Made by a program: the position numbers and the translations under genes. Source: Chroococcidiopsis sp. TS-821 (lineage in GTDB: Bacteria; Cyanobacteriota; Cyanobacteriia; Cyanobacteriales; Chroococcidiopsidaceae). From it: 64,000 nt of DNA. The notes beneath the pieces were generated by a model. It had not been told where the DNA came from. It saw only the letters and a list, made by a program, of their open reading frames with translations, and did no database searches. This document shows, in pieces, positions 1 through 64,000 of this stretch. The stretch is from the NCBI RefSeq assembly GCF_002939305.1, contig NZ_MVDI01000002.1:434001-498000 (forward strand). The letters are read 5' to 3'. How positions within the stretch are numbered: the stretch's first letter is position 1; each line of letters starts with the position of its first letter.

Positions 1-1
1 T

Positions 2-154
2 ATTGCTTGTGTTGCACAAAAGCTGATTCTTCCAGATTGGGAAATCTTAGCGCTTAGTGTCAAATTAACCGCAGCGTTGTCTTACTTTCTAACGTTTGCT
101 TGCATCGTTTGTTTGCCGTTGCATCGAGTCGCGGTCAAACAAGTTGAAGAATAG
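2..154 (+). CDS. C-terminal end of an unidentified membrane protein (partial)
   Basis: An open frame enters from the left edge and stops at TAG 152-154, giving about 50 residues. The visible part holds a hydrophobic stretch (roughly residues 16-40 of the fragment, with motif ALSYFLTFACIVCLPL) followed by a short basic and acidic tail ending in KQVEE. This looks like the last transmembrane helix of an integral membrane protein with a cytoplasmic tail. The family cannot be named from this fragment. It converges on the DUF2103-clpS pair. Confidence 0.5.
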   Translation: MACVAQKLILPDWEILALSVKLTAALSYFLTFACIVCLPLHRVAVKQVEE

Positions 155-196
155 CTATCCAATCGAAACTTGTTTAATTACACCGATAATATAAAC

Positions 197-490
197 TTAT
201 TTATTCAACGCGATCGCGATCGCACCTTCAAGTTTATCCTGGCTCAATGTAGTCAGGATAAATACTTCTTGGACAGTCTTACCTTGGCGAACAATCACTT
301 TGAAGCCTCCCCGAATGGGAACAGAAACGCGCAGTTGCATTCGGGGAATGTGACCTTTAACCCGCCCAATCACTCCTGGAGTAATAGTTTGTATGCCTTC
401 AACTTTAGTGAGGCGTTCTAATACAGGAATTAAACCAGGAATGTGTGTGGAGTGGTTTAAGACCAATCTGCCACTAGCGGGATTATTCAT
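197..490 (-). CDS. DUF2103 small conserved protein
   Basis: A 97-residue protein starting MNNPASGRLVLNHSTHIPG and matching the DUF2103 family, which is widespread in cyanobacteria and of unknown function. It has no signal peptide or membrane segment, so it is likely cytoplasmic. The ATG lies 4 bases after the clpS stop, so the two are almost certainly co-transcribed with clpS first. The recurring pairing suggests a link with ClpS-mediated proteolysis, but this is inference only. Confidence 0.75.
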   Translation of the reverse strand: MNNPASGRLVLNHSTHIPGLIPVLERLTKVEGIQTITPGVIGRVKGHIPRMQLRVSVPIRGGFKVIVRQGKTVQEVFILTTLSQDKLEGAIAIALNK

Positions 491-494
491 TAAA

Positions 495-821
495 TTATGC
501 TGCCTCTAGTGGTGCCATTGTTAAATCTGCACGTCGCAGCTGCTGGTGATAAAGTTCGGCTTGTTCTAAGGGACCTACCCACACGATCGCCTGCCCTTCA
601 TAATGGATTTGGTTCGTAAGTTCCCACGCGCGATCGCTGGTCATTCCAGGAATGTATTTTGCCAGACACTCTGCTACGTGCTGGAAAGTATTAAAATCAT
701 CATTCAACACGATGATTTTGTAGTTAGGATACAGCTTTGGCGTAACTTGACTCGATTTCTCAGGAGCTACTGTTGGTGAGGCTGCCATCGCGTAAACACC
801 TGTCGCAAATCTCATAGTCAT
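495..821 (-). CDS. clpS: ATP-dependent Clp protease adaptor ClpS
   Basis: A 108-residue protein with the ClpS core motif YKIIVLNDDFNTFQHV near residues 34-49, where Asn-Asp-Asp binds N-degron substrates, and the later HYEGQAIVW segment. ClpS delivers N-end-rule substrates to the ClpA/ClpC-ClpP protease in the cytoplasm. The N-terminal extension is flexible; a second ATG at residue 12 (base 788) could be the true start. It is the first gene of a pair with the downstream DUF2103 gene. The proteolytic partners clpR and clpP lie about 10 kb away. Confidence 0.9.
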   Translation of the reverse strand: MTMRFATGVYAMAASPTVAPEKSSQVTPKLYPNYKIIVLNDDFNTFQHVAECLAKYIPGMTSDRAWELTNQIHYEGQAIVWVGPLEQAELYHQQLRRADLTMAPLEAA

Positions 822-1092
822 AAGCTAGCTAAACGAATTTTCAAATGAGTGCATTTTAAGTACCTAGTTTAACTAAAATTTTGAGTGGATAAATAGTTTC
901 TAGGCAATAGCAGAATGCGTTGTAGTTATAGTACAATTATTTAAACAATGGAAGTATAAGCTTGCTCTCTAAACGGCATAGATTTCCATTATGAAGTAGA
1001 TAATAACATAAGTTTCTCAAAGAGTAAAGATTGAGGAAATCACTACCTCAATCACAGGTAAATTGTCTCTGTTTTTGAACCTGACCTCCAGA

Positions 1093-3117
1093 TTACTGCC
1101 AATCTTCCCAAGCTTCATTAAAAATCGAAGTATCGGGGAAAGCGGTAGGATTGCCATTTTGGACTAGACGGCGCTGTAAGGCTTCAAGCTGCGGTTCGGG
1201 AAACGGGATTCGGGCGATGAGTTGATAGGGTGCGATCGCGCGTTCCAAGGCGAAAGCGGCGGTAGTCCCCGCAGCAGCACCAACCGACCATTCAAAAGAA
1301 TGTACGCGATAAGCAGCCGCCGCAATATGACTGACAGCGATACTTTTTCCTGCCACGAGTAAATTATCGATTTGCTGAGGAATCATTGCCCGCAGCGGAA
1401 TCTGAAAAGGATACGCTTGACCTGCACCGAGCCGTTCGCCAGGGCGCTCGATATTACCAGGAAGTTCCGCAGGACTTTTGAGCATACAAGGATGGAAGTC
1501 GATCGCATAGTGACCAATACCAACAGCATCAGGATAAATCGTAGAGCGCGTCCGCCGCATCACATCTCTGGGAGGAATCTTTCCTGCAATCACCGATGCA
1601 GCTTCCAAACCCGCTAATGCAGCCTTGAGACTGCGATAGCTTTGCGGTGATAAAACCAAGCGATAGTAACTATCACTATAATCGCGACGCGAAATATCAA
1701 TTTCTGATACCGTAAAACCTTGAGGATAGGCTAGGGTAGGACGTCCTAAAATCCGCCGTCCCTCGCGCATATAAGGATACTTAGATAATCCGTGCGCCGT
1801 TCCCATCGGCGAATCGAGTCCTGCAAGGTAGCGATTGTTTGGCTGCGGTTCCTTCACCCCAGGACCAAGTTGCGAATCGGTCGTTCCGGCAACAAGCCAA
1901 TGAAAAAAGCCTTTAGCGTGTTCTTCCCCTTTACGCAACGTTTCGACACGCAAGCCGCCCATCCAACCACCAGGTTGCAACTGTCCTGTCGTCTGTAGTT
2001 GGTTGCGCGTATAAACTAAGTTATCAGCAGCCGTACCAGGGCGGTAGTCGTTACCCCAAGTCCAGTTTTGCATCGAGATATCGCCTGGAGTAGGAGCCGT
2101 GAAAGAGATACCGCCAAAGCGCATATTTTCACCTTGGCGCGGACTCCAGATGCGACGGTAAGTAAAGACTAAAGGAAAGCTGGCAAGTCGCGGTAGCTCA
2201 TAACTGTAGTAACTGGCATACTGTTGATAAAATGGTGGTTCTACGTGTATTTGCGGCTGCTGAGTCGCTTCCATCGCAAAAGTGTAAGTAAAGCCTTGCG
2301 TGCAATACGGATCGTTAGTCGCGCTAGAAGAAGACGGTTCGAGATGAGAACGCGGATCGATACCTAAGCGATAAGGAACATCTGCAAGCGCAATCAGTTC
2401 GCCCGTCTCCGTTGCATCAATTACATACCAGTTAGGAACAGAAGTAGACTCACCCCTCTTGGCAGCAGGGACAAACCGCACAATATTTTTAGTAAACAAG
2501 CGCGAGTTTTGATAGCTATAAGCATCGGTAATTGTTTGCGATAGCGGATAAGTATTAAGCGGTGGCGCGCCCTTAGCAGGTTGGTGCTGAATTGCGATCG
2601 CACTTTGAATGCGTTTTTCGGCACCTGTTTGGGCAATTTGTAAATCTTTAATAACTGTTGTCGGAAACCATTTCAATTCTCCGCGCCCTCTTCTTGCAGC
2701 GTCGCGTAACATTTCTGAAAGGATAACGTGACCATCACGCGGTAAAAAGCAAGACTCACTGACCCAACAATCACCAGGGTCTAACTTGCCATATTTGCGT
2801 TCAATCCGCCGACGTAATTCTAAATAACCACGCGAGTAAAACAATCGCTGTCGTTGCGTTGTGCGTTCGTCAAGTGCGGAGGTTCCCTGTGCGGAAATTT
2901 GTCCTCCCACCCAATCGGTGATTTCAGTTAAACAAACTGTCCTTCCGGCTAACAAGGCTTCATACGCTGTCGCCACACCCGCAAGACCACCTCCAGCTAC
3001 TAAGAGTTCGCACTCTACGGTTTGATCCGCAGTTCGAGGCGGCGTTGCCAAGGCAATTAAAGGAAAAGAGGCGATAAAAGTTGAAATTAAAGTCAGACTA
3101 ACAAGCGATCGCTTCAT
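1093..3117 (-). CDS. Secreted FAD-dependent oxidoreductase
   Basis: A 674-residue protein. Residues 1-24 form a signal peptide ending near ALA-TPP. A Rossmann FAD-binding motif follows at once (ELLVAGGGLAGVATAYEALL, glycine pattern GGGLAG), and a C-terminal FAD-contact region contains LLVAGKSIAVSHIAAAAYR. This fits the FAD-dependent oxidoreductase group (FAD_oxidored type). The substrate is unknown; the signal peptide indicates a periplasmic or thylakoid-lumen location. It lies downstream of, and co-oriented with, the LacI-family regulator across a 276-bp gap, so co-regulation by a sugar-type ligand is possible but unproven. Confidence 0.8.
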   Translation of the reverse strand: MKRSLVSLTLISTFIASFPLIALATPPRTADQTVECELLVAGGGLAGVATAYEALLAGRTVCLTEITDWVGGQISAQGTSALDERTTQRQRLFYSRGYLELRRRIERKYGKLDPGDCWVSESCFLPRDGHVILSEMLRDAARRGRGELKWFPTTVIKDLQIAQTGAEKRIQSAIAIQHQPAKGAPPLNTYPLSQTITDAYSYQNSRLFTKNIVRFVPAAKRGESTSVPNWYVIDATETGELIALADVPYRLGIDPRSHLEPSSSSATNDPYCTQGFTYTFAMEATQQPQIHVEPPFYQQYASYYSYELPRLASFPLVFTYRRIWSPRQGENMRFGGISFTAPTPGDISMQNWTWGNDYRPGTAADNLVYTRNQLQTTGQLQPGGWMGGLRVETLRKGEEHAKGFFHWLVAGTTDSQLGPGVKEPQPNNRYLAGLDSPMGTAHGLSKYPYMREGRRILGRPTLAYPQGFTVSEIDISRRDYSDSYYRLVLSPQSYRSLKAALAGLEAASVIAGKIPPRDVMRRTRSTIYPDAVGIGHYAIDFHPCMLKSPAELPGNIERPGERLGAGQAYPFQIPLRAMIPQQIDNLLVAGKSIAVSHIAAAAYRVHSFEWSVGAAAGTTAAFALERAIAPYQLIARIPFPEPQLEALQRRLVQNGNPTAFPDTSIFNEAWEDWQ

Positions 3118-3379
3118 ATTTCTGGTAGCTTAGCTCCATAAGTCTAAGTAGCTCCTAGACGTTACCACCCTGAAAATGTTCATCGCAAGTGGTAGGACTT
3201 AGGGATTGGGTATCAAAGAGAGATTTTGCATTGATCGAGGCGTTAATCTGCAATCATCCACTTTTCAATCGAAATTTCCCCGATCTTTGACCTCTGGTTA
3301 GTGACTAGCGATCGGTCTTGAGTGGTTAGCGATCAATTTTGAATCAGAAAAATTCTCCTCAGATCTCCTCTGCACCTAT

Positions 3380-4453
3380 CTAAGTAACTGGTGCAATTCC
3401 TGACGATTCGCGTACTACAAGTCTTGTTCCCAAAACTTTGGCAGTTTTCGTTAGTGATTTACTCAATAATAATTCTGCTGCAACGACTCCTTTTTCAATC
3501 AGTGGTTGCTGTACGGTTGTAAGTCTTGGGCGGATTTGCCAAGCTAAGGGAATATCATCAAAGCCGACGATTGATAAATCTTCTGGCACTTTTAAACCCA
3601 TTTGCTGTGCAGTGCGCAAAGCACCAAAAGCTAAAATATCACTCATCGCTAAAATGGCAGTTGGTCGAGGATGGCGCTGCAATACAGTCGTGGCGACTTC
3701 TCGTGCATGATTTTCGTCGTTGCGACATTCGTAAATGGGAATCTGGCTAAAGTCAATTCCCGCCTCTTCGATCGCATCGCGGTAGCCTTGCAATCGTAGC
3801 TTAGTTATTTGATGCGTCGCTTGTTCGAGTCGTTGAGCGTCTACTAAACCAACGTATAAATCAGAAAGTAACTCCATCGCAATAATGGCGATTTGCTTGT
3901 GATGAAGACTTAATAAGTGCGTTGCAGCTTTTCTTGCAGCTTGGCGATCGTCAATTCCAACTGACGGGACATTTTTTAACGAAGGCTGATCGACGGCGAC
4001 AACTGGTAGCTGACGGTCTAAAACACGTACGAGTGCTTCACTATCATCAGGGAGGTTATAAATAATAAACCCATCTACTGTGGCTTGCTCAATTGTCTTT
4101 TGCGCCGCATCGCTTTCGAGTGTGGGTACGATGAGCAAACTTGCTTTGACGCGTTCGCAAACTCTTGAAACTCCTCTTAAAAAAGAGATCGCCGCTAAGT
4201 CATTAAATGCGTACGGTAGCGATTCTCCAAATACTAAGCCAATCGCACCTGTTTGCCCTGTCCGCAGCATCCGCGCCATCGGATTAGGACCTGGGTAGCC
4301 CATTTCTTTGGCTGTTTCCAGGATTTTATCGCGCAGTTCTGGGGAAAGTTGATCCGGTCGATTGAACGCATTTGATACTGTTGTCCGCGAAACTCCGATA
4401 GCTTGAGCAATATCCTGAAGTTTGATGGATTTTCTTGCTTTGTCGTGTTCCAT
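3380..4453 (-). CDS. LacI/GalR-family transcriptional regulator
   Basis: About 357 residues from ATG 4453; an in-frame upstream ATG at 4519 would add 22 atypical residues and overlap an operator-like palindrome. The N-terminal helix-turn-helix and hinge read IKLQDIAQAIGVSRTTVSNAFNRP then MARMLRTGQTGAIGLVFGE, classic for LacI. The rest is a periplasmic-binding-protein-like ligand domain ending in the typical DDIPLAWQIRPRLTTVQQP segment. It is divergent from the small gene at 4588, with two CG-centred palindromes in between that are likely its operators. The effector is unknown; LacI proteins usually sense a sugar or nucleoside. Confidence 0.9.
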   Translation of the reverse strand: MEHDKARKSIKLQDIAQAIGVSRTTVSNAFNRPDQLSPELRDKILETAKEMGYPGPNPMARMLRTGQTGAIGLVFGESLPYAFNDLAAISFLRGVSRVCERVKASLLIVPTLESDAAQKTIEQATVDGFIIYNLPDDSEALVRVLDRQLPVVAVDQPSLKNVPSVGIDDRQAARKAATHLLSLHHKQIAIIAMELLSDLYVGLVDAQRLEQATHQITKLRLQGYRDAIEEAGIDFSQIPIYECRNDENHAREVATTVLQRHPRPTAILAMSDILAFGALRTAQQMGLKVPEDLSIVGFDDIPLAWQIRPRLTTVQQPLIEKGVVAAELLLSKSLTKTAKVLGTRLVVRESSGIAPVT

Positions 4454-4506
4454 GCATTTTTTAGGATACTGTTCCTCTTTTTGCCTGTAATTGAAACACA
4501 CATTGA

Positions 4507-4520
4507 CTTGATCGATCAAG
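4507..4520. promoter_or_regulatory. Candidate LacI-family operator 1
   Basis: The sequence CTTGATCGATCAAG is a perfect 14-bp palindrome with a central CG, the symmetry expected for LacI/GalR operators. It overlaps the -35 region of the candidate promoter reading toward 4588 and lies 54 bp upstream of the regulator start, so binding could control both directions. Confidence 0.5.
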
Positions 4521-4535
4521 AAAAGTTGTTACAAT
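4508..4535 (+). promoter_or_regulatory. Candidate sigma-70 type promoter for the gene at 4588
   Basis: A TTGATC hexamer at 4508-4513 and a TACAAT hexamer at 4530-4535 are 16 bp apart and resemble a housekeeping promoter. The -35 element lies inside operator 1, while operator 2 sits just downstream of the expected start. That arrangement is typical of repression by roadblock plus occlusion. Confidence 0.4.
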
Positions 4536-4548
4536 GGTTAACGTAAGC

Positions 4549-4568
4549 TATCTGAATCGATTCAGATA
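4549..4568. promoter_or_regulatory. Candidate LacI-family operator 2
   Basis: TATCTGAATCGATTCAGATA is a perfect 20-bp palindrome centred on CG, close in form to known LacI/GalR operators. It is about 20 bp upstream of the ATG at 4588 and 42 bp from the centre of operator 1 (about four helical turns), a spacing compatible with looping or cooperative binding. Confidence 0.6.
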
Positions 4569-4587
4569 ACTCGAGTGAGGAGTATAT

Positions 4588-4893
4588 ATGAACTACCAAC
4601 AGTGGCTCAACTACAGAGAACAAGAACTGCTAGTTCCTCGGTCAAAACCTGCAGCGAAATCTACGCAAAGTCAATTCAATTCATTGCTCGATCGTTTGGG
4701 GCGTTATTTCTCCCAGTTGTTCGCGTTTAGCAATGAACCTCAAGTGCGAGAAATTGTTATTGATGGCAAAATGCAGTGGCGAGTTTACGATCCCGAAAGC
4801 GATCGCACATTGCAACTCAACTCAGCACCAGAAGTTTTAATTTGGTTAGAAGAACGCCACCACAATCGTCAGCAACACAATGTTTGGGATTGA
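4588..4893 (+). CDS. Conserved hypothetical small protein
   Basis: A 101-residue soluble protein beginning MNYQQWLNYREQELLVP. The strong ribosome-binding sequence GTGAGGAG at 4574-4581 supports this start. The C-terminal half (IVIDGKMQWRVYDPESDRTLQL, then a Trp-Leu-Glu-Glu helix) looks like a small folded domain of the type seen in uncharacterised cyanobacterial proteins. No function is recognised. It is divergent from the LacI regulator and preceded by two palindromes, so it is a likely direct target of that regulator. Confidence 0.7.
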   Translation: MNYQQWLNYREQELLVPRSKPAAKSTQSQFNSLLDRLGRYFSQLFAFSNEPQVREIVIDGKMQWRVYDPESDRTLQLNSAPEVLIWLEERHHNRQQHNVWD

Positions 4894-4916
4894 AAAGAGT
4901 AGCACCTGTCTAACCT

Positions 4917-6149
4917 CTATGATACCTCCAGTTCACTCCCTAACTGACGAAACAACCTTGCTAGTACCGTGTTGGAAAATAAAAATCCTTCGGGATCGCT
5001 TAGGCGTATTTGTTCAGTTCCCACAATTTCCACCCAACCTCGTTCGTAGTAGGGTTGTAAGCATTGCCAAATTTTTGCCACCGTCTCCACACCAAATTGT
5101 TGCGCGAGTGTAGCAAGGTTAATACCTTCACTTAAGCGCAGCTTTAACATGAGTGTTTCCAACAAAACCTCATTTAAAGGTGTCTGTGGACAATCGAGTA
5201 CGCCATCAGCAGCAATGTAATCTTTCACCCACTGATAATATTCCTGTGTCTTGCGCGGACGAGTGAATCGTTGTCCACGAACGTAGCTAGTCGCACCCAT
5301 CCCAAAGCCATAGTATGGTTGATTGTGCCAATATACGCGGTTGTGACGACACTGATGAAGAGGTTGAGCATAGTTAGAGATTTCGTAGTGTTCGTACCCA
5401 GCGGATGTTAAAACTTGCTGCGCCATGCGGTACATCTGCGCTGTCGTATCATCAGTTGGTAAGGGCTGTTTTCCAGCTTCGTAGTAACGATTAAATGCGG
5501 TACCAGGTTCGATTTGCAGATCGTAAATTGAAAGATGATTGGGGGCGATCGCCACAACTCGATCTAAACTATCTTGCCACTGTGCTAAGGTTTGATAAGG
5601 TAGACCAGAAATCAAATCAAGGCTGAATGAAGGGACATTGACTGTTCGCACCATCTCGATTGCGGTGTAAATATCTTCAACAGTATGCGATCGCCCGCAA
5701 ATCTTTAATAATTCTGGTTGAAACGCTTGGACACCGAGACTAACGCGATTCACTCCCGCAAGACAATAACCTTGTAGCTGTTCTAAAGTAAACGTCCCTG
5801 GGTCAATTTCTATCGAAATTTCAGCACCATTGGCGATTCCAAATTGTGATTTGAGCGTATTAACAACTTGTTGCAGTTGATTCACCGATAATAACGAAGG
5901 AGTTCCACCACCAAAGAAAATCGTTTTGAGTGGTTCGCCTGCTGCGTTGGTGTTAGCAATTTCTTGACACAACACTTCTACATAACGCGAAATTGTGCCA
6001 GAGTTTTCGCCATTTAGGCGATCGCCTACAACTGATACCGGAAAGTCGCAATAATAACACCGCCTTCTACAAAAAGGAATATGTACATAGGCGGAGGTTG
6101 GCTGAGTGTCATTAATGACGTTTTTGCTTAAATCTAATTTAGCTAACAC
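4917..6149 (-). CDS. hemW: Radical SAM heme chaperone HemW
   Basis: A 410-residue protein with the radical SAM cluster motif C27-x3-C31-x2-C34 in YVHIPFCRRRCYYCDF, then FFGGGTPSLL and a HemN-C-type C-terminal domain. HemW-like proteins resemble oxygen-independent coproporphyrinogen oxidase but act mainly as heme chaperones. The single extra-cysteine pattern and length favour HemW over HemN. Its stop lies 23 bp from the stop of the convergent 4588 gene. Confidence 0.85.
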   Translation of the reverse strand: MLAKLDLSKNVINDTQPTSAYVHIPFCRRRCYYCDFPVSVVGDRLNGENSGTISRYVEVLCQEIANTNAAGEPLKTIFFGGGTPSLLSVNQLQQVVNTLKSQFGIANGAEISIEIDPGTFTLEQLQGYCLAGVNRVSLGVQAFQPELLKICGRSHTVEDIYTAIEMVRTVNVPSFSLDLISGLPYQTLAQWQDSLDRVVAIAPNHLSIYDLQIEPGTAFNRYYEAGKQPLPTDDTTAQMYRMAQQVLTSAGYEHYEISNYAQPLHQCRHNRVYWHNQPYYGFGMGATSYVRGQRFTRPRKTQEYYQWVKDYIAADGVLDCPQTPLNEVLLETLMLKLRLSEGINLATLAQQFGVETVAKIWQCLQPYYERGWVEIVGTEQIRLSDPEGFLFSNTVLARLFRQLGSELEVS

Positions 6150-6703
6150 GCACTTTTCTATGAAAATAAAAATAATGGTGAATAAGTGTAAACTCTTTTT
6201 CTAAAAATTAAATATTTCTTGTAAATTCTTCTCAGATGACGAGCGATGAAATATTTATTTTACTGTCTAACGTTGCAGATATCTCATTATCTTCACTACT
6301 TGAAGAGGTGTGAAATCAAGATAAAAGACAGATAGATAAAATTCACTAATTAAAATGTGACTATTGTATCTAAATCAATATGAGAGACGACCACAGTAGA
6401 TAAGAATTTATCAAAGTCATACGCATTAAGCTGTGCTAGCTTACAAAATATTCTTGTTAAAAGAAACATAACGGAGGAATATTAAAATGCAACAAACTTA
6501 TCAATTACGCATTATGTTAGCTAAGTTACTCATTTCCGTAATGTTGTATTAATAAGAGCGATCTGATACAACAACTGTAAATCTGTGGTGAAGAACACTA
6601 AAGATATAATAAAAGTACTCAACCAAACGGGTGAGGAAACAAAAGTTCAGTTGTTGCATCCTGAAAAAACAGACTTGCAACTTAAATAACTTGGATTTGC
6701 ACA
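6150..6703. other. 554-bp AT-rich intergenic region with small ORFs and an inverted repeat
   Basis: This gap between the divergent hemW and the PIN-TRAM gene must hold both promoters. It contains a 21-codon ORF with an excellent ribosome-binding site at 6487, an open frame 6585-6689 with no good start (33-34 codons reading VKNTKDIIKVLNQTGEETKV and ending QLK), and a 9-bp inverted repeat CAACAACTG (6569-6577) / CAGTTGTTG (6648-6656) that would bring the two ends of the leader together. Confidence 0.5.
6487..6552 (+). CDS. Candidate 21-residue leader peptide or small protein
   Basis: ATG at 6487 encodes MQQTYQLRIMLAKLLISVML plus a final Tyr and stops at TAA 6550. The sequence GGAGGA at 6472-6477 is a near-perfect Shine-Dalgarno element, better than that of most genes here, 9 bases before the ATG. 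The second half is hydrophobic. It could be a membrane micropeptide or an upstream leader ORF for the PIN-TRAM gene, which has no obvious ribosome-binding site. The family is not recognised. Confidence 0.4.
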   Translation: MQQTYQLRIMLAKLLISVMLY

Positions 6704-7783
6704 ATGCTTGACGCAATTATTATCATTTCATTCATTGTAGCAGGCGCAGGCATAGGTTATTACAGCATAGAACTGCTGCCTGGAAACGTGCAGCAGCAGG
6801 TGACTAACGTTGAAGCTTTGCGCTTGGTTTTTGCGGCTTTCGCCGCCTTGATTGGTGGTGCTGCGGGACTGAGTTTCCAGATTAGCTATCGTCGCATCGA
6901 AAAACAAGTCAGAGAAATGCCGATTGAGGTAATTTTGACACGAGCGATCGGCTTAGTCATGGGATTACTCATTGCCAATTTAATGTTGGCTCCGTTGTTC
7001 TTACTACCAATTCCTGCAGATTTTGGCTTCATCAAGCCATTGATCGCGGTGTTAGGCAGTGTTATGTTTGCTTTTTCGGGAGTGAGTTTAGCAGATACTC
7101 ACGGTCCTGCGTTACTGAGACTGATTAATTTCAACAATGTCGAGTCGGTATTGCTAGCCGAAGGAACCCTCAAAGCAGCTGCGACCAAAGTTGTAGACAC
7201 TAGCTGTATCATCGATGGGCGTCTGGAAACACTGCTAGAAACAGGATTTCTAGAAGGACAAATTTTAGTTCCACAATTTGTTTTACAAGAACTGCAACAA
7301 CTCGCCGATGGTGCTAAAGATCAAAAGCGCGTTCGCGGGCGGCGGGGGTTAGAAATCCTCAATCGTTTGAAGGAAACTTACGCGGATCGAATTTTGATTC
7401 ATCCGGTAGATTATGATGATGTACCGACAGTTGATGCTAAATTAGTGCGGTTTGCCCAAGAGATCAATGGTACGTTGGTGACGAATGATTACAACTTGTC
7501 TAAAGTTGCGAGCGTTCAGAAAGTGCCAGTCCTCAATATTAACGATCTGGTGCAAGCAGTACGTCCGACTTACTTACCTGGTGATAGCATTGACTTGAAA
7601 GTTCTCAAAGAAGGTAAAGAACCAAGTCAAGGTATCGGTTATCTCGAAGATGGCACAATGGTCGTGGTAGAAGAAGGCAGTAGCTACGTTGGTGGGGAAG
7701 TGAGGGTGATTGTGACAAGTGCGCTGCAAACGACCGCCGGAAGAATGATTTTTGCCAAACCACAAGCTTCAGCATTGGCTTGA
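6704..7783 (+). CDS. Membrane-anchored PIN/TRAM domain protein (YacL-like)
   Basis: A 359-residue protein. Residues 1-140 contain about four transmembrane helices, residues 165-290 a PIN nuclease domain (VVDTSCIIDGR, later TLVTNDYNLSKVA, with the acidic residues expected for metal binding), and residues 295-350 a TRAM-type beta-barrel RNA-binding domain. The architecture matches the YacL family found in cyanobacteria and Firmicutes. An RNase or RNA-binding role at the membrane is inferred from the domains. The long leader region upstream contains small ORFs. Confidence 0.85.
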   Translation: MLDAIIIISFIVAGAGIGYYSIELLPGNVQQQVTNVEALRLVFAAFAALIGGAAGLSFQISYRRIEKQVREMPIEVILTRAIGLVMGLLIANLMLAPLFLLPIPADFGFIKPLIAVLGSVMFAFSGVSLADTHGPALLRLINFNNVESVLLAEGTLKAAATKVVDTSCIIDGRLETLLETGFLEGQILVPQFVLQELQQLADGAKDQKRVRGRRGLEILNRLKETYADRILIHPVDYDDVPTVDAKLVRFAQEINGTLVTNDYNLSKVASVQKVPVLNINDLVQAVRPTYLPGDSIDLKVLKEGKEPSQGIGYLEDGTMVVVEEGSSYVGGEVRVIVTSALQTTAGRMIFAKPQASALA

Positions 7784-7809
7784 GGAGATGATCGACAGCT
7801 ACAAAGAAT

Positions 7810-7989
7810 ATGGCGTTGCGATCGCGCATCAAATTCTGTAACCGGTGCAAACAACCTGCGCCGGTTTTATATCGTATTCGGTTTGACGAATCTGGTACGT
7901 GGATTTTTGTTTGTCCTCAGTGTTGGCTACCGTTGAGTCAAAATAATCCGTATTACATTTACGGTGGTACTTGGAAAGCGCGAAAATGA
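7810..7989 (+). CDS. Small zinc-ribbon-like protein
   Basis: A 59-residue ORF starting MALRSRIKFCNRCKQPAP with four cysteines in two CxxC pairs (C10/C13 and C35/C38), spaced as in a zinc ribbon, and ending in YYIYGGTWKARK. It begins 26 bp after the PIN-TRAM stop in the same orientation, so it is probably co-transcribed. A paired-cysteine, aromatic-rich protein of this size is unlikely by chance. Its function is unknown; nucleic acid or ribosome binding would fit a zinc ribbon. Confidence 0.65.
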   Translation: MALRSRIKFCNRCKQPAPVLYRIRFDESGTWIFVCPQCWLPLSQNNPYYIYGGTWKARK

Positions 7990-8030
7990 TGTGTGGTTTT
8001 GATAGAAATAATTATGCGTGTCTCAATCGT

Positions 8031-8059
8031 AGAAGTCCTCCGACTGAAGTCAGGGGCTT
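8031..8059 (-). repeat. IS200/IS605-like right-end remnant
   Basis: Read on the minus strand this is AAGCCCCTGACTTCAGTCGG followed by AGGACTTCT, which resembles the conserved imperfect hairpin near the right end of IS200/IS605-IS1341 elements. The hairpin pairs CCCCTGACT with AGTCGGAGG with one mismatch and one wobble. No transposase or TnpB reading frame is adjacent, so only an end fragment remains. Confidence 0.4.
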
Positions 8060-8125
8060 ATTAAGCAAAGTATGCAAGGCAGCACGCTGATAGGAGATCT
8101 ATTGATAAACTATCATTTTTGTATG

Positions 8126-8180
8126 AGTCCACCTGGGTGGACTTTGTTGATTTAGCCGCGAATTTATTCGCCAGGCTGAT
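8126..8180. repeat. Double-hairpin cyanobacterial intergenic repeat
   Basis: Two back-to-back hairpins: AGTCCACC-TG-GGTGGACT at 8126-8143 (8 perfect pairs) and GCGAAT-TT-ATTCGC at 8158-8171, joined by TTTGTTGATTTAGCC. The pattern resembles a dispersed intergenic repeat common in filamentous and unicellular cyanobacteria. It lies just downstream of the glyoxalase-like gene and may act as a transcript-end structure. Confidence 0.45.
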
Positions 8181-8194
8181 TAAATTTACCTGCC

Positions 8195-8578
8195 CTACAA
8201 CTGATAAATTTCTAAAGGTAAGGCATCGGGATCTTGAAAAAAAGTGAAGCGTTTACCTGTTATTTCATCAACGCGAATTGGTTCTACCTCGACACCTTTT
8301 GACTGTAATTCGAGTACAGTTTTCTCTAAATCTTCCACCGCAAACGCAAGATGTCTTAAACCACAAGCTTCTGGGGTACTCGGTCTTGTGGGAGGATTGG
8401 GGAAGGAAAATAACTCAATCTGGTCTTTGCCAATTTGTAAATCTAGTTTGTAAGAGTTTCTGGCAGCTCGAAAAGTTTCGTTAATGATCGAACAGCCTAA
8501 AACTTCGACATAAAATTTTTTAGATCGTTCGTAGTCCGAACAAATAATTGCAACGTGATGAATTCCTGTAGTTTGCAT
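8195..8578 (-). CDS. gloA2: VOC-superfamily protein, glyoxalase-like (YaeR/GloA2 type)
   Basis: A 127-residue protein with the paired beta-alpha-beta modules of the vicinal oxygen chelate fold. Likely metal ligands are His in GIHHVAII, Glu in QIELFSFP, His in GLRHLAFAVEDL and Glu in LPLEIYQL. It resembles the YaeR/GloA2 branch rather than classical glyoxalase I, and the substrate is unknown. Its ATG lies 29 bp after the stop of the VWA gene, so the two probably form an operon. Confidence 0.75.
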   Translation of the reverse strand: MQTTGIHHVAIICSDYERSKKFYVEVLGCSIINETFRAARNSYKLDLQIGKDQIELFSFPNPPTRPSTPEACGLRHLAFAVEDLEKTVLELQSKGVEVEPIRVDEITGKRFTFFQDPDALPLEIYQL

Positions 8579-8607
8579 GAAAGCCTTGTTTAAACCTTGA
8601 ATTGTGA

Positions 8608-9864
8608 TTACGAATCTTGTAGGACTGTTTTAGAAACGATCCGCGTTTTCTTGCGATCGCCTTGGGAGAGTTCTTCTCCGGCTTGTAATCGCGTTGCAGA
8701 GGTTTGCAAGACAGTCGCCGCGCCTTTGTCGCCCATTTGTAGTGCAGTTTTGGCGGCGGTTTGTAGCATTGTGGCTGCGCCTGCGCGATCGCCTTGTTGG
8801 AGTTTTGTCTCAGCAAGTTGCGTTTGGCGATATTTTGCTAATGCCAAGATATGCGTTTGCACTTGTGAATTAATCGCGGGTTGATACGCGCGCGTTACAT
8901 TGATCGTCACAGGGATCGTCTCTGAAAGTAAGCCTGTACGATTCATTGCTGGGTCGTCATAACGGACTTGCAATTGCGCGATCGCTCTTTTACCTTCGGG
9001 TAACTGTCCAATATACAAGTTTGCCAAGACAACGCGCTGTACTTTCATCAAGTCACCTAAACGCACCGCAAAGCGTCCATCAGCTTCCTGTTGAACTGGT
9101 AACTCAATCGTATCCGGTGCAACTTGGGCAATTGGTTTAAGTTCTGCAAGGCGCACTTTCGGCATTAGTGACAATAGCAAATAAGCATTGGTCAACCCCA
9201 CTGTTGAGATCCGATTAAACAAGCGACTAAACGCATCGACGGCTTGTTCAGGATACTCAATATACGATAAAGTCCCACCACCAGCATCCGCAATTTGCTC
9301 TAAGACGTCTTGATTCCAGCGATCGCCAAAGCCTAAAGTATTAAGCGTGAGATTGTAACTTGCCGCAAGTTCTGCAAATTTGAGACAGCGTTGATTGTTA
9401 CCGTGTTCATTTTCACCATCGGTTAATAAAAATGCTTGGGAAATCGATTCTTTTTTACCTTTGGCAAGTTCTTCGATTCCTAGTCGCATACCATCGTCGA
9501 TTGCAGTTCCCCCTGCTGCTGAAAGACGTTTAATTTGCCGTTTGATGCTTTCGGGATCGTCAACAATTTGATTTGGAACTAACACTTTGGCACGGTGATC
9601 GAAAACGACAACGCTTAAGCGATCGACTCCAGGGGTAAGGCGATCGACAAGTTCATTCGCTGCTTGTTTTACAGTTTCTAAAGGATGCCCTTTCATCGAA
9701 CCGCTGTGGTCGAGGATCAGACAAAGATTAAGTGGTACACTGCGATTGAATTCAAAGTCAGCGTGCGTATCCGCCGCGATCGCGATCGCTAACTGCCGTT
9801 GACTGTTCGCTTGAGTTGCATCTAAATTGGCATCATTCAGCGCTGGTTGAATAGAGACCTTCAT
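8608..9864 (-). CDS. VWA domain protein
   Basis: A 418-residue protein with a von Willebrand factor A domain at about residues 45-220. The MIDAS motif DHSGSMKG (DxSxS) is intact, followed by TAIDDGMRLGI and LLTDGENEHGN. The C-terminal part is alpha-helical with TPR-like alanine-rich segments (AGAATMLQTAAKTALQMG). There is no signal peptide or transmembrane segment, so it appears cytosolic. Such proteins scaffold complexes through metal-dependent binding, but the partner here is unknown. A glyoxalase-like gene follows. Confidence 0.8.
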   Translation of the reverse strand: MKVSIQPALNDANLDATQANSQRQLAIAIAADTHADFEFNRSVPLNLCLILDHSGSMKGHPLETVKQAANELVDRLTPGVDRLSVVVFDHRAKVLVPNQIVDDPESIKRQIKRLSAAGGTAIDDGMRLGIEELAKGKKESISQAFLLTDGENEHGNNQRCLKFAELAASYNLTLNTLGFGDRWNQDVLEQIADAGGGTLSYIEYPEQAVDAFSRLFNRISTVGLTNAYLLLSLMPKVRLAELKPIAQVAPDTIELPVQQEADGRFAVRLGDLMKVQRVVLANLYIGQLPEGKRAIAQLQVRYDDPAMNRTGLLSETIPVTINVTRAYQPAINSQVQTHILALAKYRQTQLAETKLQQGDRAGAATMLQTAAKTALQMGDKGAATVLQTSATRLQAGEELSQGDRKKTRIVSKTVLQDS

Positions 9865-9890
9865 AACTTTAAATTCCTATTTCTTTAGAG

Positions 9891-9950
9891 TAATCAGTGA
9901 TGGGTAATCGGTAATCGATATTCTTGCCAATTACCAATGACCAGTTACCA
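9891..9950. repeat. Interspersed GGTAAT/ATTACC repeat
   Basis: The segment combines GGGTAATCGGTAATCG with CCAATTACCAATGACCAG and TTACC, forming an imperfect inverted repeat. Related copies occur at 18927-18949 (CCTGTTACCCATTACCAATT) and 20538-20585. These match the degenerate short repeats typical of cyanobacterial intergenic DNA. Confidence 0.5.
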
Positions 9951-10138
9951 TCCTGAAGATGTTTATTTTTACGAAATACTGATATAAACAGTTATAACTA
10001 ATACTCAGAATATCCTAAGCTTGGAATTGTTTGCAGGCTTAAGTGTACTGATAGCGAGTAAACCGTACTCCGGCTTCGTTTCAGCACGCGTTAGGATGTA
10101 CTAAAGATCAAAGCGATATTTTAGGCAATTAATTGTCT

Positions 10139-10798
10139 ATGGAATCACCCATCAAGGCTGTTCAAGCGCCCTACTACGGCGATAACTTCTACCGTACACC
10201 GCCACCCGACTTACCTTCTCTACTACTGAAGGAACGAATCGTTTACTTAGGGATGCCGTTAGTTCCTGCAGTGACAGAATTACTCATTGCCGAACTACTA
10301 TACCTCCAATCAGAAGATCCCGAAAAGCCGATTCGAATTTATATCAACTCTACCGGTACTTCAGGTTACAGTGGCGAACTTGTTGGTTTTGAAACCGAAG
10401 CTTTTGCAATCTACGACACGATGAAGTACATCAAGCCTCCGATCCATACGATTTGTATTGGGATGGCAATGGGAATGTCTGCGATGTTACTCAGTGCGGG
10501 AACAAAAGGCTGTCGTGCTAGCTTACCTCATGCAACCATCGTCTTGCATCAACCAAAGAGCTATGCTCAAGGTCAAGCTACTGATATTCAAATTCGCGCC
10601 AAAGAAGTGCTAGCAAATAAAGCTGCAATGCTCGATATCCTAGCAAGCACCACTGGTCAACCCCGTGAAAAGATTGAAAAGGATATGGATCGGTTGTTCT
10701 ACATATCTCCGCAGCAAGCTGTAGAGTATGGTTTGATCGACCGCGTGTTGACGAAAGAAGACCTCGCGAGTCCGCAACTACCCGCAGGAGTTATTTAG
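10139..10798 (+). CDS. clpR: ClpR, non-catalytic Clp protease core subunit
   Basis: A 219-residue ClpP-family protein from ATG 10139; an upstream TTG at 10133 adds two residues only. The nucleophile region reads GMAMGMSAML, so Ser is replaced by Gly112. His137 is kept (TIVLHQPK) but the catalytic Asp is replaced by Leu186 (DMDRLFY). A ClpR-specific insertion is visible around TGTSGYSGELVGFETE. In cyanobacteria ClpR forms a mixed ring with ClpP3, and the next gene supplies the active partner. Confidence 0.9.
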   Translation: MESPIKAVQAPYYGDNFYRTPPPDLPSLLLKERIVYLGMPLVPAVTELLIAELLYLQSEDPEKPIRIYINSTGTSGYSGELVGFETEAFAIYDTMKYIKPPIHTICIGMAMGMSAMLLSAGTKGCRASLPHATIVLHQPKSYAQGQATDIQIRAKEVLANKAAMLDILASTTGQPREKIEKDMDRLFYISPQQAVEYGLIDRVLTKEDLASPQLPAGVI

Positions 10799-10800
10799 TG

Positions 10801-10940
10801 ACTAGTAGCTAGTGGCTAGCAGCCTAGTATTAAGATCTCACTAAGCATCAAGTTCTAACCACTAGTAACTAATCACTAGCCACTCTTGTTTCAAGATTCC
10901 ACTGAGCATCAAATTCTAATCACTAGCCACTCATATATCA
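10801..10940. repeat. CTAG-rich degenerate intergenic repeats between clpR and clpP
   Basis: The spacer is built of variations on ACTAGTAACTAATCACTAGC, with a direct repeat of about 35 bp (CATCAAGTTCTAACCACTAG... and CATCAAATTCTAATCACTAG...). Similar TAG-rich strings occur after clpP (11575-11615), after the binding-protein gene (14497-14520) and at 3296-3345. No gene is present here. Confidence 0.45.
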
Positions 10941-10974
10941 ATAGCTTAACTTCCTACTAAACTTGGAGTGTAAT

Positions 10975-11568
10975 ATGCCAATTGGCGTTCCTAAAGTCCC
11001 CTATCGGATGCCTGGGGAACCTTATACACAATGGATAGACATCTACAATCGCCTTTACCGCGAACGTATTATTTTTCTGGGTAGAGAGGTTGATGACGAA
11101 ATTGCTAACCAAATCATCGCGGTGATGTTGTATCTAGATTCCGAAGATCCAGGCAAGGATATTTACCTTTACATTAACTCGCCTGGTGGGATGGTAACAT
11201 CGGGTATGGCAATCTATGACACGATGCAGCACATCAAATCAGATGTCGTGACAATTTGCGTCGGTTTAGCCGCCTCGATGGGATCTTTCTTGCTAGCAGC
11301 TGGAACTAAAGGGAAACGACTTGCATTACCGCATTCGCGCATCATGATTCACCAACCTTCGGGTGGAACTCGCGGACAAGCAACCGATATTGAAATTGAA
11401 GCGCGGGAAATTCTCCGCATTCGTCACCAGTTAAATCAGATTTATGCTGAGAATACTGGTCAGCCGATCGAAAAAATCGAAAAAGACATGGATCGTGACT
11501 TTTTCATGTCCGCTGAAGAAGCGAAGCAATACGGTTTGATTGATAAAGTGATTGAAGAAAGACCGTAG
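10975..11568 (+). CDS. clpP: ATP-dependent Clp protease proteolytic subunit ClpP
   Basis: A 197-residue serine peptidase from ATG 10975; the in-frame TTG at 10963 is less likely because GGAG at 10964-10967 is well placed for this ATG. The triad is complete: Ser101 (GLAASMGSF), His126 ([10 protein letters not shown]) and Asp175 (MDRDFFMS). It follows clpR by 176 bp, matching the conserved clpR-clpP3 pair, which forms a mixed proteolytic core working with ClpC. It lacks the ClpR insertion. Confidence 0.92.
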
Positions 11569-11632
11569 AAGTTGGCCATTAGTTAGTAGCTTTTTGCTAA
11601 TAGCTAATGGCTAATTGTAAATCATAAGGAAA

Positions 11633-12229
11633 ATGACAGGTTATTACCAAGTATTAGGATTAACAGCGGAAGCAACTCTTGAGGAAATTAAAGCAGCTTA
11701 CCGTAAATTAGTACAGCAGTATCATCCTGATCTTAACCCTGGCGATCGGCAAGCAAGGGAGAAATTTATTGCGATTACAGAGGCTTATAAAAAACTAATT
11801 GACTCAGTGCAATCAACACAAGCACGACAACAAGATAACGCTAAAAAGCAACCGTCAGTACAACGCAAGTCTTCCGCAACAAAAGTTACTCGTAAAGACA
11901 CCGCTCCTTATGTACCTCCGCTATCTGCATTTGAATTTCAAGTGAAGTGGAATTCTTATCGAGAATTGCAGAAATTGTGGAAGAAGAACAGATTTACCCA
12001 AGCGATCGCTCTTGCGGAAACCCTCGCCCAAAAACTCCCGCAAGACCCTGAAGTCAGATCGTGGCTAGCCAGCAGTTATCAACGCTGGGGACGACAATTG
12101 ATCGGCGATCGCCAACTGGAAACTGCGAGAATTTATCTCAAAAAAGCTTTAAAAACCGATCCGCACAACCGTTCATTATGGTCTGAAGTCGAACGCGATT
12201 TTCGCCGGATGGAAAGAATTTTTAGATAA
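11633..12229 (+). CDS. DnaJ-domain protein with C-terminal TPR-like region
   Basis: A 198-residue protein. Residues 3-62 form a J domain with the HPD tripeptide ([16 protein letters not shown]) that stimulates DnaK ATPase activity. A basic, glutamine-rich linker follows (about 63-98), then helical repeats (about 105-195) ending in [19 protein letters not shown], which resembles a TPR unit. There is no zinc-finger domain, so it is a type III J-protein, probably a specialised DnaK co-chaperone. Confidence 0.85.
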
Positions 12230-12259
12230 ATTGCCCTCATTTTAGTTGAGAGCTAATAC

Positions 12260-12828
12260 TTATTCTATAGATTTAATAATTTCAACTGCCTGTTGGTACA
12301 AGTCTAATTTCCCTTGCTTAATTAGCAAGTTTTTTGCTGTAAAAAGATCGCTTAAGGCATGTTTGTCATTTAATTTATACCGTATGATACCTCGATAATA
12401 ATAAGCTTCAGCATAATTGGGATTGAGTTGTATAGCACGAGTGTAATCTGCAATCGCTTTTTGCTTGTCTCCTAGTTCGTCATAAAGAACTCCTCGGTCA
12501 TAGTAGGCGATCGCGTAGTTTGGTGCTAACTGAATTGCCATATGATAATCCACAAGCGCTGCTTGTAAATCTCCAGCTTGACGACGCGCTACGCCTCGAT
12601 ACGCCTCACCCACGCTGGTGCATACCTAGGATTAAGTTTAATAAATGCATTAGTATCCGTTAACGCGGTATTAAGTTGGCGATCGTGCTTAGTTTTTGAA
12701 ATCTGACAAGACTGACTTAATAGTTCACTCAGGTTGGAATCAGGTAAAGCTAAAGTAATATCTGAGTACCCTGTTAGGATAGTTACTACACTAATAATTC
12801 CTAGTGGTATGCGCCAGTGAGTTAGCAT
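12260..12828 (-). pseudogene. Secreted TPR protein broken by a frameshift
   Basis: Two overlapping frames read as one gene. Frame one (12828 to 12589) gives a signal peptide (MLTHWRIPLGIISVVTIL) and the first TPR start, NPRYAPAWV, then stops. Frame two (12613 to 12260) continues GVARRQAGDLQAALVDYHM and two more full 34-residue TPR units (APNYAIAYYDRGVLYDELGD; NPNYAEAYYYRG). At the junction the minus strand reads GTGAGGCGTATCGAGGCGTA. Removing five bases (AGGCG) restores WVYRGVARRQAGD with exact TPR spacing, so a 5-bp insertion, perhaps copied from the nearby GAGGCGTA, probably broke the gene. Confidence 0.6.
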
Positions 12829-12962
12829 AGACTTTCTATATATTCAAGGTTTCTATTGTTATTCCCCAAGAATCTAGTTTGCTAACATTTCTTAATTATT
12901 CACTCGCGTAACAGTAATTCCTACGTTTTTTTGCTTGAAGAAAGTTATTATTAATACTTACT

Positions 12963-13223
12963 ATGTCTAACGAGAAAATTCAGGTGACAGTTAAATTATT
13001 CGCTGCGTATCAAGAAGCCTGTGGCACGTCAGAATTGATATTAGAATTTCCGCAAGGTACGCCAGTAGTAGAGGTACGCGATCGCCTCATCCAAGAACAC
13101 CCAGAACTCAACCAATGGCGCGACATTACTCGGTTTGGCATTAACTTGCAATTTGTCGAACCAGAAACGCTGCTTAATGACGGTGATGAGGTAGTGTTAA
13201 TTCCGCCAGTCAGCGGGGGTTAA
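12963..13223 (+). CDS. moaD: MoaD/ThiS-family sulfur carrier
   Basis: An 86-residue ubiquitin-fold protein (VTVKLFAAYQEACG, then GDEVVLIPPVSGG) ending in the diglycine that is adenylated and thiocarboxylated in sulfur-transfer pathways. The LIPPVSGG ending and length fit MoaD, the small subunit of molybdopterin synthase, better than ThiS. No other molybdenum-cofactor genes are adjacent, so a role in another sulfur-carrier reaction remains possible. Confidence 0.8.
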   Translation: MSNEKIQVTVKLFAAYQEACGTSELILEFPQGTPVVEVRDRLIQEHPELNQWRDITRFGINLQFVEPETLLNDGDEVVLIPPVSGG

Positions 13224-13430
13224 TTTAGCATTTCATCCGCTACGCAGCCAATCGGCAAAAATCGTTGAATATTTATTGCAGAATGTAGCAAAATTTATAG
13301 AAAGCATTATCTTCTACAAGCTAGGTTTTAATCTGCTATTAGGAAAAAGCTTATTGAGTTTGGTCTCAAATAAGTTACTGCTAGGTGAGCATTCGATTCA
13401 AAAACAGCTACTCGTTAGGAATAACAAACG

Positions 13431-14495
13431 ATGAAAAACAAGCCATTAATGTTTATTCTCAGTATTTGCATTGTAACTTTAGTGGCTTTCTGCTTTCCAG
13501 ATTCCGCACAAGCCAAAGACTGCACTTTGCGGATAATCGGCTGGGAAGGATACATGGATCAATCGTTTGCTAAGCCATTTGAACAAAAGTATGGGTGTAA
13601 AGTTGTTGCTACCTATGCAGGTTCTTCAGATGAAATGTACGCCAAGATCAAAGCAAGTAAAGGTAAAACTTACGATTTAGTGACAGCATCAGGAGACTTG
13701 ACAAAAAGATTATACGATGCTGGCTTAGTAGAACCGCTAGATTTATCCAAAGTACCAAACTATCAAGACCTGCTACCAACTTTCCAAAAACCACCTTACA
13801 ATACTTTTAACGGTCAACCTTACGGTGTTTCAATTGCCTGGGGACCAGATTTTCTGATTTATGATAAAACAGTTATTAAATCAGAACCACAAACTTGGAA
13901 AATTCTCTACGAACCGCAATACAAAGGTAAAGTTTCGCTACCCGATTACCCAATTTTTAATGCAGACGTTGCGCTTTGGAATGGGTATTCAAATATCTTT
14001 GAATTAAGTCAAGAAAAGTTAGAACAAGAGATAAAACCAAAGCTTTTTCCACTACGTCCGCAAGTACGTAAGTTTTGGAATAGTCAAGGCGAACTCGCAC
14101 AATTATTTTTAAATAAAGAAATAGCACTAGCCTGGGGATGGCCCGTTGCCATTGAAGAACTTAAACGCGCTAACTTTCCTGTTGGTGCAACAATTCCCCA
14201 AGAAGGAACAACTGGCTGGAGTGACTCTTGGATGATGATTAAAAACTCACCCAATCAAGATATAGCTTATGCTTGGATGAACTATATGCTGACTGGTGCA
14301 GCCCAAAAACAAATGACCGAGATTACAGGTTACTGGCCAGTCTCCAGCCAAATCTTACCACTGCTTACTGCTGAACAACAAGCAGAATTGCATCTTGACG
14401 ACGTAGAAAACTTCTACAACAAAATTCACTTTTGGGAAACAGTTCCTAACTACGATAACTGGGTAGCACTGTGGAACGAATTCCGAGGACAGTAG
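13431..14495 (+). CDS. potD: Polyamine ABC transporter substrate-binding protein
   Basis: A 354-residue protein with signal peptide residues 1-28 (cleavage near AQA-KDC). The mature part is a spermidine/putrescine-type binding protein (LRIIGWEGYMDQSFAKPFEQ, KTYDLVTASGDL, GVSIAWGPDFLIYD). It would capture polyamines in the periplasm for the two permeases encoded next. The downstream aminoaldehyde-type dehydrogenase supports putrescine as ligand. Its ATG 13431 directly precedes the signal peptide. Confidence 0.85.
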   Translation: MKNKPLMFILSICIVTLVAFCFPDSAQAKDCTLRIIGWEGYMDQSFAKPFEQKYGCKVVATYAGSSDEMYAKIKASKGKTYDLVTASGDLTKRLYDAGLVEPLDLSKVPNYQDLLPTFQKPPYNTFNGQPYGVSIAWGPDFLIYDKTVIKSEPQTWKILYEPQYKGKVSLPDYPIFNADVALWNGYSNIFELSQEKLEQEIKPKLFPLRPQVRKFWNSQGELAQLFLNKEIALAWGWPVAIEELKRANFPVGATIPQEGTTGWSDSWMMIKNSPNQDIAYAWMNYMLTGAAQKQMTEITGYWPVSSQILPLLTAEQQAELHLDDVENFYNKIHFWETVPNYDNWVALWNEFRGQ

Positions 14496-14587
14496 AAGCG
14501 GCTAGTGGTTAGCGATTAGAAATGTTTTAGGCTAAGGTAATTCACGCTTTCTTTGCGTGTTTGTGGTTCGCTCAAAATCCTATTTCA

Positions 14588-15466
14588 ATGACAACATCAA
14601 CTCTCTTCAAACAACAGCCAAAAAAAAACTTACCAACAGGATTTTGGGTAAGCTTTTTTCCACCTTCATTGTGGATGATTAGCTTCTATTTCATTCCCAT
14701 AATAGTCTTACTTAGCTACGCCTTTATGCAGCACGAATACGTGCAAATTATTCCCAAATTTACTTGGGAAAATTTTATTCAAATTATCAATAATTCAGGG
14801 TATCGAAATACATTATTTCGTACTTTATACATCGCCACAATCGTCACAGTAATTAATGCATTACTAGCCTTTCCAGTGGCTTATTTTATTGCTTTATATG
14901 CAGGAAAAAACAAACAATTGCTAACGCTATTAATATTATTACCACTATGGTCAAGCTACTTAGTACGAGTATTTGCGTGGCGAATTATTTTAGGTTACAA
15001 CGGAGTTCTTAACAGCTTCTTGATTTCAATAGGAATTCTCGCCGAACCTTCTTCTTTATTTCTCTACAATCAATTTTCAATGGTAGTGACGCTGTGTTAT
15101 GTGTGGCTACCATTTATGATTTTGCCGCTAGTTACCGCCTTAGAAAGATTGCCGAGAAACTTACTCGAAGCATCAGCAGATTTAGGCGCAAATCCTTGGT
15201 ATACTTTCCGCAAAGTGACATTTCCTTTGGTATTACCTGGACTCTTGGCAGGGGGAATATCTGTTTTTAGCTTAACTGTAGGAGACTACATTACCGCTTC
15301 ATTAGTTGGTGGTGCGGGTGATATTCTTGTGGGAAATATTGTTGCTAGTCAGTTTGGTGTAGCAGATAATTGGCCATTGGGTGCGGCGTTTGCCTTAGTA
15401 ATTCTACTGTTATTATTTGGGCTAATGACAATTCTCTCGCGTCAAGGCGTACTGGAGAATTTATGA
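14588..15466 (+). CDS. potB: Polyamine ABC transporter permease (PotB-like)
   Basis: About 292 residues from ATG 14588 (an upstream TTG at 14561 is less likely). Six transmembrane helices are predicted. The cytoplasmic EAA loop reads LEASADLGANPWYTFRKVTF, the contact site for the ATPase. It belongs to the PotB/binding-protein-dependent permease family. The stop overlaps the next start (ATGA at 15463), showing translational coupling with the second permease. Confidence 0.88.
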   Translation: MTTSTLFKQQPKKNLPTGFWVSFFPPSLWMISFYFIPIIVLLSYAFMQHEYVQIIPKFTWENFIQIINNSGYRNTLFRTLYIATIVTVINALLAFPVAYFIALYAGKNKQLLTLLILLPLWSSYLVRVFAWRIILGYNGVLNSFLISIGILAEPSSLFLYNQFSMVVTLCYVWLPFMILPLVTALERLPRNLLEASADLGANPWYTFRKVTFPLVLPGLLAGGISVFSLTVGDYITASLVGGAGDILVGNIVASQFGVADNWPLGAAFALVILLLLFGLMTILSRQGVLENL

Positions 15467-16221
15467 AACAGCTTTTAGGTGGGTGGACAATTCTCGTTTA
15501 CTTGTTCATGTATCTACCCATCTTGGTGATTGTTGTTTTCAGCTTCAGTCAGGGAAGGGTGTTAGCGTTGCCGATTCAAGGTTGGACAGTAGATTGGTAC
15601 AGTGCAGCTTTATCCGACGATCGCTTACAAGCAGGTTTATTTAATAGTATACGAGTGGCGATCGCCGCCACATCCATCGCCGCTATTTTAGGAACACTCG
15701 CCGCTTTTGCTATCCAAAAATATCAATTCTTCGGTAAAAATGCGTTTCGTACCGCCGCCATACTACCCATAATTTTGCCTGGAATCGTCACTGGTGTGGC
15801 GATGTTAAGTTTTTTCTCAACATTAGATTTACCGCTCGGACTTTTAACCGTCATTATCGGTCACGCCACGTTTGGGTTTCCTGTCGTTTTTAATACTGTC
15901 GCCGCGCGGATTTCACAGTTACCCCGCAGTTTAGAAGAAGCCGCCGCTGATTTAGGAGCACCGCCTTGGGAAGCATTTTGGAAAGTGGTATTTCCAGGAA
16001 TACGTTCAGCTTTGATTTCAGCAACGCTGTTAGCTTTTACCTTAAGCTTTGACGAAATCATTGTCACAATTTTTCTCACAGGTCAAGATAACACTTTACC
16101 AATGGAAATTTGGGCAAGGTTACGTTTTGGAATTACACCCGAAATCAACGCTACAGTGACATTAATTCTTTTGTTTTCGATTTGTTTGGTGTTGTTAAGT
16201 CAAAAATTTGCCCGCGAGTAG
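15463..16221 (+). CDS. potC: Polyamine ABC transporter permease (PotC-like)
   Basis: About 252 residues, beginning at ATG 15463 in an ATGA overlap with the preceding permease. Six transmembrane helices surround the EAA loop (LEEAAADLGAPPWEAFWKVV). An N-terminal extension seen in the longer open frame lies inside potB and is not real. It forms the heterodimeric channel with PotB. Confidence 0.88.
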   Translation: MKQLLGGWTILVYLFMYLPILVIVVFSFSQGRVLALPIQGWTVDWYSAALSDDRLQAGLFNSIRVAIAATSIAAILGTLAAFAIQKYQFFGKNAFRTAAILPIILPGIVTGVAMLSFFSTLDLPLGLLTVIIGHATFGFPVVFNTVAARISQLPRSLEEAAADLGAPPWEAFWKVVFPGIRSALISATLLAFTLSFDEIIVTIFLTGQDNTLPMEIWARLRFGITPEINATVTLILLFSICLVLLSQKFARE

Positions 16222-16231
16222 GATACTTGCT

Positions 16232-17710
16232 ATGGAACAGTACAAGATGATCGTCAATGGCGAAGCCGTAGCAGCGGTAAGCGCCAATTGGGAAACTGTC
16301 ATTAACCCCGCAACCGAAGATGGAATCGCCGAGGTTCCCCAAGCTGACTATACTGACGTTGATAACGCGGTCAAAGCCGCAAAATCTGCTTTTACAAGTT
16401 GGTCGCAATTAAGTCCAGGAGAACGCAGTACATTAATTTATAAACTCGCCGACGCTTTAGAAGCAAAAACCGACCAACTTGCCCAAATGGAAAGTCTTAG
16501 CGCGGGTAAACCAATGAAACTCGTTGCTAATGGTGACGTTCCTTTTGCGATTGATAATATCCGTTACTTTGCTGGTCAAGCAAGAGTGATTGATGGAATT
16601 GCCACAAAAGAATTTGTTTCTGGCTACACCTCCACAATTCGTCGCGAACCAGTGGGAGTTGTCGCCTCGATCGCACCGTGGAATTATCCGATTATGATGG
16701 CAGCGTGGAAAATTGCCCCAGCGATCGCCGCCGGAAACACCGTAGTTATTAAACCTGCGCCGCAAACACCGTTAACGACTTTGATGTTGGCACAAACCGC
16801 GTTAGAAGTCGGCTTTCCTCCTGGTGTGATTAATGTTGTCACAGGTGGTGCGAGTGTAGGGGAACCATTAGTATCGCATTCTGATGTCCGGATGGTGTCG
16901 TTTACAGGTTCGACGCGTACCGGAAAACGCATTATGGAACTTGCCGCACAAAAAGTAACGCGAGTACATTTAGAACTCGGTGGGAAAGCGCCGTTTATTG
17001 TTTTTGCGGATGCGGATATCGCCGCCGCCGCGCAAGGTGCAGTTGTCGGTGCTTATATTAATACTGGACAAGATTGTACTGCTGCTACGCGAATTTTAGT
17101 CGAGCGATCGCGCTATCAAGAGTTTCTCAGTGCATTTACTGAATTGGCACAGCAAGTGCGTTTGGGAACGCCGCAAGCCGAAACTACCGACATGGGACCC
17201 TTAATTTCTGCCGACCAGCGACAACGAGTTCATGGCTTTGTCGAACGTGCCAAAAATGATGGTATTTCTCTGAAATTAGGCGGAGAAATGCCGGATGGTA
17301 AAGGCTTTTTTTATCAACCAACAATCTTCACTGATGCACCAACCCAAAGTGAAATTATGCAAGAAGAAGTGTTTGGTCCAGTGGTAGTCGTCAATGCCAT
17401 TGATTCTGAACAAGAAGCGATCGCGGTTGCTAATGATGTCAAATACGGCTTAGCTGCATCTGTTTGGACTAAAGACGTTGCCAAAGCTTGGCGCGTTGCT
17501 AGTGCGTTAGAATTTGGCACAGTTTGGATTAACGATCACTTACCTTTATCGTCTGAAATGCCGCATGGCGGTTTTAAAGAATCGGGTTTTGGCAAAGATT
17601 TATCGCGCTACGCCATGGAAGAGTATACGATCGCGAAACATATTATGTTCGATCTCAGTGGAGATGTGAGAAAACCTTGGCACTTTACTGCATTTGGTGA
17701 TGCGGAATGA
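16232..17710 (+). CDS. Aminobutyraldehyde-type NAD-dependent aldehyde dehydrogenase
   Basis: About 492 residues from ATG 16232. The aldehyde dehydrogenase signatures are intact: PWNYPIMMAAWKIAPAIAAG, the FTGSTRTGK cofactor loop, catalytic Glu in LELGGKAPF and nucleophilic Cys in NTGQDCTAATR. Within the family it resembles gamma-aminobutyraldehyde and betaine aldehyde dehydrogenases, which oxidise the aldehyde produced from putrescine to GABA. It starts 10 bp after the potC stop, so transport and catabolism are joined in one operon. The exact substrate is inferred from context. Confidence 0.8.
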   Translation: MEQYKMIVNGEAVAAVSANWETVINPATEDGIAEVPQADYTDVDNAVKAAKSAFTSWSQLSPGERSTLIYKLADALEAKTDQLAQMESLSAGKPMKLVANGDVPFAIDNIRYFAGQARVIDGIATKEFVSGYTSTIRREPVGVVASIAPWNYPIMMAAWKIAPAIAAGNTVVIKPAPQTPLTTLMLAQTALEVGFPPGVINVVTGGASVGEPLVSHSDVRMVSFTGSTRTGKRIMELAAQKVTRVHLELGGKAPFIVFADADIAAAAQGAVVGAYINTGQDCTAATRILVERSRYQEFLSAFTELAQQVRLGTPQAETTDMGPLISADQRQRVHGFVERAKNDGISLKLGGEMPDGKGFFYQPTIFTDAPTQSEIMQEEVFGPVVVVNAIDSEQEAIAVANDVKYGLAASVWTKDVAKAWRVASALEFGTVWINDHLPLSSEMPHGGFKESGFGKDLSRYAMEEYTIAKHIMFDLSGDVRKPWHFTAFGDAE

Positions 17711-17717
17711 TTTTGTA

Positions 17718-17742
17718 GGGTAGGCTTTGTCTGCCCTTTTTT
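17718..17742 (+). terminator. Intrinsic terminator after the aldehyde dehydrogenase gene
   Basis: GGGTAGGC (17718-17725) pairs with GTCTGCCC (17729-17736), with two G-U pairs and a TTT loop, and is followed by TTTTTT. It should end or attenuate the transporter-dehydrogenase transcript before the ATPase gene, letting that gene be expressed separately. Confidence 0.65.
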
Positions 17743-17812
17743 ATACAAACCACTAAGACGCAAAGAATAAGAGTTTGAGAGGGTTATTGCGTAAGTTCTA
17801 CATAGATATTAG

Positions 17813-18916
17813 ATGAACACAGTCGCAGTTAAATTAGAACAAGTTAGCAAGAGTTACGGTACAGTACAAGCCGTTAAGGAAGTTAGTCTTACAGTCAACC
17901 AAGGGGAATTTTTTACGCTTCTTGGCGCTTCTGGTTGTGGGAAAACGACGCTTTTGCGGCTGATTGGTGGCTTTGAAGTTCCCAATAGTGGCAAAATTTG
18001 GATTAGCGATCGCGATGTCAGCCGTTTACCTGCGTACCGCCGTAACGTGCATACTGTGTTTCAAGATTATGCGCTATTTCCTCATCTATCGGTGTTTGAA
18101 AACGTCGGCTTTTCTTTACAAGTTAAACGATTACCGCGTGATGACATTTATTTGCGCGTGACTGACGCACTTAAATTAGTTCAACTCTTAGAAATGCGCG
18201 ATCGCCTTCCTTCTCAACTTTCTGGCGGACAACGCCAACGAGTTGCGATCGCCCGCGCAATTGTCGATCGTCCTGATGTGTTGCTGTTAGATGAACCTTT
18301 ATCCGCTTTGGATGCTAAAATTCGCGTTGAACTGCGCGAGGAATTGAAACAACTTCAGCGCCAAACTGGAATTAGCTTTATCTATGTAACGCACGACCAA
18401 GAAGAAGCATTAGCATTATCCGATCGCATCGCTGTACTGCACAATGGCGAACTGTTACAAGTAGGCACTCCTCTAGCAGTTTATGAGCATCCTGTCAACC
18501 TTTATGTCGCAGAATTTATTGGTCGCGCTAACTTTTTAGCAGGAGTTCTCGTAAAAGTTGAGGGCGATCGAGGTCAAGTAAAAATAGACAACCAAGTTGT
18601 TACAGGAACTTTAGCAGCGGAAATTGCGCCCAATAGCGCTGTAACAGTCGTAATACGTCCAGAGAATATCAATCTTACTGCTGAAGCTAGCCATACAGCA
18701 TATGCAGCCAAGATTATTCAAAGTCAGTATCTCGGTTATGCGACAAGTTACCTTGTTGACATGTCTGGTGTAGAATTTCACGTTTTAGAACTGCGGCGAC
18801 GCGGCGCAACTCCATACCAAGAAGGCGATCGCGTTTTCCTTTCCTGGGAATGGCAAGAAGCATTAATCTTTCCCGCTACTGGCGACAACCAACTGCAACC
18901 AAGTGTCGAAATTTAA
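17813..18916 (+). CDS. potA: Polyamine ABC transporter ATP-binding protein
   Basis: A 367-residue ABC ATPase with Walker A GASGCGKTTLL, Q-loop FQDYALFPHL, signature LSGGQRQRVAIARA, Walker B VLLLDEPLSALD and switch His in YVTHDQEEAL. A C-terminal TOBE domain (about 275-355; VIRPENINLTAE) is typical of the PotA/UgpC subfamily. It energises the two permeases encoded upstream, and its separation by the aldehyde dehydrogenase gene and a terminator is unusual. Confidence 0.88.
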   Translation: MNTVAVKLEQVSKSYGTVQAVKEVSLTVNQGEFFTLLGASGCGKTTLLRLIGGFEVPNSGKIWISDRDVSRLPAYRRNVHTVFQDYALFPHLSVFENVGFSLQVKRLPRDDIYLRVTDALKLVQLLEMRDRLPSQLSGGQRQRVAIARAIVDRPDVLLLDEPLSALDAKIRVELREELKQLQRQTGISFIYVTHDQEEALALSDRIAVLHNGELLQVGTPLAVYEHPVNLYVAEFIGRANFLAGVLVKVEGDRGQVKIDNQVVTGTLAAEIAPNSAVTVVIRPENINLTAEASHTAYAAKIIQSQYLGYATSYLVDMSGVEFHVLELRRRGATPYQEGDRVFLSWEWQEALIFPATGDNQLQPSVEI

Positions 18917-18926
18917 ATCTCTATCA

Positions 18927-18949
18927 CCTGTTACCCATTACCAATTACC
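18927..18949. repeat. GGTAAT-family short repeat overlapping a gene end
   Basis: CCTGTTACCCATTACCAATT plus ACC is a copy of the TTACC-type repeat seen at 9891 and 20538. It reaches into the last codon and stop of the phosphatase gene at 18945, so a mobile or expanding repeat may have shaped that gene's end. Confidence 0.4.
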
Positions 18950-20240
18950 TCTTCTTCATCGTGAAGTAATCTTGCACCTCACCGCGATCGTCAACAAACA
19001 TGACATCGAGCCTTTTTCCTTGTACATCGATGACTAACGATCCAGGAATGCTTAATGATGTATGCATTGCAGGGTGCGGTGAAACTTCATCAGCACGCGC
19101 CGAAGTTCCAGCAACAATGTACACTGTGCCTGCATGAGGTGCTGAAGACTTATAGTATGCTCCTGACTTATCTTCTTGACCGCTACCTTGGTCTTTCTTC
19201 ATTTCAGCACTAAACGTGTCTGAGGTGCCATAATGTCCATCGATTAAGTACGAGCGTTCGTAGGAATGACTGTGACCAGATAGCACTAAGTCTACACCTG
19301 CCGCTTCCAAAATGGGCAAAGCACGTTCGCGCATTTCAATCAGTTCAATTTCTGTATCTGAATCGTGCGATCCTTTCGTATAAGGTGGATGATGCCAGAA
19401 GGCAATTTTCCAATCTTTATCAGACGATGTTGCATCTTCAGCTGCCCAGGATAGCATTGCGCCTGTAGACGCGCGATCGCTACCGTAAGAATCGAGACAA
19501 ATAAAGTGAATATTACCGTAGTCAAACGAATAATACGCTGCCGTTCCCGACGCTATACCACCTGCTTCGCCTTGTGTGGGAGGATTGAATAGTTCGTAGT
19601 ACGGTCCACTTTGCCACTCGGAACTCGCACTTCCAGCATCGTGATTGCCAATGGCTGTCCACAGTACGCTATTGCGGAGAATTTGCGGATACATCTCGAA
19701 AACTCCCCGCTGATACTCATCCCAAGTTCCAGTGTCGTAGGCATTATCCCCCAGCATCAACCATAAATCGGTATGACGGGTGCCAGTAAACTTTAAGTAT
19801 CCATCGCGTACTTGTGCAGCAATCTCGTTTCCGCGCCCTGAATCGCCAACAACCCAAATCCGTGTTGGTTTTGCTTGTTTTGGTGCGGTGACAAAAAAGA
19901 AACCTTCGTCAAGTATTTCAGTTGAATGCGCGATCGCGTAATAGTATTTTGTATCTGACTCAAGTTCCTGGAGTTTTACTGTATGGTCGCAGGTTGCGGC
20001 TGCTTCTGTCGCACTTAACAACAGTTTATCTGGTGCAGTACCATACAATACTTTTCCTTGGACTGGAGTGTTAGTCGCCCAACGGATAATGATACTAGAG
20101 TGCGTTCCCTGCTGCAGATAGGGACCGCGCAGAATTGCTGAGTGAAGTGTTTTTTGGTGTTTTTTGGTTGCTGTTGCTTGGGTTGATGCGGTCTGTACCT
20201 CCAGCAAATCAAAACTTGCATCTTTACTCATTTGTGCCAC
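18945..20240 (-). CDS. Purple acid phosphatase-like metallophosphoesterase
   Basis: A 431-residue protein. Residues 30-120 form a fibronectin-like N-terminal domain (LRGPYLQQGTHSSIIIRWAT). The catalytic domain has all five metal-binding blocks of purple acid phosphatases: WVVGDSGRG, MLGDNAYDTG (Asp and Tyr), AIGNHDAGS, FWHHPPYT and LSGHSHSYERS. There is no clear signal peptide at the annotated ATG, although the family usually acts outside the cytoplasm on phosphate esters. A nearby Met at residue 4 is an alternative start. Confidence 0.85.
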   Translation of the reverse strand: MAQMSKDASFDLLEVQTASTQATATKKHQKTLHSAILRGPYLQQGTHSSIIIRWATNTPVQGKVLYGTAPDKLLLSATEAAATCDHTVKLQELESDTKYYYAIAHSTEILDEGFFFVTAPKQAKPTRIWVVGDSGRGNEIAAQVRDGYLKFTGTRHTDLWLMLGDNAYDTGTWDEYQRGVFEMYPQILRNSVLWTAIGNHDAGSASSEWQSGPYYELFNPPTQGEAGGIASGTAAYYSFDYGNIHFICLDSYGSDRASTGAMLSWAAEDATSSDKDWKIAFWHHPPYTKGSHDSDTEIELIEMRERALPILEAAGVDLVLSGHSHSYERSYLIDGHYGTSDTFSAEMKKDQGSGQEDKSGAYYKSSAPHAGTVYIVAGTSARADEVSPHPAMHTSLSIPGSLVIDVQGKRLDVMFVDDRGEVQDYFTMKKR

Positions 20241-20598
20241 TTCTAAAAATCATTACGCACTTCATTGGACTCAAACGCTTGCATGATGGTTTTTGGGCGT
20301 CCAATGCGAGCAAAAGCCTTTGGAGATTGCATCGCGTGTCTCAGGAACGAACAGTACTCTTTGCTGTAAAGGACAAGCAATAGAAGCACGGTGCTGACAG
20401 TTAGAACAATTCATGAACTTTTGTAGCTAAACACCAACTCTATGTGTAACGCACTTATTTACAATTTGAATGTTGGCGCGATCGCTTTTATCACTTTTTT
20501 TACAAAATCTATACTAAGTAATAGCTATTTGTACTCAAGTGAGTGATGGGTAATATGCAATTACCAGTTACCAATGACCAATTCTTTAGATTGGTTTA
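20241..20598. other. 358-bp intergenic region with a GGTAAT-type repeat
   Basis: No convincing gene is seen between the phosphatase start and the lipoate ligase-like stop. At 20538-20585 lies an inverted-repeat copy of the GGTAAT family (GTGATGGGTAATATGCAATT then ACCAGTTACCAATGACCA), close to the copy at 9891. A HIP1 site (GCGATCGC) is at about 20479. A 28-codon ORF from 20283 has no recognisable features. Confidence 0.4.
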
Positions 20599-21378
20599 TT
20601 ACTCACTTAATTCGCGCTTAATTGCCTTCCACTCGTCTACGGAAAGCGGTTGTACTTCAAAGTGAACGCCAAAGCAGTCTTCTGCAGCAGTACTCAAAGT
20701 CTTTGTCATCTCGACAATCGAGCTTTTGTATACATCTTGGGGTAACGCGATCGCTTCTAAATTGATACCAAAAACTTCAGCAAACAGCGCCGTATCAGGT
20801 TCTAAACGAATCGAACCGTGTTGTAAGACCGCACCTTGATAAAATAGTTGGGCGCTACCAATGAACTTTGTGCCATTGGCTAAAACCAAATCCGCACTAG
20901 TCGCCGTACCAAAACAGTTGGGATTGTGAATATAGCCGCGTCCTGCTGTACCGTAGTGTAACTCGACGCCTAGCGATCGCCAGCCACGAATCAAAAATTC
21001 ACAAATTTGTTGATACACTTGCACGCGACTACCAGTTAGACCAGATGTGACTACCGCATAGGTGAGATCGCCTTGGTGTAAAACTGCACGTCCACCGGTA
21101 GGACGACGCACTAAATCAATAGACTGACCTTGATAAGTTATATACTGCCAAGCTTCTGGATATTTATGCTGGTGATACCCTAAAGAAATGGCAGGTGGCG
21201 ACCACGTATAAAATCGTAAAGTAGACGGATGCAAACCTGCAGCGTGTTGTTTAACTAACCAGCGATCAATTGCCATTTGCACCCGCCCTGGGGCTGCGAA
21301 AAGCGGAATCAGCCGCCAAGTATCTTTGGTAATGTGTTTATTGTCCAAACTCAGATTGTAAGGCTTCGTCGTTATCAT
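20599..21378 (-). CDS. Lipoate-protein ligase/octanoyltransferase-family protein
   Basis: A 259-residue BPL/LplA/LipB-fold protein with the signature RRPTGGRAVLHQGDLTYAVV and the later lysine segment NGTKFIGSAQLFYQGAVLQH (acyl-adenylate or thioester handling). It would attach lipoyl or octanoyl groups to lipoyl domains. It may be a LipM-like octanoyltransferase rather than a true lipoate ligase; sequence alone does not decide. The predicted start overlaps ybjN by 41 bp. A TTG at residue 11 next to the ybjN stop is an alternative. Confidence 0.75.
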   Translation of the reverse strand: MITTKPYNLSLDNKHITKDTWRLIPLFAAPGRVQMAIDRWLVKQHAAGLHPSTLRFYTWSPPAISLGYHQHKYPEAWQYITYQGQSIDLVRRPTGGRAVLHQGDLTYAVVTSGLTGSRVQVYQQICEFLIRGWRSLGVELHYGTAGRGYIHNPNCFGTATSADLVLANGTKFIGSAQLFYQGAVLQHGSIRLEPDTALFAEVFGINLEAIALPQDVYKSSIVEMTKTLSTAAEDCFGVHFEVQPLSVDEWKAIKRELSE

Positions 21379-21835
21379 CTGCGATCGTAGCGACGATGGT
21401 AATCAACCGCGAAATCTCACCTGGTGAAACGCCTGCTAAAGTTCGTGTCGCGACAACAACAACTTGGTCGTTAAAAATTCCAAAACAGGCTTCAAAAGTC
21501 CCTGACCAGTTCATTTCCATGAGTTTCCGCATTAATTGCGGCTCATTTTTTGCGGGAAGTTGTAGGACAGTAGACCAAACCGTAAGAGTATCGTCGTCGC
21601 TTAGACCTGTCAGTTGAACAAAAACTTCAACACTACCGTACTTGAACTTCCATAAATGACCTTCTTGAGTATGGCTGACCATCGCAGTGTCATCTTCTTC
21701 TAGGCTCGCGATGACAGTTTGAATAACGGCTACAGGGTCGTCACTGGTTGCTGAATCGATCAACTCATCGATCATTTCGTTTGTAGATAACGATTGAGTA
21801 GCAACTGTTTCCGGATCAGCTTGATAGCTTGTCAT
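21338..21835 (-). CDS. YbjN-domain protein
   Basis: A 165-residue protein with an acidic N-terminus and a YbjN/type III secretion chaperone-like fold (about 45-150; KFKYGSVEVFVQLTG, LMEMNWSGTFEACFGIFNDQ, GVSPGEISRLITIVATIADD). The family is common in cyanobacteria and lacks a defined activity. Its 3' end overlaps the start of the lipoate ligase-like gene, implying co-transcription and translational coupling. Confidence 0.7.
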   Translation of the reverse strand: MTSYQADPETVATQSLSTNEMIDELIDSATSDDPVAVIQTVIASLEEDDTAMVSHTQEGHLWKFKYGSVEVFVQLTGLSDDDTLTVWSTVLQLPAKNEPQLMRKLMEMNWSGTFEACFGIFNDQVVVVATRTLAGVSPGEISRLITIVATIADDNDEALQSEFGQ

Positions 21836-22058
21836 AGAAATTTAGATCTGTGCTGATTAATGAAATGTACTCATACCATTTAATTTCAAGACTGCCATGA
21901 TTGGGACAGATGCCAAATTCAGTCTCAATGCAAAACGGTATAGACCCAATGTATCGTCTGTAAACGCGCTCCTGAAAAAATGAGTTAAGGAATTTGTAGC
22001 AGAGGTCAGAGTCTAATTTAATACCTCAAACTCTGACCTTTGATCCCTGACCTCTTCT

Positions 22059-23114
22059 TTACGCAGGTTTGTGCGCGACAAAGACTTTACTCATAAAATG
22101 AGTTTGAGTCGTAACATTTTGGAAACCTGCTTTTTCCAAGCGTTCAACCATGTTATCGGTCATATAGTGCTTGTAAAAAGGCTCGTGGAAAGTTTCATGA
22201 AAACTTTCCATAACAGGAGTCATTTCAGGGGAATCACTGACTTGAATTGAATCACAAATAACAAATACACCCCCTGGCTGAGTCACGCGGAAGCATTGGT
22301 CGATCACTTTTTGACGTACTGGACCTGGTAACTCGTGGAATAGAAATACGCAAGTTGTTGCATGAAAATAATTATCGAGGTAAGGTAACTCCTCGGCATT
22401 TGCTTGCAACAATTGTGGCAACTCGCCAGGGTTTTGCGATAGTAGTTGATTCGCCTTCCGCAAGTACGCTGGTGACAAATCTGTTCCAAATAACGATGCT
22501 TCAGGTAAAGCGGCGCGAATTAACTTGAGCGTGCGCCCGGTACCACACGCAACGTCTAAAATACGTACTTGGTGCGGCAAAACCGAAGCAAACGCTTGCA
22601 AGCCCTGCTTAAGTGGTGCAAGAATGCGCCGTCGCATAGGATCGGCTGTTCCACCAAAAAGAATTTCTACCTGTAAATCATAAAGCTTGGCAGAGAAATC
22701 GCTAAAATAGCCACCCGTTTGATGATGGAAGTTACGGACGTAGTAATTTGGATAACCTTCGGTATTGATGTCTGGCGGAAAGTCTTGGTGTTGCTTTTGC
22801 TTTGCCCGTTCCCAAATTTGCGGTAGATCTAACCAAACGGCTGGATAGTAAAGAAAAAACTCATCCCAAGGATTATCAAATAATAAACTTTTAGGATATA
22901 CACCTTGTTCTGCGTCTTGCCAGTCAGTTTCGAGTAGCTGATTTAGCCTTTGTTGAATTTTTAATAAAACTTCGGGCGGTATCGGTCTAGATTGAGTTTC
23001 AGTGGGAGAAACCAAATTCATTAACCGAGTACTGAGTATTTTGTGCGCTAGACCAAAGTAGTTTTTGCCCTGCTGAAAAGTTTGATAAGTCAGCTTGGTT
23101 AAAGTATCAGGCAT
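22059..23114 (-). CDS. SAM-dependent class I methyltransferase
   Basis: A 351-residue protein. The catalytic domain (about 165-330) shows motif I VRILDVACGTGRTLKL, the acidic ribose-binding residue in LFGTDLSPAYL, motif post-I ANAEELPYLDNYFH and post-III TQPGGVFVICDS. An extra N-terminal region of about 150 residues is rich in aromatic residues (NPWDEFFLYYPAVWLDLPQI). The acceptor substrate is unknown; the fold resembles ubiquinone/menaquinone-type C-methyltransferases. Confidence 0.75.
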   Translation of the reverse strand: MPDTLTKLTYQTFQQGKNYFGLAHKILSTRLMNLVSPTETQSRPIPPEVLLKIQQRLNQLLETDWQDAEQGVYPKSLLFDNPWDEFFLYYPAVWLDLPQIWERAKQKQHQDFPPDINTEGYPNYYVRNFHHQTGGYFSDFSAKLYDLQVEILFGGTADPMRRRILAPLKQGLQAFASVLPHQVRILDVACGTGRTLKLIRAALPEASLFGTDLSPAYLRKANQLLSQNPGELPQLLQANAEELPYLDNYFHATTCVFLFHELPGPVRQKVIDQCFRVTQPGGVFVICDSIQVSDSPEMTPVMESFHETFHEPFYKHYMTDNMVERLEKAGFQNVTTQTHFMSKVFVAHKPA

Positions 23115-23244
23115 GAGAATGGCGTAAATTATCTTGATGACGGCGATTTACTGTGAATAATTGTAACGAATTTGCCCATAGTCAAATATCCCCTGAGATA
23201 TGTATGTTTTTGTTTTTTGATTAAGTAGTCGAACGATAGCCAAT

Positions 23245-23268
23245 AAAAAAGCCACCTGTGCAGGTGGC
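23245..23268 (-). terminator. Intrinsic terminator of glnA
   Basis: On the minus strand, 25 bp past the glnA stop, GCCACCTG-CA-CAGGTGGC is a perfect 8-bp stem followed by TTTTTT (the A-run at 23245-23250 on the plus strand). This is a textbook rho-independent terminator for glnA. Confidence 0.9.
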
Positions 23269-23292
23269 AAGATCGTGTTTCAGTAACAGAGA

Positions 23293-24717
23293 TCACGCAT
23301 CATAGTAGAGGGCAAACTCGTAAGGGTGAGGACGCAGCCGCATCGGGTTGATTTCTTTATCAATCTTGTACGTAATCCAGTTGTTGATAAAGTCTTCGGT
23401 GAAAACCCCAGTAGCCGTCAAGAAGCTGTGGTCGTCTTCGAGTGCTTGTAGGGCTTCCAGCAACGAACCTGGTGTCGAAGGAACTTTAGCTAACTCTTCA
23501 GGGCTGAGTTCGTAGATATCGACATCCAAAGGATCGCCAGGGTCAATTTCGTTCTTGATACCATCAATACCCGCGCACAACATCGCTGCAAACGCGAGAT
23601 AGGGGTTAGCGGTAGCATCAGGACAACGGAACTCCAAACGCTTCGCTTTGGGGCTAGAAGCGATGGGAATTCGCACCGAAGCCGAACGGTTTCCTTGGGA
23701 ATATGCCAAGTTTACGGGTGCTTCAAAACCAGGGACGAGACGTTTATATGAGTTGGTGCTGGGGTTAGTAAAGGCTAACAGCGCAGGAGCGTGTTTGAGA
23801 ATACCACCAATGTAATGTAATGCCATTTGGCTTAAGCCGGCGTAGCGATCGCCTGCAAATAAAGGCTGACCATCTTTCCAAATTGATTGGTGCGTGTGCA
23901 TACCCGAACCGTTATCGTTAAAGATCGGCTTGGGCATAAAAGTGACCGTCTTACCGTATTTCTTCGCAACGTTTTTGATGACATATTTGTACGTCATCAA
24001 ATGATCGGCGGCTTTGATGAGCGGGGCAAACTTGAAACCTAACTCGCACTGACCGCCTGTCGCCACTTCGTGGTGATGCTTTTCAATGACAACACCACAC
24101 TTTGCCATTGTCAGCAGCATTTCACTGCGCATATCTTGCAACGAGTCGGTAGGCGAAACAGGGAAGTAACCTTCTTTATAGCGCGGTTTATAGCCTAAGT
24201 TACCGCCTGTTTCCTCGCGACCCGAATTCCAACGACCTTCAGCGGAATCAACGTAGTAGTAGCTCTTGTTTTCGGTTTGGTCGAAGCGGACATCATCAAA
24301 GATGAAAAATTCGGCTTCAGGACCAAAGTAGGCAGTATCGCCAAGGTTCGCAGCTTTGAGAAAATCTAACGCTTTTTGTGCGATCGCTCGCGGACAGCGC
24401 GAGTAAAGTTCTCCTGTACGTGGCTCTAAGATTGTACATATCATCGAGAGCGTTTTGTCTGCCATGAATGGATCGATCCAGGCAGTATTGGGGTCTGGTC
24501 GCATCGCCATGTCTGATTCGTGAATTGACTTCCAGCCACGAATGCTAGATCCATCGAACGCTACCCCTTCAACAAAGCTTTCTTCTTCGATGAGCGATTT
24601 GTGCACCGTAAGATGTTGCCACGTACCTAAGGGATCGACAAATTTTAAATCGATCAGTTCTATACCTTCGTCTTGAATCATCTTCAAGACATCTTGCGGG
24701 GTTTTCTCTTCAGACAT
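23293..24717 (-). CDS. glnA: Type I glutamine synthetase
   Basis: A 474-residue GSI enzyme forming dodecamers that make glutamine from glutamate, ammonia and ATP. Seen motifs include FDGSSIRGW, the metal/glutamate site [44 protein letters not shown] and the ending [15 protein letters not shown]. Its length equals that of other cyanobacterial GlnA proteins. A canonical NtcA-activated promoter lies upstream and a strong terminator downstream, so it is probably monocistronic and nitrogen-regulated. Cyanobacterial GS is also controlled by small inactivating factors, but none are encoded nearby. Confidence 0.97.
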
Positions 24718-24788
24718 GGGTAACTCCTTAACTTTTTTATCCTGCTGCCGCCACTAGGTTCAGACTAAAACTGTGCCACTTTTGGATC

Positions 24789-24830
24789 ATCCTAAGGATA
24801 GAGTTAGGGCAATTTTGTAGTTTATTATAC
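24789..24830 (-). promoter_or_regulatory. Class II NtcA-activated promoter of glnA
   Basis: On the minus strand GTATAATAAACTAC (plus 24817-24830) fits the NtcA consensus GTA-N8-TAC, with the flanking T and A extending the palindrome. Exactly 22 bases further downstream is TAGGAT (plus 24789-24794), matching the -10 form TAN3T. This is the standard arrangement at NtcA-activated promoters, about 70 bp before the glnA ATG. Confidence 0.85.
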
Positions 24831-25139
24831 AAAAACCTACTTTTACTGATTCTATTAGGATTCTTTGCGAAAGATTGTCAGATTGACTCGCTTTGCCCAA
24901 CAATACGGCTTGTAAAGTTGAATATCATCGAGTACGACGCTCAAAGATCCAGTACATCACGACATCATTATTCAGAAAATCTCAAATCAGTCGTCAAATT
25001 AGCATAGAATCCATAAGTAGCCAGTAAATTGCCTGTATCGCTATTTCATAGTTCAGGCACCATAGTCATAAATACTAGGTACGAAAAAATCGAGTAAGAA
25101 TATCAAACCACAAATAGGAAATATTTGGAGAGCAATTTC
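24831..25139. other. Intergenic region between glnA and apcF
   Basis: This 309-bp stretch lies between divergent glnA and apcF and should hold the apcF promoter, which could not be pinned down. No gene or strong hairpin was found. GGAG at 25127-25130 is the apcF ribosome-binding site. No sequence resembling the glutamine riboswitch core was recognised on the glnA side. Confidence 0.35.
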
Positions 25140-25649
25140 ATGCGGGACGCGATTACATCTTTAATTGGAACTTACGATGTCGCAGGTCGATATTTTGACC
25201 GCGATGCTATGGAACGGCTGAAATCTTACTTTGAAACAGGGACAGCACGAGTCCAAGCCGCAGCAGCAATTAATAGCAACGCCGCAACCATTGTCAAGCG
25301 TTCAGGTTCGCGATTATTTGAAGAACTGCCCGAACTCATTCGTCCTGGTGGAAATGCTTACACCACACGGCGCTACGCTGCTTGCTTGCGCGATATGGAC
25401 TACTACCTGCGCTATGCTACCTATGCACTCGTCGCTGGCAGTATGGATGTCTTAGATGAACGCGTGCTGCAAGGTTTGCGAGAAACTTACAATTCCTTAG
25501 GAGTACCAATTGGTCCAACGATTCAAGGTATCCAAATAATGAAGGACATTGTTAAAGAGCAAGTTGCCGCAGCTGGAGTAGAGGATACGAGTTTTGTCGA
25601 TGAGCCGTTTGACTATATGACCAGCGAGTTGGGCGAACAAGATATTTAA
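25140..25649 (+). CDS. apcF: Allophycocyanin beta-18 subunit
   Basis: A 169-residue phycobiliprotein from ATG 25140; GGAG at 25127-25130 fits this start better than the TTG at 25125. Cys82 in RRYAACLRDMDYYLRYATYA binds phycocyanobilin and Asn72 (PGGNAYTTRR) is the residue usually methylated. Length and the ending DEPFDYMTSELGEQDI distinguish ApcF from the shorter ApcB. ApcF is a core-terminal subunit that pairs with ApcE and helps pass energy from the phycobilisome core to photosystem II. Confidence 0.93.
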   Translation: MRDAITSLIGTYDVAGRYFDRDAMERLKSYFETGTARVQAAAAINSNAATIVKRSGSRLFEELPELIRPGGNAYTTRRYAACLRDMDYYLRYATYALVAGSMDVLDERVLQGLRETYNSLGVPIGPTIQGIQIMKDIVKEQVAAAGVEDTSFVDEPFDYMTSELGEQDI

Positions 25650-25733
25650 CGAAGAGGTCGGAACTCGGAGGTTAGGGATAGAGAAGACTTGAACCTCGGT
25701 GGTTTCTCATCTCCTTCTACTAGACACAATACG

Positions 25734-25780
25734 AAGCGATCGCCGTTTGACTAGCTTGGGTTTAAAGCGCGATCGCTTTT
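25734..25780 (+). terminator. Possible terminator formed by two HIP1 sites
   Basis: AAGCGATCGC (25734-25743) can pair with GCGATCGCTT (25769-25778) over 10 bp, with a 25-base loop, followed by TT. It lies 85 bp after the apcF stop. Because HIP1 is itself palindromic, any two copies pair, so the call is tentative. Confidence 0.35.
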
Positions 25781-25911
25781 GCTTATGAAGCAACTCTAAA
25801 ACAGTATCAACACCTGCTTGGCAACTCCTTGACAAAAGTCCTATGATGGTGAATTTAAACTCATCGCAGTTCCACACTCAGTTTTAAAACACCACCTTCA
25901 TAGTTGCACTT

Positions 25912-27168
25912 ATGCCAAACAAAAAGCACGTTCCTCGGCATATTGTTCTCACTTCCCATCCCAGCCAATTTGGTCCTAAACCGATTCCGATTTCTTGGGG
26001 AGCCGCAGACCCACGCGATCGCGGTCCGATCGTCGCGACATTAACCAATCCAGCCCACCGCAATGTGATTGGTACGCATTCGGGTAGTTATGCTGTTTAT
26101 CGTGCTTTAGCAGTTGCTAGAGGAGTGCTGCAATCAGATTATCGCGCGGATTTAACAAACACCTCTCCCGTCGAGCAAATTGGACCGCATCCCAGCTGGG
26201 CAGATCCTGAAAAAATTGTCTCGCTCGATCCGTTTGGGGCAATGGTAGGAGAAGCATTTAAGACTTACTACGAGCAAGGATATGATATCCGACCGACGAT
26301 TGCGATTACCAAAGCTCACATCAATATGCCAGAGCTACAAGATGCAGTAACTGCCGGACGATTACGCATCGATGGTAAAATTCTCAAACCACGCGGTGAT
26401 TTGGTCGTTACAAAAGCCGCTATCGATCCGGTGTGGTACTTACCAGGAATTGCCAAGCGCTTTGGAATTACCGAAGCTGATTTGCGCCGCGCCTTGTTTG
26501 AACAAACGGGCGGTATGTTTCCTGAGTTAGTCACGCGGTCGGATCTAGAAGTCTTTTTGCCACCAATTGGCGGCATTACCGTGTACATTGTGGGAGATGT
26601 CGCTGCGATCGCCGATCCGCATAAACCTTTAGCGGTGCGAGTCCATGATGAATGTAACGGTTCTGATGTTTTTGGTTCGGATATTTGTACGTGTCGTCCT
26701 TATTTAGTTCATGGTATTGAAGTGTGCGTCCAAACGGCGCAAGCAGGTGGTGCGGGTGCGATCGTCTATTGCCGTAAGGAAGGACGCGCCTTGGGAGAAG
26801 TGACAAAATTTTTAGTTTACAACGCACGCAAACGCCAATCTGGAGGCGATCGCGCTGATGCTTACTTTGCACGTACCGAATGCGTTGCAGGCGTCCAAGA
26901 TATGCGCTTTCAAGAGTTGATGCCTGATGTTTTGCATTGGCTGGGAATTACGCGCATCGATCGCATGGTGTCGATGAGCAATTTGAAATACGACGCAGTG
27001 ACGCAATCTGGGATCGAAATTGTGGAACGCGTACCGATTCCAGAGGAGTTGATTCCGCAAGATGCACGCGTAGAAATTGAAGCGAAAAAGGCGGCGGGAT
27101 ACTATACCAATGGCGAAGTCGCCGATACCGCAACTTTATCTGAGATTAAAGGGCGAAGCTTAGATTAA
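25912..27168 (+). CDS. GTP cyclohydrolase II-like protein, URC1 type
   Basis: A 418-residue protein. The C-terminal half (about 225-385) is RibA-like, with cysteines as in the GTP cyclohydrolase II zinc site (HDECNGSDVFGSDICTC) and the YCRKEGRALGEVTKF segment matching the catalytic EGR-G region. The N-terminal half (about 1-215) is an extra domain absent from riboflavin-pathway RibA and typical of URC1, a protein of a uracil catabolic pathway. It precedes the DUF1688 (URC4) gene by 4 bp and is followed by upp, which supports a pyrimidine-breakdown rather than riboflavin role. Confidence 0.75.
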   Translation: MPNKKHVPRHIVLTSHPSQFGPKPIPISWGAADPRDRGPIVATLTNPAHRNVIGTHSGSYAVYRALAVARGVLQSDYRADLTNTSPVEQIGPHPSWADPEKIVSLDPFGAMVGEAFKTYYEQGYDIRPTIAITKAHINMPELQDAVTAGRLRIDGKILKPRGDLVVTKAAIDPVWYLPGIAKRFGITEADLRRALFEQTGGMFPELVTRSDLEVFLPPIGGITVYIVGDVAAIADPHKPLAVRVHDECNGSDVFGSDICTCRPYLVHGIEVCVQTAQAGGAGAIVYCRKEGRALGEVTKFLVYNARKRQSGGDRADAYFARTECVAGVQDMRFQELMPDVLHWLGITRIDRMVSMSNLKYDAVTQSGIEIVERVPIPEELIPQDARVEIEAKKAAGYYTNGEVADTATLSEIKGRSLD

Positions 27169-27172
27169 TCGC

Positions 27173-28411
27173 GTGAAGGAATTGAAAATTGTGTCTTCTC
27201 AAAAGGAGATTGCGTACTTACGTTCGGCTAAAGCAATTCGCGATCGCTGTGGTATTTTATTTGATTTAGCGCGTGAAGATCGCCTAGAACATTTTCGCTG
27301 CGATTTAACGCAGTTAAGACCTGTGGCAGATTATGTCATTGAGGTCATGCGTGAAAATTATCCTGATTTACAAATTCCCTTTCATAGCCGCTGGCGTCAT
27401 TTTGCAGCAGCAAGATCGCGTTTAACACAGCTAGAACGCAAGTTAGCAGAATTAACACCGCTTGCCAAAGCCCAAGCTAAGTTCGATTTAGCGATCGTCA
27501 GTGTATTGCTCGATGCTGGCGCCGGCGCAACTTGGCAGTATTGTGACCCTGATACTAATTTAGTATTTCATCGCTCAGAAGGACTCGCGATCGCGAGTTT
27601 TCACATGTTTTGTCAGGGAACTTTTTCGAGTCATGCTGACAAGCTGCAAGCAGATGCCTTGGGCTTGCAAAACCTAACAGAAGATGTTCTGGCAGCTGGC
27701 TTGCAAGTAAGTCCTGACAATCCGCTTGTAGGTTTACCTGGAAGATTGCACCTGTTGCGCCGATTAGGACAAACAATCGTTAGTCATCCACAACTGTTTG
27801 GTCGCGATCGTCCTCGTCCTGGAGGACTAGTCAATTACTTACTAGCAAAAGTGACTCGCGGACAACTCGCGGCTGAAAAGGTTTTCAGTGCAGTTTTAGA
27901 AGGACTAGGAAATATTTGGACAGGAAGATTACAAATTGATGGTGTAAATCTAGGTGACGTTTGGTATCACTCAGCACTTAATAATAGTACAGAAAATGGG
28001 CTAGTGCCTTTTCACAAACTTTCGCAGTGGCTAACTTATTCGTTACTCGAACCACTCCAAGAACTTGGTTTAGAAATTACGGGACTAGATGCTTTGACTG
28101 GATTACCTGAGTATCGCAACGGTGGTTTATGTCTCGATCTAGGACTCTTGCAGCCCAAATACCCAAATTTATTACAGCAAGCACATCGAGTCGATTCGGA
28201 AGTGATTGTCGAGTGGCGAGCTTTAACAGTGATTCTATTAGACTACATTGCTGCGACGATTCGCGAAAAATTGGCAATGGATGCGCAAGAGTTACCGCTC
28301 GTGAAAGTCCTCCAAGGGGGAACGTGGAGTGCAGGACGTAAAATTGCCGCACAGTTGAGAAGACATGGCGTTCCACCGCTTCAGATCGAAAGCGATGGCA
28401 CCGTATTTTAG
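27173..28411 (+). CDS. DUF1688 protein, URC4 type
   Basis: A 412-residue protein of the DUF1688/URC4 family (start IAYLRSAKAIRDRCGILFDL; VSVLLDAGAGATWQYCDPDT; GRPRPGGLVNYLL-type segment). URC4 is required for uracil breakdown in the yeast URC pathway, with unknown chemistry. The GTG at 27173 lies 4 bp after the previous stop. A second GTG at 27191, preceded by GAAGGA, is an equally good start. Tight spacing implies translational coupling with the URC1-like gene. Confidence 0.75.
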   Translation: MKELKIVSSQKEIAYLRSAKAIRDRCGILFDLAREDRLEHFRCDLTQLRPVADYVIEVMRENYPDLQIPFHSRWRHFAAARSRLTQLERKLAELTPLAKAQAKFDLAIVSVLLDAGAGATWQYCDPDTNLVFHRSEGLAIASFHMFCQGTFSSHADKLQADALGLQNLTEDVLAAGLQVSPDNPLVGLPGRLHLLRRLGQTIVSHPQLFGRDRPRPGGLVNYLLAKVTRGQLAAEKVFSAVLEGLGNIWTGRLQIDGVNLGDVWYHSALNNSTENGLVPFHKLSQWLTYSLLEPLQELGLEITGLDALTGLPEYRNGGLCLDLGLLQPKYPNLLQQAHRVDSEVIVEWRALTVILLDYIAATIREKLAMDAQELPLVKVLQGGTWSAGRKIAAQLRRHGVPPLQIESDGTVF

Positions 28412-28465
28412 CGGCTAGCAATTAGAGAAGTTTCCAGTAGACAAAACCTAATACAAATACCGACT

Positions 28466-29101
28466 ATGCAAGCTGAAGTAACCGTTATCGACCATCCCTT
28501 GATTCAGCACAAGCTGACGCTGATGCGTAAAGCCGAAACGAGTACAGCCAAATTTCGCACGTTGTTGAAGGAAATCAGCTTGCTGCTAGCATATGAAGTG
28601 ACGCGAGATCTTCCGTTAAAAACGGAAACGATCAAAACCCCTTTAGCCACGATGGAAGCACCAGTGCTCGCTCCCGATAAAAAGTTAGTGATTGTTTCCA
28701 TTTTAAGAGCGGGACAAGGAATTTTAGATGGCATGTTGGAACTGATGCCTTCAGCTAGAGTAGGGCATATTGGTTTATACCGCGACCCCAAAACACTGAT
28801 TGCCGTTGAATACTATTTCAAAGTACCTCACGACGTTGAGAAGCGCGATATGCTAGTAGTCGATCCAATGCTAGCGACAGGAAACTCAGCAGCAGCAGCG
28901 GTGACGCGCTTGAAGTTAACAAATCCTGTTTCTATGAAGTTTGTCTGCTTACTGGCTGCACCCGAAGGAATCGCGCATTTTCACGAACTACACCCTGACG
29001 TTCCGATCTACACGGCGGCGATCGACCAGCAGTTGGACGAGCACGGGTACATTGTGCCAGGATTAGGCGATGCAGGCGATCGCTTATTCGGTACGCGCTG
29101 A
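28466..29101 (+). CDS. upp: Uracil phosphoribosyltransferase
   Basis: A 211-residue type I phosphoribosyltransferase with flexible-loop and PRPP-binding regions ([32 protein letters not shown]) and the uracil-recognition C-terminus [16 protein letters not shown]. It converts uracil and PRPP to UMP. Besides salvage, this is the entry step of the URC degradation pathway, which fits its position right after the URC1- and URC4-like genes (54-bp gap). Confidence 0.92.
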
Positions 29102-29178
29102 GTCACTATTTTCCCTAAGCCAGAAAGTTAAAGTCCCAACCTAAAGCACCAAAAAAATCTCCCCAACCTCTCTTAATT

Positions 29179-29673
29179 ATGGCTGTAGCTAAATCAATCT
29201 ATCAACTCACTGCACAGTTGGTTACACCAGAAAACTTTCAACCTTATGGTCAAGTGATTGCTGCTAGTACTGATGGTAAGGCTTACGACCACAGCGATGC
29301 GCAGCTGGTATTAAATAACGGCATTCCTCGCTTCTACATTATGCGCTTGCACCGACGCGGGCGGAAATTCCACACAATTACCCGTCACCTCAAATGTACT
29401 CAGTGTTTAGGTTCGCTGGCGGGTAAAGAATGGTTGCTTGCTGTCGCACCCCCAAGTTCTGCACCGCAGCCGGAACTTGACAAAATTGCCGCATTCCGCA
29501 TTCCTGGCGATCGCTTTATTAAGCTAGAAGTCGGTACTTGGCACGCCGGACCTTACTTTGAACACGAGTTTGTCGATTTTTATAATCTGGAGCTGAGTGA
29601 CACCAACATCAACGACCACGACACTTATAATTTTCGGCAGCAAGCAAATCTAGAGTGGGAAATTGTCTTGTGA
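29179..29673 (+). CDS. Ureidoglycolate lyase (AllA)-family cupin protein
   Basis: A 164-residue protein related to ureidoglycolate lyase/hydrolase (AllA) in size and fold, with PRFYIMRLHRRGRKFHTITR, the conserved core SLAGKEWLLAVAPP and the His-containing WHAGPYFEHEFVDFYNLEL. In AllA, ureidoglycolate is split to glyoxylate and urea. In this operon it may act on a ureido-intermediate of uracil breakdown; this is inference, since no other allantoin genes are nearby. Confidence 0.65.
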   Translation: MAVAKSIYQLTAQLVTPENFQPYGQVIAASTDGKAYDHSDAQLVLNNGIPRFYIMRLHRRGRKFHTITRHLKCTQCLGSLAGKEWLLAVAPPSSAPQPELDKIAAFRIPGDRFIKLEVGTWHAGPYFEHEFVDFYNLELSDTNINDHDTYNFRQQANLEWEIVL

Positions 29674-29916
29674 CTAGTTATAGCAGGGGTCAGCGGTCAG
29701 GGTTAAAATCCCTTCAGGGAAGTCACTACGAGCTTCGATAATGTCCTAACTCTATTGACTTGGGCTATAGATAGATATCTATTGTGTCTTGCTAAGTGTG
29801 TTTCTCATCACTAACCGCTCACTACATTTAAGATTACTGCCATCTGGTCAACTACAATACGGTTCTGAGATGTCGCTCAGCGTCAAGATATCTGCAACAA
29901 TAGTTGATGGTTTGGC

Positions 29917-31206
29917 ATGAGTAGCACGTCGGAACAAAACTTAGCAACGCGATCGCCAGTAAGTGAAGACTACCCACTGAATGCTGTCCCACCCGAAGCG
30001 CGTAAGTCACTTTGGTCGCTGGCTCCTTTGTTGATAGGCTTTACTTTATATTCTGGAACTTTTTTCGCCGGAGGTAGAGTAGGTCCAGCTTTCCGCTTTA
30101 CCGATCTAGTCGGTCTGATTGTGGCAGGTAATCTGCTTTTAGGTATCTATGCGGCACTACTGAGCTATATCGCAGCGCGTAGTGGTTTAAGTACAGTATT
30201 AATGGCACGCTTTAGTTTTGGTAGCGTTGGCTCGCGTTGGGTTGACTTTCTGCTTGGCTTTACGCAAATTGGTTGGTATGCTTGGGGTTCGGCTTTAATG
30301 GCAGAGGTGCTCAATCAATTAGCTGGAGTTCCAAGTTCGTTTAATTGGTTAGTGATTCTTTTCTTTACGTATTTTTTCTGCTCAACTGCTTATATCGGCT
30401 ATCGCGCGATGGATTGGCTCAGTCGCATTGCAGTTCCAGCGATGCTGATTTTAATCGTTTGGAGCTTAACCATCGCCACACGCGATGTTGGTGGCTTTGC
30501 GGGTTTACAAGCGATCGTACCGCAACAACAACTTGGACTTGGTGAAGCGATTACTATCATCGTTGGAACTTTTGTTTCTGGTGGAACTCAAGCAACAAAT
30601 TGGAGTCGTTTTGCTAAGGATGGACAGACAGCATTTTGGAGTACCTTGGCTGCTTTTTTTCTTGCAAATGGCTTATTAATTTTTAGTGGTGCGTTCGGTG
30701 CCTTAGTTTATGGCAATGAAGACATTGTACAAGTAATGGCACAGCAAGGATTACTCTTTTGGGGATTGATACTATTGTTCTTGAATATGTGGACAACGCA
30801 AGATAATACTATCTATGCTTTTTCAGTCGCTGGCGCGCACATGTTTCGCACAAATAAACGTACTGCCTTTGTTCTAGGTGGTGCTACCGTGGCGTTAGTA
30901 TTAGCTTGGGGAGGAATTTATAACTTGCTTGTTCCTTACTTGATTTTGCTGGGAACATTTATTCCTCCGATCGGTGGTGTTGTCATGGCAGATTATTGGT
31001 TGCTGCGCCGAGGACAATTTCCGACCCTAGAGCAAAGACAGCCAGCGTTTAACTGGGCAGGAATTATTGCTTATATTATTGCCTCGGCGATCGCGTGGGC
31101 TGCACCTGGAATTAAACCGATTAACGGTATTGTTGCGGCAGTCATTCTCTACTTTATTTTGAGTAAATTGATAACAGGTACAAGAAAAACGAACGCGATA
31201 AATTAA
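29917..31206 (+). CDS. NCS1-family nucleobase permease (CodB-like)
   Basis: A 429-residue membrane protein with about 12 transmembrane helices. It resembles cytosine permease of the NCS1 family (LLIGFTLYSGTFFAGGRVGP, LLGFTQIGWYAWGSALMAEV, TFVSGGTQATNWSRFAKD, NMWTTQDNTIYAFSVAG). It probably imports uracil or cytosine for the preceding catabolic genes. A 243-bp gap before it contains TTGACT at 29755 and a palindrome ATAGATATCTAT at 29771, so it may also have its own promoter. Confidence 0.82.
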   Translation: MSSTSEQNLATRSPVSEDYPLNAVPPEARKSLWSLAPLLIGFTLYSGTFFAGGRVGPAFRFTDLVGLIVAGNLLLGIYAALLSYIAARSGLSTVLMARFSFGSVGSRWVDFLLGFTQIGWYAWGSALMAEVLNQLAGVPSSFNWLVILFFTYFFCSTAYIGYRAMDWLSRIAVPAMLILIVWSLTIATRDVGGFAGLQAIVPQQQLGLGEAITIIVGTFVSGGTQATNWSRFAKDGQTAFWSTLAAFFLANGLLIFSGAFGALVYGNEDIVQVMAQQGLLFWGLILLFLNMWTTQDNTIYAFSVAGAHMFRTNKRTAFVLGGATVALVLAWGGIYNLLVPYLILLGTFIPPIGGVVMADYWLLRRGQFPTLEQRQPAFNWAGIIAYIIASAIAWAAPGIKPINGIVAAVILYFILSKLITGTRKTNAIN

Positions 31207-31382
31207 CTATAATGATCATTTAATGTTTCCCGTGTTTTCACGCACGGTAGTACAATTACCTACGTAGATCTACGGGAAAATATTTTGAATTGTTAGTGTA
31301 TAGCCGATCGCAGTCGAACGTGGACAATTTCTAAAAGCTACGATACGCTGATTGGCAAAGCACACCTGTCCGCCCTTTACAC

Positions 31383-33602
31383 ATGGATAAGTCGGCTATG
31401 GAATCTAACGAAACTATTGACATAGACCTTAAAAGAGTTTGGTTGATTTTAAAACGGCGCTGGTTGCCTGCGGCAGGTGTATTCGGCGTTGTTGTAGCTG
31501 CAGCAACCGCATTGGCATCAATGCAAAGACCCGTATACGAAGCGCAGGGAAAGCTACTTTTTAGAAAAGCAGATAGAACAGCTGCAATTTCTGGATTAAA
31601 AGATATCAACGTCGGCGAGCTAGAAGCACTAGCAGCAAAAGCTAACCCCCTCAATACAGAAATAGAGATTATTCGTTCTGTACCTTTTCTTGAAAAAACA
31701 ATTACAGCGCTGAATTTAAGGAACGATAACGGTTCGTTATTAAAACCACAAGTCCTGGCAAGCAGGGTGAATGCCAGAAATATTCCACTAACAGATGTCT
31801 TGCAGATTTCTTACCAAAGTGAAGATCCAGAAGAAGCGGCAGCAGTTGTCAATAAAGTGATGAATTTGTACATCGAAAACAACATCATCACCAATCGTGC
31901 TGAAGCATCGGCGGCGGGAGAATTTATCGCCAAGCAATTGCCGCAAATGGAAGCAACTGTTCGACAAGCAGAACAGGCACTACGTCAGTTCAAAGAACAA
32001 AACCAAGTTGTCGCTTTAGATGAAGAAGCTAAAACTGCAGTAGCGGCGATTAAGCAACTAGAAAATCAAATTACCGAAACTCAAGCGCAACTAGCAGACA
32101 CCACAACCAGAAGCGCAACGCTGCAACAACAAGTAGGAATGAATCCCCAAGAAGGAATTACGCTGACTGCGCTGAATCAATCACCAGGAATACAGAAAGT
32201 TTTACAAGAATATCAACAAGTAGAAGCGGAACTAGCTGTACAGCAAACTCGCTTTGTCGGCGATCATCCTACCATCTTAAGTTTAACTGAACGCAGAGAT
32301 GCACTCAGAGCTTTACTAGAGGAACGCGTGCAAGGTGCCATCGGTAATGCAGCAGCCACAGAAGTTTCACCAGGCAACTTGCAAATGGGTCAAATTCGCC
32401 AGGAACTAACACAAAATTATGTCAACTCAGAAATCCAACGATTAGGTTTGGTCAGCCGCCTCAATTCGCTCAATAATACATACAATGCCTACCGCCAAAG
32501 AGCCAATGTTCTACCTCGTTTAGAACAAACGCAAAGAGAATTAGAGCGACGTCTAGAAGCTGCTCAATCTACCTACGAAACCTTATTAAGGAGATTGCAA
32601 GAAGTTAGGGTAGCTGAAAACCAAAATATGGGTAATGCCCGCATCATTGAATTTGCAACAGTGCCAGAGAATGCATCTGTGCGCAAAAAAGCAATGATTC
32701 TTGCGCTGGGTAATGTATTAGCACTGATTCTTGCAATTCTCACAATTTGTATTTTAGAACTCAGCGATCGCTCAGTGAAAACGCTGCGCGAAGCTCGTGA
32801 AAGACTGGATTACACGCTGCTGGGTACCATTCCTTACTTTGGTGGTAAAAGATTTGCGAACCGGCGCAATCAAGAATGGTCGATTCCTGAGTTACCAGTA
32901 ATTAATCTACCGCGATCGCCCATTAGCGAAGCTTATCGGATGCTGCAAGCAAATTTAAAATTCCTCAGTTCGGATAAGCCACTGAAAGTTATTGTTGTCA
33001 CAAGTGCAGTTCCCAAAGAAGGCAAATCCACGGTATCAGCAAATTTAGCAGCTGCGATGGCACAGCTGGGGCGTAAAGTCTTACTCGTGGATGCGGATAT
33101 GCGTCACCCATTGCAACACCATATTTGGGAATTAACAAACGCTGCTGGGTTAAGCGATGTTATTGTTTCGCAAGCTGAGTTTGAGTCAGTTGTCACAGAA
33201 GTCATTCCCAAGCTTGATGTATTAAGTGCAGGCGTAATTCCACCCAACCCAATGGCACTCCTCGATTCCAAACGGATGGCTTCGTTGGTGCAATACTTCA
33301 GCGATCGCTATGACTTTGTCATTATTGATGCACCGCCATTAGTTCTCGCAGCTGACGCGGTGACCCTCGGAAAAATGACTGATGGCATTTTATTAGTAGC
33401 GCGTCCAGGTGTGTTAGACTCTTCCAGCGCCGCTGCTGCTAAAGAATCCTTAGAGCGTTCTGGACAAAATGTACTCGGTTTAGTTGCTAATGGTGTCATC
33501 CCAGAAAATGAATCAGATAGTTACTTCTACTACGCTAAGGAATACGCCAACGAAAAGAACTTCCCCATTGAAGAAAATCCAACCGTAACAACTCCACGTT
33601 AG
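31383..33602 (+). CDS. Polysaccharide co-polymerase and bacterial tyrosine kinase (Wzc-like)
   Basis: A 739-residue inner-membrane protein. A Wzz chain-length domain (about 8-100) with a first transmembrane helix near 26-46 leads to a long periplasmic coiled coil (about 180-410). A second helix lies at about 436-458 and a cytoplasmic BY-kinase domain at about 510-715: Walker A AVPKEGKSTVSAN, Walker A' LLVDADMRHP, Walker B FVIIDAPP. A C-terminal tyrosine cluster (SYFYYAKEY) is the expected autophosphorylation site. It controls export and chain length of capsule-type polysaccharide and heads the locus. Confidence 0.9.
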   Translation: MDKSAMESNETIDIDLKRVWLILKRRWLPAAGVFGVVVAAATALASMQRPVYEAQGKLLFRKADRTAAISGLKDINVGELEALAAKANPLNTEIEIIRSVPFLEKTITALNLRNDNGSLLKPQVLASRVNARNIPLTDVLQISYQSEDPEEAAAVVNKVMNLYIENNIITNRAEASAAGEFIAKQLPQMEATVRQAEQALRQFKEQNQVVALDEEAKTAVAAIKQLENQITETQAQLADTTTRSATLQQQVGMNPQEGITLTALNQSPGIQKVLQEYQQVEAELAVQQTRFVGDHPTILSLTERRDALRALLEERVQGAIGNAAATEVSPGNLQMGQIRQELTQNYVNSEIQRLGLVSRLNSLNNTYNAYRQRANVLPRLEQTQRELERRLEAAQSTYETLLRRLQEVRVAENQNMGNARIIEFATVPENASVRKKAMILALGNVLALILAILTICILELSDRSVKTLREARERLDYTLLGTIPYFGGKRFANRRNQEWSIPELPVINLPRSPISEAYRMLQANLKFLSSDKPLKVIVVTSAVPKEGKSTVSANLAAAMAQLGRKVLLVDADMRHPLQHHIWELTNAAGLSDVIVSQAEFESVVTEVIPKLDVLSAGVIPPNPMALLDSKRMASLVQYFSDRYDFVIIDAPPLVLAADAVTLGKMTDGILLVARPGVLDSSSAAAAKESLERSGQNVLGLVANGVIPENESDSYFYYAKEYANEKNFPIEENPTVTTPR

Positions 33603-33610
33603 TACTTGTT

Positions 33611-33655
33611 AAAGCCATGGCACTTAAATTTTGTGTATGGCTTTAATATTTTTTT
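33611..33655 (+). terminator. Intrinsic terminator after the tyrosine kinase gene
   Basis: AAAGCCAT (33611-33618) pairs perfectly with ATGGCTTT (33637-33644) across an 18-base loop, followed by AATATTTTTTT. Eight base pairs plus a U-tract directly after the stop support termination or attenuation between the regulator-kinase and the glycosyltransferase genes. Confidence 0.6.
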
Positions 33656-33753
33656 AACTATTGATAACCTGATTGTGGTATAAGTGTTGTGCAGTATCAG
33701 TAGTATCGCCCACAAAAGCACGAATAACAAAAGGAAAGCAACAAAAAATACTC

Positions 33754-34587
33754 ATGATCAGTGTAATTACGCCGGTATACAATGGCGCAAAATATATTGA
33801 GAATTGCCTTAAGGTTGTTATCGAGCAAAATTGCTCAGATTTAGAGCATATTATTGTCGATGGTGGTTCAACTGATGCAACAGTAGATATTATCAAAAAA
33901 TACGCTCAAGAGTATTCGCACATTCGTTGGCTATCAGAAAAAGATCGCGGACAATCGGATGCGATGAATAAAGGAATTCACATGGCAAAAGGAAACATCA
34001 TCGCGATTTTAAACGTTGATGATTTTTATGAGCCTAATGTTTTAAATCGCGTATCTGCTATCTTTAAGAATTTACCTGAACCAAGTTTGCTTGTGGGCAA
34101 TTGCAATATTCTAGATGATGACGACAACTTAAAGCGGGTCAATAAACCAAAAAGACTCAAAATTACCGATCTCTTAGTTGGCTACAATATTAATCCATTT
34201 CCTTTTAATCCATCAGCATACTTCTACCACAAACAACTGCATGAAAAAGTAGGACTATACGAAGTCGATGAACATTACGCTATGGATGTAGACTTCTTAT
34301 TGAAAGCTGTACAAGTAGCGAATGTTAAGTACATTAACGAGACTTGGGGTAATTATCGTCAAATCGCCGGAACAAAAACTGTAAATGATATTAACAGCGG
34401 TCAAAACGCAATCCGTTTAAGACAACTCATGCAAAAATATCACCAACAGCTTCCGGTACATAAACAATGGCTCGTCGCGGTTAAACGCGAGTACTATAAA
34501 GCAGAAAAGCGAATAGAATACTTTTCTAAAAATCCTAACGAAATTTTACCGCGCATTGGCAAGAGATTAGGAATTCGAACATCTTAA
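33754..34587 (+). CDS. Family 2 glycosyltransferase
   Basis: A 277-residue GT-A enzyme from ATG 33754 (MISVITPVYNGAKYIENCL); a longer upstream frame is not supported. Nucleotide-binding and metal motifs are IIVDGGSTDATVDI and ILNVDDFYEP (DxD-like). The DGGSTD and GQSDAMNKG patterns place it near colanic acid/EPS-type GT2 enzymes. It is predicted to transfer one sugar to the lipid-linked repeat unit at the cytoplasmic face. Low GC content is shared with neighbouring EPS genes. Confidence 0.82.
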   Translation: MISVITPVYNGAKYIENCLKVVIEQNCSDLEHIIVDGGSTDATVDIIKKYAQEYSHIRWLSEKDRGQSDAMNKGIHMAKGNIIAILNVDDFYEPNVLNRVSAIFKNLPEPSLLVGNCNILDDDDNLKRVNKPKRLKITDLLVGYNINPFPFNPSAYFYHKQLHEKVGLYEVDEHYAMDVDFLLKAVQVANVKYINETWGNYRQIAGTKTVNDINSGQNAIRLRQLMQKYHQQLPVHKQWLVAVKREYYKAEKRIEYFSKNPNEILPRIGKRLGIRTS

Positions 34588-34612
34588 ATACCTTAGGATA
34601 GCTAAATATCCC

Positions 34613-35560
34613 ATGAATGCTGACAGCCAGCTTCCGCTAGCAAGTATCATCATTAACAACTATAACTATAGTCGTTACTTAAAAGAAGCAATCGACAGCG
34701 CGCTCAATCAAACTTATCCTCGCATTGAAGTCATTGTTGTTGATGATGGTTCCACAGATGAATCGCCACAAGTTATTACCCAATATGGTAATCAAATCAT
34801 TCCCATTTTAAAGAAAAATGGCGGACAAGCTTCAGCGTTTAACGCAGGGTTTGCAGCCTCGCGCCGAGATATTATTTTTTTTCTTGACTCTGATGATGCC
34901 TTTTATGCAAATAAAGTTCAAGAGATTGGCAACTTGCTATTCAAAAAGACATTAAAAAACCCTTATGTAATGATCTACCACTTGCTGGAATGTATTGATA
35001 CTGACGGAGTTTCTTTGGGGCGCAAACTACCTAATGCACTTCATAAGGTACCAGCAAATTTATACAACTATACTTGTAAATACCGATTTTTCCCCTATGC
35101 AGCTTCTCCTACAAGTGGAATTGCTATGAGTAGGGCACTAGCATTAAAAATATTTCCAATCCCTGAACAAGGAATACTAACTTCTGCTGATGAATTTATT
35201 GTAAGACCAGCACTGCTAATAGGAGAAGTCTATGGAGTTGAGCAAGTATTAGCTAAGTACCGTCTTCACGATGCAAACAATTGGTACGGAAAACCAAAAG
35301 TTAAAAACAAAGATTTTATCACTCAAATAGAATCTTTTTTAAATACAAAACTAAAGGAGAATAACAAAAGACCAGTCGTCTCTTATTTTGATTCAATGGA
35401 TGCCAGAAACTATTATTTAATGAATGGTTCGAGGAAAGATTTATTGATGTTAATAAGAAAGATTCCTACTTGGGGAATTAATAAAACAACAATTAAGTTT
35501 GGGTTGAAGACACTTTTATTAGCGATTAACTTCAGCTTCAAGAAAGGTACAAGAACATGA
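34613..35560 (+). CDS. Family 2 glycosyltransferase
   Basis: A 315-residue GT2 protein (SIIINNYNYSRYLKEAIDSA, VIVVDDGSTDESPQVI, IIFFLDSDDAFYANK with a D-S-D-D metal site). It is a close paralogue of the next gene; both open with the same INNYNY motif and share KKNGGQASAFNAGF. Its stop overlaps the next start (ATGA at 35557). The pair likely arose by tandem duplication and now adds related sugars. Confidence 0.82.
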   Translation: MNADSQLPLASIIINNYNYSRYLKEAIDSALNQTYPRIEVIVVDDGSTDESPQVITQYGNQIIPILKKNGGQASAFNAGFAASRRDIIFFLDSDDAFYANKVQEIGNLLFKKTLKNPYVMIYHLLECIDTDGVSLGRKLPNALHKVPANLYNYTCKYRFFPYAASPTSGIAMSRALALKIFPIPEQGILTSADEFIVRPALLIGEVYGVEQVLAKYRLHDANNWYGKPKVKNKDFITQIESFLNTKLKENNKRPVVSYFDSMDARNYYLMNGSRKDLLMLIRKIPTWGINKTTIKFGLKTLLLAINFSFKKGTRT

Positions 35561-36465
35561 ACGAGGCTAATTCTTATCCACTAGTTAGTGTAATTATTAA
35601 CAACTATAACTACGGTCGCTTTCTACCTGAAGCAATAGATAGTGTTTTAGCTCAAACATATCCTAACATTGAAGTTATCGTGGTCGATGACGGCTCAACA
35701 GATGGTTCACCTGAAGTTATTGCACGTTATCAAAATAAAATCATTCCTGTTCTGAAAAAGAATGGCGGACAAGCATCAGCTTTCAACGCAGGATTTAAAG
35801 CGAGCAGAGGTGAGATTATCTGCATGCTTGATGCTGATGATGTATTTATTCCAGAGAAAGTTACAAAAATTGTCAATATATTTCACCAATTTCCAGATAT
35901 TGGTTGGTGCTTTCATCGCTTAAGATTTGTAGACGCAAAGACTGGGGAGTATATCAAGCTTAGTCGTGAGAGTGGTACGCGCCAATGTGACTTTAGAGCG
36001 CAGCTAAGAAATGATGGACGTCTTTCATTTTATAGTCCAGCCACTTCTGGTTTGTGTTTCGGGCGATCGCTGTTGCAGCAAATCCTACCTATGCCTGAAG
36101 TTATCAGAATTACCAGTGATAACTATTTAAAAATAGCAGCAGCCGCCCTCAGTAAAGGATATTTTCTTGATGAACAGCTTGCTTTATTGCGATTGCATGG
36201 TAGTAACAACTATACTGAAAAACCTAATAAACAACACTTAGTATCAAAAGTTGCCATTCTGACAGCATACAATTTACGTAACGAGTGGCCATTTTTAGCA
36301 AAGTATACAAATAAACTTTTCTCGCGCGGTCTTGGCATCATCTGGAGAACAGGAAAATTAGAGGCAGACCTCCAACAAGTAATAAAAAACTATATTTCTA
36401 ACGTTTCATTAAAGGACAAAGTTAATATAAATGCACGAGCTATTTATCATTTTATCAGAGCATAG
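35557..36465 (+). CDS. Family 2 glycosyltransferase
   Basis: A 302-residue GT2 protein (VSVIINNYNYGRFLPEAIDS, VIVVDDGSTDGSPEVI, IICMLDADDVFIPEK). It is translationally coupled to the preceding paralogue through an ATGA overlap. The catalytic N-terminal half is more similar to that neighbour than the C-terminal acceptor half, as expected for divergence in acceptor specificity. Confidence 0.82.
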   Translation: MNEANSYPLVSVIINNYNYGRFLPEAIDSVLAQTYPNIEVIVVDDGSTDGSPEVIARYQNKIIPVLKKNGGQASAFNAGFKASRGEIICMLDADDVFIPEKVTKIVNIFHQFPDIGWCFHRLRFVDAKTGEYIKLSRESGTRQCDFRAQLRNDGRLSFYSPATSGLCFGRSLLQQILPMPEVIRITSDNYLKIAAAALSKGYFLDEQLALLRLHGSNNYTEKPNKQHLVSKVAILTAYNLRNEWPFLAKYTNKLFSRGLGIIWRTGKLEADLQQVIKNYISNVSLKDKVNINARAIYHFIRA

Positions 36466-36570
36466 CAATTCTCAAAAAAATCAAATATGGAAATATTAGT
36501 TGATAGAAATGATACCGATGCATGAGACCTGATTCATAAATCATCTGTTCGTAAAATCAGGAGGTGGATT

Positions 36571-37857
36571 TTGAGAATTGAAACAGCCAAGTTTTTAGAA
36601 AGATTAGAGTGGTTATTTGCTTTCTTTGTTCTGCAATTAGCTTCAGGGAGTTTAATTAGAAATGTATTCCTAAATAACGTTCAAGACCGCACAGCAGGGC
36701 TTGCAACAGACCATCCCATAATGCAAGCAATTTGGTTGTGTATTTACGTCATTTCAGTGAGTCTAGTCCTAGCAAGACCCCGCGAACTAATTGTTGTACT
36801 TCAAAGAGAGAAACTTCTGCTTCTCTTAGTAGGACTTGCCCTATTCTCATATTACTGGTCTGCACTTCCTGCAATTACAATTCGTCGCGCTTTTGCTTTA
36901 GTTGGAACAACTTTTTTTGGCATATACCTAGTTACAAGATACAATTCTAGCCAAATTCTTAAACTTTTTGTATGGACACTGAGCATAGGTGCAATACTTA
37001 GCCCTATAGTATCTTTAGGATTTCCTAGCATAGGAATCTCTCCGGAAGGCGGCTGGCAAGGTTTTTATATGCATAAAAACCTCATGGGTCGTCTTATGGG
37101 TTTGAACGCAATCTTTTTGCTGCTTCTCATTCCTTCGACCAACTCAAAAAAGCACCGTCGGTTCATGTGGGCTGGTGTCATACTTTGTAGTTTGCTGGTT
37201 TTTCTTTCAACGTCTAAAGGAGCATTAGTAACATTCTTTGCATTACTAATTTTGTATTATTTATATAAATCATTACAGTGGAGATACACTGTTGCTATAC
37301 CTTTTTTTATCATTGCAGTATTAATAGGTGCAGTTTTAGCTCTACTTATTATAGGAAACTTAGAAACTATAGTTGTTGATATTTTGGGTAAGGATTTGAC
37401 ATTTACTGGGCGTACTATCCTATGGGAGTACGTCTTACAAATGATTCAGCAACGTCCAATCTTAGGATATGGGTATCAAGGATTTTGGAGAGGATTAGAT
37501 GGTCCTTCGGCATTTGTTTTAGACGCTGTTAACTGGGCAGTTCCGCACGCACACAATGGTTTTTTAGATTTAACGCTTAATTTAGGTATTGTTGGATTAT
37601 CTATCTTTATTCTCTCATTTTTAATGAGTACTATTCGAGCACTCAGATGGTTGCGCTTGACAAAAAAAGTTGAAGATCTTTGGCCTTTACTTTCTCTCTC
37701 TGCTACGCTGCTATATAACGTAGCAGAAAGCACTTTGCTAGAGCGTAATCATATTTTATGGATACTCTATGTGGTTACAGTTTTTGCAAGACCTGCTAGT
37801 TATAAGCAATCTGTAAAACCTAGATACAGCAAGCCAGTAACTACATTAGCTAGATAG
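36571..37857 (+). CDS. O-antigen ligase/polymerase-family membrane protein (Wzy/WaaL-like)
   Basis: A 428-residue polytopic protein with about 10-12 transmembrane helices and the family's conserved region PHAHNGFLDLTLNLGIVG (His in the periplasmic loop), preceded by GRTILWEYVLQMI. It probably polymerises lipid-linked repeats (Wzy) in this EPS locus. The start is TTG 36571, supported by AGGAGGTGG at 36559-36567, one of the strongest ribosome-binding sites in the window, 6 bases upstream. Confidence 0.82.
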   Translation: MRIETAKFLERLEWLFAFFVLQLASGSLIRNVFLNNVQDRTAGLATDHPIMQAIWLCIYVISVSLVLARPRELIVVLQREKLLLLLVGLALFSYYWSALPAITIRRAFALVGTTFFGIYLVTRYNSSQILKLFVWTLSIGAILSPIVSLGFPSIGISPEGGWQGFYMHKNLMGRLMGLNAIFLLLLIPSTNSKKHRRFMWAGVILCSLLVFLSTSKGALVTFFALLILYYLYKSLQWRYTVAIPFFIIAVLIGAVLALLIIGNLETIVVDILGKDLTFTGRTILWEYVLQMIQQRPILGYGYQGFWRGLDGPSAFVLDAVNWAVPHAHNGFLDLTLNLGIVGLSIFILSFLMSTIRALRWLRLTKKVEDLWPLLSLSATLLYNVAESTLLERNHILWILYVVTVFARPASYKQSVKPRYSKPVTTLAR

Positions 37858-37953
37858 AGAAAATCATTGTCAAATTCTTATCTACTTAATGTTAATGTTG
37901 CTTTCAGTACTCATTCCTAATGCTTATTACAAAATGATGGAGCTATCAAATAT

Positions 37954-38877
37954 ATGGTAATGCCTAATTTTTTAGTTATAGGTGCAGCTAAAGCAGGAAC
38001 AACTGCTCTTTATAGCTATCTCAATCAGCATCCGCAGGTATTCATGAGTCCAGAAAAAGAACCACATTTTTTTGCTTTTGAAGGTGAAAAAGTAAACTTT
38101 AATGGAACAGCAGGTGCAAAAGAGTGGTTGAACCGTACAGCCATTACAGATATTAATATTTATCAACAGCAATTTCGTGAGGTATCGAAAGAAATAGCTA
38201 TTGGAGAAGCTTCTGCTTTGTATTTATATATTCCTAAAGCCGCAATCCGAATTCAGTATCACATACCAAAGGTAAAGCTAATTATAATCTTACGCAATCC
38301 AGTCGAAAGAGCTTACTCCGCATTTATTTTTCAAAAACGAGATGGGCTTGAACCTGATTTCGACTTTGCTCAAGCACTCAAAGCAGAAAAATCAAGAATC
38401 GAAAATAACTGGGTACCGATTTATTACTATCAAGATATGGGCTTTTATTATCATCAAATTAAACGCTATTTCGACTTGTTTCCTCAAGAGCAAATTAGAG
38501 TTTATCTTTATGATGATTTTACTGCAAATCCTACACAAATATTACAAGATGCATTTCGATTTTTAAATGTAGACGATACTTTTATACCTAATACGTCAAC
38601 TAGACATAATGTTTCAGGAATTCCTAAAAGCAAGGCATTGCATGAATTTCTAAGAGCAGAAAATCATCCAGTTAAAACTGTTCTCAAGCCACTCATACCA
38701 AAAAAAATACGCCGCGATGTCATGCTCAAACTACACAATAATAATTTAGAGAAAGCACCTCCTCTTGCACGAGAAATTCGTCAACAACTAACCGATATGT
38801 ACAGAGAAGATATTTTAAAATTACAAGACCTTTTACAGAGAGATTTATCGAGTTGGTTAGTTGATAAGAAAGGTTGA
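37954..38877 (+). CDS. PAPS-dependent sulfotransferase, copy 1
   Basis: A 307-residue protein with the 5'-phosphosulfate-binding loop FLVIGAAKAGTTALYSYL and the 3'-phosphate motif LRNPVERAYSAFIFQ. The family moves sulfate from PAPS to a carbohydrate hydroxyl. Two paralogues of near-equal length follow at 38976 and 43631. In a Wzx/Wzy-type locus they are best read as enzymes sulfating the exopolysaccharide at different positions. There is no signal peptide, so it acts in the cytoplasm. Confidence 0.85.
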   Translation: MVMPNFLVIGAAKAGTTALYSYLNQHPQVFMSPEKEPHFFAFEGEKVNFNGTAGAKEWLNRTAITDINIYQQQFREVSKEIAIGEASALYLYIPKAAIRIQYHIPKVKLIIILRNPVERAYSAFIFQKRDGLEPDFDFAQALKAEKSRIENNWVPIYYYQDMGFYYHQIKRYFDLFPQEQIRVYLYDDFTANPTQILQDAFRFLNVDDTFIPNTSTRHNVSGIPKSKALHEFLRAENHPVKTVLKPLIPKKIRRDVMLKLHNNNLEKAPPLAREIRQQLTDMYREDILKLQDLLQRDLSSWLVDKKG

Positions 38878-38975
38878 GCAGTTTACTTGATAACCTTAAC
38901 TTAACTTTTTAACAATAACTCAAAAATAACTATATTTATAAGGAAATTAAGTCTTTAAAGGAGATAAATAACAAC

Positions 38976-39866
38976 ATGACAATGCCAAACTTTCTTGTTA
39001 TTGGAGCAGCTAAAGCAGGAACAACTGCACTATATTACTATCTTAAGCAACACCCTCAAATATATATGAGTCCTGAAAAAGAACCAAAGTTTTTTGCACT
39101 AGAAGGAGATAAGTTAGATTTTCGAGGACCAGGCGATCGCGAGAACATCTGTAAAAGTGCCATCACCACTATTGAAGCATATCGTCAGCTATTTAAGGGA
39201 GTAACAAACGAAATTGCTATTGGTGAAGCTTCTCCATTATATCTTTATAGTCCTAAAGCTGCCCAATGTATTAAAAAATATATACCAAACGCCAAGCTAA
39301 TAGCTATTCTGAGAAATCCAATAGAGCGAGCTTACTCTGGGTATATTATGCATGTACGAGAGGGAAGAGAAACAGCAAAAAACTTTGCTGAAGCTTTACA
39401 GCAAGAAGAAACTAGGATACAGAATAACTGGGGATGGGGGCATTACATTAATGTAGGATTTTACTACACTCAACTCAAGCGTTATTTAGAGCTTTTTGAT
39501 AGAGAACAAATTAGAGTATATCTCTATGAAGATTTAAAAGCAAACCCGATTAATTTAGTACAAGATATTTTCAGATTTCTTGGTATTGATGACACATTTT
39601 TACCTGATACTTCATTAAAATATAATGTAGCTGGCGTGCCTAAAAATGAAACAATAAAAGCAGCTATAAAAAATTTTAATGCTGTTAAGCCTGCAATAAA
39701 TTTTTTGCTTCCAGATAAAGTGCGTCATTATGTCAGAAGCAAAATCTTTGAAAAACCGCCAGCACTTCCACAAGATATTCGTCAAAACCTTATTGAAGTT
39801 TATCGGCAGGATGTTTTGAACCTGCAAAATTTCTTGCAAAGGGATCTATCCCATTGGTTGCAGTAA
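38976..39866 (+). CDS. PAPS-dependent sulfotransferase, copy 2
   Basis: A 296-residue paralogue beginning MTMPNFLVIGAAKAGTTALY with 3'-phosphate motif LRNPIERAYSGYIMH and the shared ending LLQRDLSxW-like FLQRDLSHWLQ. It lies 98 bp after copy 1 in the same direction. Conservation of both PAPS motifs argues that it is active. Divergence in the middle region suggests a different acceptor. Confidence 0.85.
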   Translation: MTMPNFLVIGAAKAGTTALYYYLKQHPQIYMSPEKEPKFFALEGDKLDFRGPGDRENICKSAITTIEAYRQLFKGVTNEIAIGEASPLYLYSPKAAQCIKKYIPNAKLIAILRNPIERAYSGYIMHVREGRETAKNFAEALQQEETRIQNNWGWGHYINVGFYYTQLKRYLELFDREQIRVYLYEDLKANPINLVQDIFRFLGIDDTFLPDTSLKYNVAGVPKNETIKAAIKNFNAVKPAINFLLPDKVRHYVRSKIFEKPPALPQDIRQNLIEVYRQDVLNLQNFLQRDLSHWLQ

Positions 39867-40062
39867 GTGTAGTAGATGTATAAGATTAGGCATGTAAAAT
39901 ATGATGTGAGCTTGCCACCGACACAATTATTAATGCTAGCTTCAACCTCTACGGCTACATTAGAGTTTCTTGAAGCTATATAGGATTATACAAATAGCTG
40001 AGTCATGAATAAGTTATTACTACTCTATGCAAAAATTTTACGTAAAAGGGAAAGACTAACGA

Positions 40063-41241
40063 ATGTCTAGCGAAAAGCCCACTGTGCTGATTTACCGAGA
40101 TTGGTTGTTACCGCCTTCGGAAACATTTGTTTTAGCACAGGCAGAAGCTCTAGAGCGCTTTACTCCTTACTATATAGGTTCCCGCTTAATCAAAGATGGT
40201 TTGCGCACTCCTTCAGAAAGAACATTACTGTTAAATGAAAGAAGTCCGCTTGGTTGGATGCGCGAAGCTTGCTTCAAGATTGCTGGCTTCGCTCCTACTT
40301 TAGTGGCTCCTGCTAAAAGACTAAATCCACTACTTATTCATGCTCATTTTGGTATAGGTGGTAGCTTAGCCTTACCGCTAAAACGCTATCTTCAAATTCC
40401 AATGATAGTGACCTACCACGGTTATGAAGAAATGATTGCTGATGAAATTGCGCAAAAATCATATTTTAGCTATCGGCAATATATGCAGCGTAGAGAAATC
40501 CTCAAGCAGGAAGTTAGTTTATTTCTAACTGTATCGCAGCAATCAAAAGAATATCTTTTACGGCAAGGATTTCCATCAGATAAAATTGTGGTTCACTACA
40601 CTGGTATAGATACAGAAGTATTTCAAGCAGATCCATCAATACAACGCGAACCTATTGTTTTATTTGTAGCCCGTTTAGTCGAAAAAAAAGGCTGTGAGTA
40701 CTTAATTCGAGCTATGAGCAAAGTACAGGCATTACAGCCTGAATTGGAATTAGTGCTAATTGGTGATGGAAAACTGCGTTCTTCTCTAGAGGCTATGGCA
40801 AAAGCCAGCCTACACAAATATCGTTTTCTTGGCGTACAGCCTCCAGAAGTTGTCAAGGATTGGATGAATCGAGCTAAGATATTTTGCGTTCCTAGTATCA
40901 CGGCCACAACAGGCGAAGCTGAAGGTTTTGGAATGGTATTTGCAGAAGCACAAGCAATGGGGCTTCCAGTGGTTAGCTTTGCAAGCGGTGCAATTCCTGA
41001 AGCTGTTGCTCATGGCGAAGTTGGATTTTTAGCAACTGAGCGCAATTGGGAAGAACTCGCGAATTATCTTCTGTTACTAGCTCAAAATGAAGATTTATGG
41101 CATCGTTTCCATACGTATGGTCCTCAACGCGTTCGTAATTTATTTGATGTGCGAAAGCAAGCACGTTTGCTCGAGGATATTTATCAACAAGTATTGAAAA
41201 ACAAAAATAAAAACTTAAGTATAGCTGCGCTATCGTCCTAA
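40063..41241 (+). CDS. Family 4 glycosyltransferase
   Basis: A 392-residue GT-B retaining enzyme. The N-terminal acceptor domain holds LIHAHFGIGGSLALPL. The C-terminal donor domain has ARLVEKKGCEYLIRAM and the E-x7-E motif EGFGMVFAEAQAMGLPVVS. It likely transfers an NDP-sugar to the growing repeat unit. A 196-bp AT-rich gap separates it from the sulfotransferases. Confidence 0.85.
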   Translation: MSSEKPTVLIYRDWLLPPSETFVLAQAEALERFTPYYIGSRLIKDGLRTPSERTLLLNERSPLGWMREACFKIAGFAPTLVAPAKRLNPLLIHAHFGIGGSLALPLKRYLQIPMIVTYHGYEEMIADEIAQKSYFSYRQYMQRREILKQEVSLFLTVSQQSKEYLLRQGFPSDKIVVHYTGIDTEVFQADPSIQREPIVLFVARLVEKKGCEYLIRAMSKVQALQPELELVLIGDGKLRSSLEAMAKASLHKYRFLGVQPPEVVKDWMNRAKIFCVPSITATTGEAEGFGMVFAEAQAMGLPVVSFASGAIPEAVAHGEVGFLATERNWEELANYLLLLAQNEDLWHRFHTYGPQRVRNLFDVRKQARLLEDIYQQVLKNKNKNLSIAALSS

Positions 41242-41413
41242 TTTAAGTTCTGTAATTCAGAGGACAAAGAGGTATCTCTAAAAGATTAAAAAGTAACATA
41301 AAAACTGAAAATTTGAAGAATTGATTTCTATTGAGCTAAAAAAGTTGTTTTTAGAAAAATATATTTTGTAAAAATATTTCTTAAGACTTAGTTGATGAGA
41401 TGGAAACAACAAT

Positions 41414-42469
41414 ATGAAAAAAGTTTCTGTAGTTATTCCAGTTTATGCGGCTGAAAAATATATTGCAGATGCTGTGCAATCTGCTCTAGGACAATCCTAT
41501 CAGAATTTTGAAATTATCCTTGTTGATGATGGAAGTCCTGACGCAAGTATTGAGATTTGCAAGCAGTTTACAGATCCTCGTATCAAAATTGTTCGTCAAA
41601 ATAATCGAGGTGCTTCAGCAGCAAGAAACAATGGAATTCGCCATGCACAAGGCGAGTATATAGCTTTTCTAGATGCCGATGATACTTGGGTACCGGAGAA
41701 ACTAGAAAAGCATATCAACCATTTAGAAACTTCACCTGATGTAGGTGTGAGTTTCAGTTATTGCACCTTTGTTGATGAAGATGGCAAATCACTAGGTCTT
41801 TATAATGCTACTGAATATAAAGTCATTACTCCAGGAGCCATACTGTGTCGCAATCCGATCGCAAATCCCTCCTGTTTAGTAACGCGACGACAAGTACTCG
41901 AAGAAATTAAATTTCAGCAAGAAAGGAATGGAATTGTCGAAGATTGCTACTTTGACGAAAGCCTGCGCCAATCAGAGGATGCTGAATGCTGGTTCCGCAT
42001 TTGCGTAAAGACAAACTGGAAATTCGAAGCAATTCCCGAACTTTTGGCAACATACAGATTGCACTCAGTAGGTAATTCAGCTAATCTCCTAAACACCCTA
42101 GACTCTTGGAATCAGATGACCGAGAAAGCACGACTTTACGCTCCACAAGAAATAGCCGAGTGGGAACAGCCGGCCATGGCTTACACTTTAAGGTATTTAG
42201 CACGTAAAGCAGTATCAATGAGCGATGGCTCAATGGCAGTGAGTCTGAGTCATAAAGCTATATCTACACACTGGCGAATTTTGTTAGAAGAACCTCGCAG
42301 GACACTCGTTACCTTAACTGCTGCTTACTTACTTTGTCTCTTACCTCAGCCTTTTTATCTTGGAATCAAAAAGCTAGGATTGAAAGTTATTAGCACTAGT
42401 CAGCAACGGCGTATTCTTAAAGATCAGTTCAGACGAAAGTCGCAAACTATTGTTAGTTCTGGCTCTTGA
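41414..42469 (+). CDS. Family 2 glycosyltransferase
   Basis: A 351-residue GT2 enzyme (VVIPVYAAEKYIADAVQSAL, IILVDDGSPDASIEIC, YIAFLDADDTWVPEK with D-A-D-D metal site). A C-terminal extension of about 90 residues includes a hydrophobic segment (TAAYLLCLLPQPFYLGIK) that may anchor it to the membrane. It belongs to the same EPS assembly set, 54 bp before the GT26 gene. Confidence 0.82.
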   Translation: MKKVSVVIPVYAAEKYIADAVQSALGQSYQNFEIILVDDGSPDASIEICKQFTDPRIKIVRQNNRGASAARNNGIRHAQGEYIAFLDADDTWVPEKLEKHINHLETSPDVGVSFSYCTFVDEDGKSLGLYNATEYKVITPGAILCRNPIANPSCLVTRRQVLEEIKFQQERNGIVEDCYFDESLRQSEDAECWFRICVKTNWKFEAIPELLATYRLHSVGNSANLLNTLDSWNQMTEKARLYAPQEIAEWEQPAMAYTLRYLARKAVSMSDGSMAVSLSHKAISTHWRILLEEPRRTLVTLTAAYLLCLLPQPFYLGIKKLGLKVISTSQQRRILKDQFRRKSQTIVSSGS

Positions 42470-42523
42470 GCAAATGTAAATTCGATACACAGATCGCCGT
42501 ATTATGAAAAGGGAACAGTCTTT

Positions 42524-43291
42524 ATGAGAATAAACCTCTGTGGAGTCAAAATAGATAGAATTACGCTGGATGAAGCAGTAGATTTAATTGTAAATCATGC
42601 TGTTCTCAATAACGAGCCAGAATATGTAGTTACACCAAATGCCCAACATATTCTCTTATTACAAGATGACTCTCATTTTAGCGAAATTTATGCCAATGCC
42701 TTCTTAGTGGTAGCCGATGGAGTGCCACTTGTATGGGCATCGCAGTTATTAGGAAAGTCCCTCCCAGGACGCGTCAACGGTACAGACTTATTTGAGCAAC
42801 TCTGCAAGGTAGCTGCAGAAAAAGGATTAAGAGTATTTTTGCTGGGTGGTCGCCCTCAAGCTGCAGAACATGCAGCAAAGCTTTTACAACAAAGGCATCC
42901 TGACTTAAATGTTGTGGGTACTTATTGTCCGCCGTACGGTTTTGAAACAGACCAAGAAGAGCTTGTAGCGATCAATGCAAAAATTCGAGCAGCAGCACCT
43001 CATTTATTATTTGTAGGGCTTGGAGCACCTAAACAAGAGTACTGGATGTATCATAATTATCAAAAAATCGGTGTCCCCATTTCAATCGGTATAGGTGGCA
43101 GCTTTGAATTAGTGTCCGGTTTAGTACCTAGAGCACCAATATGGATGCAGAAAACAGGTTTGGAATGGTTTTTCCGCTTACTGGCTGAACCACGTCGTCT
43201 CTGGAAGCGTTATATACTCGGAAATCCACATTTTGTCTGGTTAGTCTTCAGACAATGGCTAAGCCAATCACTATCAGAGAAAACATCATAA
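42524..43291 (+). CDS. WecG/TagA/CpsF-family (GT26) glycosyltransferase
   Basis: A 255-residue GT26 protein: RINLCGVKIDRITLDEAVDL, VTPNAQHILLL, RVNGTDLFEQL, RVFLLGGRPQAAEHAAKLL and LLFVGLGAPKQEYWM. The family includes UDP-N-acetylmannosaminuronic acid and ManNAc transferases that act on undecaprenyl-linked intermediates at the membrane. It probably adds the second sugar of the repeat unit. Confidence 0.88.
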   Translation: MRINLCGVKIDRITLDEAVDLIVNHAVLNNEPEYVVTPNAQHILLLQDDSHFSEIYANAFLVVADGVPLVWASQLLGKSLPGRVNGTDLFEQLCKVAAEKGLRVFLLGGRPQAAEHAAKLLQQRHPDLNVVGTYCPPYGFETDQEELVAINAKIRAAAPHLLFVGLGAPKQEYWMYHNYQKIGVPISIGIGGSFELVSGLVPRAPIWMQKTGLEWFFRLLAEPRRLWKRYILGNPHFVWLVFRQWLSQSLSEKTS

Positions 43292-43630
43292 TGCGGTCGT
43301 TACAGTTGAATAGGTTGTAGCTAAAAAGCAAACTCTGAAAGGAAAACTGATTTTTATTAGTTTAAGCACAATAGTTGTCATAGATACAGTGAGATCGCCA
43401 GTTACTGCAAAGTCATATCTGCTCCACTGCTAGCACTGAACACTGACTTAAGTATAAATTGTTATGAAACAAGAGATTTTTGTGTCATTAAGTAGTTTTG
43501 CTGTAATGCTTCTATTTAAGTTACGAAAATCCGGTTGCAATTAACTGTTAGTTACCTTAATAGCACTCTATTTCTTACTGATTACTCAGTACAAACCAGG
43601 CAACATAAGATAATAAGGATATCAGAACAT
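43292..43630. other. 339-bp AT-rich intergenic gap
   Basis: Between the GT26 gene and the third sulfotransferase no gene, terminator or promoter could be supported. An upstream open frame from 43535 runs into the sulfotransferase, but its first 32 residues do not match its paralogues. Confidence 0.35.
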
Positions 43631-44497
43631 ATGTCAATGCCTAATTTCCTGATTATAGGAGCACAGAAAGCTGGAACCTCTTCGCTTTACTACTATCTGA
43701 AACAACACCCACAAATATACATGAGTCCCATTAAGGAGCCTCATTTCTTTACATATGAAGGTGAGAAAGTCAATGAATCCTTTTCTGTCGTCAATAATAT
43801 AGAAGACTACCAAAAACTTTTTCAAGATGCACCCAAATCAATGATGAAGGGAGAAGCATCTCCTTCATACATTTATGCTCCTAAGGCTGCAGAGCGAATT
43901 AAACATTATATACCTGAAGCTAAACTTATAGCTATTCTTCGTCATCCAGCAGAAAGAGCATATTCCAACTTTTTGCATGCTATCCGAAATGACCAAGAAC
44001 CACTTAAAGACTTTAGACAAGCACTTCGAGAAGAAGAAACTCGGATTCGCGATCGCTCTGTTCTTCTATGGCACTATAAATCTAAGGGATTCTACTACAA
44101 GCAACTGAAGCGCTACCTCGATCTATTCGATCGCTCTCAGATTAAAATTTGTTTGTATGAGGATTTGAATACCAATCCTGCAGGTGTACTTAAAGATCTG
44201 TTTGAATTTTTAGCAGTTGATTCATCCTTTGAAGCAGACGTATCCCGTAAGTATAATGTATCTGTTGTTCCTAAAAATCCACTTCTTGGATCTTTAATAA
44301 AGAATTTTAAGTCAGTGAAACCCATAATGAAAAATCTCCTACCAGATGGAGTACGCCACTATATAAGAAGCAAAGTTTTCGATACACCACCCCCGATTTC
44401 ACCTGAGTTGCGCAAACAGCTCGTAGAAGAATACCGTGAAGATATTCTGCAAATGCAAGAACTACTAGGACGAGATCTTTCAGGTTGGCTAAAATAA
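43631..44497 (+). CDS. PAPS-dependent sulfotransferase, copy 3
   Basis: A 288-residue paralogue from ATG 43631 (MSMPNFLIIGAQKAGTSSLY), chosen because it aligns with the other two copies. The 3'-phosphate motif is LRHPAERAYSNFLHA. It is separated from copies 1 and 2 by three glycosyltransferase genes, so the triplet is not a simple tandem array. It is the last gene of the EPS block before a 1.5-kb non-coding stretch. Confidence 0.83.
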   Translation: MSMPNFLIIGAQKAGTSSLYYYLKQHPQIYMSPIKEPHFFTYEGEKVNESFSVVNNIEDYQKLFQDAPKSMMKGEASPSYIYAPKAAERIKHYIPEAKLIAILRHPAERAYSNFLHAIRNDQEPLKDFRQALREEETRIRDRSVLLWHYKSKGFYYKQLKRYLDLFDRSQIKICLYEDLNTNPAGVLKDLFEFLAVDSSFEADVSRKYNVSVVPKNPLLGSLIKNFKSVKPIMKNLLPDGVRHYIRSKVFDTPPPISPELRKQLVEEYREDILQMQELLGRDLSGWLK

Positions 44498-45966
44498 AGC
44501 TGAGCCAGGCTAGTACGCACAGACTTCAAATTTACTAAAAATTTAATAATTACACAAGCCAAACTTGACTGCTTAACCTACGAAGTTTTACTTAAGCTAG
44601 CCCGAGCCATTTTCAGTTGTGTTGCTGCCAACTAAGCGCTTGAGCTCAAACTAGCAGTACCGTATGTCATTTGTAATAAATAATAAAAGCCAATAAGTAA
44701 GTTTTTTATAAACAGCACAAGAACTTATTAGTACTTAATTAGTCATCCTTGAAAAACAAAGCTTAAGGGTTCGCCTGTATCAGAAGCACAGCAAAGACAA
44801 ACGAAACAATTTATAGCAGTTGAAGCTATATCTAAAAAGCAATGCATTTATCAGCATTCCATTTTACAACATAAATAATCAACCTTGAAGGCGCAGATAA
44901 TCTTATTGATTACGCCCAATCACAGGTTCAATCGCATTTCGACATTGTAGTAGACGCTTCAATGAACTGCTGTGTTGACGTGCGACAATCTTGCCGCAAT
45001 AACTCTTTATCTACCTCGTTCGCGGAGGCTTCACCACAGTTATTTTCTCGGTAACGCTTGCGCTTTCCACTATCCAACTCACATTGTACAGGTCCAGCAT
45101 CAAGCGCCTATCTCCCTTCACTTGATTATTTACTTGCCAAACCCGGTTTTGAGTTTCAATCGATCGTATGACTCAGTTCGACCAGAAGATACTCCAGGTT
45201 CAGCTAATCTTGCAGTTAGGGACAGAAGGTGGATGTTATTGTTTCACCAGGTTTTGCTGAGTTAGACTACTTTCTGGCAATTTCACGCTCTCCTTAAGGC
45301 TTCAGACCTTCACACTGCTTTGCTTACGATAGTTTTTTTATAGGCAAATAAACAAGATTTAAATAGTTTTTATAAAAAAGCGTAAGCCGCGGAATAATAC
45401 TGAATTCTTAGGATTAAAAAATAAAAGTTAATTCTTGAAAAGAGCGTAACCGTAATGTTAAAAATACGGAAAAGCAGCAGCATTCCTTGCCAAGTTTGCA
45501 TTATGAGACGAGTTTAACTATTTTTACGAGATTTTGATTAGTTTTATAGCTCAGCACATTGATAAATATACGGGCTTCTATATTTCAGTAGAAATATCAT
45601 TCAGTATTACACCAAAAAATAAATAGTAGAAATCCCGCAAATAGTCGCAGATACACCGAATTTATTTTTAATTATTTAAAGTCTAAAATTCGTATTTACA
45701 CTAATGATGAATTGGGACTTGAGTGAATAGGATATACGCATCGATGAAGTTATTCAATTAATCTTCTTCCTGCTTAATAAGCAATCAATAAGATTTCAGA
45801 AAATCTTTAAAAAGATTTTCATTATACTTACTCCTTTCAAATTTTATTTTGATTTAAAAAATATAGTTTGAAAAGGTGCTGGGCAGGCATGAAGTCTAAT
45901 TAAATAATCTCTATTCGATGTAGCTTAGATAGTCTTTTGAATACAAATAGTTTATATAGTATCAAG
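44498..45966. other. 1.47-kb non-coding AT-rich region
   Basis: No protein can be supported across this long gap. A 97-codon frame at 44972-45265 has an unusual composition, no ribosome-binding site and no known motif. The end nearest the beta-helix gene is very AT-rich, with a direct repeat ATAGTTTTTTTATA / ATAGTTTTTATA (about 45330-45373). It may hold a long 5' leader, an old pseudogene or a small RNA. Confidence 0.35.
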
Positions 45967-47703
45967 ATGAATAATAAGTTCAACTGGCAGCAAATCAAAG
46001 CTCTTCTATTTACTAAAAGTTTACTAACAATTTTGTTAGCAGCTCCTAGCGTAGCTTCTGCAAATAGTAATATCTCTGTTCCTGACATTAAGACAACGAA
46101 TTACGCAATTCCAAATGATGCATATTTTGTATCGCCCAATGGAAAAGACACAAACACTGGTAGAACTCCTGATTCGCCATGGTCAGTAGATAAAGCGATC
46201 GCCTCAGCACCAAGTGGTGCAACCATTGTTTTCCGTGGTGGCGTGTATCGAGATGTACAAGCAAATATTAATAAACAACTTACTCTACAAGCTTATCCAA
46301 ATGAAAAGCCTTGGATCAAGGGCAGTGTTATTATTAGTGATTGGATAAAAGAAGGTAATATTTGGCGCAAGGATGGCTGGAACTTTTCTTTTCCCACAAA
46401 AGTAACTCGTTCAGCTATCGATCCTAAACACCCGTTAGCCGGTGAACGGGACATGGTTTTCATCAATAATATTGGACTTAAGCAAGTAGCAAGCAAATCG
46501 CAGGTCGTTCCTGGAACATTTTATGTAGATAGTACCAATAACAGACTCTATATTGGTAACAATCCTGCTGGTAAAATTGTCGAATCTACAGCAAGAGAGT
46601 TCGCTTTTATGATTCTCAACAATGGAGCAGGAACAGTCATAAGAGGACTCGGAATCACGCACTATGCAGATCAAGGAGTTTATATTCGCAGACCAAATGT
46701 TACGTTAGAAAACAATACACTTACGTGGAATGGTCTTCACGGTACTTTGGTAACTCATTCTGATGCAGTATTAAAAGGTAACGTCATCAGTTATAACGGA
46801 CATCAAGGAGTATCTGGTGTCTATGCTCACCGCATGCTTCTAGAAAACAATGTTCTGAGCCACAACAACATTGAAAATTTCAATAAACACTGGGCAGCAG
46901 CAGGAGCTAAAACTATCTGGACTGATGGTGTTGTTTGGCGGGGCAACGTTGTAGAAAATAACAACTCTATCGGACTGTGGTTAGATGAATCTACCACAAA
47001 CTCTACCCTTGTCAATAATGTTGTTCGCAACAATGACGGTAATGGAATTTCGATGGAAATTTCACATCGAGCTATTATTGCCTCAAATGTTATCCATGAC
47101 AACGCACCTGCTGGTATTATTGTACTCAATTCTTCAAGTGCCAGAGTCTATAACAACACTCTTGCACGTAATCATGCAAACCTCTTAATCAAAGAAACAC
47201 CACGCAACAATACAAAATTAGACGAGATTGCACAAGGAATTACCTGGATTACGCGGAATACAATTGTCAAGAATAATATCTTGTGGAACTCCAATGGCAC
47301 GATGTTTCATGCTCCAAGTTGTGAACTAAAAGAGGCATCAACACAAATGATTCCTGTGACTGACTACAACGCTTATTACCGCTCGCTGGCAAATCAACCA
47401 CGAAATGTTTTTGTCTGGGGATTAGGTGGCAATCAATGCTCCAATCCTTTCAGAACCCTTGGTGCCTTTGTGTCAGCCACAGGCTTGGAGTCTAATGGAT
47501 TAGAAATTGTTAGTACTAACGATCCATTTTTCGTAAATGCACAACTTGACGATTTTCGTCTAAAAGTAGGGAGCCCTGCAATTGGGCGCGGAGAGGCGCT
47601 ACCTGCAGATATTGCTGAAGCTATTGGAGCAGTCTCTAATCGACCAGTGGATCTTGGTGCACTACAGTCTCAGGTATCTGCGACTCGCTCAGTAGTTAGG
47701 TAA
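45967..47703 (+). CDS. Secreted right-handed beta-helix protein, copy 1
   Basis: A 578-residue protein from ATG 45967. A signal peptide (about residues 1-31, LLTILLAAPSVASANS) is followed by a DUF1565-type start (AYFVSPNGKDTNTGRTPDSP; ATIVFRGGVYRDV). A parallel beta-helix then runs through about residues 210-400, rich in N-x-V-x-N-N turns (NVTLENNTLTWNGLHG, NSIGLWLDESTTNSTLVNNV). The fold is shared by polysaccharide lyases and epimerases acting outside the cell. Catalytic residues cannot be assigned. Roughly two thirds of residues match copies 2 and 3 by eye. Confidence 0.78.
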   Translation: MNNKFNWQQIKALLFTKSLLTILLAAPSVASANSNISVPDIKTTNYAIPNDAYFVSPNGKDTNTGRTPDSPWSVDKAIASAPSGATIVFRGGVYRDVQANINKQLTLQAYPNEKPWIKGSVIISDWIKEGNIWRKDGWNFSFPTKVTRSAIDPKHPLAGERDMVFINNIGLKQVASKSQVVPGTFYVDSTNNRLYIGNNPAGKIVESTAREFAFMILNNGAGTVIRGLGITHYADQGVYIRRPNVTLENNTLTWNGLHGTLVTHSDAVLKGNVISYNGHQGVSGVYAHRMLLENNVLSHNNIENFNKHWAAAGAKTIWTDGVVWRGNVVENNNSIGLWLDESTTNSTLVNNVVRNNDGNGISMEISHRAIIASNVIHDNAPAGIIVLNSSSARVYNNTLARNHANLLIKETPRNNTKLDEIAQGITWITRNTIVKNNILWNSNGTMFHAPSCELKEASTQMIPVTDYNAYYRSLANQPRNVFVWGLGGNQCSNPFRTLGAFVSATGLESNGLEIVSTNDPFFVNAQLDDFRLKVGSPAIGRGEALPADIAEAIGAVSNRPVDLGALQSQVSATRSVVR

Positions 47704-48661
47704 TTAGACTAGGTTAATTGATTGACCACCTATACAGAATAACAATACAGAACACTCAGATTCATCGCAGGCGACTAATCGCTTGCGATATTCGTGATTA
47801 ACGAAATAATTATAAACTTGCTACAACTTTCTCAAGAGGATTTGCGTGACTTTTACCTACTTAGTAAGTAAAGAACATTAGATTCTCATAAAATTTAAGT
47901 TCTCAACTCAAGTAAAAATTTCTTTTTGTATTTTTTTTGACTATTGCAATTATACTGGTCAACATTTTTCTTATGTCTTTATGAGGAAAATTAAGCAATT
48001 ATTAAACATATCAAATAGAAGCAATTTCAGTATTTTTACTTAAATTTATTTTATTTTATTCTTAATTTTACCTATAAATTTTCAGTAATATTACGCTTGA
48101 ACCTGCACCTTAAAGAAGCGTAATCTTTTTTCTCGTTAGTTCGATGTGTAATTCTGTTATATCTCAAAATTTTGAAGTGTCATTTTGGAAGGAGGAAAAG
48201 CTACTATTTACTGCTTACATCTTGAAGCGCTGAGCAAACTAGCACTGCAAGTCACATTGGAACATACGGCAAAATCTTGCATGGATAGAAAGTTTTTTGA
48301 GGGCGTAAGTCTCTGAACCAATACCAGCAATCTGCAATGCTGGGTAACATTGCCAAAAACCTCATTCTAGTTTGTATCTTTATACTTGGCAGCTATTGAA
48401 CTAACGAACACATAACTTTTCGCACCTTTAGAAAAGAGCAAATCAAAATCACTCCCCAAAAAGCTCTAGCTATAGCTCTTTGTAAGGGTGTTGCAAACTT
48501 AAACTGTCATGTTCGTGCAGCAATAGCTAAGGATTTTTTGCTGGTGTAGCTTCATCATATCTCTTCTCTTCATTAAAATCACCAGCAATTTAGAAAAGCA
48601 AAACCAACAATTCACGCACCACTTAGAACACTGACAACACCTGACGATATGGAGAATAAAA
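47704..48661. other. 958-bp intergenic region between beta-helix copies 1 and 2
   Basis: A long AT-rich spacer with no supported gene. It holds a strong terminator-like hairpin at 48090-48131 and several poly-T runs. The last bases (ACACCTGACGATATGGAGAA) resemble the leader of copy 3 (TACCTGACACTATGGAGAGC), showing that the duplication included at least the ribosome-binding site. Confidence 0.4.
48090..48131 (+). terminator. Intrinsic terminator-like hairpin downstream of beta-helix copy 1
   Basis: ATTACGCTT (48090-48098) pairs perfectly with AAGCGTAAT (48116-48124), with a 17-base loop, followed by CTTTTTT. It lies 387 bp past the stop, far for a normal terminator, so it may end a long 3' UTR or a separate small RNA. 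Confidence 0.55.
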
Positions 48662-50362
48662 ATGCATAGTCCATACAACAAATATTTTACTTGGCTGTTG
48701 CTAGCTAAACTTTCTTTGGGATTTCTAGTTTCAATTCCATTAACACCATCTCAGATAGCAATAGCCGCTACACTCAGCATCAAAAGGACAAATTATGGTA
48801 TTCCCAATGGGGCGTTTTTTGTGTCACCTACTGGTAAGGCCGGAAATACAGGAAGGTCAGCAAATTCGCCGTGGCCAGTTGCCAAAGCACTTTCAGCAGC
48901 ACCAAATGGTGCAACGATTGTCTTCCGTGGCGGCACGTATCGCAATTTAAGACTGCCATTAAACAAGCGCCTGACACTGCAAGCTTACCCGAACGAGCAA
49001 CCCTGGCTCAAAGGCAGCATCGTCGTCGAGGGTTGGGTGCGAGAAGGCAACATCTGGCGCAAAGACGGTTGGAATCACTCGTTTCCACCCAATCAACAAC
49101 CGCGAGCAATTGACCCAAAGTTTCCGATGGCCGGTCATCGCGACATGGTTTACATCAATGGCGTTGCCCTCAAGCAAGTAGGTAGCAAAGCCCGAGTTGC
49201 GCCTGGAACGTTCTATGTAGATGCACGCAACAAGAAACTGTACATCGGCAGCAACCCCAGTGGCAAAACGGTGGAAGCAACGACACAAGAAGAAGGAATT
49301 GTCGTTTGGAATAGCGCGAGCGCAGGTTCAGTCATTCGCGGGCTAGGGTTAGCACATTATGCCAATGAAGGCATCAAGATTGGCGCGGCGAATGTCACTG
49401 TGGAAAACAATACCTTGGCGTGGAATGGTCTCAATGGCATATCTGTGATGTCTGGTGGCGCGAAGCTACAAGGCAACGTCATCAGCTACAACGGTCGCAT
49501 GGGCGTGAGTGGCATCCGCGCACATCGCTTATTGCTAGCAAATAACACAATTAGTCACAACAACACAGAAAACTTCTCGCAATCGTGGAGTGCGGGTGGA
49601 GCAAAAATAATTTGGACTGATGGGGCAGTGATGCGCGGCAACACCGTTCACAATAACAGGTCAATTGGTCTGTGGATTGATGAATCCTCCACCAACTCGA
49701 CGGTTGTGAACAACACGGTGCGCAACAACAGCAGCAATGGTATTTCGATGGAGATATCGCACAAAGCAATCATTGCGTCCAATGTGGTGACAGGCAACGC
49801 GCCCGCAGGCATTATCATCCTCAACTCCTCGAGCGCGCGCATCTACAACAACACGCTTGCCCGCAACCAAGCTAATCTTTTAGTTCAAGATACTTCACGT
49901 AGAAACACTAAAGGTCATGAAATCGCCAAAGGAATAACTTGGATTACGCGCAACACCGTTGTCAAAAATAACATCTTTTGGAACTCAACTGGTACGATGT
50001 TTCATGCTCCTGGTTGTGCAGTTAAACAAGCATCAAGGTTGATGGTTCCAACAACAAATAACAATGCTTACTATCGAACGAATGCTAACCGACCAGCAAA
50101 TCTGGTGTGGGGACTAAATGGCAGTCAATGTTCGCGACCATTTACCTCGCTAGCCAGCTTCCGCTCAGCAACAGGATTAGAAGCAAATAGTTTAGATATA
50201 GTCAATTCCAGCGACCCATTTTTTGTCAATGCCGCAGCCAATGACTTTCGACTCAAATCAGGAAGTCCAGCCCTGGGGCGCGGCGAGCCACTGCCTGCAG
50301 ATATCGCCAGTGCGATTGGTGTTGCTGCGGGGAGAAGGGTTAACCTTGGTGCGTTGCGATAA
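48662..50362 (+). CDS. Secreted right-handed beta-helix protein, copy 2
   Basis: A 566-residue protein with a signal peptide (about 1-36), the DUF1565-like start FFVSPTGKAGNTGRSANSPW and beta-helix repeats (AANVTVENNTLAWNGLNGIS, SIGLWIDESSTNSTVVNNTV, SSARIYNNTLARNQANL). Its C-terminus (FRLKSGSPALGRGEPLPADI) is typical of the family. GGAG at 48651-48654 supports the start. The central 1 kb is nearly identical to copy 3. It probably acts on or binds the extracellular polysaccharide. Confidence 0.78.
   Translation: MHSPYNKYFTWLLLAKLSLGFLVSIPLTPSQIAIAATLSIKRTNYGIPNGAFFVSPTGKAGNTGRSANSPWPVAKALSAAPNGATIVFRGGTYRNLRLPLNKRLTLQAYPNEQPWLKGSIVVEGWVREGNIWRKDGWNHSFPPNQQPRAIDPKFPMAGHRDMVYINGVALKQVGSKARVAPGTFYVDARNKKLYIGSNPSGKTVEATTQEEGIVVWNSASAGSVIRGLGLAHYANEGIKIGAANVTVENNTLAWNGLNGISVMSGGAKLQGNVISYNGRMGVSGIRAHRLLLANNTISHNNTENFSQSWSAGGAKIIWTDGAVMRGNTVHNNRSIGLWIDESSTNSTVVNNTVRNNSSNGISMEISHKAIIASNVVTGNAPAGIIILNSSSARIYNNTLARNQANLLVQDTSRRNTKGHEIAKGITWITRNTVVKNNIFWNSTGTMFHAPGCAVKQASRLMVPTTNNNAYYRTNANRPANLVWGLNGSQCSRPFTSLASFRSATGLEANSLDIVNSSDPFFVNAAANDFRLKSGSPALGRGEPLPADIASAIGVAAGRRVNLGALR
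48845..49890 (+). repeat. 1,046-bp near-identical repeat, copy A
   Basis: This stretch matches 51377-52422 at a constant offset of 2,532 bp with about a dozen mismatches counted by eye, some 99% identity. Eight of these lie within 20 bp at 49528-49547, while both flanks are clearly divergent. It is internal to beta-helix copy 2. Confidence 0.88.
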
Positions 50363-51190
50363 CGAGTATTCTCAAAAACTAATATTTTTGAGACTTATAG
50401 GCGATCGCATGTGAGGAGCTACAATTTTTACTTCTGCACTCAGTAGTTATTTTTTTACTTAATGAGGAGCGATCGCCTTTATTTTCGTCTGAGTTATTCA
50501 CATTAGTGAATTGAGAATAGTCATAAACTAAATTTACTTTTACCAACTGTTCGAGTAAATCTTATGCAATAAAACTGTTGCATCTCAATCGCATAACATT
50601 TCCATTTATTCTGTAACATACAGCATATTTTTTGAGGCAGCAATTCAATTTTAAGAGATTTTTTAAAGCTCGCAAAAGCATAACTTTCATATATTCAACT
50701 TTTCAAAAAAATCCACTTGAATTTTGACACAAAAAAGTGTATTCTTTTTCCGACTATATCTTTTTGTAAAGCGATGCTTTACCATCAATCCTGTTGTTAG
50801 GTGAGGAGGTTGTTTTTCAACGTGCAAGCTTTCAAACATAAGCCATTTGCCGTTTGGAGGTTTAAGTTCAAACTAAAACATAAAGTTATTATTTCTAAAA
50901 ATTTTATGAGAATCGTCATCTCTAAAAAGTGCCTTGGCTAAGGTAACAATTTGCAAATAATACTGAAAAATCTTTCTACACTTTAGCATTCTGTGCAATG
51001 GCTATTAGTTATAGAAAGTAAGTATTTTTATGCCTAAATCAAAAGTAGATTGTGAATATTCTGGTAAGCTCCAATCACGTTTTGATTAGTCATCACAACC
51101 AACATAAGAGCAATTTTCAGCAAAGAAACTGACTTAACACAAAGGTTAAGAACAACAGCCATTTTTTACTACCTGACACTATGGAGAGCA
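50363..51190. other. 828-bp intergenic region between beta-helix copies 2 and 3
   Basis: No gene supported. Directly after the stop, CTCAAAAA (50371-50378) pairs with TTTTTGAG (50385-50392), a modest terminator. A second hairpin GTAAAGC-GAT-GCTTTAC lies at 50766-50782 after a T-run. A purine-rich GGTGAGGAGGTTG at about 50801 resembles a ribosome-binding site but no ORF follows it. Confidence 0.4.
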
Positions 51191-52897
51191 ATGATGAGCA
51201 ATCAAAGTAATAAACACAAGCACACTTCTTTTGTATTCCTAGTAAACCTAGTGACAGTATCATTAGCTATAGCTTCAGTACCGCGTATAGCAACATCTGC
51301 TACGCTGAATATTAAAAGCACTAGCTACTCCATTCCTAGTGGATCTTTCTTTGTATCACCTACAGGCAGTGAGAGTAATACAGGAAGGTCAGCAAATTCG
51401 CCGTGGCCAGTTGCCAAAGCACTTTCAGCAGCACCAAATGGTGCAACGATTGTCTTCCGTGGCGGCACGTATCGCAATTTAAGACTGCCATTAAACAAGC
51501 GCCTGACACTGCAAGCTTACCCGAACGAGCAACCCTGGCTCAAAGGCAGCATCGTCGTCGAGGGTTGGGTGCAAGAAGGCAACATCTGGCGCAAAGACGG
51601 TTGGAATCACTCGTTTCCACCCAATCAACAACCGCGAGCAATTGACCCAAAGTTTCCGATGGCCGGTCATCGCGACATGGTTTACATCAATGGCGTTGCC
51701 CTCAAGCAAGTAGGTAGCAAAGCCCGAGTTGCGCCTGGAACGTTCTATGTAGATGCACGCAACAAGAAACTGTACATCGGCAGCAACCCCAGTGGCAAAA
51801 CGGTGGAAGCAACGACACAAGAAGAAGGAATTGTCGTTTGGAATAGCGCGAGCGCAGGTTCAGTCATTCGCGGGCTAGGGTTAGCACATTATGCCAATGA
51901 AGGCATCAAGATTGGCGCGGCGAATGTCACTGTGGAAAACAATACCTTGGCGTGGAATGGTCTCAATGGCATATCTGTGATGTCTGGTGGCGCGAAGCTA
52001 CAAGGCAACGTCATCAGCTACAACGGTCGCATGGGCGTGAGTGGCATCCGCGCACATCGGTTGTTATTGGAGAACAACACAATTAGTCACAACAACACAG
52101 AAAACTTCTCGCAATCGTGGAGTGCGGGTGGAGCAAAAGTAATTTGGACTGATGGGGCAGTGATGCGCGGCAACACCGTTCACAATAACAGATCGATTGG
52201 TCTGTGGATTGATGAATCCTCCACCAACTCGACGGTTGTGAACAACACGGTGCGCAACAACAGCAGCAATGGTATTTCGATGGAGATATCGCACAAAGCA
52301 ATCATTGCGTCCAATGTGGTGACAGGCAACGCGCCCGCAGGCATTATCATCCTCAACTCCTCGAGCGCGCGCATCTACAACAACACGCTTGCCCGCAACC
52401 AAGCTAATCTTTTAGTTCAAGAAACCTCGCGCAATAATACAAAATCGAACGAAATCGCCAAAGGAATAACTTGGATTACGCGCAACACCGTTGTCAAAAA
52501 TAACATCTTTTGGAACTCAACTGGTACGATGTTTTTTGCTCCTGGCTGTGCAGTTAAAGAACCATCAAATTTAATGGTTCCAATAACAAACAATAATGCG
52601 CACTACCGTACTTCTGCTAGCCGACCTATTAATTTCATTTGGGGACTCAATGGCAATCAATGCTCTCAAAGTTTTAGTTCCTTGGCAAGCTTCCGTTCAG
52701 CAACAGGATTAGAAGCAAACAGTCTTGATATTGTTAGTACGAGCGATCCCTTTTTTGTCAATGCTGCAGCCGATGACTTTCGACTGAAATCAGGAAGTCC
52801 AGCCCTGGGGCGCGGCGAGCCACTGCCTGCAGATATCGCCAGTGCGATTGGTGTTGCTGCTGGTAGCCCAGTTAACTTAGGAGCGCTCAGATTCTAG
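51191..52897 (+). CDS. Secreted right-handed beta-helix protein, copy 3
   Basis: A 568-residue protein starting MMSNQSNKHKHTSFVF with a signal peptide to about residue 36. Domain order is the same as copy 2: FFVSPTGSESNTGRSANSPW, then the beta-helix (about 200-400) and GSPALGRGEPLPADIASAIG. The N-terminus and the region after residue about 410 differ from copy 2, while the centre is almost the same. GGAG at 51183-51186 precedes tandem ATGs at 51191 and 51194. Confidence 0.78.
   Translation: MMSNQSNKHKHTSFVFLVNLVTVSLAIASVPRIATSATLNIKSTSYSIPSGSFFVSPTGSESNTGRSANSPWPVAKALSAAPNGATIVFRGGTYRNLRLPLNKRLTLQAYPNEQPWLKGSIVVEGWVQEGNIWRKDGWNHSFPPNQQPRAIDPKFPMAGHRDMVYINGVALKQVGSKARVAPGTFYVDARNKKLYIGSNPSGKTVEATTQEEGIVVWNSASAGSVIRGLGLAHYANEGIKIGAANVTVENNTLAWNGLNGISVMSGGAKLQGNVISYNGRMGVSGIRAHRLLLENNTISHNNTENFSQSWSAGGAKVIWTDGAVMRGNTVHNNRSIGLWIDESSTNSTVVNNTVRNNSSNGISMEISHKAIIASNVVTGNAPAGIIILNSSSARIYNNTLARNQANLLVQETSRNNTKSNEIAKGITWITRNTVVKNNIFWNSTGTMFFAPGCAVKEPSNLMVPITNNNAHYRTSASRPINFIWGLNGNQCSQSFSSLASFRSATGLEANSLDIVSTSDPFFVNAAADDFRLKSGSPALGRGEPLPADIASAIGVAAGSPVNLGALRF
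51377..52422 (+). repeat. 1,046-bp near-identical repeat, copy B
   Basis: Partner of 48845-49890. The single amino-acid changes inside it are R to Q (base 51573), A to E in the mismatch patch near 52060-52079 and I to V near 52139; the other differences are silent. This pattern suggests recent copying with purifying selection. Confidence 0.88.
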
Positions 52898-52998
52898 TAT
52901 TAGAATATAATCGCGAGATGTCTGACGATCGCAGTCTAGGAGCAATAGGCTTGCAGCTAATTCTTTACGCGTGAAAATTTGTCGTTGAGGGAGTGTGA

Positions 52999-53496
52999 GT
53001 GGAAGCTGAATATCAAAACTTTTTGATTCGCGATTGGCAACCAAGCGATCGCACTCCTGTTACTCAAATTATTCGCTCGGTCCTTGCTGAATATCATCTT
53101 GATTTTGAGCCTCGTGGCGCAGATTGCGATGTTGTCGATGTTGAAAACTATTATCTTGCAACTGGCGGCGAGTTTTGGGTAATTCAACAAGACAATCAAT
53201 TAGTTGGTACGGGCGGATACTACCCTGTGAAGCGTGGTGAAAAAGCAGTAGAAATTCGCAAAATGTATTTGTTGCCTCACGTGCGAGGCTTAGGATTAGG
53301 TAAGTACTTGTTGCAACAGTTAGAGAAAGCGATCGCGGCACGTGGTTTTAAACAGATCTGGGTTGAAACGGCAAGCGTTTTAACTACAGCGGTCAAGCTC
53401 TATGAAAGTTACGGTTACCAACCTGCTAGCGGAGTAGAAACTCCACGCTGCGATCGCATTTATGTCAAACAGTTGCTTAGAAACCCTAACGACTAG
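52999..53496 (+). CDS. GNAT-family N-acetyltransferase
   Basis: A 165-residue protein starting at GTG 52999, with GAGGGAG at 52987-52993. The acetyl-CoA-binding loop is [17 protein letters not shown] (Q/R-x-x-G-x-G/A pattern), with [19 protein letters not shown] as the later GNAT motif. The acceptor is unknown. Its stop shares the four bases CTAG (53493-53496) with the convergent ndhJ stop. Confidence 0.82.
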
Positions 53497-54029
53497 TAAG
53501 CATCCTGCAGTTCGTAGAATTCGGGTGAAATATAGTCTTTTCTTAACGGCCAACCTACCCAGTCTTCTGGCATGAGGATACGCTTTAAATTTGGATGTCC
53601 TTCGTAAACGATCCCGAACATATCGTAAGACTCCCGCTCTTGCCAGTCAGCAGTTTTCCATATCCAGTACACCGACGGTACTTTCGGATTTTCTCTTGGT
53701 AAGAAGACTTTCAGCCGTACTTCTTCGGGGCGGTCAGCATTGTCACTCACCTTAATTAAGTGATAAACACTCACCAAATCTTGTCCAGGTCCCAAATCAT
53801 AGGCGCACTGGCACTGCAAATAATTAAACCCGTAAGCATACAATGCCGTAGCAATTGGTAAAAGATAATCGCTTTCTACCTTAATAATTTCTACGCCTAA
53901 ATGATCGGGCTCCATCACTTCATGCTCGAAGCCGTTGTCAGTCAACCATCGTGAAATCTTACCCGCTTCGACTATTTGCGATGCTTCACTGCTTTCAACT
54001 GCCTCTGGTTTTTCGGGTTCTTCAGCCAC
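53493..54029 (-). CDS. ndhJ: NAD(P)H-quinone oxidoreductase subunit J
   Basis: A 178-residue homologue of the complex I 30-kDa subunit ([20 protein letters not shown], then [20 protein letters not shown] and [17 protein letters not shown]). It is a peripheral-arm subunit of the thylakoid NDH-1 complex that accepts electrons from ferredoxin. The start overlaps ndhK by 8 bp. An acidic N-terminal extension (about 1-20) is normal in cyanobacteria. Confidence 0.95.
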
Positions 54030-54777
54030 GGTTTGCTTCCTCCTTTTCTACTGCTTGAAGTGCAGGTGGTACAGGCATTCCTATCGCTTCAGTTAATTCT
54101 TTCGGTGCTGCGGTGCGAGTCTCTGAAAGTAAGTACTTACCTGTAAGCACTGGGGCGACACTCTTCATGCTATGCGTTGTACTGTAGTAGCGATGCGTTT
54201 GCTTGACTTGACCCCGCTCTTGAATTGATTCGTTGGCGATTTTTTTACGTAACTTAATAATTGCGTCCATAATTGCCTCTGGACGAGGTGGACAACCAGG
54301 AAGATAAACGTCTACAGGAATTAGTTTATCAACGCCCCGCACTGCCGTTGGCGAATCAACACTAAACATACCTCCTGTAATCGTACAAGCACCCATCGCG
54401 ATTACATACTTCGGATCGGGCATCTGCTCGTAAAGACGAACAAGCTGAGGTGCCATTTTCATCGTGATCGTTCCCGCGGTGATAATCAAGTCGGCTTGTC
54501 GCGGACTCGAACGAGGAACTAAGCCAAAACGGTCAAAATCAAATCTTGAGCCGATGAGTGCCGCAAACTCAATAAAGCAGCAAGCAGTACCAAACAATAA
54601 TGGATATAAGCTCGATAGCTTTGCCCAGTTGTAGAGGTCATCAACTGTTGTCAGAATAACGTTTTCTGACAGATCTTGTGTCACTGTAGGGCGCTCGATC
54701 GGATTGAGGATCTTCTCTTTTCGTGGATCCCATCCATCATTTGCTTGGTTCGTGATATTAGTTGGATTCATGACCAT
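54022..54777 (-). CDS. ndhK: NAD(P)H-quinone oxidoreductase subunit K
   Basis: A 251-residue PSST/NuoB homologue that carries the N2 [4Fe-4S] cluster. Ligands are the adjacent Cys66-Cys67 ([11 protein letters not shown]) plus the cysteines in [10 protein letters not shown] and [11 protein letters not shown]. Translation can begin at ATG 54777, 7 bases after GGAG, or at ATG 54771 in an ATGA overlap with the ndhC stop. It is the middle gene of ndhC-ndhK-ndhJ. Confidence 0.95.
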
Positions 54778-55130
54778 TCTAAGGCTCCTTTGCGCCAGGC
54801 ATAGACAAGGGCAACAACTAGAATTGCAATAAAAATGAGAGCTTCAATAAACGCCAAAAGCCCTAGTCGATGGAAAGCAACCGCCCAGGGATACAAAAAG
54901 ACTGTTTCCACATCAAAGATCACAAAGACGAGGGCAAACATATAGTAGCGAATATTGAATTGTATCCAAGCTCCACCGATAGGTTCTACGCCTGATTCGT
55001 AGGTAGTGCGTCGTTCGGGACCACCACCACTAGGTCGTAATAGCTTAGATGCAGAAAGCGCAAGTGCAGGCACTAGACTACAGACTAACAGGAAGCCTAA
55101 AAGGTACTCGTAACCACTAAGAACAAACAC
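54768..55130 (-). CDS. ndhC: NAD(P)H-quinone oxidoreductase subunit 3
   Basis: A 120-residue membrane protein with three transmembrane helices and the conserved loop [20 protein letters not shown] plus [15 protein letters not shown]. It is the NuoA homologue at the quinone-site end of NDH-1. It heads the ndhCKJ operon and is divergent from rubA, with about 200 bp for both promoters. Confidence 0.95.
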
Positions 55131-55330
55131 GATTGTTGATGTAAATAATTTTGTTACTTACTTTTACATTATATATCCCTAATGGTTACAGAGCCTGGCA
55201 AAACTTAACACCAACTGATTAAACTGAGTTTTCAACTTGATAGCTCCAGGTAATAACAAAGTGAAATTGTGTCATAATTTTTAACGTATATTTAAGAATT
55301 GCCCTCACATTATCCACTTTGTCTTTTGCT

Positions 55331-55666
55331 ATGAGCGAATCAGTTGTAGAAAGCCAAGCACTAGATCGCTACGAGTGTCGCGTCTGTGGCTACGTTTATG
55401 AACCGACAAAGGGAGATAGCAAAGAAGAAGTTCCTGCTGGCACACCTTTTACAGAACTAGCATCTTCTTGGCGGTGTCCTGTTTGTGGCGCGAGGACTTC
55501 TCAATTTGAAAATATAGGTCCAGCTGGAAAAGCCTCTGGCTTTGAATCAAACCTGGGCTATGGTATCGGCGTCAACAAGCTAACCCCAGCCCAAAAAAAT
55601 ATTTTAATTTTTGGCGGTCTGGCTCTTTGTTTTTTGCTGTTTATGAGTCTTTATGGGCTAAAATAA
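55331..55666 (+). CDS. rubA: Membrane-anchored rubredoxin
   Basis: A 111-residue protein from ATG 55331. The rubredoxin domain binds iron through Cys16/Cys19 (CRVCGYVY) and Cys49/Cys52 (CPVCGA). A linker leads to a C-terminal transmembrane helix (ILIFGGLALCFLLFMSLYG). RubA is needed for photosystem assembly in cyanobacteria, and the rubA-ycf48-psbEFLJ order seen here is conserved. Confidence 0.94.
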   Translation: MSESVVESQALDRYECRVCGYVYEPTKGDSKEEVPAGTPFTELASSWRCPVCGARTSQFENIGPAGKASGFESNLGYGIGVNKLTPAQKNILIFGGLALCFLLFMSLYGLK

Positions 55667-55844
55667 GTCCGCTTCTTGAATCATAAGGTTCAGGGTTCAG
55701 AGCGTAGGACGTATTGTTATCTTGAACCAAATTTTGCTCGTTCTACGTAAGCTTGAAACCGACAACTAGAAATATCTCTCTTGCTTTGACGGCTAAACCC
55801 CGACCCTTAATCGTTTCTTTTTGTTACAAGATAAACAGATACTA

Positions 55845-56846
55845 ATGCGTTCATTATTCAAAGTTTGGCAACAAGTTGTTGTTTTATTAGCAGTTGTTTT
55901 GTTATGTGTTGGGTGCAGTAACACGCCTTCTATCAGCAATAACCCGTGGAAGGTCATTACTGTACCAACAGAATCTAACCTGCAAGATATTGCTTTCAGT
56001 GACGACAATCATGGCTGGCTTGTAGGTAGTAAGGCAACAATCTTAGAAACAACTGACGGTGGGGAAACTTGGCAGCCTAGAACCTTGGATTTAGGTGAGC
56101 AGAATTATCTTTTTTCTTCAATCAGTTTTGCAGGACAAGAAGGGTGGATCGTAGGAGAACCATCTCTTTTATTACACACTACTGATGGTGGAAAATCCTG
56201 GGAACAAATTCCTTTAAGTGAAAAACTTCCTGGAAATCCCAATACAATTGTTGCTCTGGGATCGCACGCAGCTGAAATGACGACGGACGTAGGTGCAATC
56301 TATCGCACAACCGACAGCGGTAAAACTTGGAAAGCAATGGTGCAAGAAGCTGTTGGCGTCGTCCGTAATATTGCCCGCGCTCCAGATGGTAGGTATTTAG
56401 CGGTTTCTGCCAAAGGCAACTTTTATTCGACTTGGGAACCAGGTAAAGACGCTTGGGAAGGACATAACCGCAATAGTTCGCGCCGCGTACAAAATATGGG
56501 TTTTGCTCCTGATGGGCGTTTGTGGATGCTAGCGCGCGGCGGTCAAGTACAATTTACTAAAGCCGATAACCCTGACGAATGGGAAGAAGCTCAGTATCCT
56601 GAATTTTCTACAAGTTGGGGGTTGCTTGATTTAGCGTATCGGACTCCAGATGAAATCTGGATAGCAGGAGGCAGTGGTAATTTATTGTGCAGCTTTGATG
56701 GCGGTAAAACTTGGCAAAAAGACCGCGATGTAGAAGGAGTTCCCTCTAACCTTTATAAAATAGTTTTTCTGACACCAGAAAAAGGGTTTATTATCGGTCA
56801 ACGCGGAATTTTACTTAAATATCAAGACTCTAGTGCAACTGCATAA
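55845..56846 (+). CDS. ycf48: Photosystem II assembly factor Ycf48
   Basis: A 333-residue protein from ATG 55845. It has a lipoprotein signal peptide with lipobox LCVGC near residue 24 and a seven-bladed beta-propeller with repeated blade motifs such as ETTDGGETWQPR, HTTDGGKSWEQ, RTTDSGKTWKAM and SFDGGKTWQK. It sits on the lumenal side and stabilises newly made D1 in early PSII assembly. Confidence 0.94.
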   Translation: MRSLFKVWQQVVVLLAVVLLCVGCSNTPSISNNPWKVITVPTESNLQDIAFSDDNHGWLVGSKATILETTDGGETWQPRTLDLGEQNYLFSSISFAGQEGWIVGEPSLLLHTTDGGKSWEQIPLSEKLPGNPNTIVALGSHAAEMTTDVGAIYRTTDSGKTWKAMVQEAVGVVRNIARAPDGRYLAVSAKGNFYSTWEPGKDAWEGHNRNSSRRVQNMGFAPDGRLWMLARGGQVQFTKADNPDEWEEAQYPEFSTSWGLLDLAYRTPDEIWIAGGSGNLLCSFDGGKTWQKDRDVEGVPSNLYKIVFLTPEKGFIIGQRGILLKYQDSSATA

Positions 56847-57062
56847 AAGAGTTTGCCATCATGTCAATTAGATGATAGTCAAAAAAGAGGAATGCAGCAG
56901 GATTAAGTCATATAAAGGCGATCTTTCGTGTCGGTTTTCGGCGAACTATCAATGCTATAAGCGTTGGTACATAATAAGAGAAAAGACAAGGCGTTAGTTA
57001 CTTTTTCTTAAGGTTTCATAGGATAATTGAATCATACGAGTTCGTAGAGGGAGGAAATCACA

Positions 57063-57317
57063 ATGTCAGGCTCAACAGGAGAACGTCCGTTTTCGGATAT
57101 TATTACCAGTGTCCGTTACTGGGTGATTCACAGTATTACTATCCCAGCTTTGTTTATTGCTGGTTGGCTGTTTGTTAGTACAGGTCTAGCGTATGATGTG
57201 TTTGGTACACCTCGACCTAATGAGTACTACCCTCAAGAGCGACAAGAATTGCCGATCATTAGCGATCGCTATCAAGCCAAACAAGAGATTAAACAATTTA
57301 TCAATACTAACGATTAA
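57063..57317 (+). CDS. psbE: Cytochrome b559 alpha subunit
   Basis: An 84-residue PSII protein with the single transmembrane helix and heme-ligand His in [18 protein letters not shown]. The sequence GGGAGGAAATCACA precedes the ATG, giving a strong ribosome-binding site. It forms the heme-binding dimer with PsbF and is the first gene of psbEFLJ. Confidence 0.97.
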
Positions 57318-57326
57318 TTCAAAGTT

Positions 57327-57470
57327 ATGACAAGTAATACTAGAAGCAACGTCAATCAACCGATTCAGTATCCAATTTTTACGGTAAGATGGCTGGCAGT
57401 TCACACCCTAGCTGTACCAACAATCTTCTTTTTGGGTGCGATCGCCGCTATGCAGTTTATTCAACGCTAG
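57327..57470 (+). CDS. psbF: Cytochrome b559 beta subunit
   Basis: A 47-residue protein, [20 protein letters not shown] then [20 protein letters not shown]. The His in LAVHTL is the second axial heme ligand. It starts 9 bp after the psbE stop. Confidence 0.96.
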
Positions 57471-57479
57471 GAGGAACTT

Positions 57480-57605
57480 ATGCCCCCGCAAAGAACACCG
57501 AATCCTAACAACCAACCTGTTGAACTAAACCGCACTTCACTTTACCTCGGTTTACTGCTAGTTTTCGTTCTCGGCATCTTGTTTTCTAGTTATTTCTTTA
57601 ACTAG
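57480..57605 (+). CDS. psbL: Photosystem II reaction centre protein L
   Basis: A 41-residue single-helix PSII subunit with the conserved [17 protein letters not shown] segment and the ending [14 protein letters not shown] directly upstream (57470-57475) is its ribosome-binding site. PsbL helps protect the quinone-acceptor side of PSII. Confidence 0.95.
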
Positions 57606-57665
57606 TTGAGACGCATGCCGTGTCCTTGTCAATTTAAGTTGTTATTGCTGAAGGAGAATTAAGCT

Positions 57666-57785
57666 GTGTCTGGAAGTGGACGAATTCCTTTGTGGATCGT
57701 TGCAACTATTGCCGGTTTGGGTGTCATCACCATCGTAGGAACTTTCTTCTATGGTTCTTACACTCACCTAGGCTCTTCTTTATAA
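57666..57785 (+). CDS. psbJ: Photosystem II reaction centre protein J
   Basis: A 39-residue single-helix protein beginning at GTG 57666: [20 protein letters not shown], then the conserved [19 protein letters not shown] at 57651-57656 supports the GTG start. It is the last gene of psbEFLJ and is followed by a strong terminator. Confidence 0.95.
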
Positions 57786-57826
57786 AGTAAACGAATAATT
57801 GCCAATAAACTTGGCAATCTTACAAG

Positions 57827-57862
57827 AAAAACCGCTTATCCGAGTAAGATAGGCGGTTTTTT
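57827..57862. terminator. Bidirectional terminator between psbJ and psaI
   Basis: AAACCGCTTATC (57829-57840) pairs with GATAGGCGGTTT (57848-57859) over 12 bp with one G-U pair and a 7-base loop. It is followed by T-runs on the plus strand (TTTTTT) and, because of AAAAA before the stem, also on the minus strand. It can end psbEFLJ and psaI transcripts alike. Confidence 0.88.
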
Positions 57863-57906
57863 AAATTGTTGTTGCTAGTAATTAACGATTAGCTATTAAC
57901 GCGTAT

Positions 57907-58026
57907 CTAGATTCCAGAAGGATCTTCGCGCTCAACGTAAATGAGCAACAATGCCATAGCGATAGCTGGAAATACTAAGCCAGTTAATGGAACTAAAATC
58001 GAGGGAAGAAAAGAAGCTGAAAACAT
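57907..58026 (-). CDS. psaI: Photosystem I reaction centre subunit VIII
   Basis: A 39-residue protein, [20 protein letters not shown] followed by [19 protein letters not shown]. The core [17 protein letters not shown] matches chloroplast PsaI closely. It is a single-helix PSI subunit near PsaL that supports trimer organisation. The sequence AGGAT precedes the ATG. It converges on psbEFLJ rather than sitting beside psaL, which is not in the window. Confidence 0.85.
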
Positions 58027-58587
58027 ATTTAATCCTAAGAAAATCGAGTCACGATTGAAAACGAATGTACTGCAATTTTTCACCAGATTTCTAAAATCTC
58101 AAAATTTTTAACAAATTTTGCACTTTGCTAGCAACCGAAAGAAGCCGCACTCTTAGAACAAACTTTAGCTTGATTTAATCTTTCTTTAGATTGGGTGCAG
58201 TGTTCAGTTTTTGTTACTAGTCGTCTCACTACGGCTTTGAGGTGGAAGCAACAGCGATCGCAAGAAAATTGTTCTGGGTTTTGCCCTGCGATAACCGTAG
58301 ATTTAGGTAGACAGGTCAATAAAACCTGAAAATTTCAGTGTTTATCCTCATTTAATCTGTAGTTATATTAACGGATAATAGGGACGTTCTTATCAAGAAA
58401 GCTGTAAAAAAATATACGTACACTTTAATAAAATACTGACAAATCTTTAAATTTATACTCCAAGGAACTACTAGAATGAAAGCATATTTGTGCATAACGG
58501 CTTCCCATCGATTTGTTCAGTCGAGGCAGCACCCATTATGCCAATTATATTTAAACACTTAAGTTAGCTTTTTTACGGGGTTATCGC
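58027..58587. other. 561-bp region upstream of psaI and the phosphatase gene
   Basis: This should contain the psaI promoter on the minus strand and the phosphatase promoter on the plus strand. Apart from the low-confidence Cys-rich frame at 58128-58319, nothing is supported. Confidence 0.35.
58128..58319 (-). CDS. Possible small cysteine-rich protein
   Basis: A 63-codon frame with a TTG start and no clear ribosome-binding site. It contains six Cys (in PEQFSCDRCCFHLKAVVRR, TEHCTQ, AKVCSK and ASFGC). The composition looks more like a real protein than a random frame, but the family is not recognised. It could be a decayed gene. Confidence 0.25.
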   Translation of the reverse strand: MTCLPKSTVIAGQNPEQFSCDRCCFHLKAVVRRLVTKTEHCTQSKERLNQAKVCSKSAASFGC

Positions 58588-59340
58588 ATGAGCGAGACAA
58601 GCCACCGTCGCATTGTCATAGGCGACATTCACGGTCACTATGATGGTTTAATTAAACTATTAGAAGCGATCGCCCCTGGAACCAGCGACCAAGTATACTT
58701 TTTAGGGGATTTAATCGACCGAGGACCGCAAAGCGCCTTGGTTGTAGACTTTGTACAGCAAAGTTCTTATCCTTGCTTATTAGGTAATCACGAACAAATG
58801 TTGCTCAACGTCCTGAGCGATCGCGCTTCGTACCATATGAAGCAAGCTTGGCTGTATAGTGGCGGCAATGCGACGTTAAATAGCTACAAAGACTTTACAA
58901 TCCCTCAAAGTCATACAGAATGGATGCAAAGTCTACCAACTTACCTAGATTTGGGAGACATTTGGTTAGTTCACGCAGGGATAAATCCCAAAATTCCGCT
59001 AGAGAAACAAAACGCCGAACAGTTCTGCTGGGTACGCGATGAGTTTCACAGTATGCTTGAGCCTTACTTTCCTGACAAACTCATTATCACTGGACATACC
59101 ATCACCTTTACTTTACCAGGAGTAAATTCTGGTGAAATCGCCCAAGGTAGAGGTTGGTTAGACATTGACACCGGTGCTTATCATCGTAAAAGTGGGTGGT
59201 TGACGGGATTAGACATTACGAATAACCTAGTCTATCAGGTGAACGTCTTTCGTAACGTTCTACGGACATTGCCATTAGCCGAAATTGTCACCGCAGTCGA
59301 TCCGATAGACGTCGCCAATCGTTCTTCAGTCAAGCTATAA
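58588..59340 (+). CDS. PPP-family serine/threonine phosphatase-like metallophosphoesterase
   Basis: A 250-residue protein with the PPP signature blocks GDIHGHYDG, GDLIDRGPQS and LLGNHEQMLL, plus His in VHAGINP and ITGHTITF. It resembles bacterial phosphatases of the PrpA/lambda-phosphatase group that dephosphorylate proteins. The substrate is not known. It overlaps the convergent M48 peptidase gene by 6 bp. Confidence 0.88.
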   Translation: MSETSHRRIVIGDIHGHYDGLIKLLEAIAPGTSDQVYFLGDLIDRGPQSALVVDFVQQSSYPCLLGNHEQMLLNVLSDRASYHMKQAWLYSGGNATLNSYKDFTIPQSHTEWMQSLPTYLDLGDIWLVHAGINPKIPLEKQNAEQFCWVRDEFHSMLEPYFPDKLIITGHTITFTLPGVNSGEIAQGRGWLDIDTGAYHRKSGWLTGLDITNNLVYQVNVFRNVLRTLPLAEIVTAVDPIDVANRSSVKL

Positions 59341-60186
59341 CAAAGGTCGAATCCGCGCGCGATAAGCCGCAGTATCCAAGCCATCTCCGACATTAGCCGT
59401 TTGAGAGTCAATCGCATTGCGTAGCCGCGTAATCCGCTCGCCCGTTGCGGGGTGAGTGCTTAAGAAAGTTGGAATTGATCGCCCGTTTTGTTGCAGCAGC
59501 TTTTCCATAAAAGCAATCGTCGCCGAGGGTGCATAACCAGCCCGGATCGAGTTTGCTAACCCGCGTCGATCGGCTTCAAACTCATCTTCGCGACTATTCG
59601 GACGCCGTAGTGCCAAATCTACACCTATTTGTACCGCGCGGTTACGATCTAAGCCCGCAACCGAAGCAACGCCACTGGCGATCGCCGTTTGACGCATCTG
59701 CTGAATCGCGTGACGACTCGCAATGTGACCGATTTCGTGCGCAAGTACGCTCGCGAGTTGAGCTTCATTATCAGCCAGTCGAATTAAGCCTGTATTGACA
59801 TAAACAAAACCGCCCATTGTCGCAAAAGCATTAATGCCCCTATCATCAACGACTTGGAACGTATAAGGAATACCACTGCGATCGCTCGCCGGAACTAACC
59901 GCTGACCAATTTGATTGATATAGCGATTAATATCAGAATTGCGGTAAAGACGAACTTCGCGACTGACCAGCTGTTGGTTAATTTGTCTTCCGAGCTGAAC
60001 TTCCTGACTATCAGAGATATTCGATAACTGAATAATTTGAACTCCACGGATGAGCAAATCAAAAATTGAAAAGGCTTGCGATATGGCTGGCGTGCCCAAC
60101 GACAGCGCCAACACGATAAACAGCGACAATAGCGGATAAATTAAACGACGTCGAAAACGATGCAAGATAAAAGAAAAATTCAACAT
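59335..60186 (-). CDS. M48-family metalloprotease
   Basis: A 283-residue protein with an N-terminal signal or anchor helix (about 14-40). The zinc-binding motif HEIGH lies in SVLAHEIGHIASRHAIQQM, and the third ligand Glu is in EDEFEADRRGLANSIR. It resembles BepA/LoiP-type envelope proteases that trim or check outer-membrane proteins. The later segment STHPATGERITRLRN is typical of the family. Confidence 0.88.
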   Translation of the reverse strand: MLNFSFILHRFRRRLIYPLLSLFIVLALSLGTPAISQAFSIFDLLIRGVQIIQLSNISDSQEVQLGRQINQQLVSREVRLYRNSDINRYINQIGQRLVPASDRSGIPYTFQVVDDRGINAFATMGGFVYVNTGLIRLADNEAQLASVLAHEIGHIASRHAIQQMRQTAIASGVASVAGLDRNRAVQIGVDLALRRPNSREDEFEADRRGLANSIRAGYAPSATIAFMEKLLQQNGRSIPTFLSTHPATGERITRLRNAIDSQTANVGDGLDTAAYRARIRPLL

Positions 60187-60432
60187 ACTCCGTTGCTGAA
60201 GCTAAAACGAGGTAAACAGCGTCAAGATTTTTTGAGTGGACAACGCTGCTGAAAAAAAGTACTAAATTATCAGACGTTCTTATCAATCTATATGTTGCAA
60301 ATCAAACAAAATAGTCATGAGTCTTACTGATGACCTATTAACGACTTTATCCAGTAACATAATTTGCAACTACACCCGACATTCGACGACAGACGTGATA
60401 AGCTGGGCGACGGTGGTTAACTTTTCAGAATC

Positions 60433-60957
60433 ATGGCTATTTTGGATTCTAAAGGACGCTTGTTTGGCAAGCTTAGTATTCTCGACTTAGGGGCAGCTTT
60501 AGTAATCCTCCTAGTGATCGTTGGCATCTTTTTCTTTCCAGGAACTTCTGGTTCGGTTGCTCAAGTTGGCGTGACAACAAAACCGATCGAAGTTGACTTA
60601 GTTGTTCGGGGCTTAAATGTCCGCGATCCGCAACAACTATTCAATGAAGGATTGAAAGAAGGAGGTAAAACCAACATTATTATTCGCAACCAGCCTTACG
60701 GTCAGATTGAAGTTAAGTCAGTTAAACAATTACCTAGAACCCTCCTCGTACCACAACCTGACGGTTCAATTCGAGAGATGACCGACCCCAGAGCAAATCA
60801 ATTTAGCACCGATATGCTGTTAACGCTCGCAGGTAGAGCGCAAATTACCAGTACAGGACCCGTGCTAGGCAACAGTAAGCTGAAAATAGGGATGCCCGTC
60901 GAACTCGAAGGCTTTAACTACAACTTCAACGCTACTGTGATTGATGTTCGGACATGA
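60433..60957 (+). CDS. DUF4330-domain protein
   Basis: A 174-residue protein with a single N-terminal transmembrane helix (about 17-36, LGAALVILLVIVGIFFF) and the DUF4330 domain (DSKGRLFGKLSILDLG; FNYNFNATVIDVRT). It is widespread in cyanobacteria and of unknown function. Topology predicts a mostly periplasmic or lumenal protein. Confidence 0.82.
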   Translation: MAILDSKGRLFGKLSILDLGAALVILLVIVGIFFFPGTSGSVAQVGVTTKPIEVDLVVRGLNVRDPQQLFNEGLKEGGKTNIIIRNQPYGQIEVKSVKQLPRTLLVPQPDGSIREMTDPRANQFSTDMLLTLAGRAQITSTGPVLGNSKLKIGMPVELEGFNYNFNATVIDVRT

Positions 60958-60990
60958 TAAAGGAGCTATGGGAGGGGAAATTAGAGTAGC

Positions 60991-61917
60991 TTAACCGCTA
61001 GCTTCTATCTCCTGTGGTTCCTCCTGCGTGAGGATCGATAAAAAACGTCGAATCAGACCAATGGTCACGGCTGGAAGTTCTAATTGTGGTGTCAGCCCGA
61101 CATCATCAAGCTGTTGAAACACGCGAATTGCTTGGGGATTCATCGCCGCGAATCGACGTCCAATGTCCGGTCCTGTAAATTGCGACCTTTGCCCCCAGAT
61201 AATTGCGGTAGGAACGCGCAACTGTGGCACGTAAAGCGATAAGTCGAAGCACAAATCGCCACGAACAAACGAAAGCGCTGCGTACTCAGCATTCGGCTGC
61301 TTTGCAGACTCTAAATAAGCCTCGACAATCTCTTCGTAGATCCGGTTAGCACGAGCAAATTGACGTTGCTCAAGAAAGCTACGAATGCCATTACTCGTTG
61401 CAATTCCAGCACTATAAAGCAAGCGATCTAAAATCGGGGTGCTGACTAACTGCGCAAAGAAACTCCGCGAGTAGTTTTCGCCAAAGTCAGATAACCCCGC
61501 AGGAGTTGTCAAAATCAATGATTTGAATAATTCTGGACGCGCGATCGCCACTCGTATCGTAAAAGCGGCAGTTAACGAAGACGCAATTACTGTTACTGGA
61601 CGATCGCAAGTTTTTTCGAGAAATTCCGCAATCGTTGTCAGATAGTCATCGATTGTATAATTGCGCGGGGGATGCTCTGATCGACCCCAACCAATCAAAT
61701 CGGGCGCGATCGCCTGATATTCTGCTGCAAATGCCGGATAAACCTTGGACCATTCATAGGCAGAAGAACCTCCACCAAAACCATGCAAAAACACTAGTCG
61801 TTCTCGATTGTCGTCTTCAGCTGTTTGACGCCAAGGCGTATCACTTGCAGTGTAGTAAACCATTCTGCCAAGTGAAGTCAGCACCGATCGCTGCTCAAAA
61901 CCGAGTGGCAGAAACAT
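60991..61917 (-). CDS. Alpha/beta-hydrolase-fold protein lacking the usual catalytic His
   Basis: A 308-residue protein with an oxyanion-hole motif (VFLHGFGGGSSAYEW) and a nucleophile elbow ASSLTA, where Ser is kept but the usual final Gly is Thr. Near the C-terminus, where active members have G-H-x-P-x-x-E, this protein has DDVGLTPQLELP, so the His is replaced by Leu275. It may be a non-hydrolytic scaffold or use a different His. The reading is unambiguous at base level (CTG codon, plus 61093-61095). Confidence 0.8.
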   Translation of the reverse strand: MFLPLGFEQRSVLTSLGRMVYYTASDTPWRQTAEDDNRERLVFLHGFGGGSSAYEWSKVYPAFAAEYQAIAPDLIGWGRSEHPPRNYTIDDYLTTIAEFLEKTCDRPVTVIASSLTAAFTIRVAIARPELFKSLILTTPAGLSDFGENYSRSFFAQLVSTPILDRLLYSAGIATSNGIRSFLEQRQFARANRIYEEIVEAYLESAKQPNAEYAALSFVRGDLCFDLSLYVPQLRVPTAIIWGQRSQFTGPDIGRRFAAMNPQAIRVFQQLDDVGLTPQLELPAVTIGLIRRFLSILTQEEPQEIEASG

Positions 61918-62200
61918 AACTTTATCTCCCGCAGTTGACTCTTTCTTCTATGATGCGTGTTTCTAGCGTTGTTCGTCACGCGGGCAGATCTTTGTACATC
62001 CTCTGCCATTTATATCAACTCTATATATATAGTTGTTGTATCCACTTCAAAATTCTGGATTTACCCACCACAACCCATGCCAAGTTTGATGCCACGCGGT
62101 GCTACAACGGGGATAAGTTCCCCATACGTGGAGAATTTAGAGAGCGAGAAGCCTCAAACCTGAGCCACCGGGTCGTCGCGCATACACCACAGTACGATTT

Positions 62201-62701
62201 CTACAGCGGTTCAGCTTTTTCCACTGAAGCATTGTTAACGCCCAAGGTTAACCGTAAAGGTCGTTGTGATGGGTAGGCTTTTACGACCTGACGATAGACC
62301 TGATAGTTAGTTGGTAGAGTTCTTTGTTTGCTACCCTCGAAATACGCGATCTGATAATTTACAGATTTTAATAATTCAGGCGTGCTCGGTTTTTCTTGCG
62401 GTCTTTGTCTTTGTTCAATTTGATCGACCGTTGGTCGAGGTGGTAATGCAGGCCACCACAAACCTTGGTCATCAGGACCTGTCACTGCGGCAGAGGGCTG
62501 TTGACCATTGCGATTGAGTAAAGAAGTGGTAGCAAACGTTTCAAAGCGTGGTAGCTTATCGTTCGGACTCGTAGAATACCTCACTTGCCAAGTATATGTC
62601 GTTTCTGCTGTTGCCTCATACTGATTAACCGTCAGGGTGGCGCAGCTCGTAAGCGCGATCGCGCTTATCATTCCAACCACAACTCCCAAAATTTTCTTCA
62701 C
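62201..62701 (-). CDS. Putative lipoprotein, conserved hypothetical
   Basis: A 166-residue protein with a lipoprotein signal peptide (MKKILGVVVGMISAIALTSC; lipobox LTSC, Cys20). The mature part is small, proline- and glutamine-rich in the middle and ends in RPLRLTLGVNNASVEKAEPL. No family function is known. It is divergent from the deacetylase gene, with 45 bp between the starts. Confidence 0.7.
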   Translation of the reverse strand: MKKILGVVVGMISAIALTSCATLTVNQYEATAETTYTWQVRYSTSPNDKLPRFETFATTSLLNRNGQQPSAAVTGPDDQGLWWPALPPRPTVDQIEQRQRPQEKPSTPELLKSVNYQIAYFEGSKQRTLPTNYQVYRQVVKAYPSQRPLRLTLGVNNASVEKAEPL

Positions 62702-62746
62702 ACCGTCAACCTACTCACACTCACTACAGAATCCCAAACGATCGCA

Positions 62747-63439
62747 ATGCAGTTGGCTCCTTTTTTTCCAATCCTCTATCGAATTTTACAACCCACCTTT
62801 CCGCACTGCCTTTGGGCTGGCAACCCCAACTTAAAAACCATCGCGCTGACGTTTGATGATGGTCCGCACCCAACGTACACCCCCGAATTGCTCGAAGTGT
62901 TGGATCATTATGCTATCCCAGCAAGTTTTTTTTGGTTAGGCGCGTGCGTCAATCGCGCTCCTTTTACCGCCAAGCAAGTTTACAATCGCGGACACTGGAT
63001 TGGACTTCACGGCTACGATCATCGGTCGTTTCCAGTCCTCACTACCGTTGAACTCAAGCAAAGTTTACGCGCTACACAAGATGCGATCGCCAAAGCTTGC
63101 CGCATCGATCCTAATTTGGTTCGCGATGTCAGACCACCTAACGGATTATTTACTCCACAAATCTTAAATTCCTTAAATCAATGGCAATATCGCACTGTTA
63201 TGTGGAGTGTTGTGCCAGAAGATTGGGTACGTCCAGGAGTTGCAACCGTTGTACAACGCGTACTTCAGCAAGTGAGTAATGGCTCGATGATTGTCTTACA
63301 TGATGGCGTTTGTGGTGGGCAAGATGTTGCCGCAACGACGGCACAGTTAGTACCCCAATTACTGCACCAAGGCTATCAATTTGTAACAGTAGATACTTTA
63401 TGGCAACAAGCCCAAGCCTTTACTCGGAGACATTCCTAG
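62747..63439 (+). CDS. Polysaccharide deacetylase (CE4-like)
   Basis: A 230-residue NodB-homology protein from ATG 62747; the longer upstream frame runs through the lipoprotein promoter and is not supported. Motif 1 is ALTFDDGPHPTYT (both Asp present) and motif 2 is LHGYDHRSFP (H-x3-H). Later motifs are RPPNGLF and MIVLHDGV. The family removes acetyl groups from cell-wall or exopolysaccharide amino sugars. There is no clear signal peptide. Confidence 0.85.
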   Translation: MQLAPFFPILYRILQPTFPHCLWAGNPNLKTIALTFDDGPHPTYTPELLEVLDHYAIPASFFWLGACVNRAPFTAKQVYNRGHWIGLHGYDHRSFPVLTTVELKQSLRATQDAIAKACRIDPNLVRDVRPPNGLFTPQILNSLNQWQYRTVMWSVVPEDWVRPGVATVVQRVLQQVSNGSMIVLHDGVCGGQDVAATTAQLVPQLLHQGYQFVTVDTLWQQAQAFTRRHS

Positions 63440-64000
63440 AGATTTTTCTCTTTTGTGTCCTGACTTTGATTAAATAAAATTCTGGCGGGTGGGCTGTCAC
63501 TCGGATACAGAATTCACTACAATATCAGGGAAATGTTTACTTATTTGTCAAGGTTATTTAGGTTGAAATTTGCATAACACCTCGGTTAAGTTGAGGTAAA
63601 GACAGCGTGTTGAAATTAAGAGCGCCGATCAAAGCTAGCTCCATTGTTTTAGTCAGCAACATCGCTTAATTTCGCCAAAGTCAATTTTCAGCGAGGATAC
63701 ATGAAGAAAAGTAAAGACATCGCGATTCAGCAAAACACTTGTTAAGTGTGTTGAAGACCATGCCTAGATTGTTTAATTTTTAGAGCGATTCAGACGAGTC
63801 ACAATATAAAAAAACAATCTTGCGTAACGTGATTTTATGAAAAATGAGACTATTCCCGCAAAAATTTAGATGATTCAACACACAAAATCCGTGCAATTTT
63901 TGTGAAACAGGCTACAATCAAAACGATCTTTATGACTCTTTTAAAGAGTTGTATCGGGCATAGCTCAATCAGTTGGACGTTAAGCTATACAAGCAAGTAG
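63440..64000. other. 561-bp end-of-window non-coding region
   Basis: Directly after the deacetylase, AGAGA-TTTT-TCTCT followed by TTT (63438-63454) is a weak terminator. Further on are a hairpin ACTCTTT-T-AAAGAGT (63935-63949) and a tRNA-like string GGGCATAGCTCAATCAGTTG (from 63957) that does not fold as a complete tRNA within the window. A 14-codon ORF at 63701 is not convincing. Confidence 0.35.

Follow-up and report, generated by a model that had tools for sequence, protein, structure and literature searches.

A probable URC-type pyrimidine-breakdown cluster in a cyanobacterium and the predicted relationship of its URC4 (DUF1688) protein to Qng1

Positions 25912-31206 of the window (the whole 64,000-nucleotide stretch of Chroococcidiopsis sp. 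TS-821 DNA that was analyzed) appear to encode, here in a cyanobacterium, a URC-type pyrimidine-breakdown cluster like those known from fungi and bacteria, and we give this explanation as a whole, mechanism included, a probability of about three in four. What is new is that URC4 (DUF1688) is tied here to Qng1/DUF2419; the URC core itself is neither new nor rare. No DUF1688-DUF2419 link was noticed in the literature covered, which included parts of PMC4897934, PMC2174524, PMC11130926, and PMC11592518. The link makes the URC4 step, which has no enzyme class in that literature, open to assay with a single enzyme and specified residues. All five co-oriented open reading frames of the original prediction were borne out:

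25912..27168, + strand: URC1 homologue, probable UTP cyclohydrolase (418 aa; GTP_CH_N and GTP_cyclohydro2 domains; NCBIfam PRK07198)
27173..28411, + strand: URC4 (DUF1688), predicted Qng1-fold N-ribosidase (412 aa, GTG start; PF07958, AlphaFold, and Foldseek)
28466..29101, + strand: uracil phosphoribosyltransferase, UPRT (211 aa; PRK00129 and upp equivalogs)
29179..29673, + strand: AllA-like cupin, optional fourth gene (164 aa; PF04115)
29917..31206, + strand: NCS1 permease, cytosine-permease (CodB) equivalog (429 aa; NF008241)

From the ORF coordinates, successive genes are separated by 4 (URC1-URC4, as predicted), 54, 77, and 243 bp; because the last of these gaps is wide, the permease may be transcribed separately, from a promoter of its own. 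Scans of positions 25600-31400 returned promoter consensus matches and terminators at chance level (9 vs 8.9 in shuffled sequences, and 6 vs 6.0, respectively). Control by NtcA was considered and rejected: the GTAN8TAC motif occurs 9 times in the window (expectation 11.1), and as no occurrence lies just 5' of URC1, nitrogen control of the cluster is unsupported. An NCBIfam search identified an apcB equivalog adjoining the cluster, and synteny with Gloeocapsopsis crepidinum LEGE 06123 extends over the cluster and upstream glnA and apcB; both observations place the host among the cyanobacteria.

In the pathway we propose, the permease would import a pyrimidine base, cytosine or uracil, and the cluster UPRT would convert uracil to UMP, which would be phosphorylated further to UTP. 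The uracil ring would then be opened by URC1, which is related to GTP cyclohydrolase II, and the products would be a ribosylurea phosphate and a fragment of three carbons. As a Qng1-type N-ribosidase, URC4 would next act on ribosylurea (or its phosphate) by cleaving the N-glycosidic bond, releasing urea and ribose (or ribose phosphate), and a urease encoded elsewhere in the genome would convert the urea to ammonia; the substrates named are those we infer for the host organism. The computed support for this pathway consists of the gene identities, the kinship of URC1 to a solved enzyme, the predicted fold and conserved residues of URC4, the joint presence of URC1 and URC4 across genomes, and a match to urease alpha in the window's genome.

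The assignment of the first three genes as URC1, URC4, and UPRT, made in the original prediction, is upheld by family models that all score over their cut-offs (PRK07198, 769 bits vs 403, for URC1; PF07958, 521 bits vs 25, for URC4; and both the PRK00129 and upp equivalogs for UPRT). The AlphaFold model of URC4 has a pLDDT of 90.5 and a pTM of 0.90, and when it was compared with the PDB using Foldseek, all 11 matches with E<=0.001 were Qng1/DUF2419 structures (best match 7u07, E 1.6e-8). The TM-scores are moderate, at 0.57-0.60 normalized by query and 0.70-0.75 by target, and sequence identity is 15-17%. It was the fold that first revealed the link, as searches of PDB sequences with URC4, either alone or as a profile, did not find Qng1. 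Direct profile comparison does recover it: hhalign of 55 URC4 against four DUF2419 proteins gave E 8.6e-6 and a probability of 83, and with 66 URC4 proteins E 6.1e-7, a probability of 92, and a score of 56.4, where two-profile E-values are lenient (E 0.0018 for the best shuffle, and E 0.0076 for the AllA profile, which is unrelated). None of 150 column shuffles scored as high as 56.4 (maximum 32.5), the reversed profile scored 19.1, and the AllA profile 26.2. An HMM built from the four DUF2419 proteins placed URC4 proteins in the first 102 ranks of a 1445-protein set in which many URC4 are present more than once, with the first unrelated protein at E 0.43. With the Pfam Q_salvage model at E<=10, weak similarity was seen for 37 of 55 URC4 proteins, the best of them at E 1.7e-5, and the window's own URC4 gave no match at that threshold.

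URC4 and Qng1 have the motifs KxxQ, LTxxx(D/E)Y(K/R), and (V/I)ExRAxT in common, in that order; Qng1 K199 aligns with URC4 K282, and Qng1 D231 with E313, an Asp to Glu exchange. K282, E313, R315, E347, and R349 are invariant in all 66 URC4 proteins. In contrast, D298, named as an active-site residue of Qng1 in the part of PMC11592518 covered, is not kept: by count, the corresponding position 381 is Q in 52 and E in 14 of the 66. URC4 is also some 80-90 residues longer, and whereas Qng1 is the queuosine(-5'-phosphate) nucleosidase of queuosine salvage, no queuosine link was seen for URC4. We therefore suggest, on the basis of the modeled fold and aligned residues, that URC4 is probably an N-ribosidase that frees urea from ribosylurea or its phosphates, with E313 as the putative catalytic residue and a substrate whose phosphorylation state we infer.

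The fourth gene is harder to place. Its product scores 45.2 bits with PF04115 (cut-off 23) and its model (pLDDT 78) matches the E. coli and P. putida ureidoglycolate lyases AllA (E ~4e-10), with which (1yqc, 2bdr) it has the cupin fold in common but only 19-23% identity; both AllA equivalog cut-offs are missed (38.7 vs 230 and 25.5 vs 212 bits). Of the 29 genomes with both URC1 and URC4, 7, spread over four families, have an AllA-like gene within ~10 kb of them; such genes occur in 102 of 386 genomes of the phylum. In one genome (G177), the AllA-like gene is near a ferredoxin-nitrite reductase gene and an NMT1-like binding-protein gene. The original prediction that this gene adds a step needs correction: the gene is a recurrent neighbor of the URC genes but an optional one, and it is also common without URC4. 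It is about an even bet that the protein simply serves purine breakdown as a ureidoglycolate lyase, co-regulated with the pyrimidine genes, which would make the cluster a mixed nucleobase-nitrogen locus; its wide occurrence with and without URC4 and the G177 neighborhood fit this reading, while the failure to reach the AllA equivalog models speaks against it.

Other assignments of the urea-releasing step fare less well. URC4 might have the Qng1 fold and yet be no glycosidase, acting instead as a ureidase or amidohydrolase on the urea group of ribosylurea, or as a ring-opening partner of URC1. Its substrate-side residues are indeed unlike those of Qng1 at the D298 position, and the account of the yeast pathway, in the part seen, gives only the net conversion of ribosylurea to urea; however, releasing intact urea from ribosylurea requires that the sugar-nitrogen bond be cut, which is the Qng1 reaction on queuosine, and K and E are found throughout at the sites of K199 and D231, so we consider this alternative unlikely. 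A broader proposal keeps URC4/DUF1688 as an N-ribohydrolase acting on ribosylurea phosphates, from a family that is sister to Qng1 and uses Glu in its active site, and adds the cyanobacterial AllA-like lyase as a backup that takes the same compound in its open-chain form, such that two unrelated enzymes would release urea from the ring-opened nucleotide; as a combination this is quite unlikely. That the AllA-like protein, rather than URC4, is the main urea-releasing enzyme is highly doubtful. Open-chain ribosylurea would be a carbinol-urea like ureidoglycolate and could be split to urea and an aldose, and the AllA fold and the proximity to URC1/URC4 described above also speak for this reading, yet the gene is missing from 4 of 33 URC4 genomes while present in 73 of 353 without URC4, it is labelled in none of 16 URC loci of a second bacterial class, and the yeast step is assigned to URC4 in the part of PMC7530994 covered.

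URC1 can be placed more firmly. It aligns over nearly its whole length with PDB 7ej3, with 276 of 410 positions identical; 7ej3/7eev were deposited as GTP cyclohydrolase II, and we take them to be the UTP cyclohydrolase published in 2021. URC1 is their close kin and its own activity is predicted, and the statement in the original prediction that the core chemistry is unsettled is out of date as regards this enzyme. Three cysteines, C248, C259, and C261, occupy the RibA metal-site positions, where they presumably bind zinc, and the Cys pattern is present in 37 of 37 URC1 proteins. A role as the GTP cyclohydrolase II of the riboflavin pathway, which the common GTP_cyclohydro2 domain and these cysteines might suggest, is scarcely credible and was rejected, given that URC1 falls below the RibA cut-offs (62.2 bits vs 148 and 56.5 vs 205.85), that a tree of 37 URC1 and four RibBA sequences splits the groups 100/100 with long branches between them (a grouping with RibA being what the original prediction had named as refuting it), and that a second, weaker PRK07198 match in the genome would allow for a RibA-type gene of its own.

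The original view of the cluster as unusual for cyanobacteria did not hold up. URC4 was found in 33 of 386 sampled genomes of the phylum (24 of 143 genera), as well as in 17 of 190 genomes of the second class, probably Alphaproteobacteria; viral contigs gave no pattern match. Among the best 80 of at least 564 confirmed URC4 loci in named genomes, a selection that favors close relatives, 79 have cyanobacterial titles, 69 have URC1 near URC4, and 59 have UPRT. All 30 genomes with URC1 over the cut-off also have URC4 (in one of them, G215, URC1 lies in two pieces), and in the three URC4 genomes without URC1 over the cut-off (G039, G334, and G354) URC4 contains stops or is partial. Urease alpha was detected in 32 of the 33 URC4 genomes, including that of the window (G000:C1:1341553-1341906, alpha subunit only); the exception, G338, has no urease match. 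The URC route in cyanobacteria is thus patchy: several genomes carry damaged copies, the uptake genes alongside differ, and this patchy spread bears on the use of organic nitrogen by cyanobacteria.

As originally predicted, the permease is of the NCS1 type, and it passes the cytosine permease equivalog cut-off (NF008241, 493 bits vs 326). It is the gene furthest from its neighbor and is not a part of the conserved core, being near URC4 in 3 of the best 80 of at least 564 named-genome loci. It differs in setting from the CodB cytosine permease in that the cluster has no cytosine deaminase and the permease sits with URC genes instead; two equivalog-type cytosine deaminase matches in the genome are both below cut-off. 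The transported base would be either cytosine or uracil.

URC is one of four known routes of pyrimidine breakdown according to the part of PMC7530994 covered, which also describes how, in yeast, URC1 and URC6 produce 3-hydroxypropionate and ribosylurea, and URC4 converts ribosylurea to urea. The literature searched, which took in few subscription journals, yielded neither biochemical nor growth data on a URC cluster from cyanobacteria, and the word URC is absent from the part of PMC11698098 covered. URC1, URC4 (DUF1688), and UPRT are common to the cyanobacterial cluster, the URC system of Lachancea kluyveri, and urg1-urg2-urg3 of Schizosaccharomyces pombe, in which the three core genes are clustered (parts of PMC7530994, PMC3869809, and PMC2174524). 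The zinc-finger regulator in the part of PMC3869809 covered has no counterpart among the five cyanobacterial genes, which in turn include an extra AllA-like gene and a CodB-type permease. Yeast handles the urea with the URC3/URC5 urea amidolyase, whereas in the cyanobacterium a urease presumably does so. The Chroococcidiopsis genome encodes two UPRTs over the Pfam cut-off that are 41% identical, one in the cluster and the other at G000:C7, an arrangement that resembles yeast, where URC6 stands alongside FUR1.

Open reading frames found in the window bear out the original prediction of five genes, and the listed features also include two neighbouring genes and one sequence motif:

23293-24717, reverse strand: glnA
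24817-24830: GTAN8TAC, an NtcA-type palindrome about 100 bp upstream of glnA
25125-25649: apcB-type allophycocyanin gene just upstream of URC1 (equivalog score 264 bits, above 228)
25912-31206, forward strand: URC1, URC4 (DUF1688), uracil phosphoribosyltransferase (UPRT), AllA-like cupin and CodB-type NCS1 permease

The spacing of 4 bp between URC1 and URC4 was likewise predicted correctly; the gaps after URC4 are 54, 77 and 243 bp in gene order, and each of the five proteins is confirmed by Pfam and NCBIfam matches. An NtcA-type site upstream of glnA is expected in cyanobacteria; the scan of the window found no such palindrome directly before URC1.

URC1 carries the Pfam domains GTP_CH_N and GTP_cyclohydro2 and has the same residue at 276 of 410 positions as PDB chain 7ej3, which was deposited under the name 'GTP cyclohydrolase II' and which we take to be an entry from the 2021 UTP cyclohydrolase work. 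Its residues C248, C259 and C261 align with cysteines of E. coli RibA that bind zinc in that enzyme, and the pattern is present in all 37 URC1 proteins. Since a tree of these 37 proteins and four RibBA proteins of the phylum separates the two groups at 100/100, the 418-residue protein does not group with RibA; such grouping would have spoken against its original assignment. The 2021 work is cited in the reference list of PMC12507026, and a 2022 theory paper in that of PMC9499338.

For URC4, DUF1688 was the sole Pfam match; a sequence search of the PDB gave no match at E ≤ 1, and a profile search of the PDB gave one unrelated match only (E 1.1). An AlphaFold model built from 55 sequences (pLDDT 90.5, pTM 0.90) was compared with the PDB using Foldseek, where all 11 matches with E ≤ 0.001 were Qng1/DUF2419, the queuosine-salvage nucleosidase, and the next match stood at E 0.21. 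The relationship was also examined at the sequence level with four DUF2419 proteins from phylum members outside the window's class, where such a protein occurs in 5 of 194 genomes. Aligned by hhalign, these four matched 55 URC4 proteins at E 8.6e-6 and 66 URC4 proteins at E 6.1e-7 with a score of 56.4, compared with at most 32.5 for 150 column shuffles, 19.1 for a reversed profile and 26.2 for an unrelated AllA profile. When the four-protein HMM was used to rank 1445 proteins, a set with many URC4 proteins present more than once, places 1-102 were all URC4 (rank 45, from locus L235 and flagged otherwise, is the URC4 frame of that locus), and the first unrelated protein appeared at E 0.43.

In the structural and the profile alignments alike, Qng1 K199, D231 and K233 (numbers counted on the alignment) fall on URC4 K282, E313 and R315, and PDB titles name the Qng1 mutants D231N and K199C. 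Together with E347, R349 and T352, these three URC4 residues are invariant in all 66 proteins. Qng1 D298, which PMC11592518 assigns to the active site of the enzyme from Sphaerobacter, is not kept, the position being Q or E in URC4. Because Qng1 is a nucleoside hydrolase (PMC11130926) and yeast URC4 forms urea from ribosylurea (PMC7530994), the simplest reading is that URC4 is a predicted N-ribosidase with ribosylurea as its substrate.

Among the 386 genomes of the phylum sample, 33 contain URC4, and all 30 with URC1 above its cut-off (in two pieces in G215) fall within these 33; in the other three (G039, G334 and G354) URC4 is partial or carries stops. All but one of the 33 have a urease alpha match (32 genomes). 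Short URC1 fragments in at least five more genomes, which lack URC4 (G125, G167, G278, G320 and G352), are probable relics of lost clusters. In the best 80 of at least 564 confirmed loci from named genomes, URC4 has URC1 nearby in 69 cases, UPRT in 59, the AllA-like gene in 7 and the permease of the window in 3. The search of a second class began from a genome titled Rhodospirillaceae, and the class is therefore taken to be Alphaproteobacteria; URC4 is present in 17 of its 190 genomes, one instance being a 35-residue contig end. URC1 was recognised in 15 of the 16 loci read there, a UPRT-holding cluster of reading frames spans 15, and none of the displayed stretches of these 16 carries an AllA label.

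Several other genes adjoin URC1. In 33 of the 80 loci (for example L124, L128 and L132) its neighbour is a conserved small TPR protein, 156 aa long in L033 and mostly in divergent orientation. In six related loci, all of one genus (g10), a gene for a guanylate/adenylate cyclase-domain protein separates URC1 from URC4; in one of the six, L043, it occupies 8744-9826. In a Planktothrix genome (G255), a CobW-family GTPase is encoded directly upstream of URC1 (L051, 10752-11792); CobW-family proteins can act as zinc chaperones, a role that would suit a zinc enzyme.

The AllA-like protein scores above the PF04115 cut-off and below both AllA equivalog models. Its predicted structure, only fair at pLDDT 78 (four other models, 55-61), matches AllA of E. 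coli and P. putida at E about 4e-10. Of the 386 genomes, 102 carry the gene: 29 of the 33 that have URC4 and 73 of the 353 that lack it, counts that mix lineages and so do not provide a clean test. Seven of the 29, from four families, have it no more than about 10 kb from URC1 or URC4, a lower bound given draft contigs and made up of cases not independent through shared descent; gene density alone would give an estimated well under one in a hundred.

Genomes with the AllA-like gene near URC1 or URC4
G000 (the window's own genome), G005, G172, G300: near
G030: about 8 kb away
G008, G213: divergent from URC1, 161 and 167 bp between

We read the AllA-like protein as a candidate urea-releasing helper in nitrogen salvage. 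In G177 (L246, 4539-10024) the genes near it encode an NMT1-like substrate-binding protein and ferredoxin-nitrite reductase, and urease alpha lies about 10 kb from it on the same contig.

The window's permease belongs to the cytosine-permease equivalog. In 16 of the 80 loci, a permease gene near URC4 resembles one that G030 has for a Bmp-type (PnrA-like) ABC transporter, and in 8 of the 80 the binding protein of that transporter is present as well; such systems carry nucleosides. Different uptake genes thus stand beside URC4 across loci, and the uptake system therefore seems exchangeable. A cytosine-deaminase-like neighbour, sought with a G099 query that passes its equivalog cut-off (702 vs 403), occurs in 6 of the 80 loci (5 by stricter score; one of the six at only 26% identity), and we infer that cytosine is likely a second substrate. 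The window's genome encodes a second UPRT, 41% identical to that of the cluster.

Gloeocapsopsis crepidinum LEGE 06123, the closest named genome among the best 80 of at least 564 places, has the five genes in unchanged order with glnA and apcB upstream. The cluster is a member of an already known kind of system, and the point of interest is the link from URC4 to Qng1, which offers a chemical class for the URC4 step and residues to mutate.
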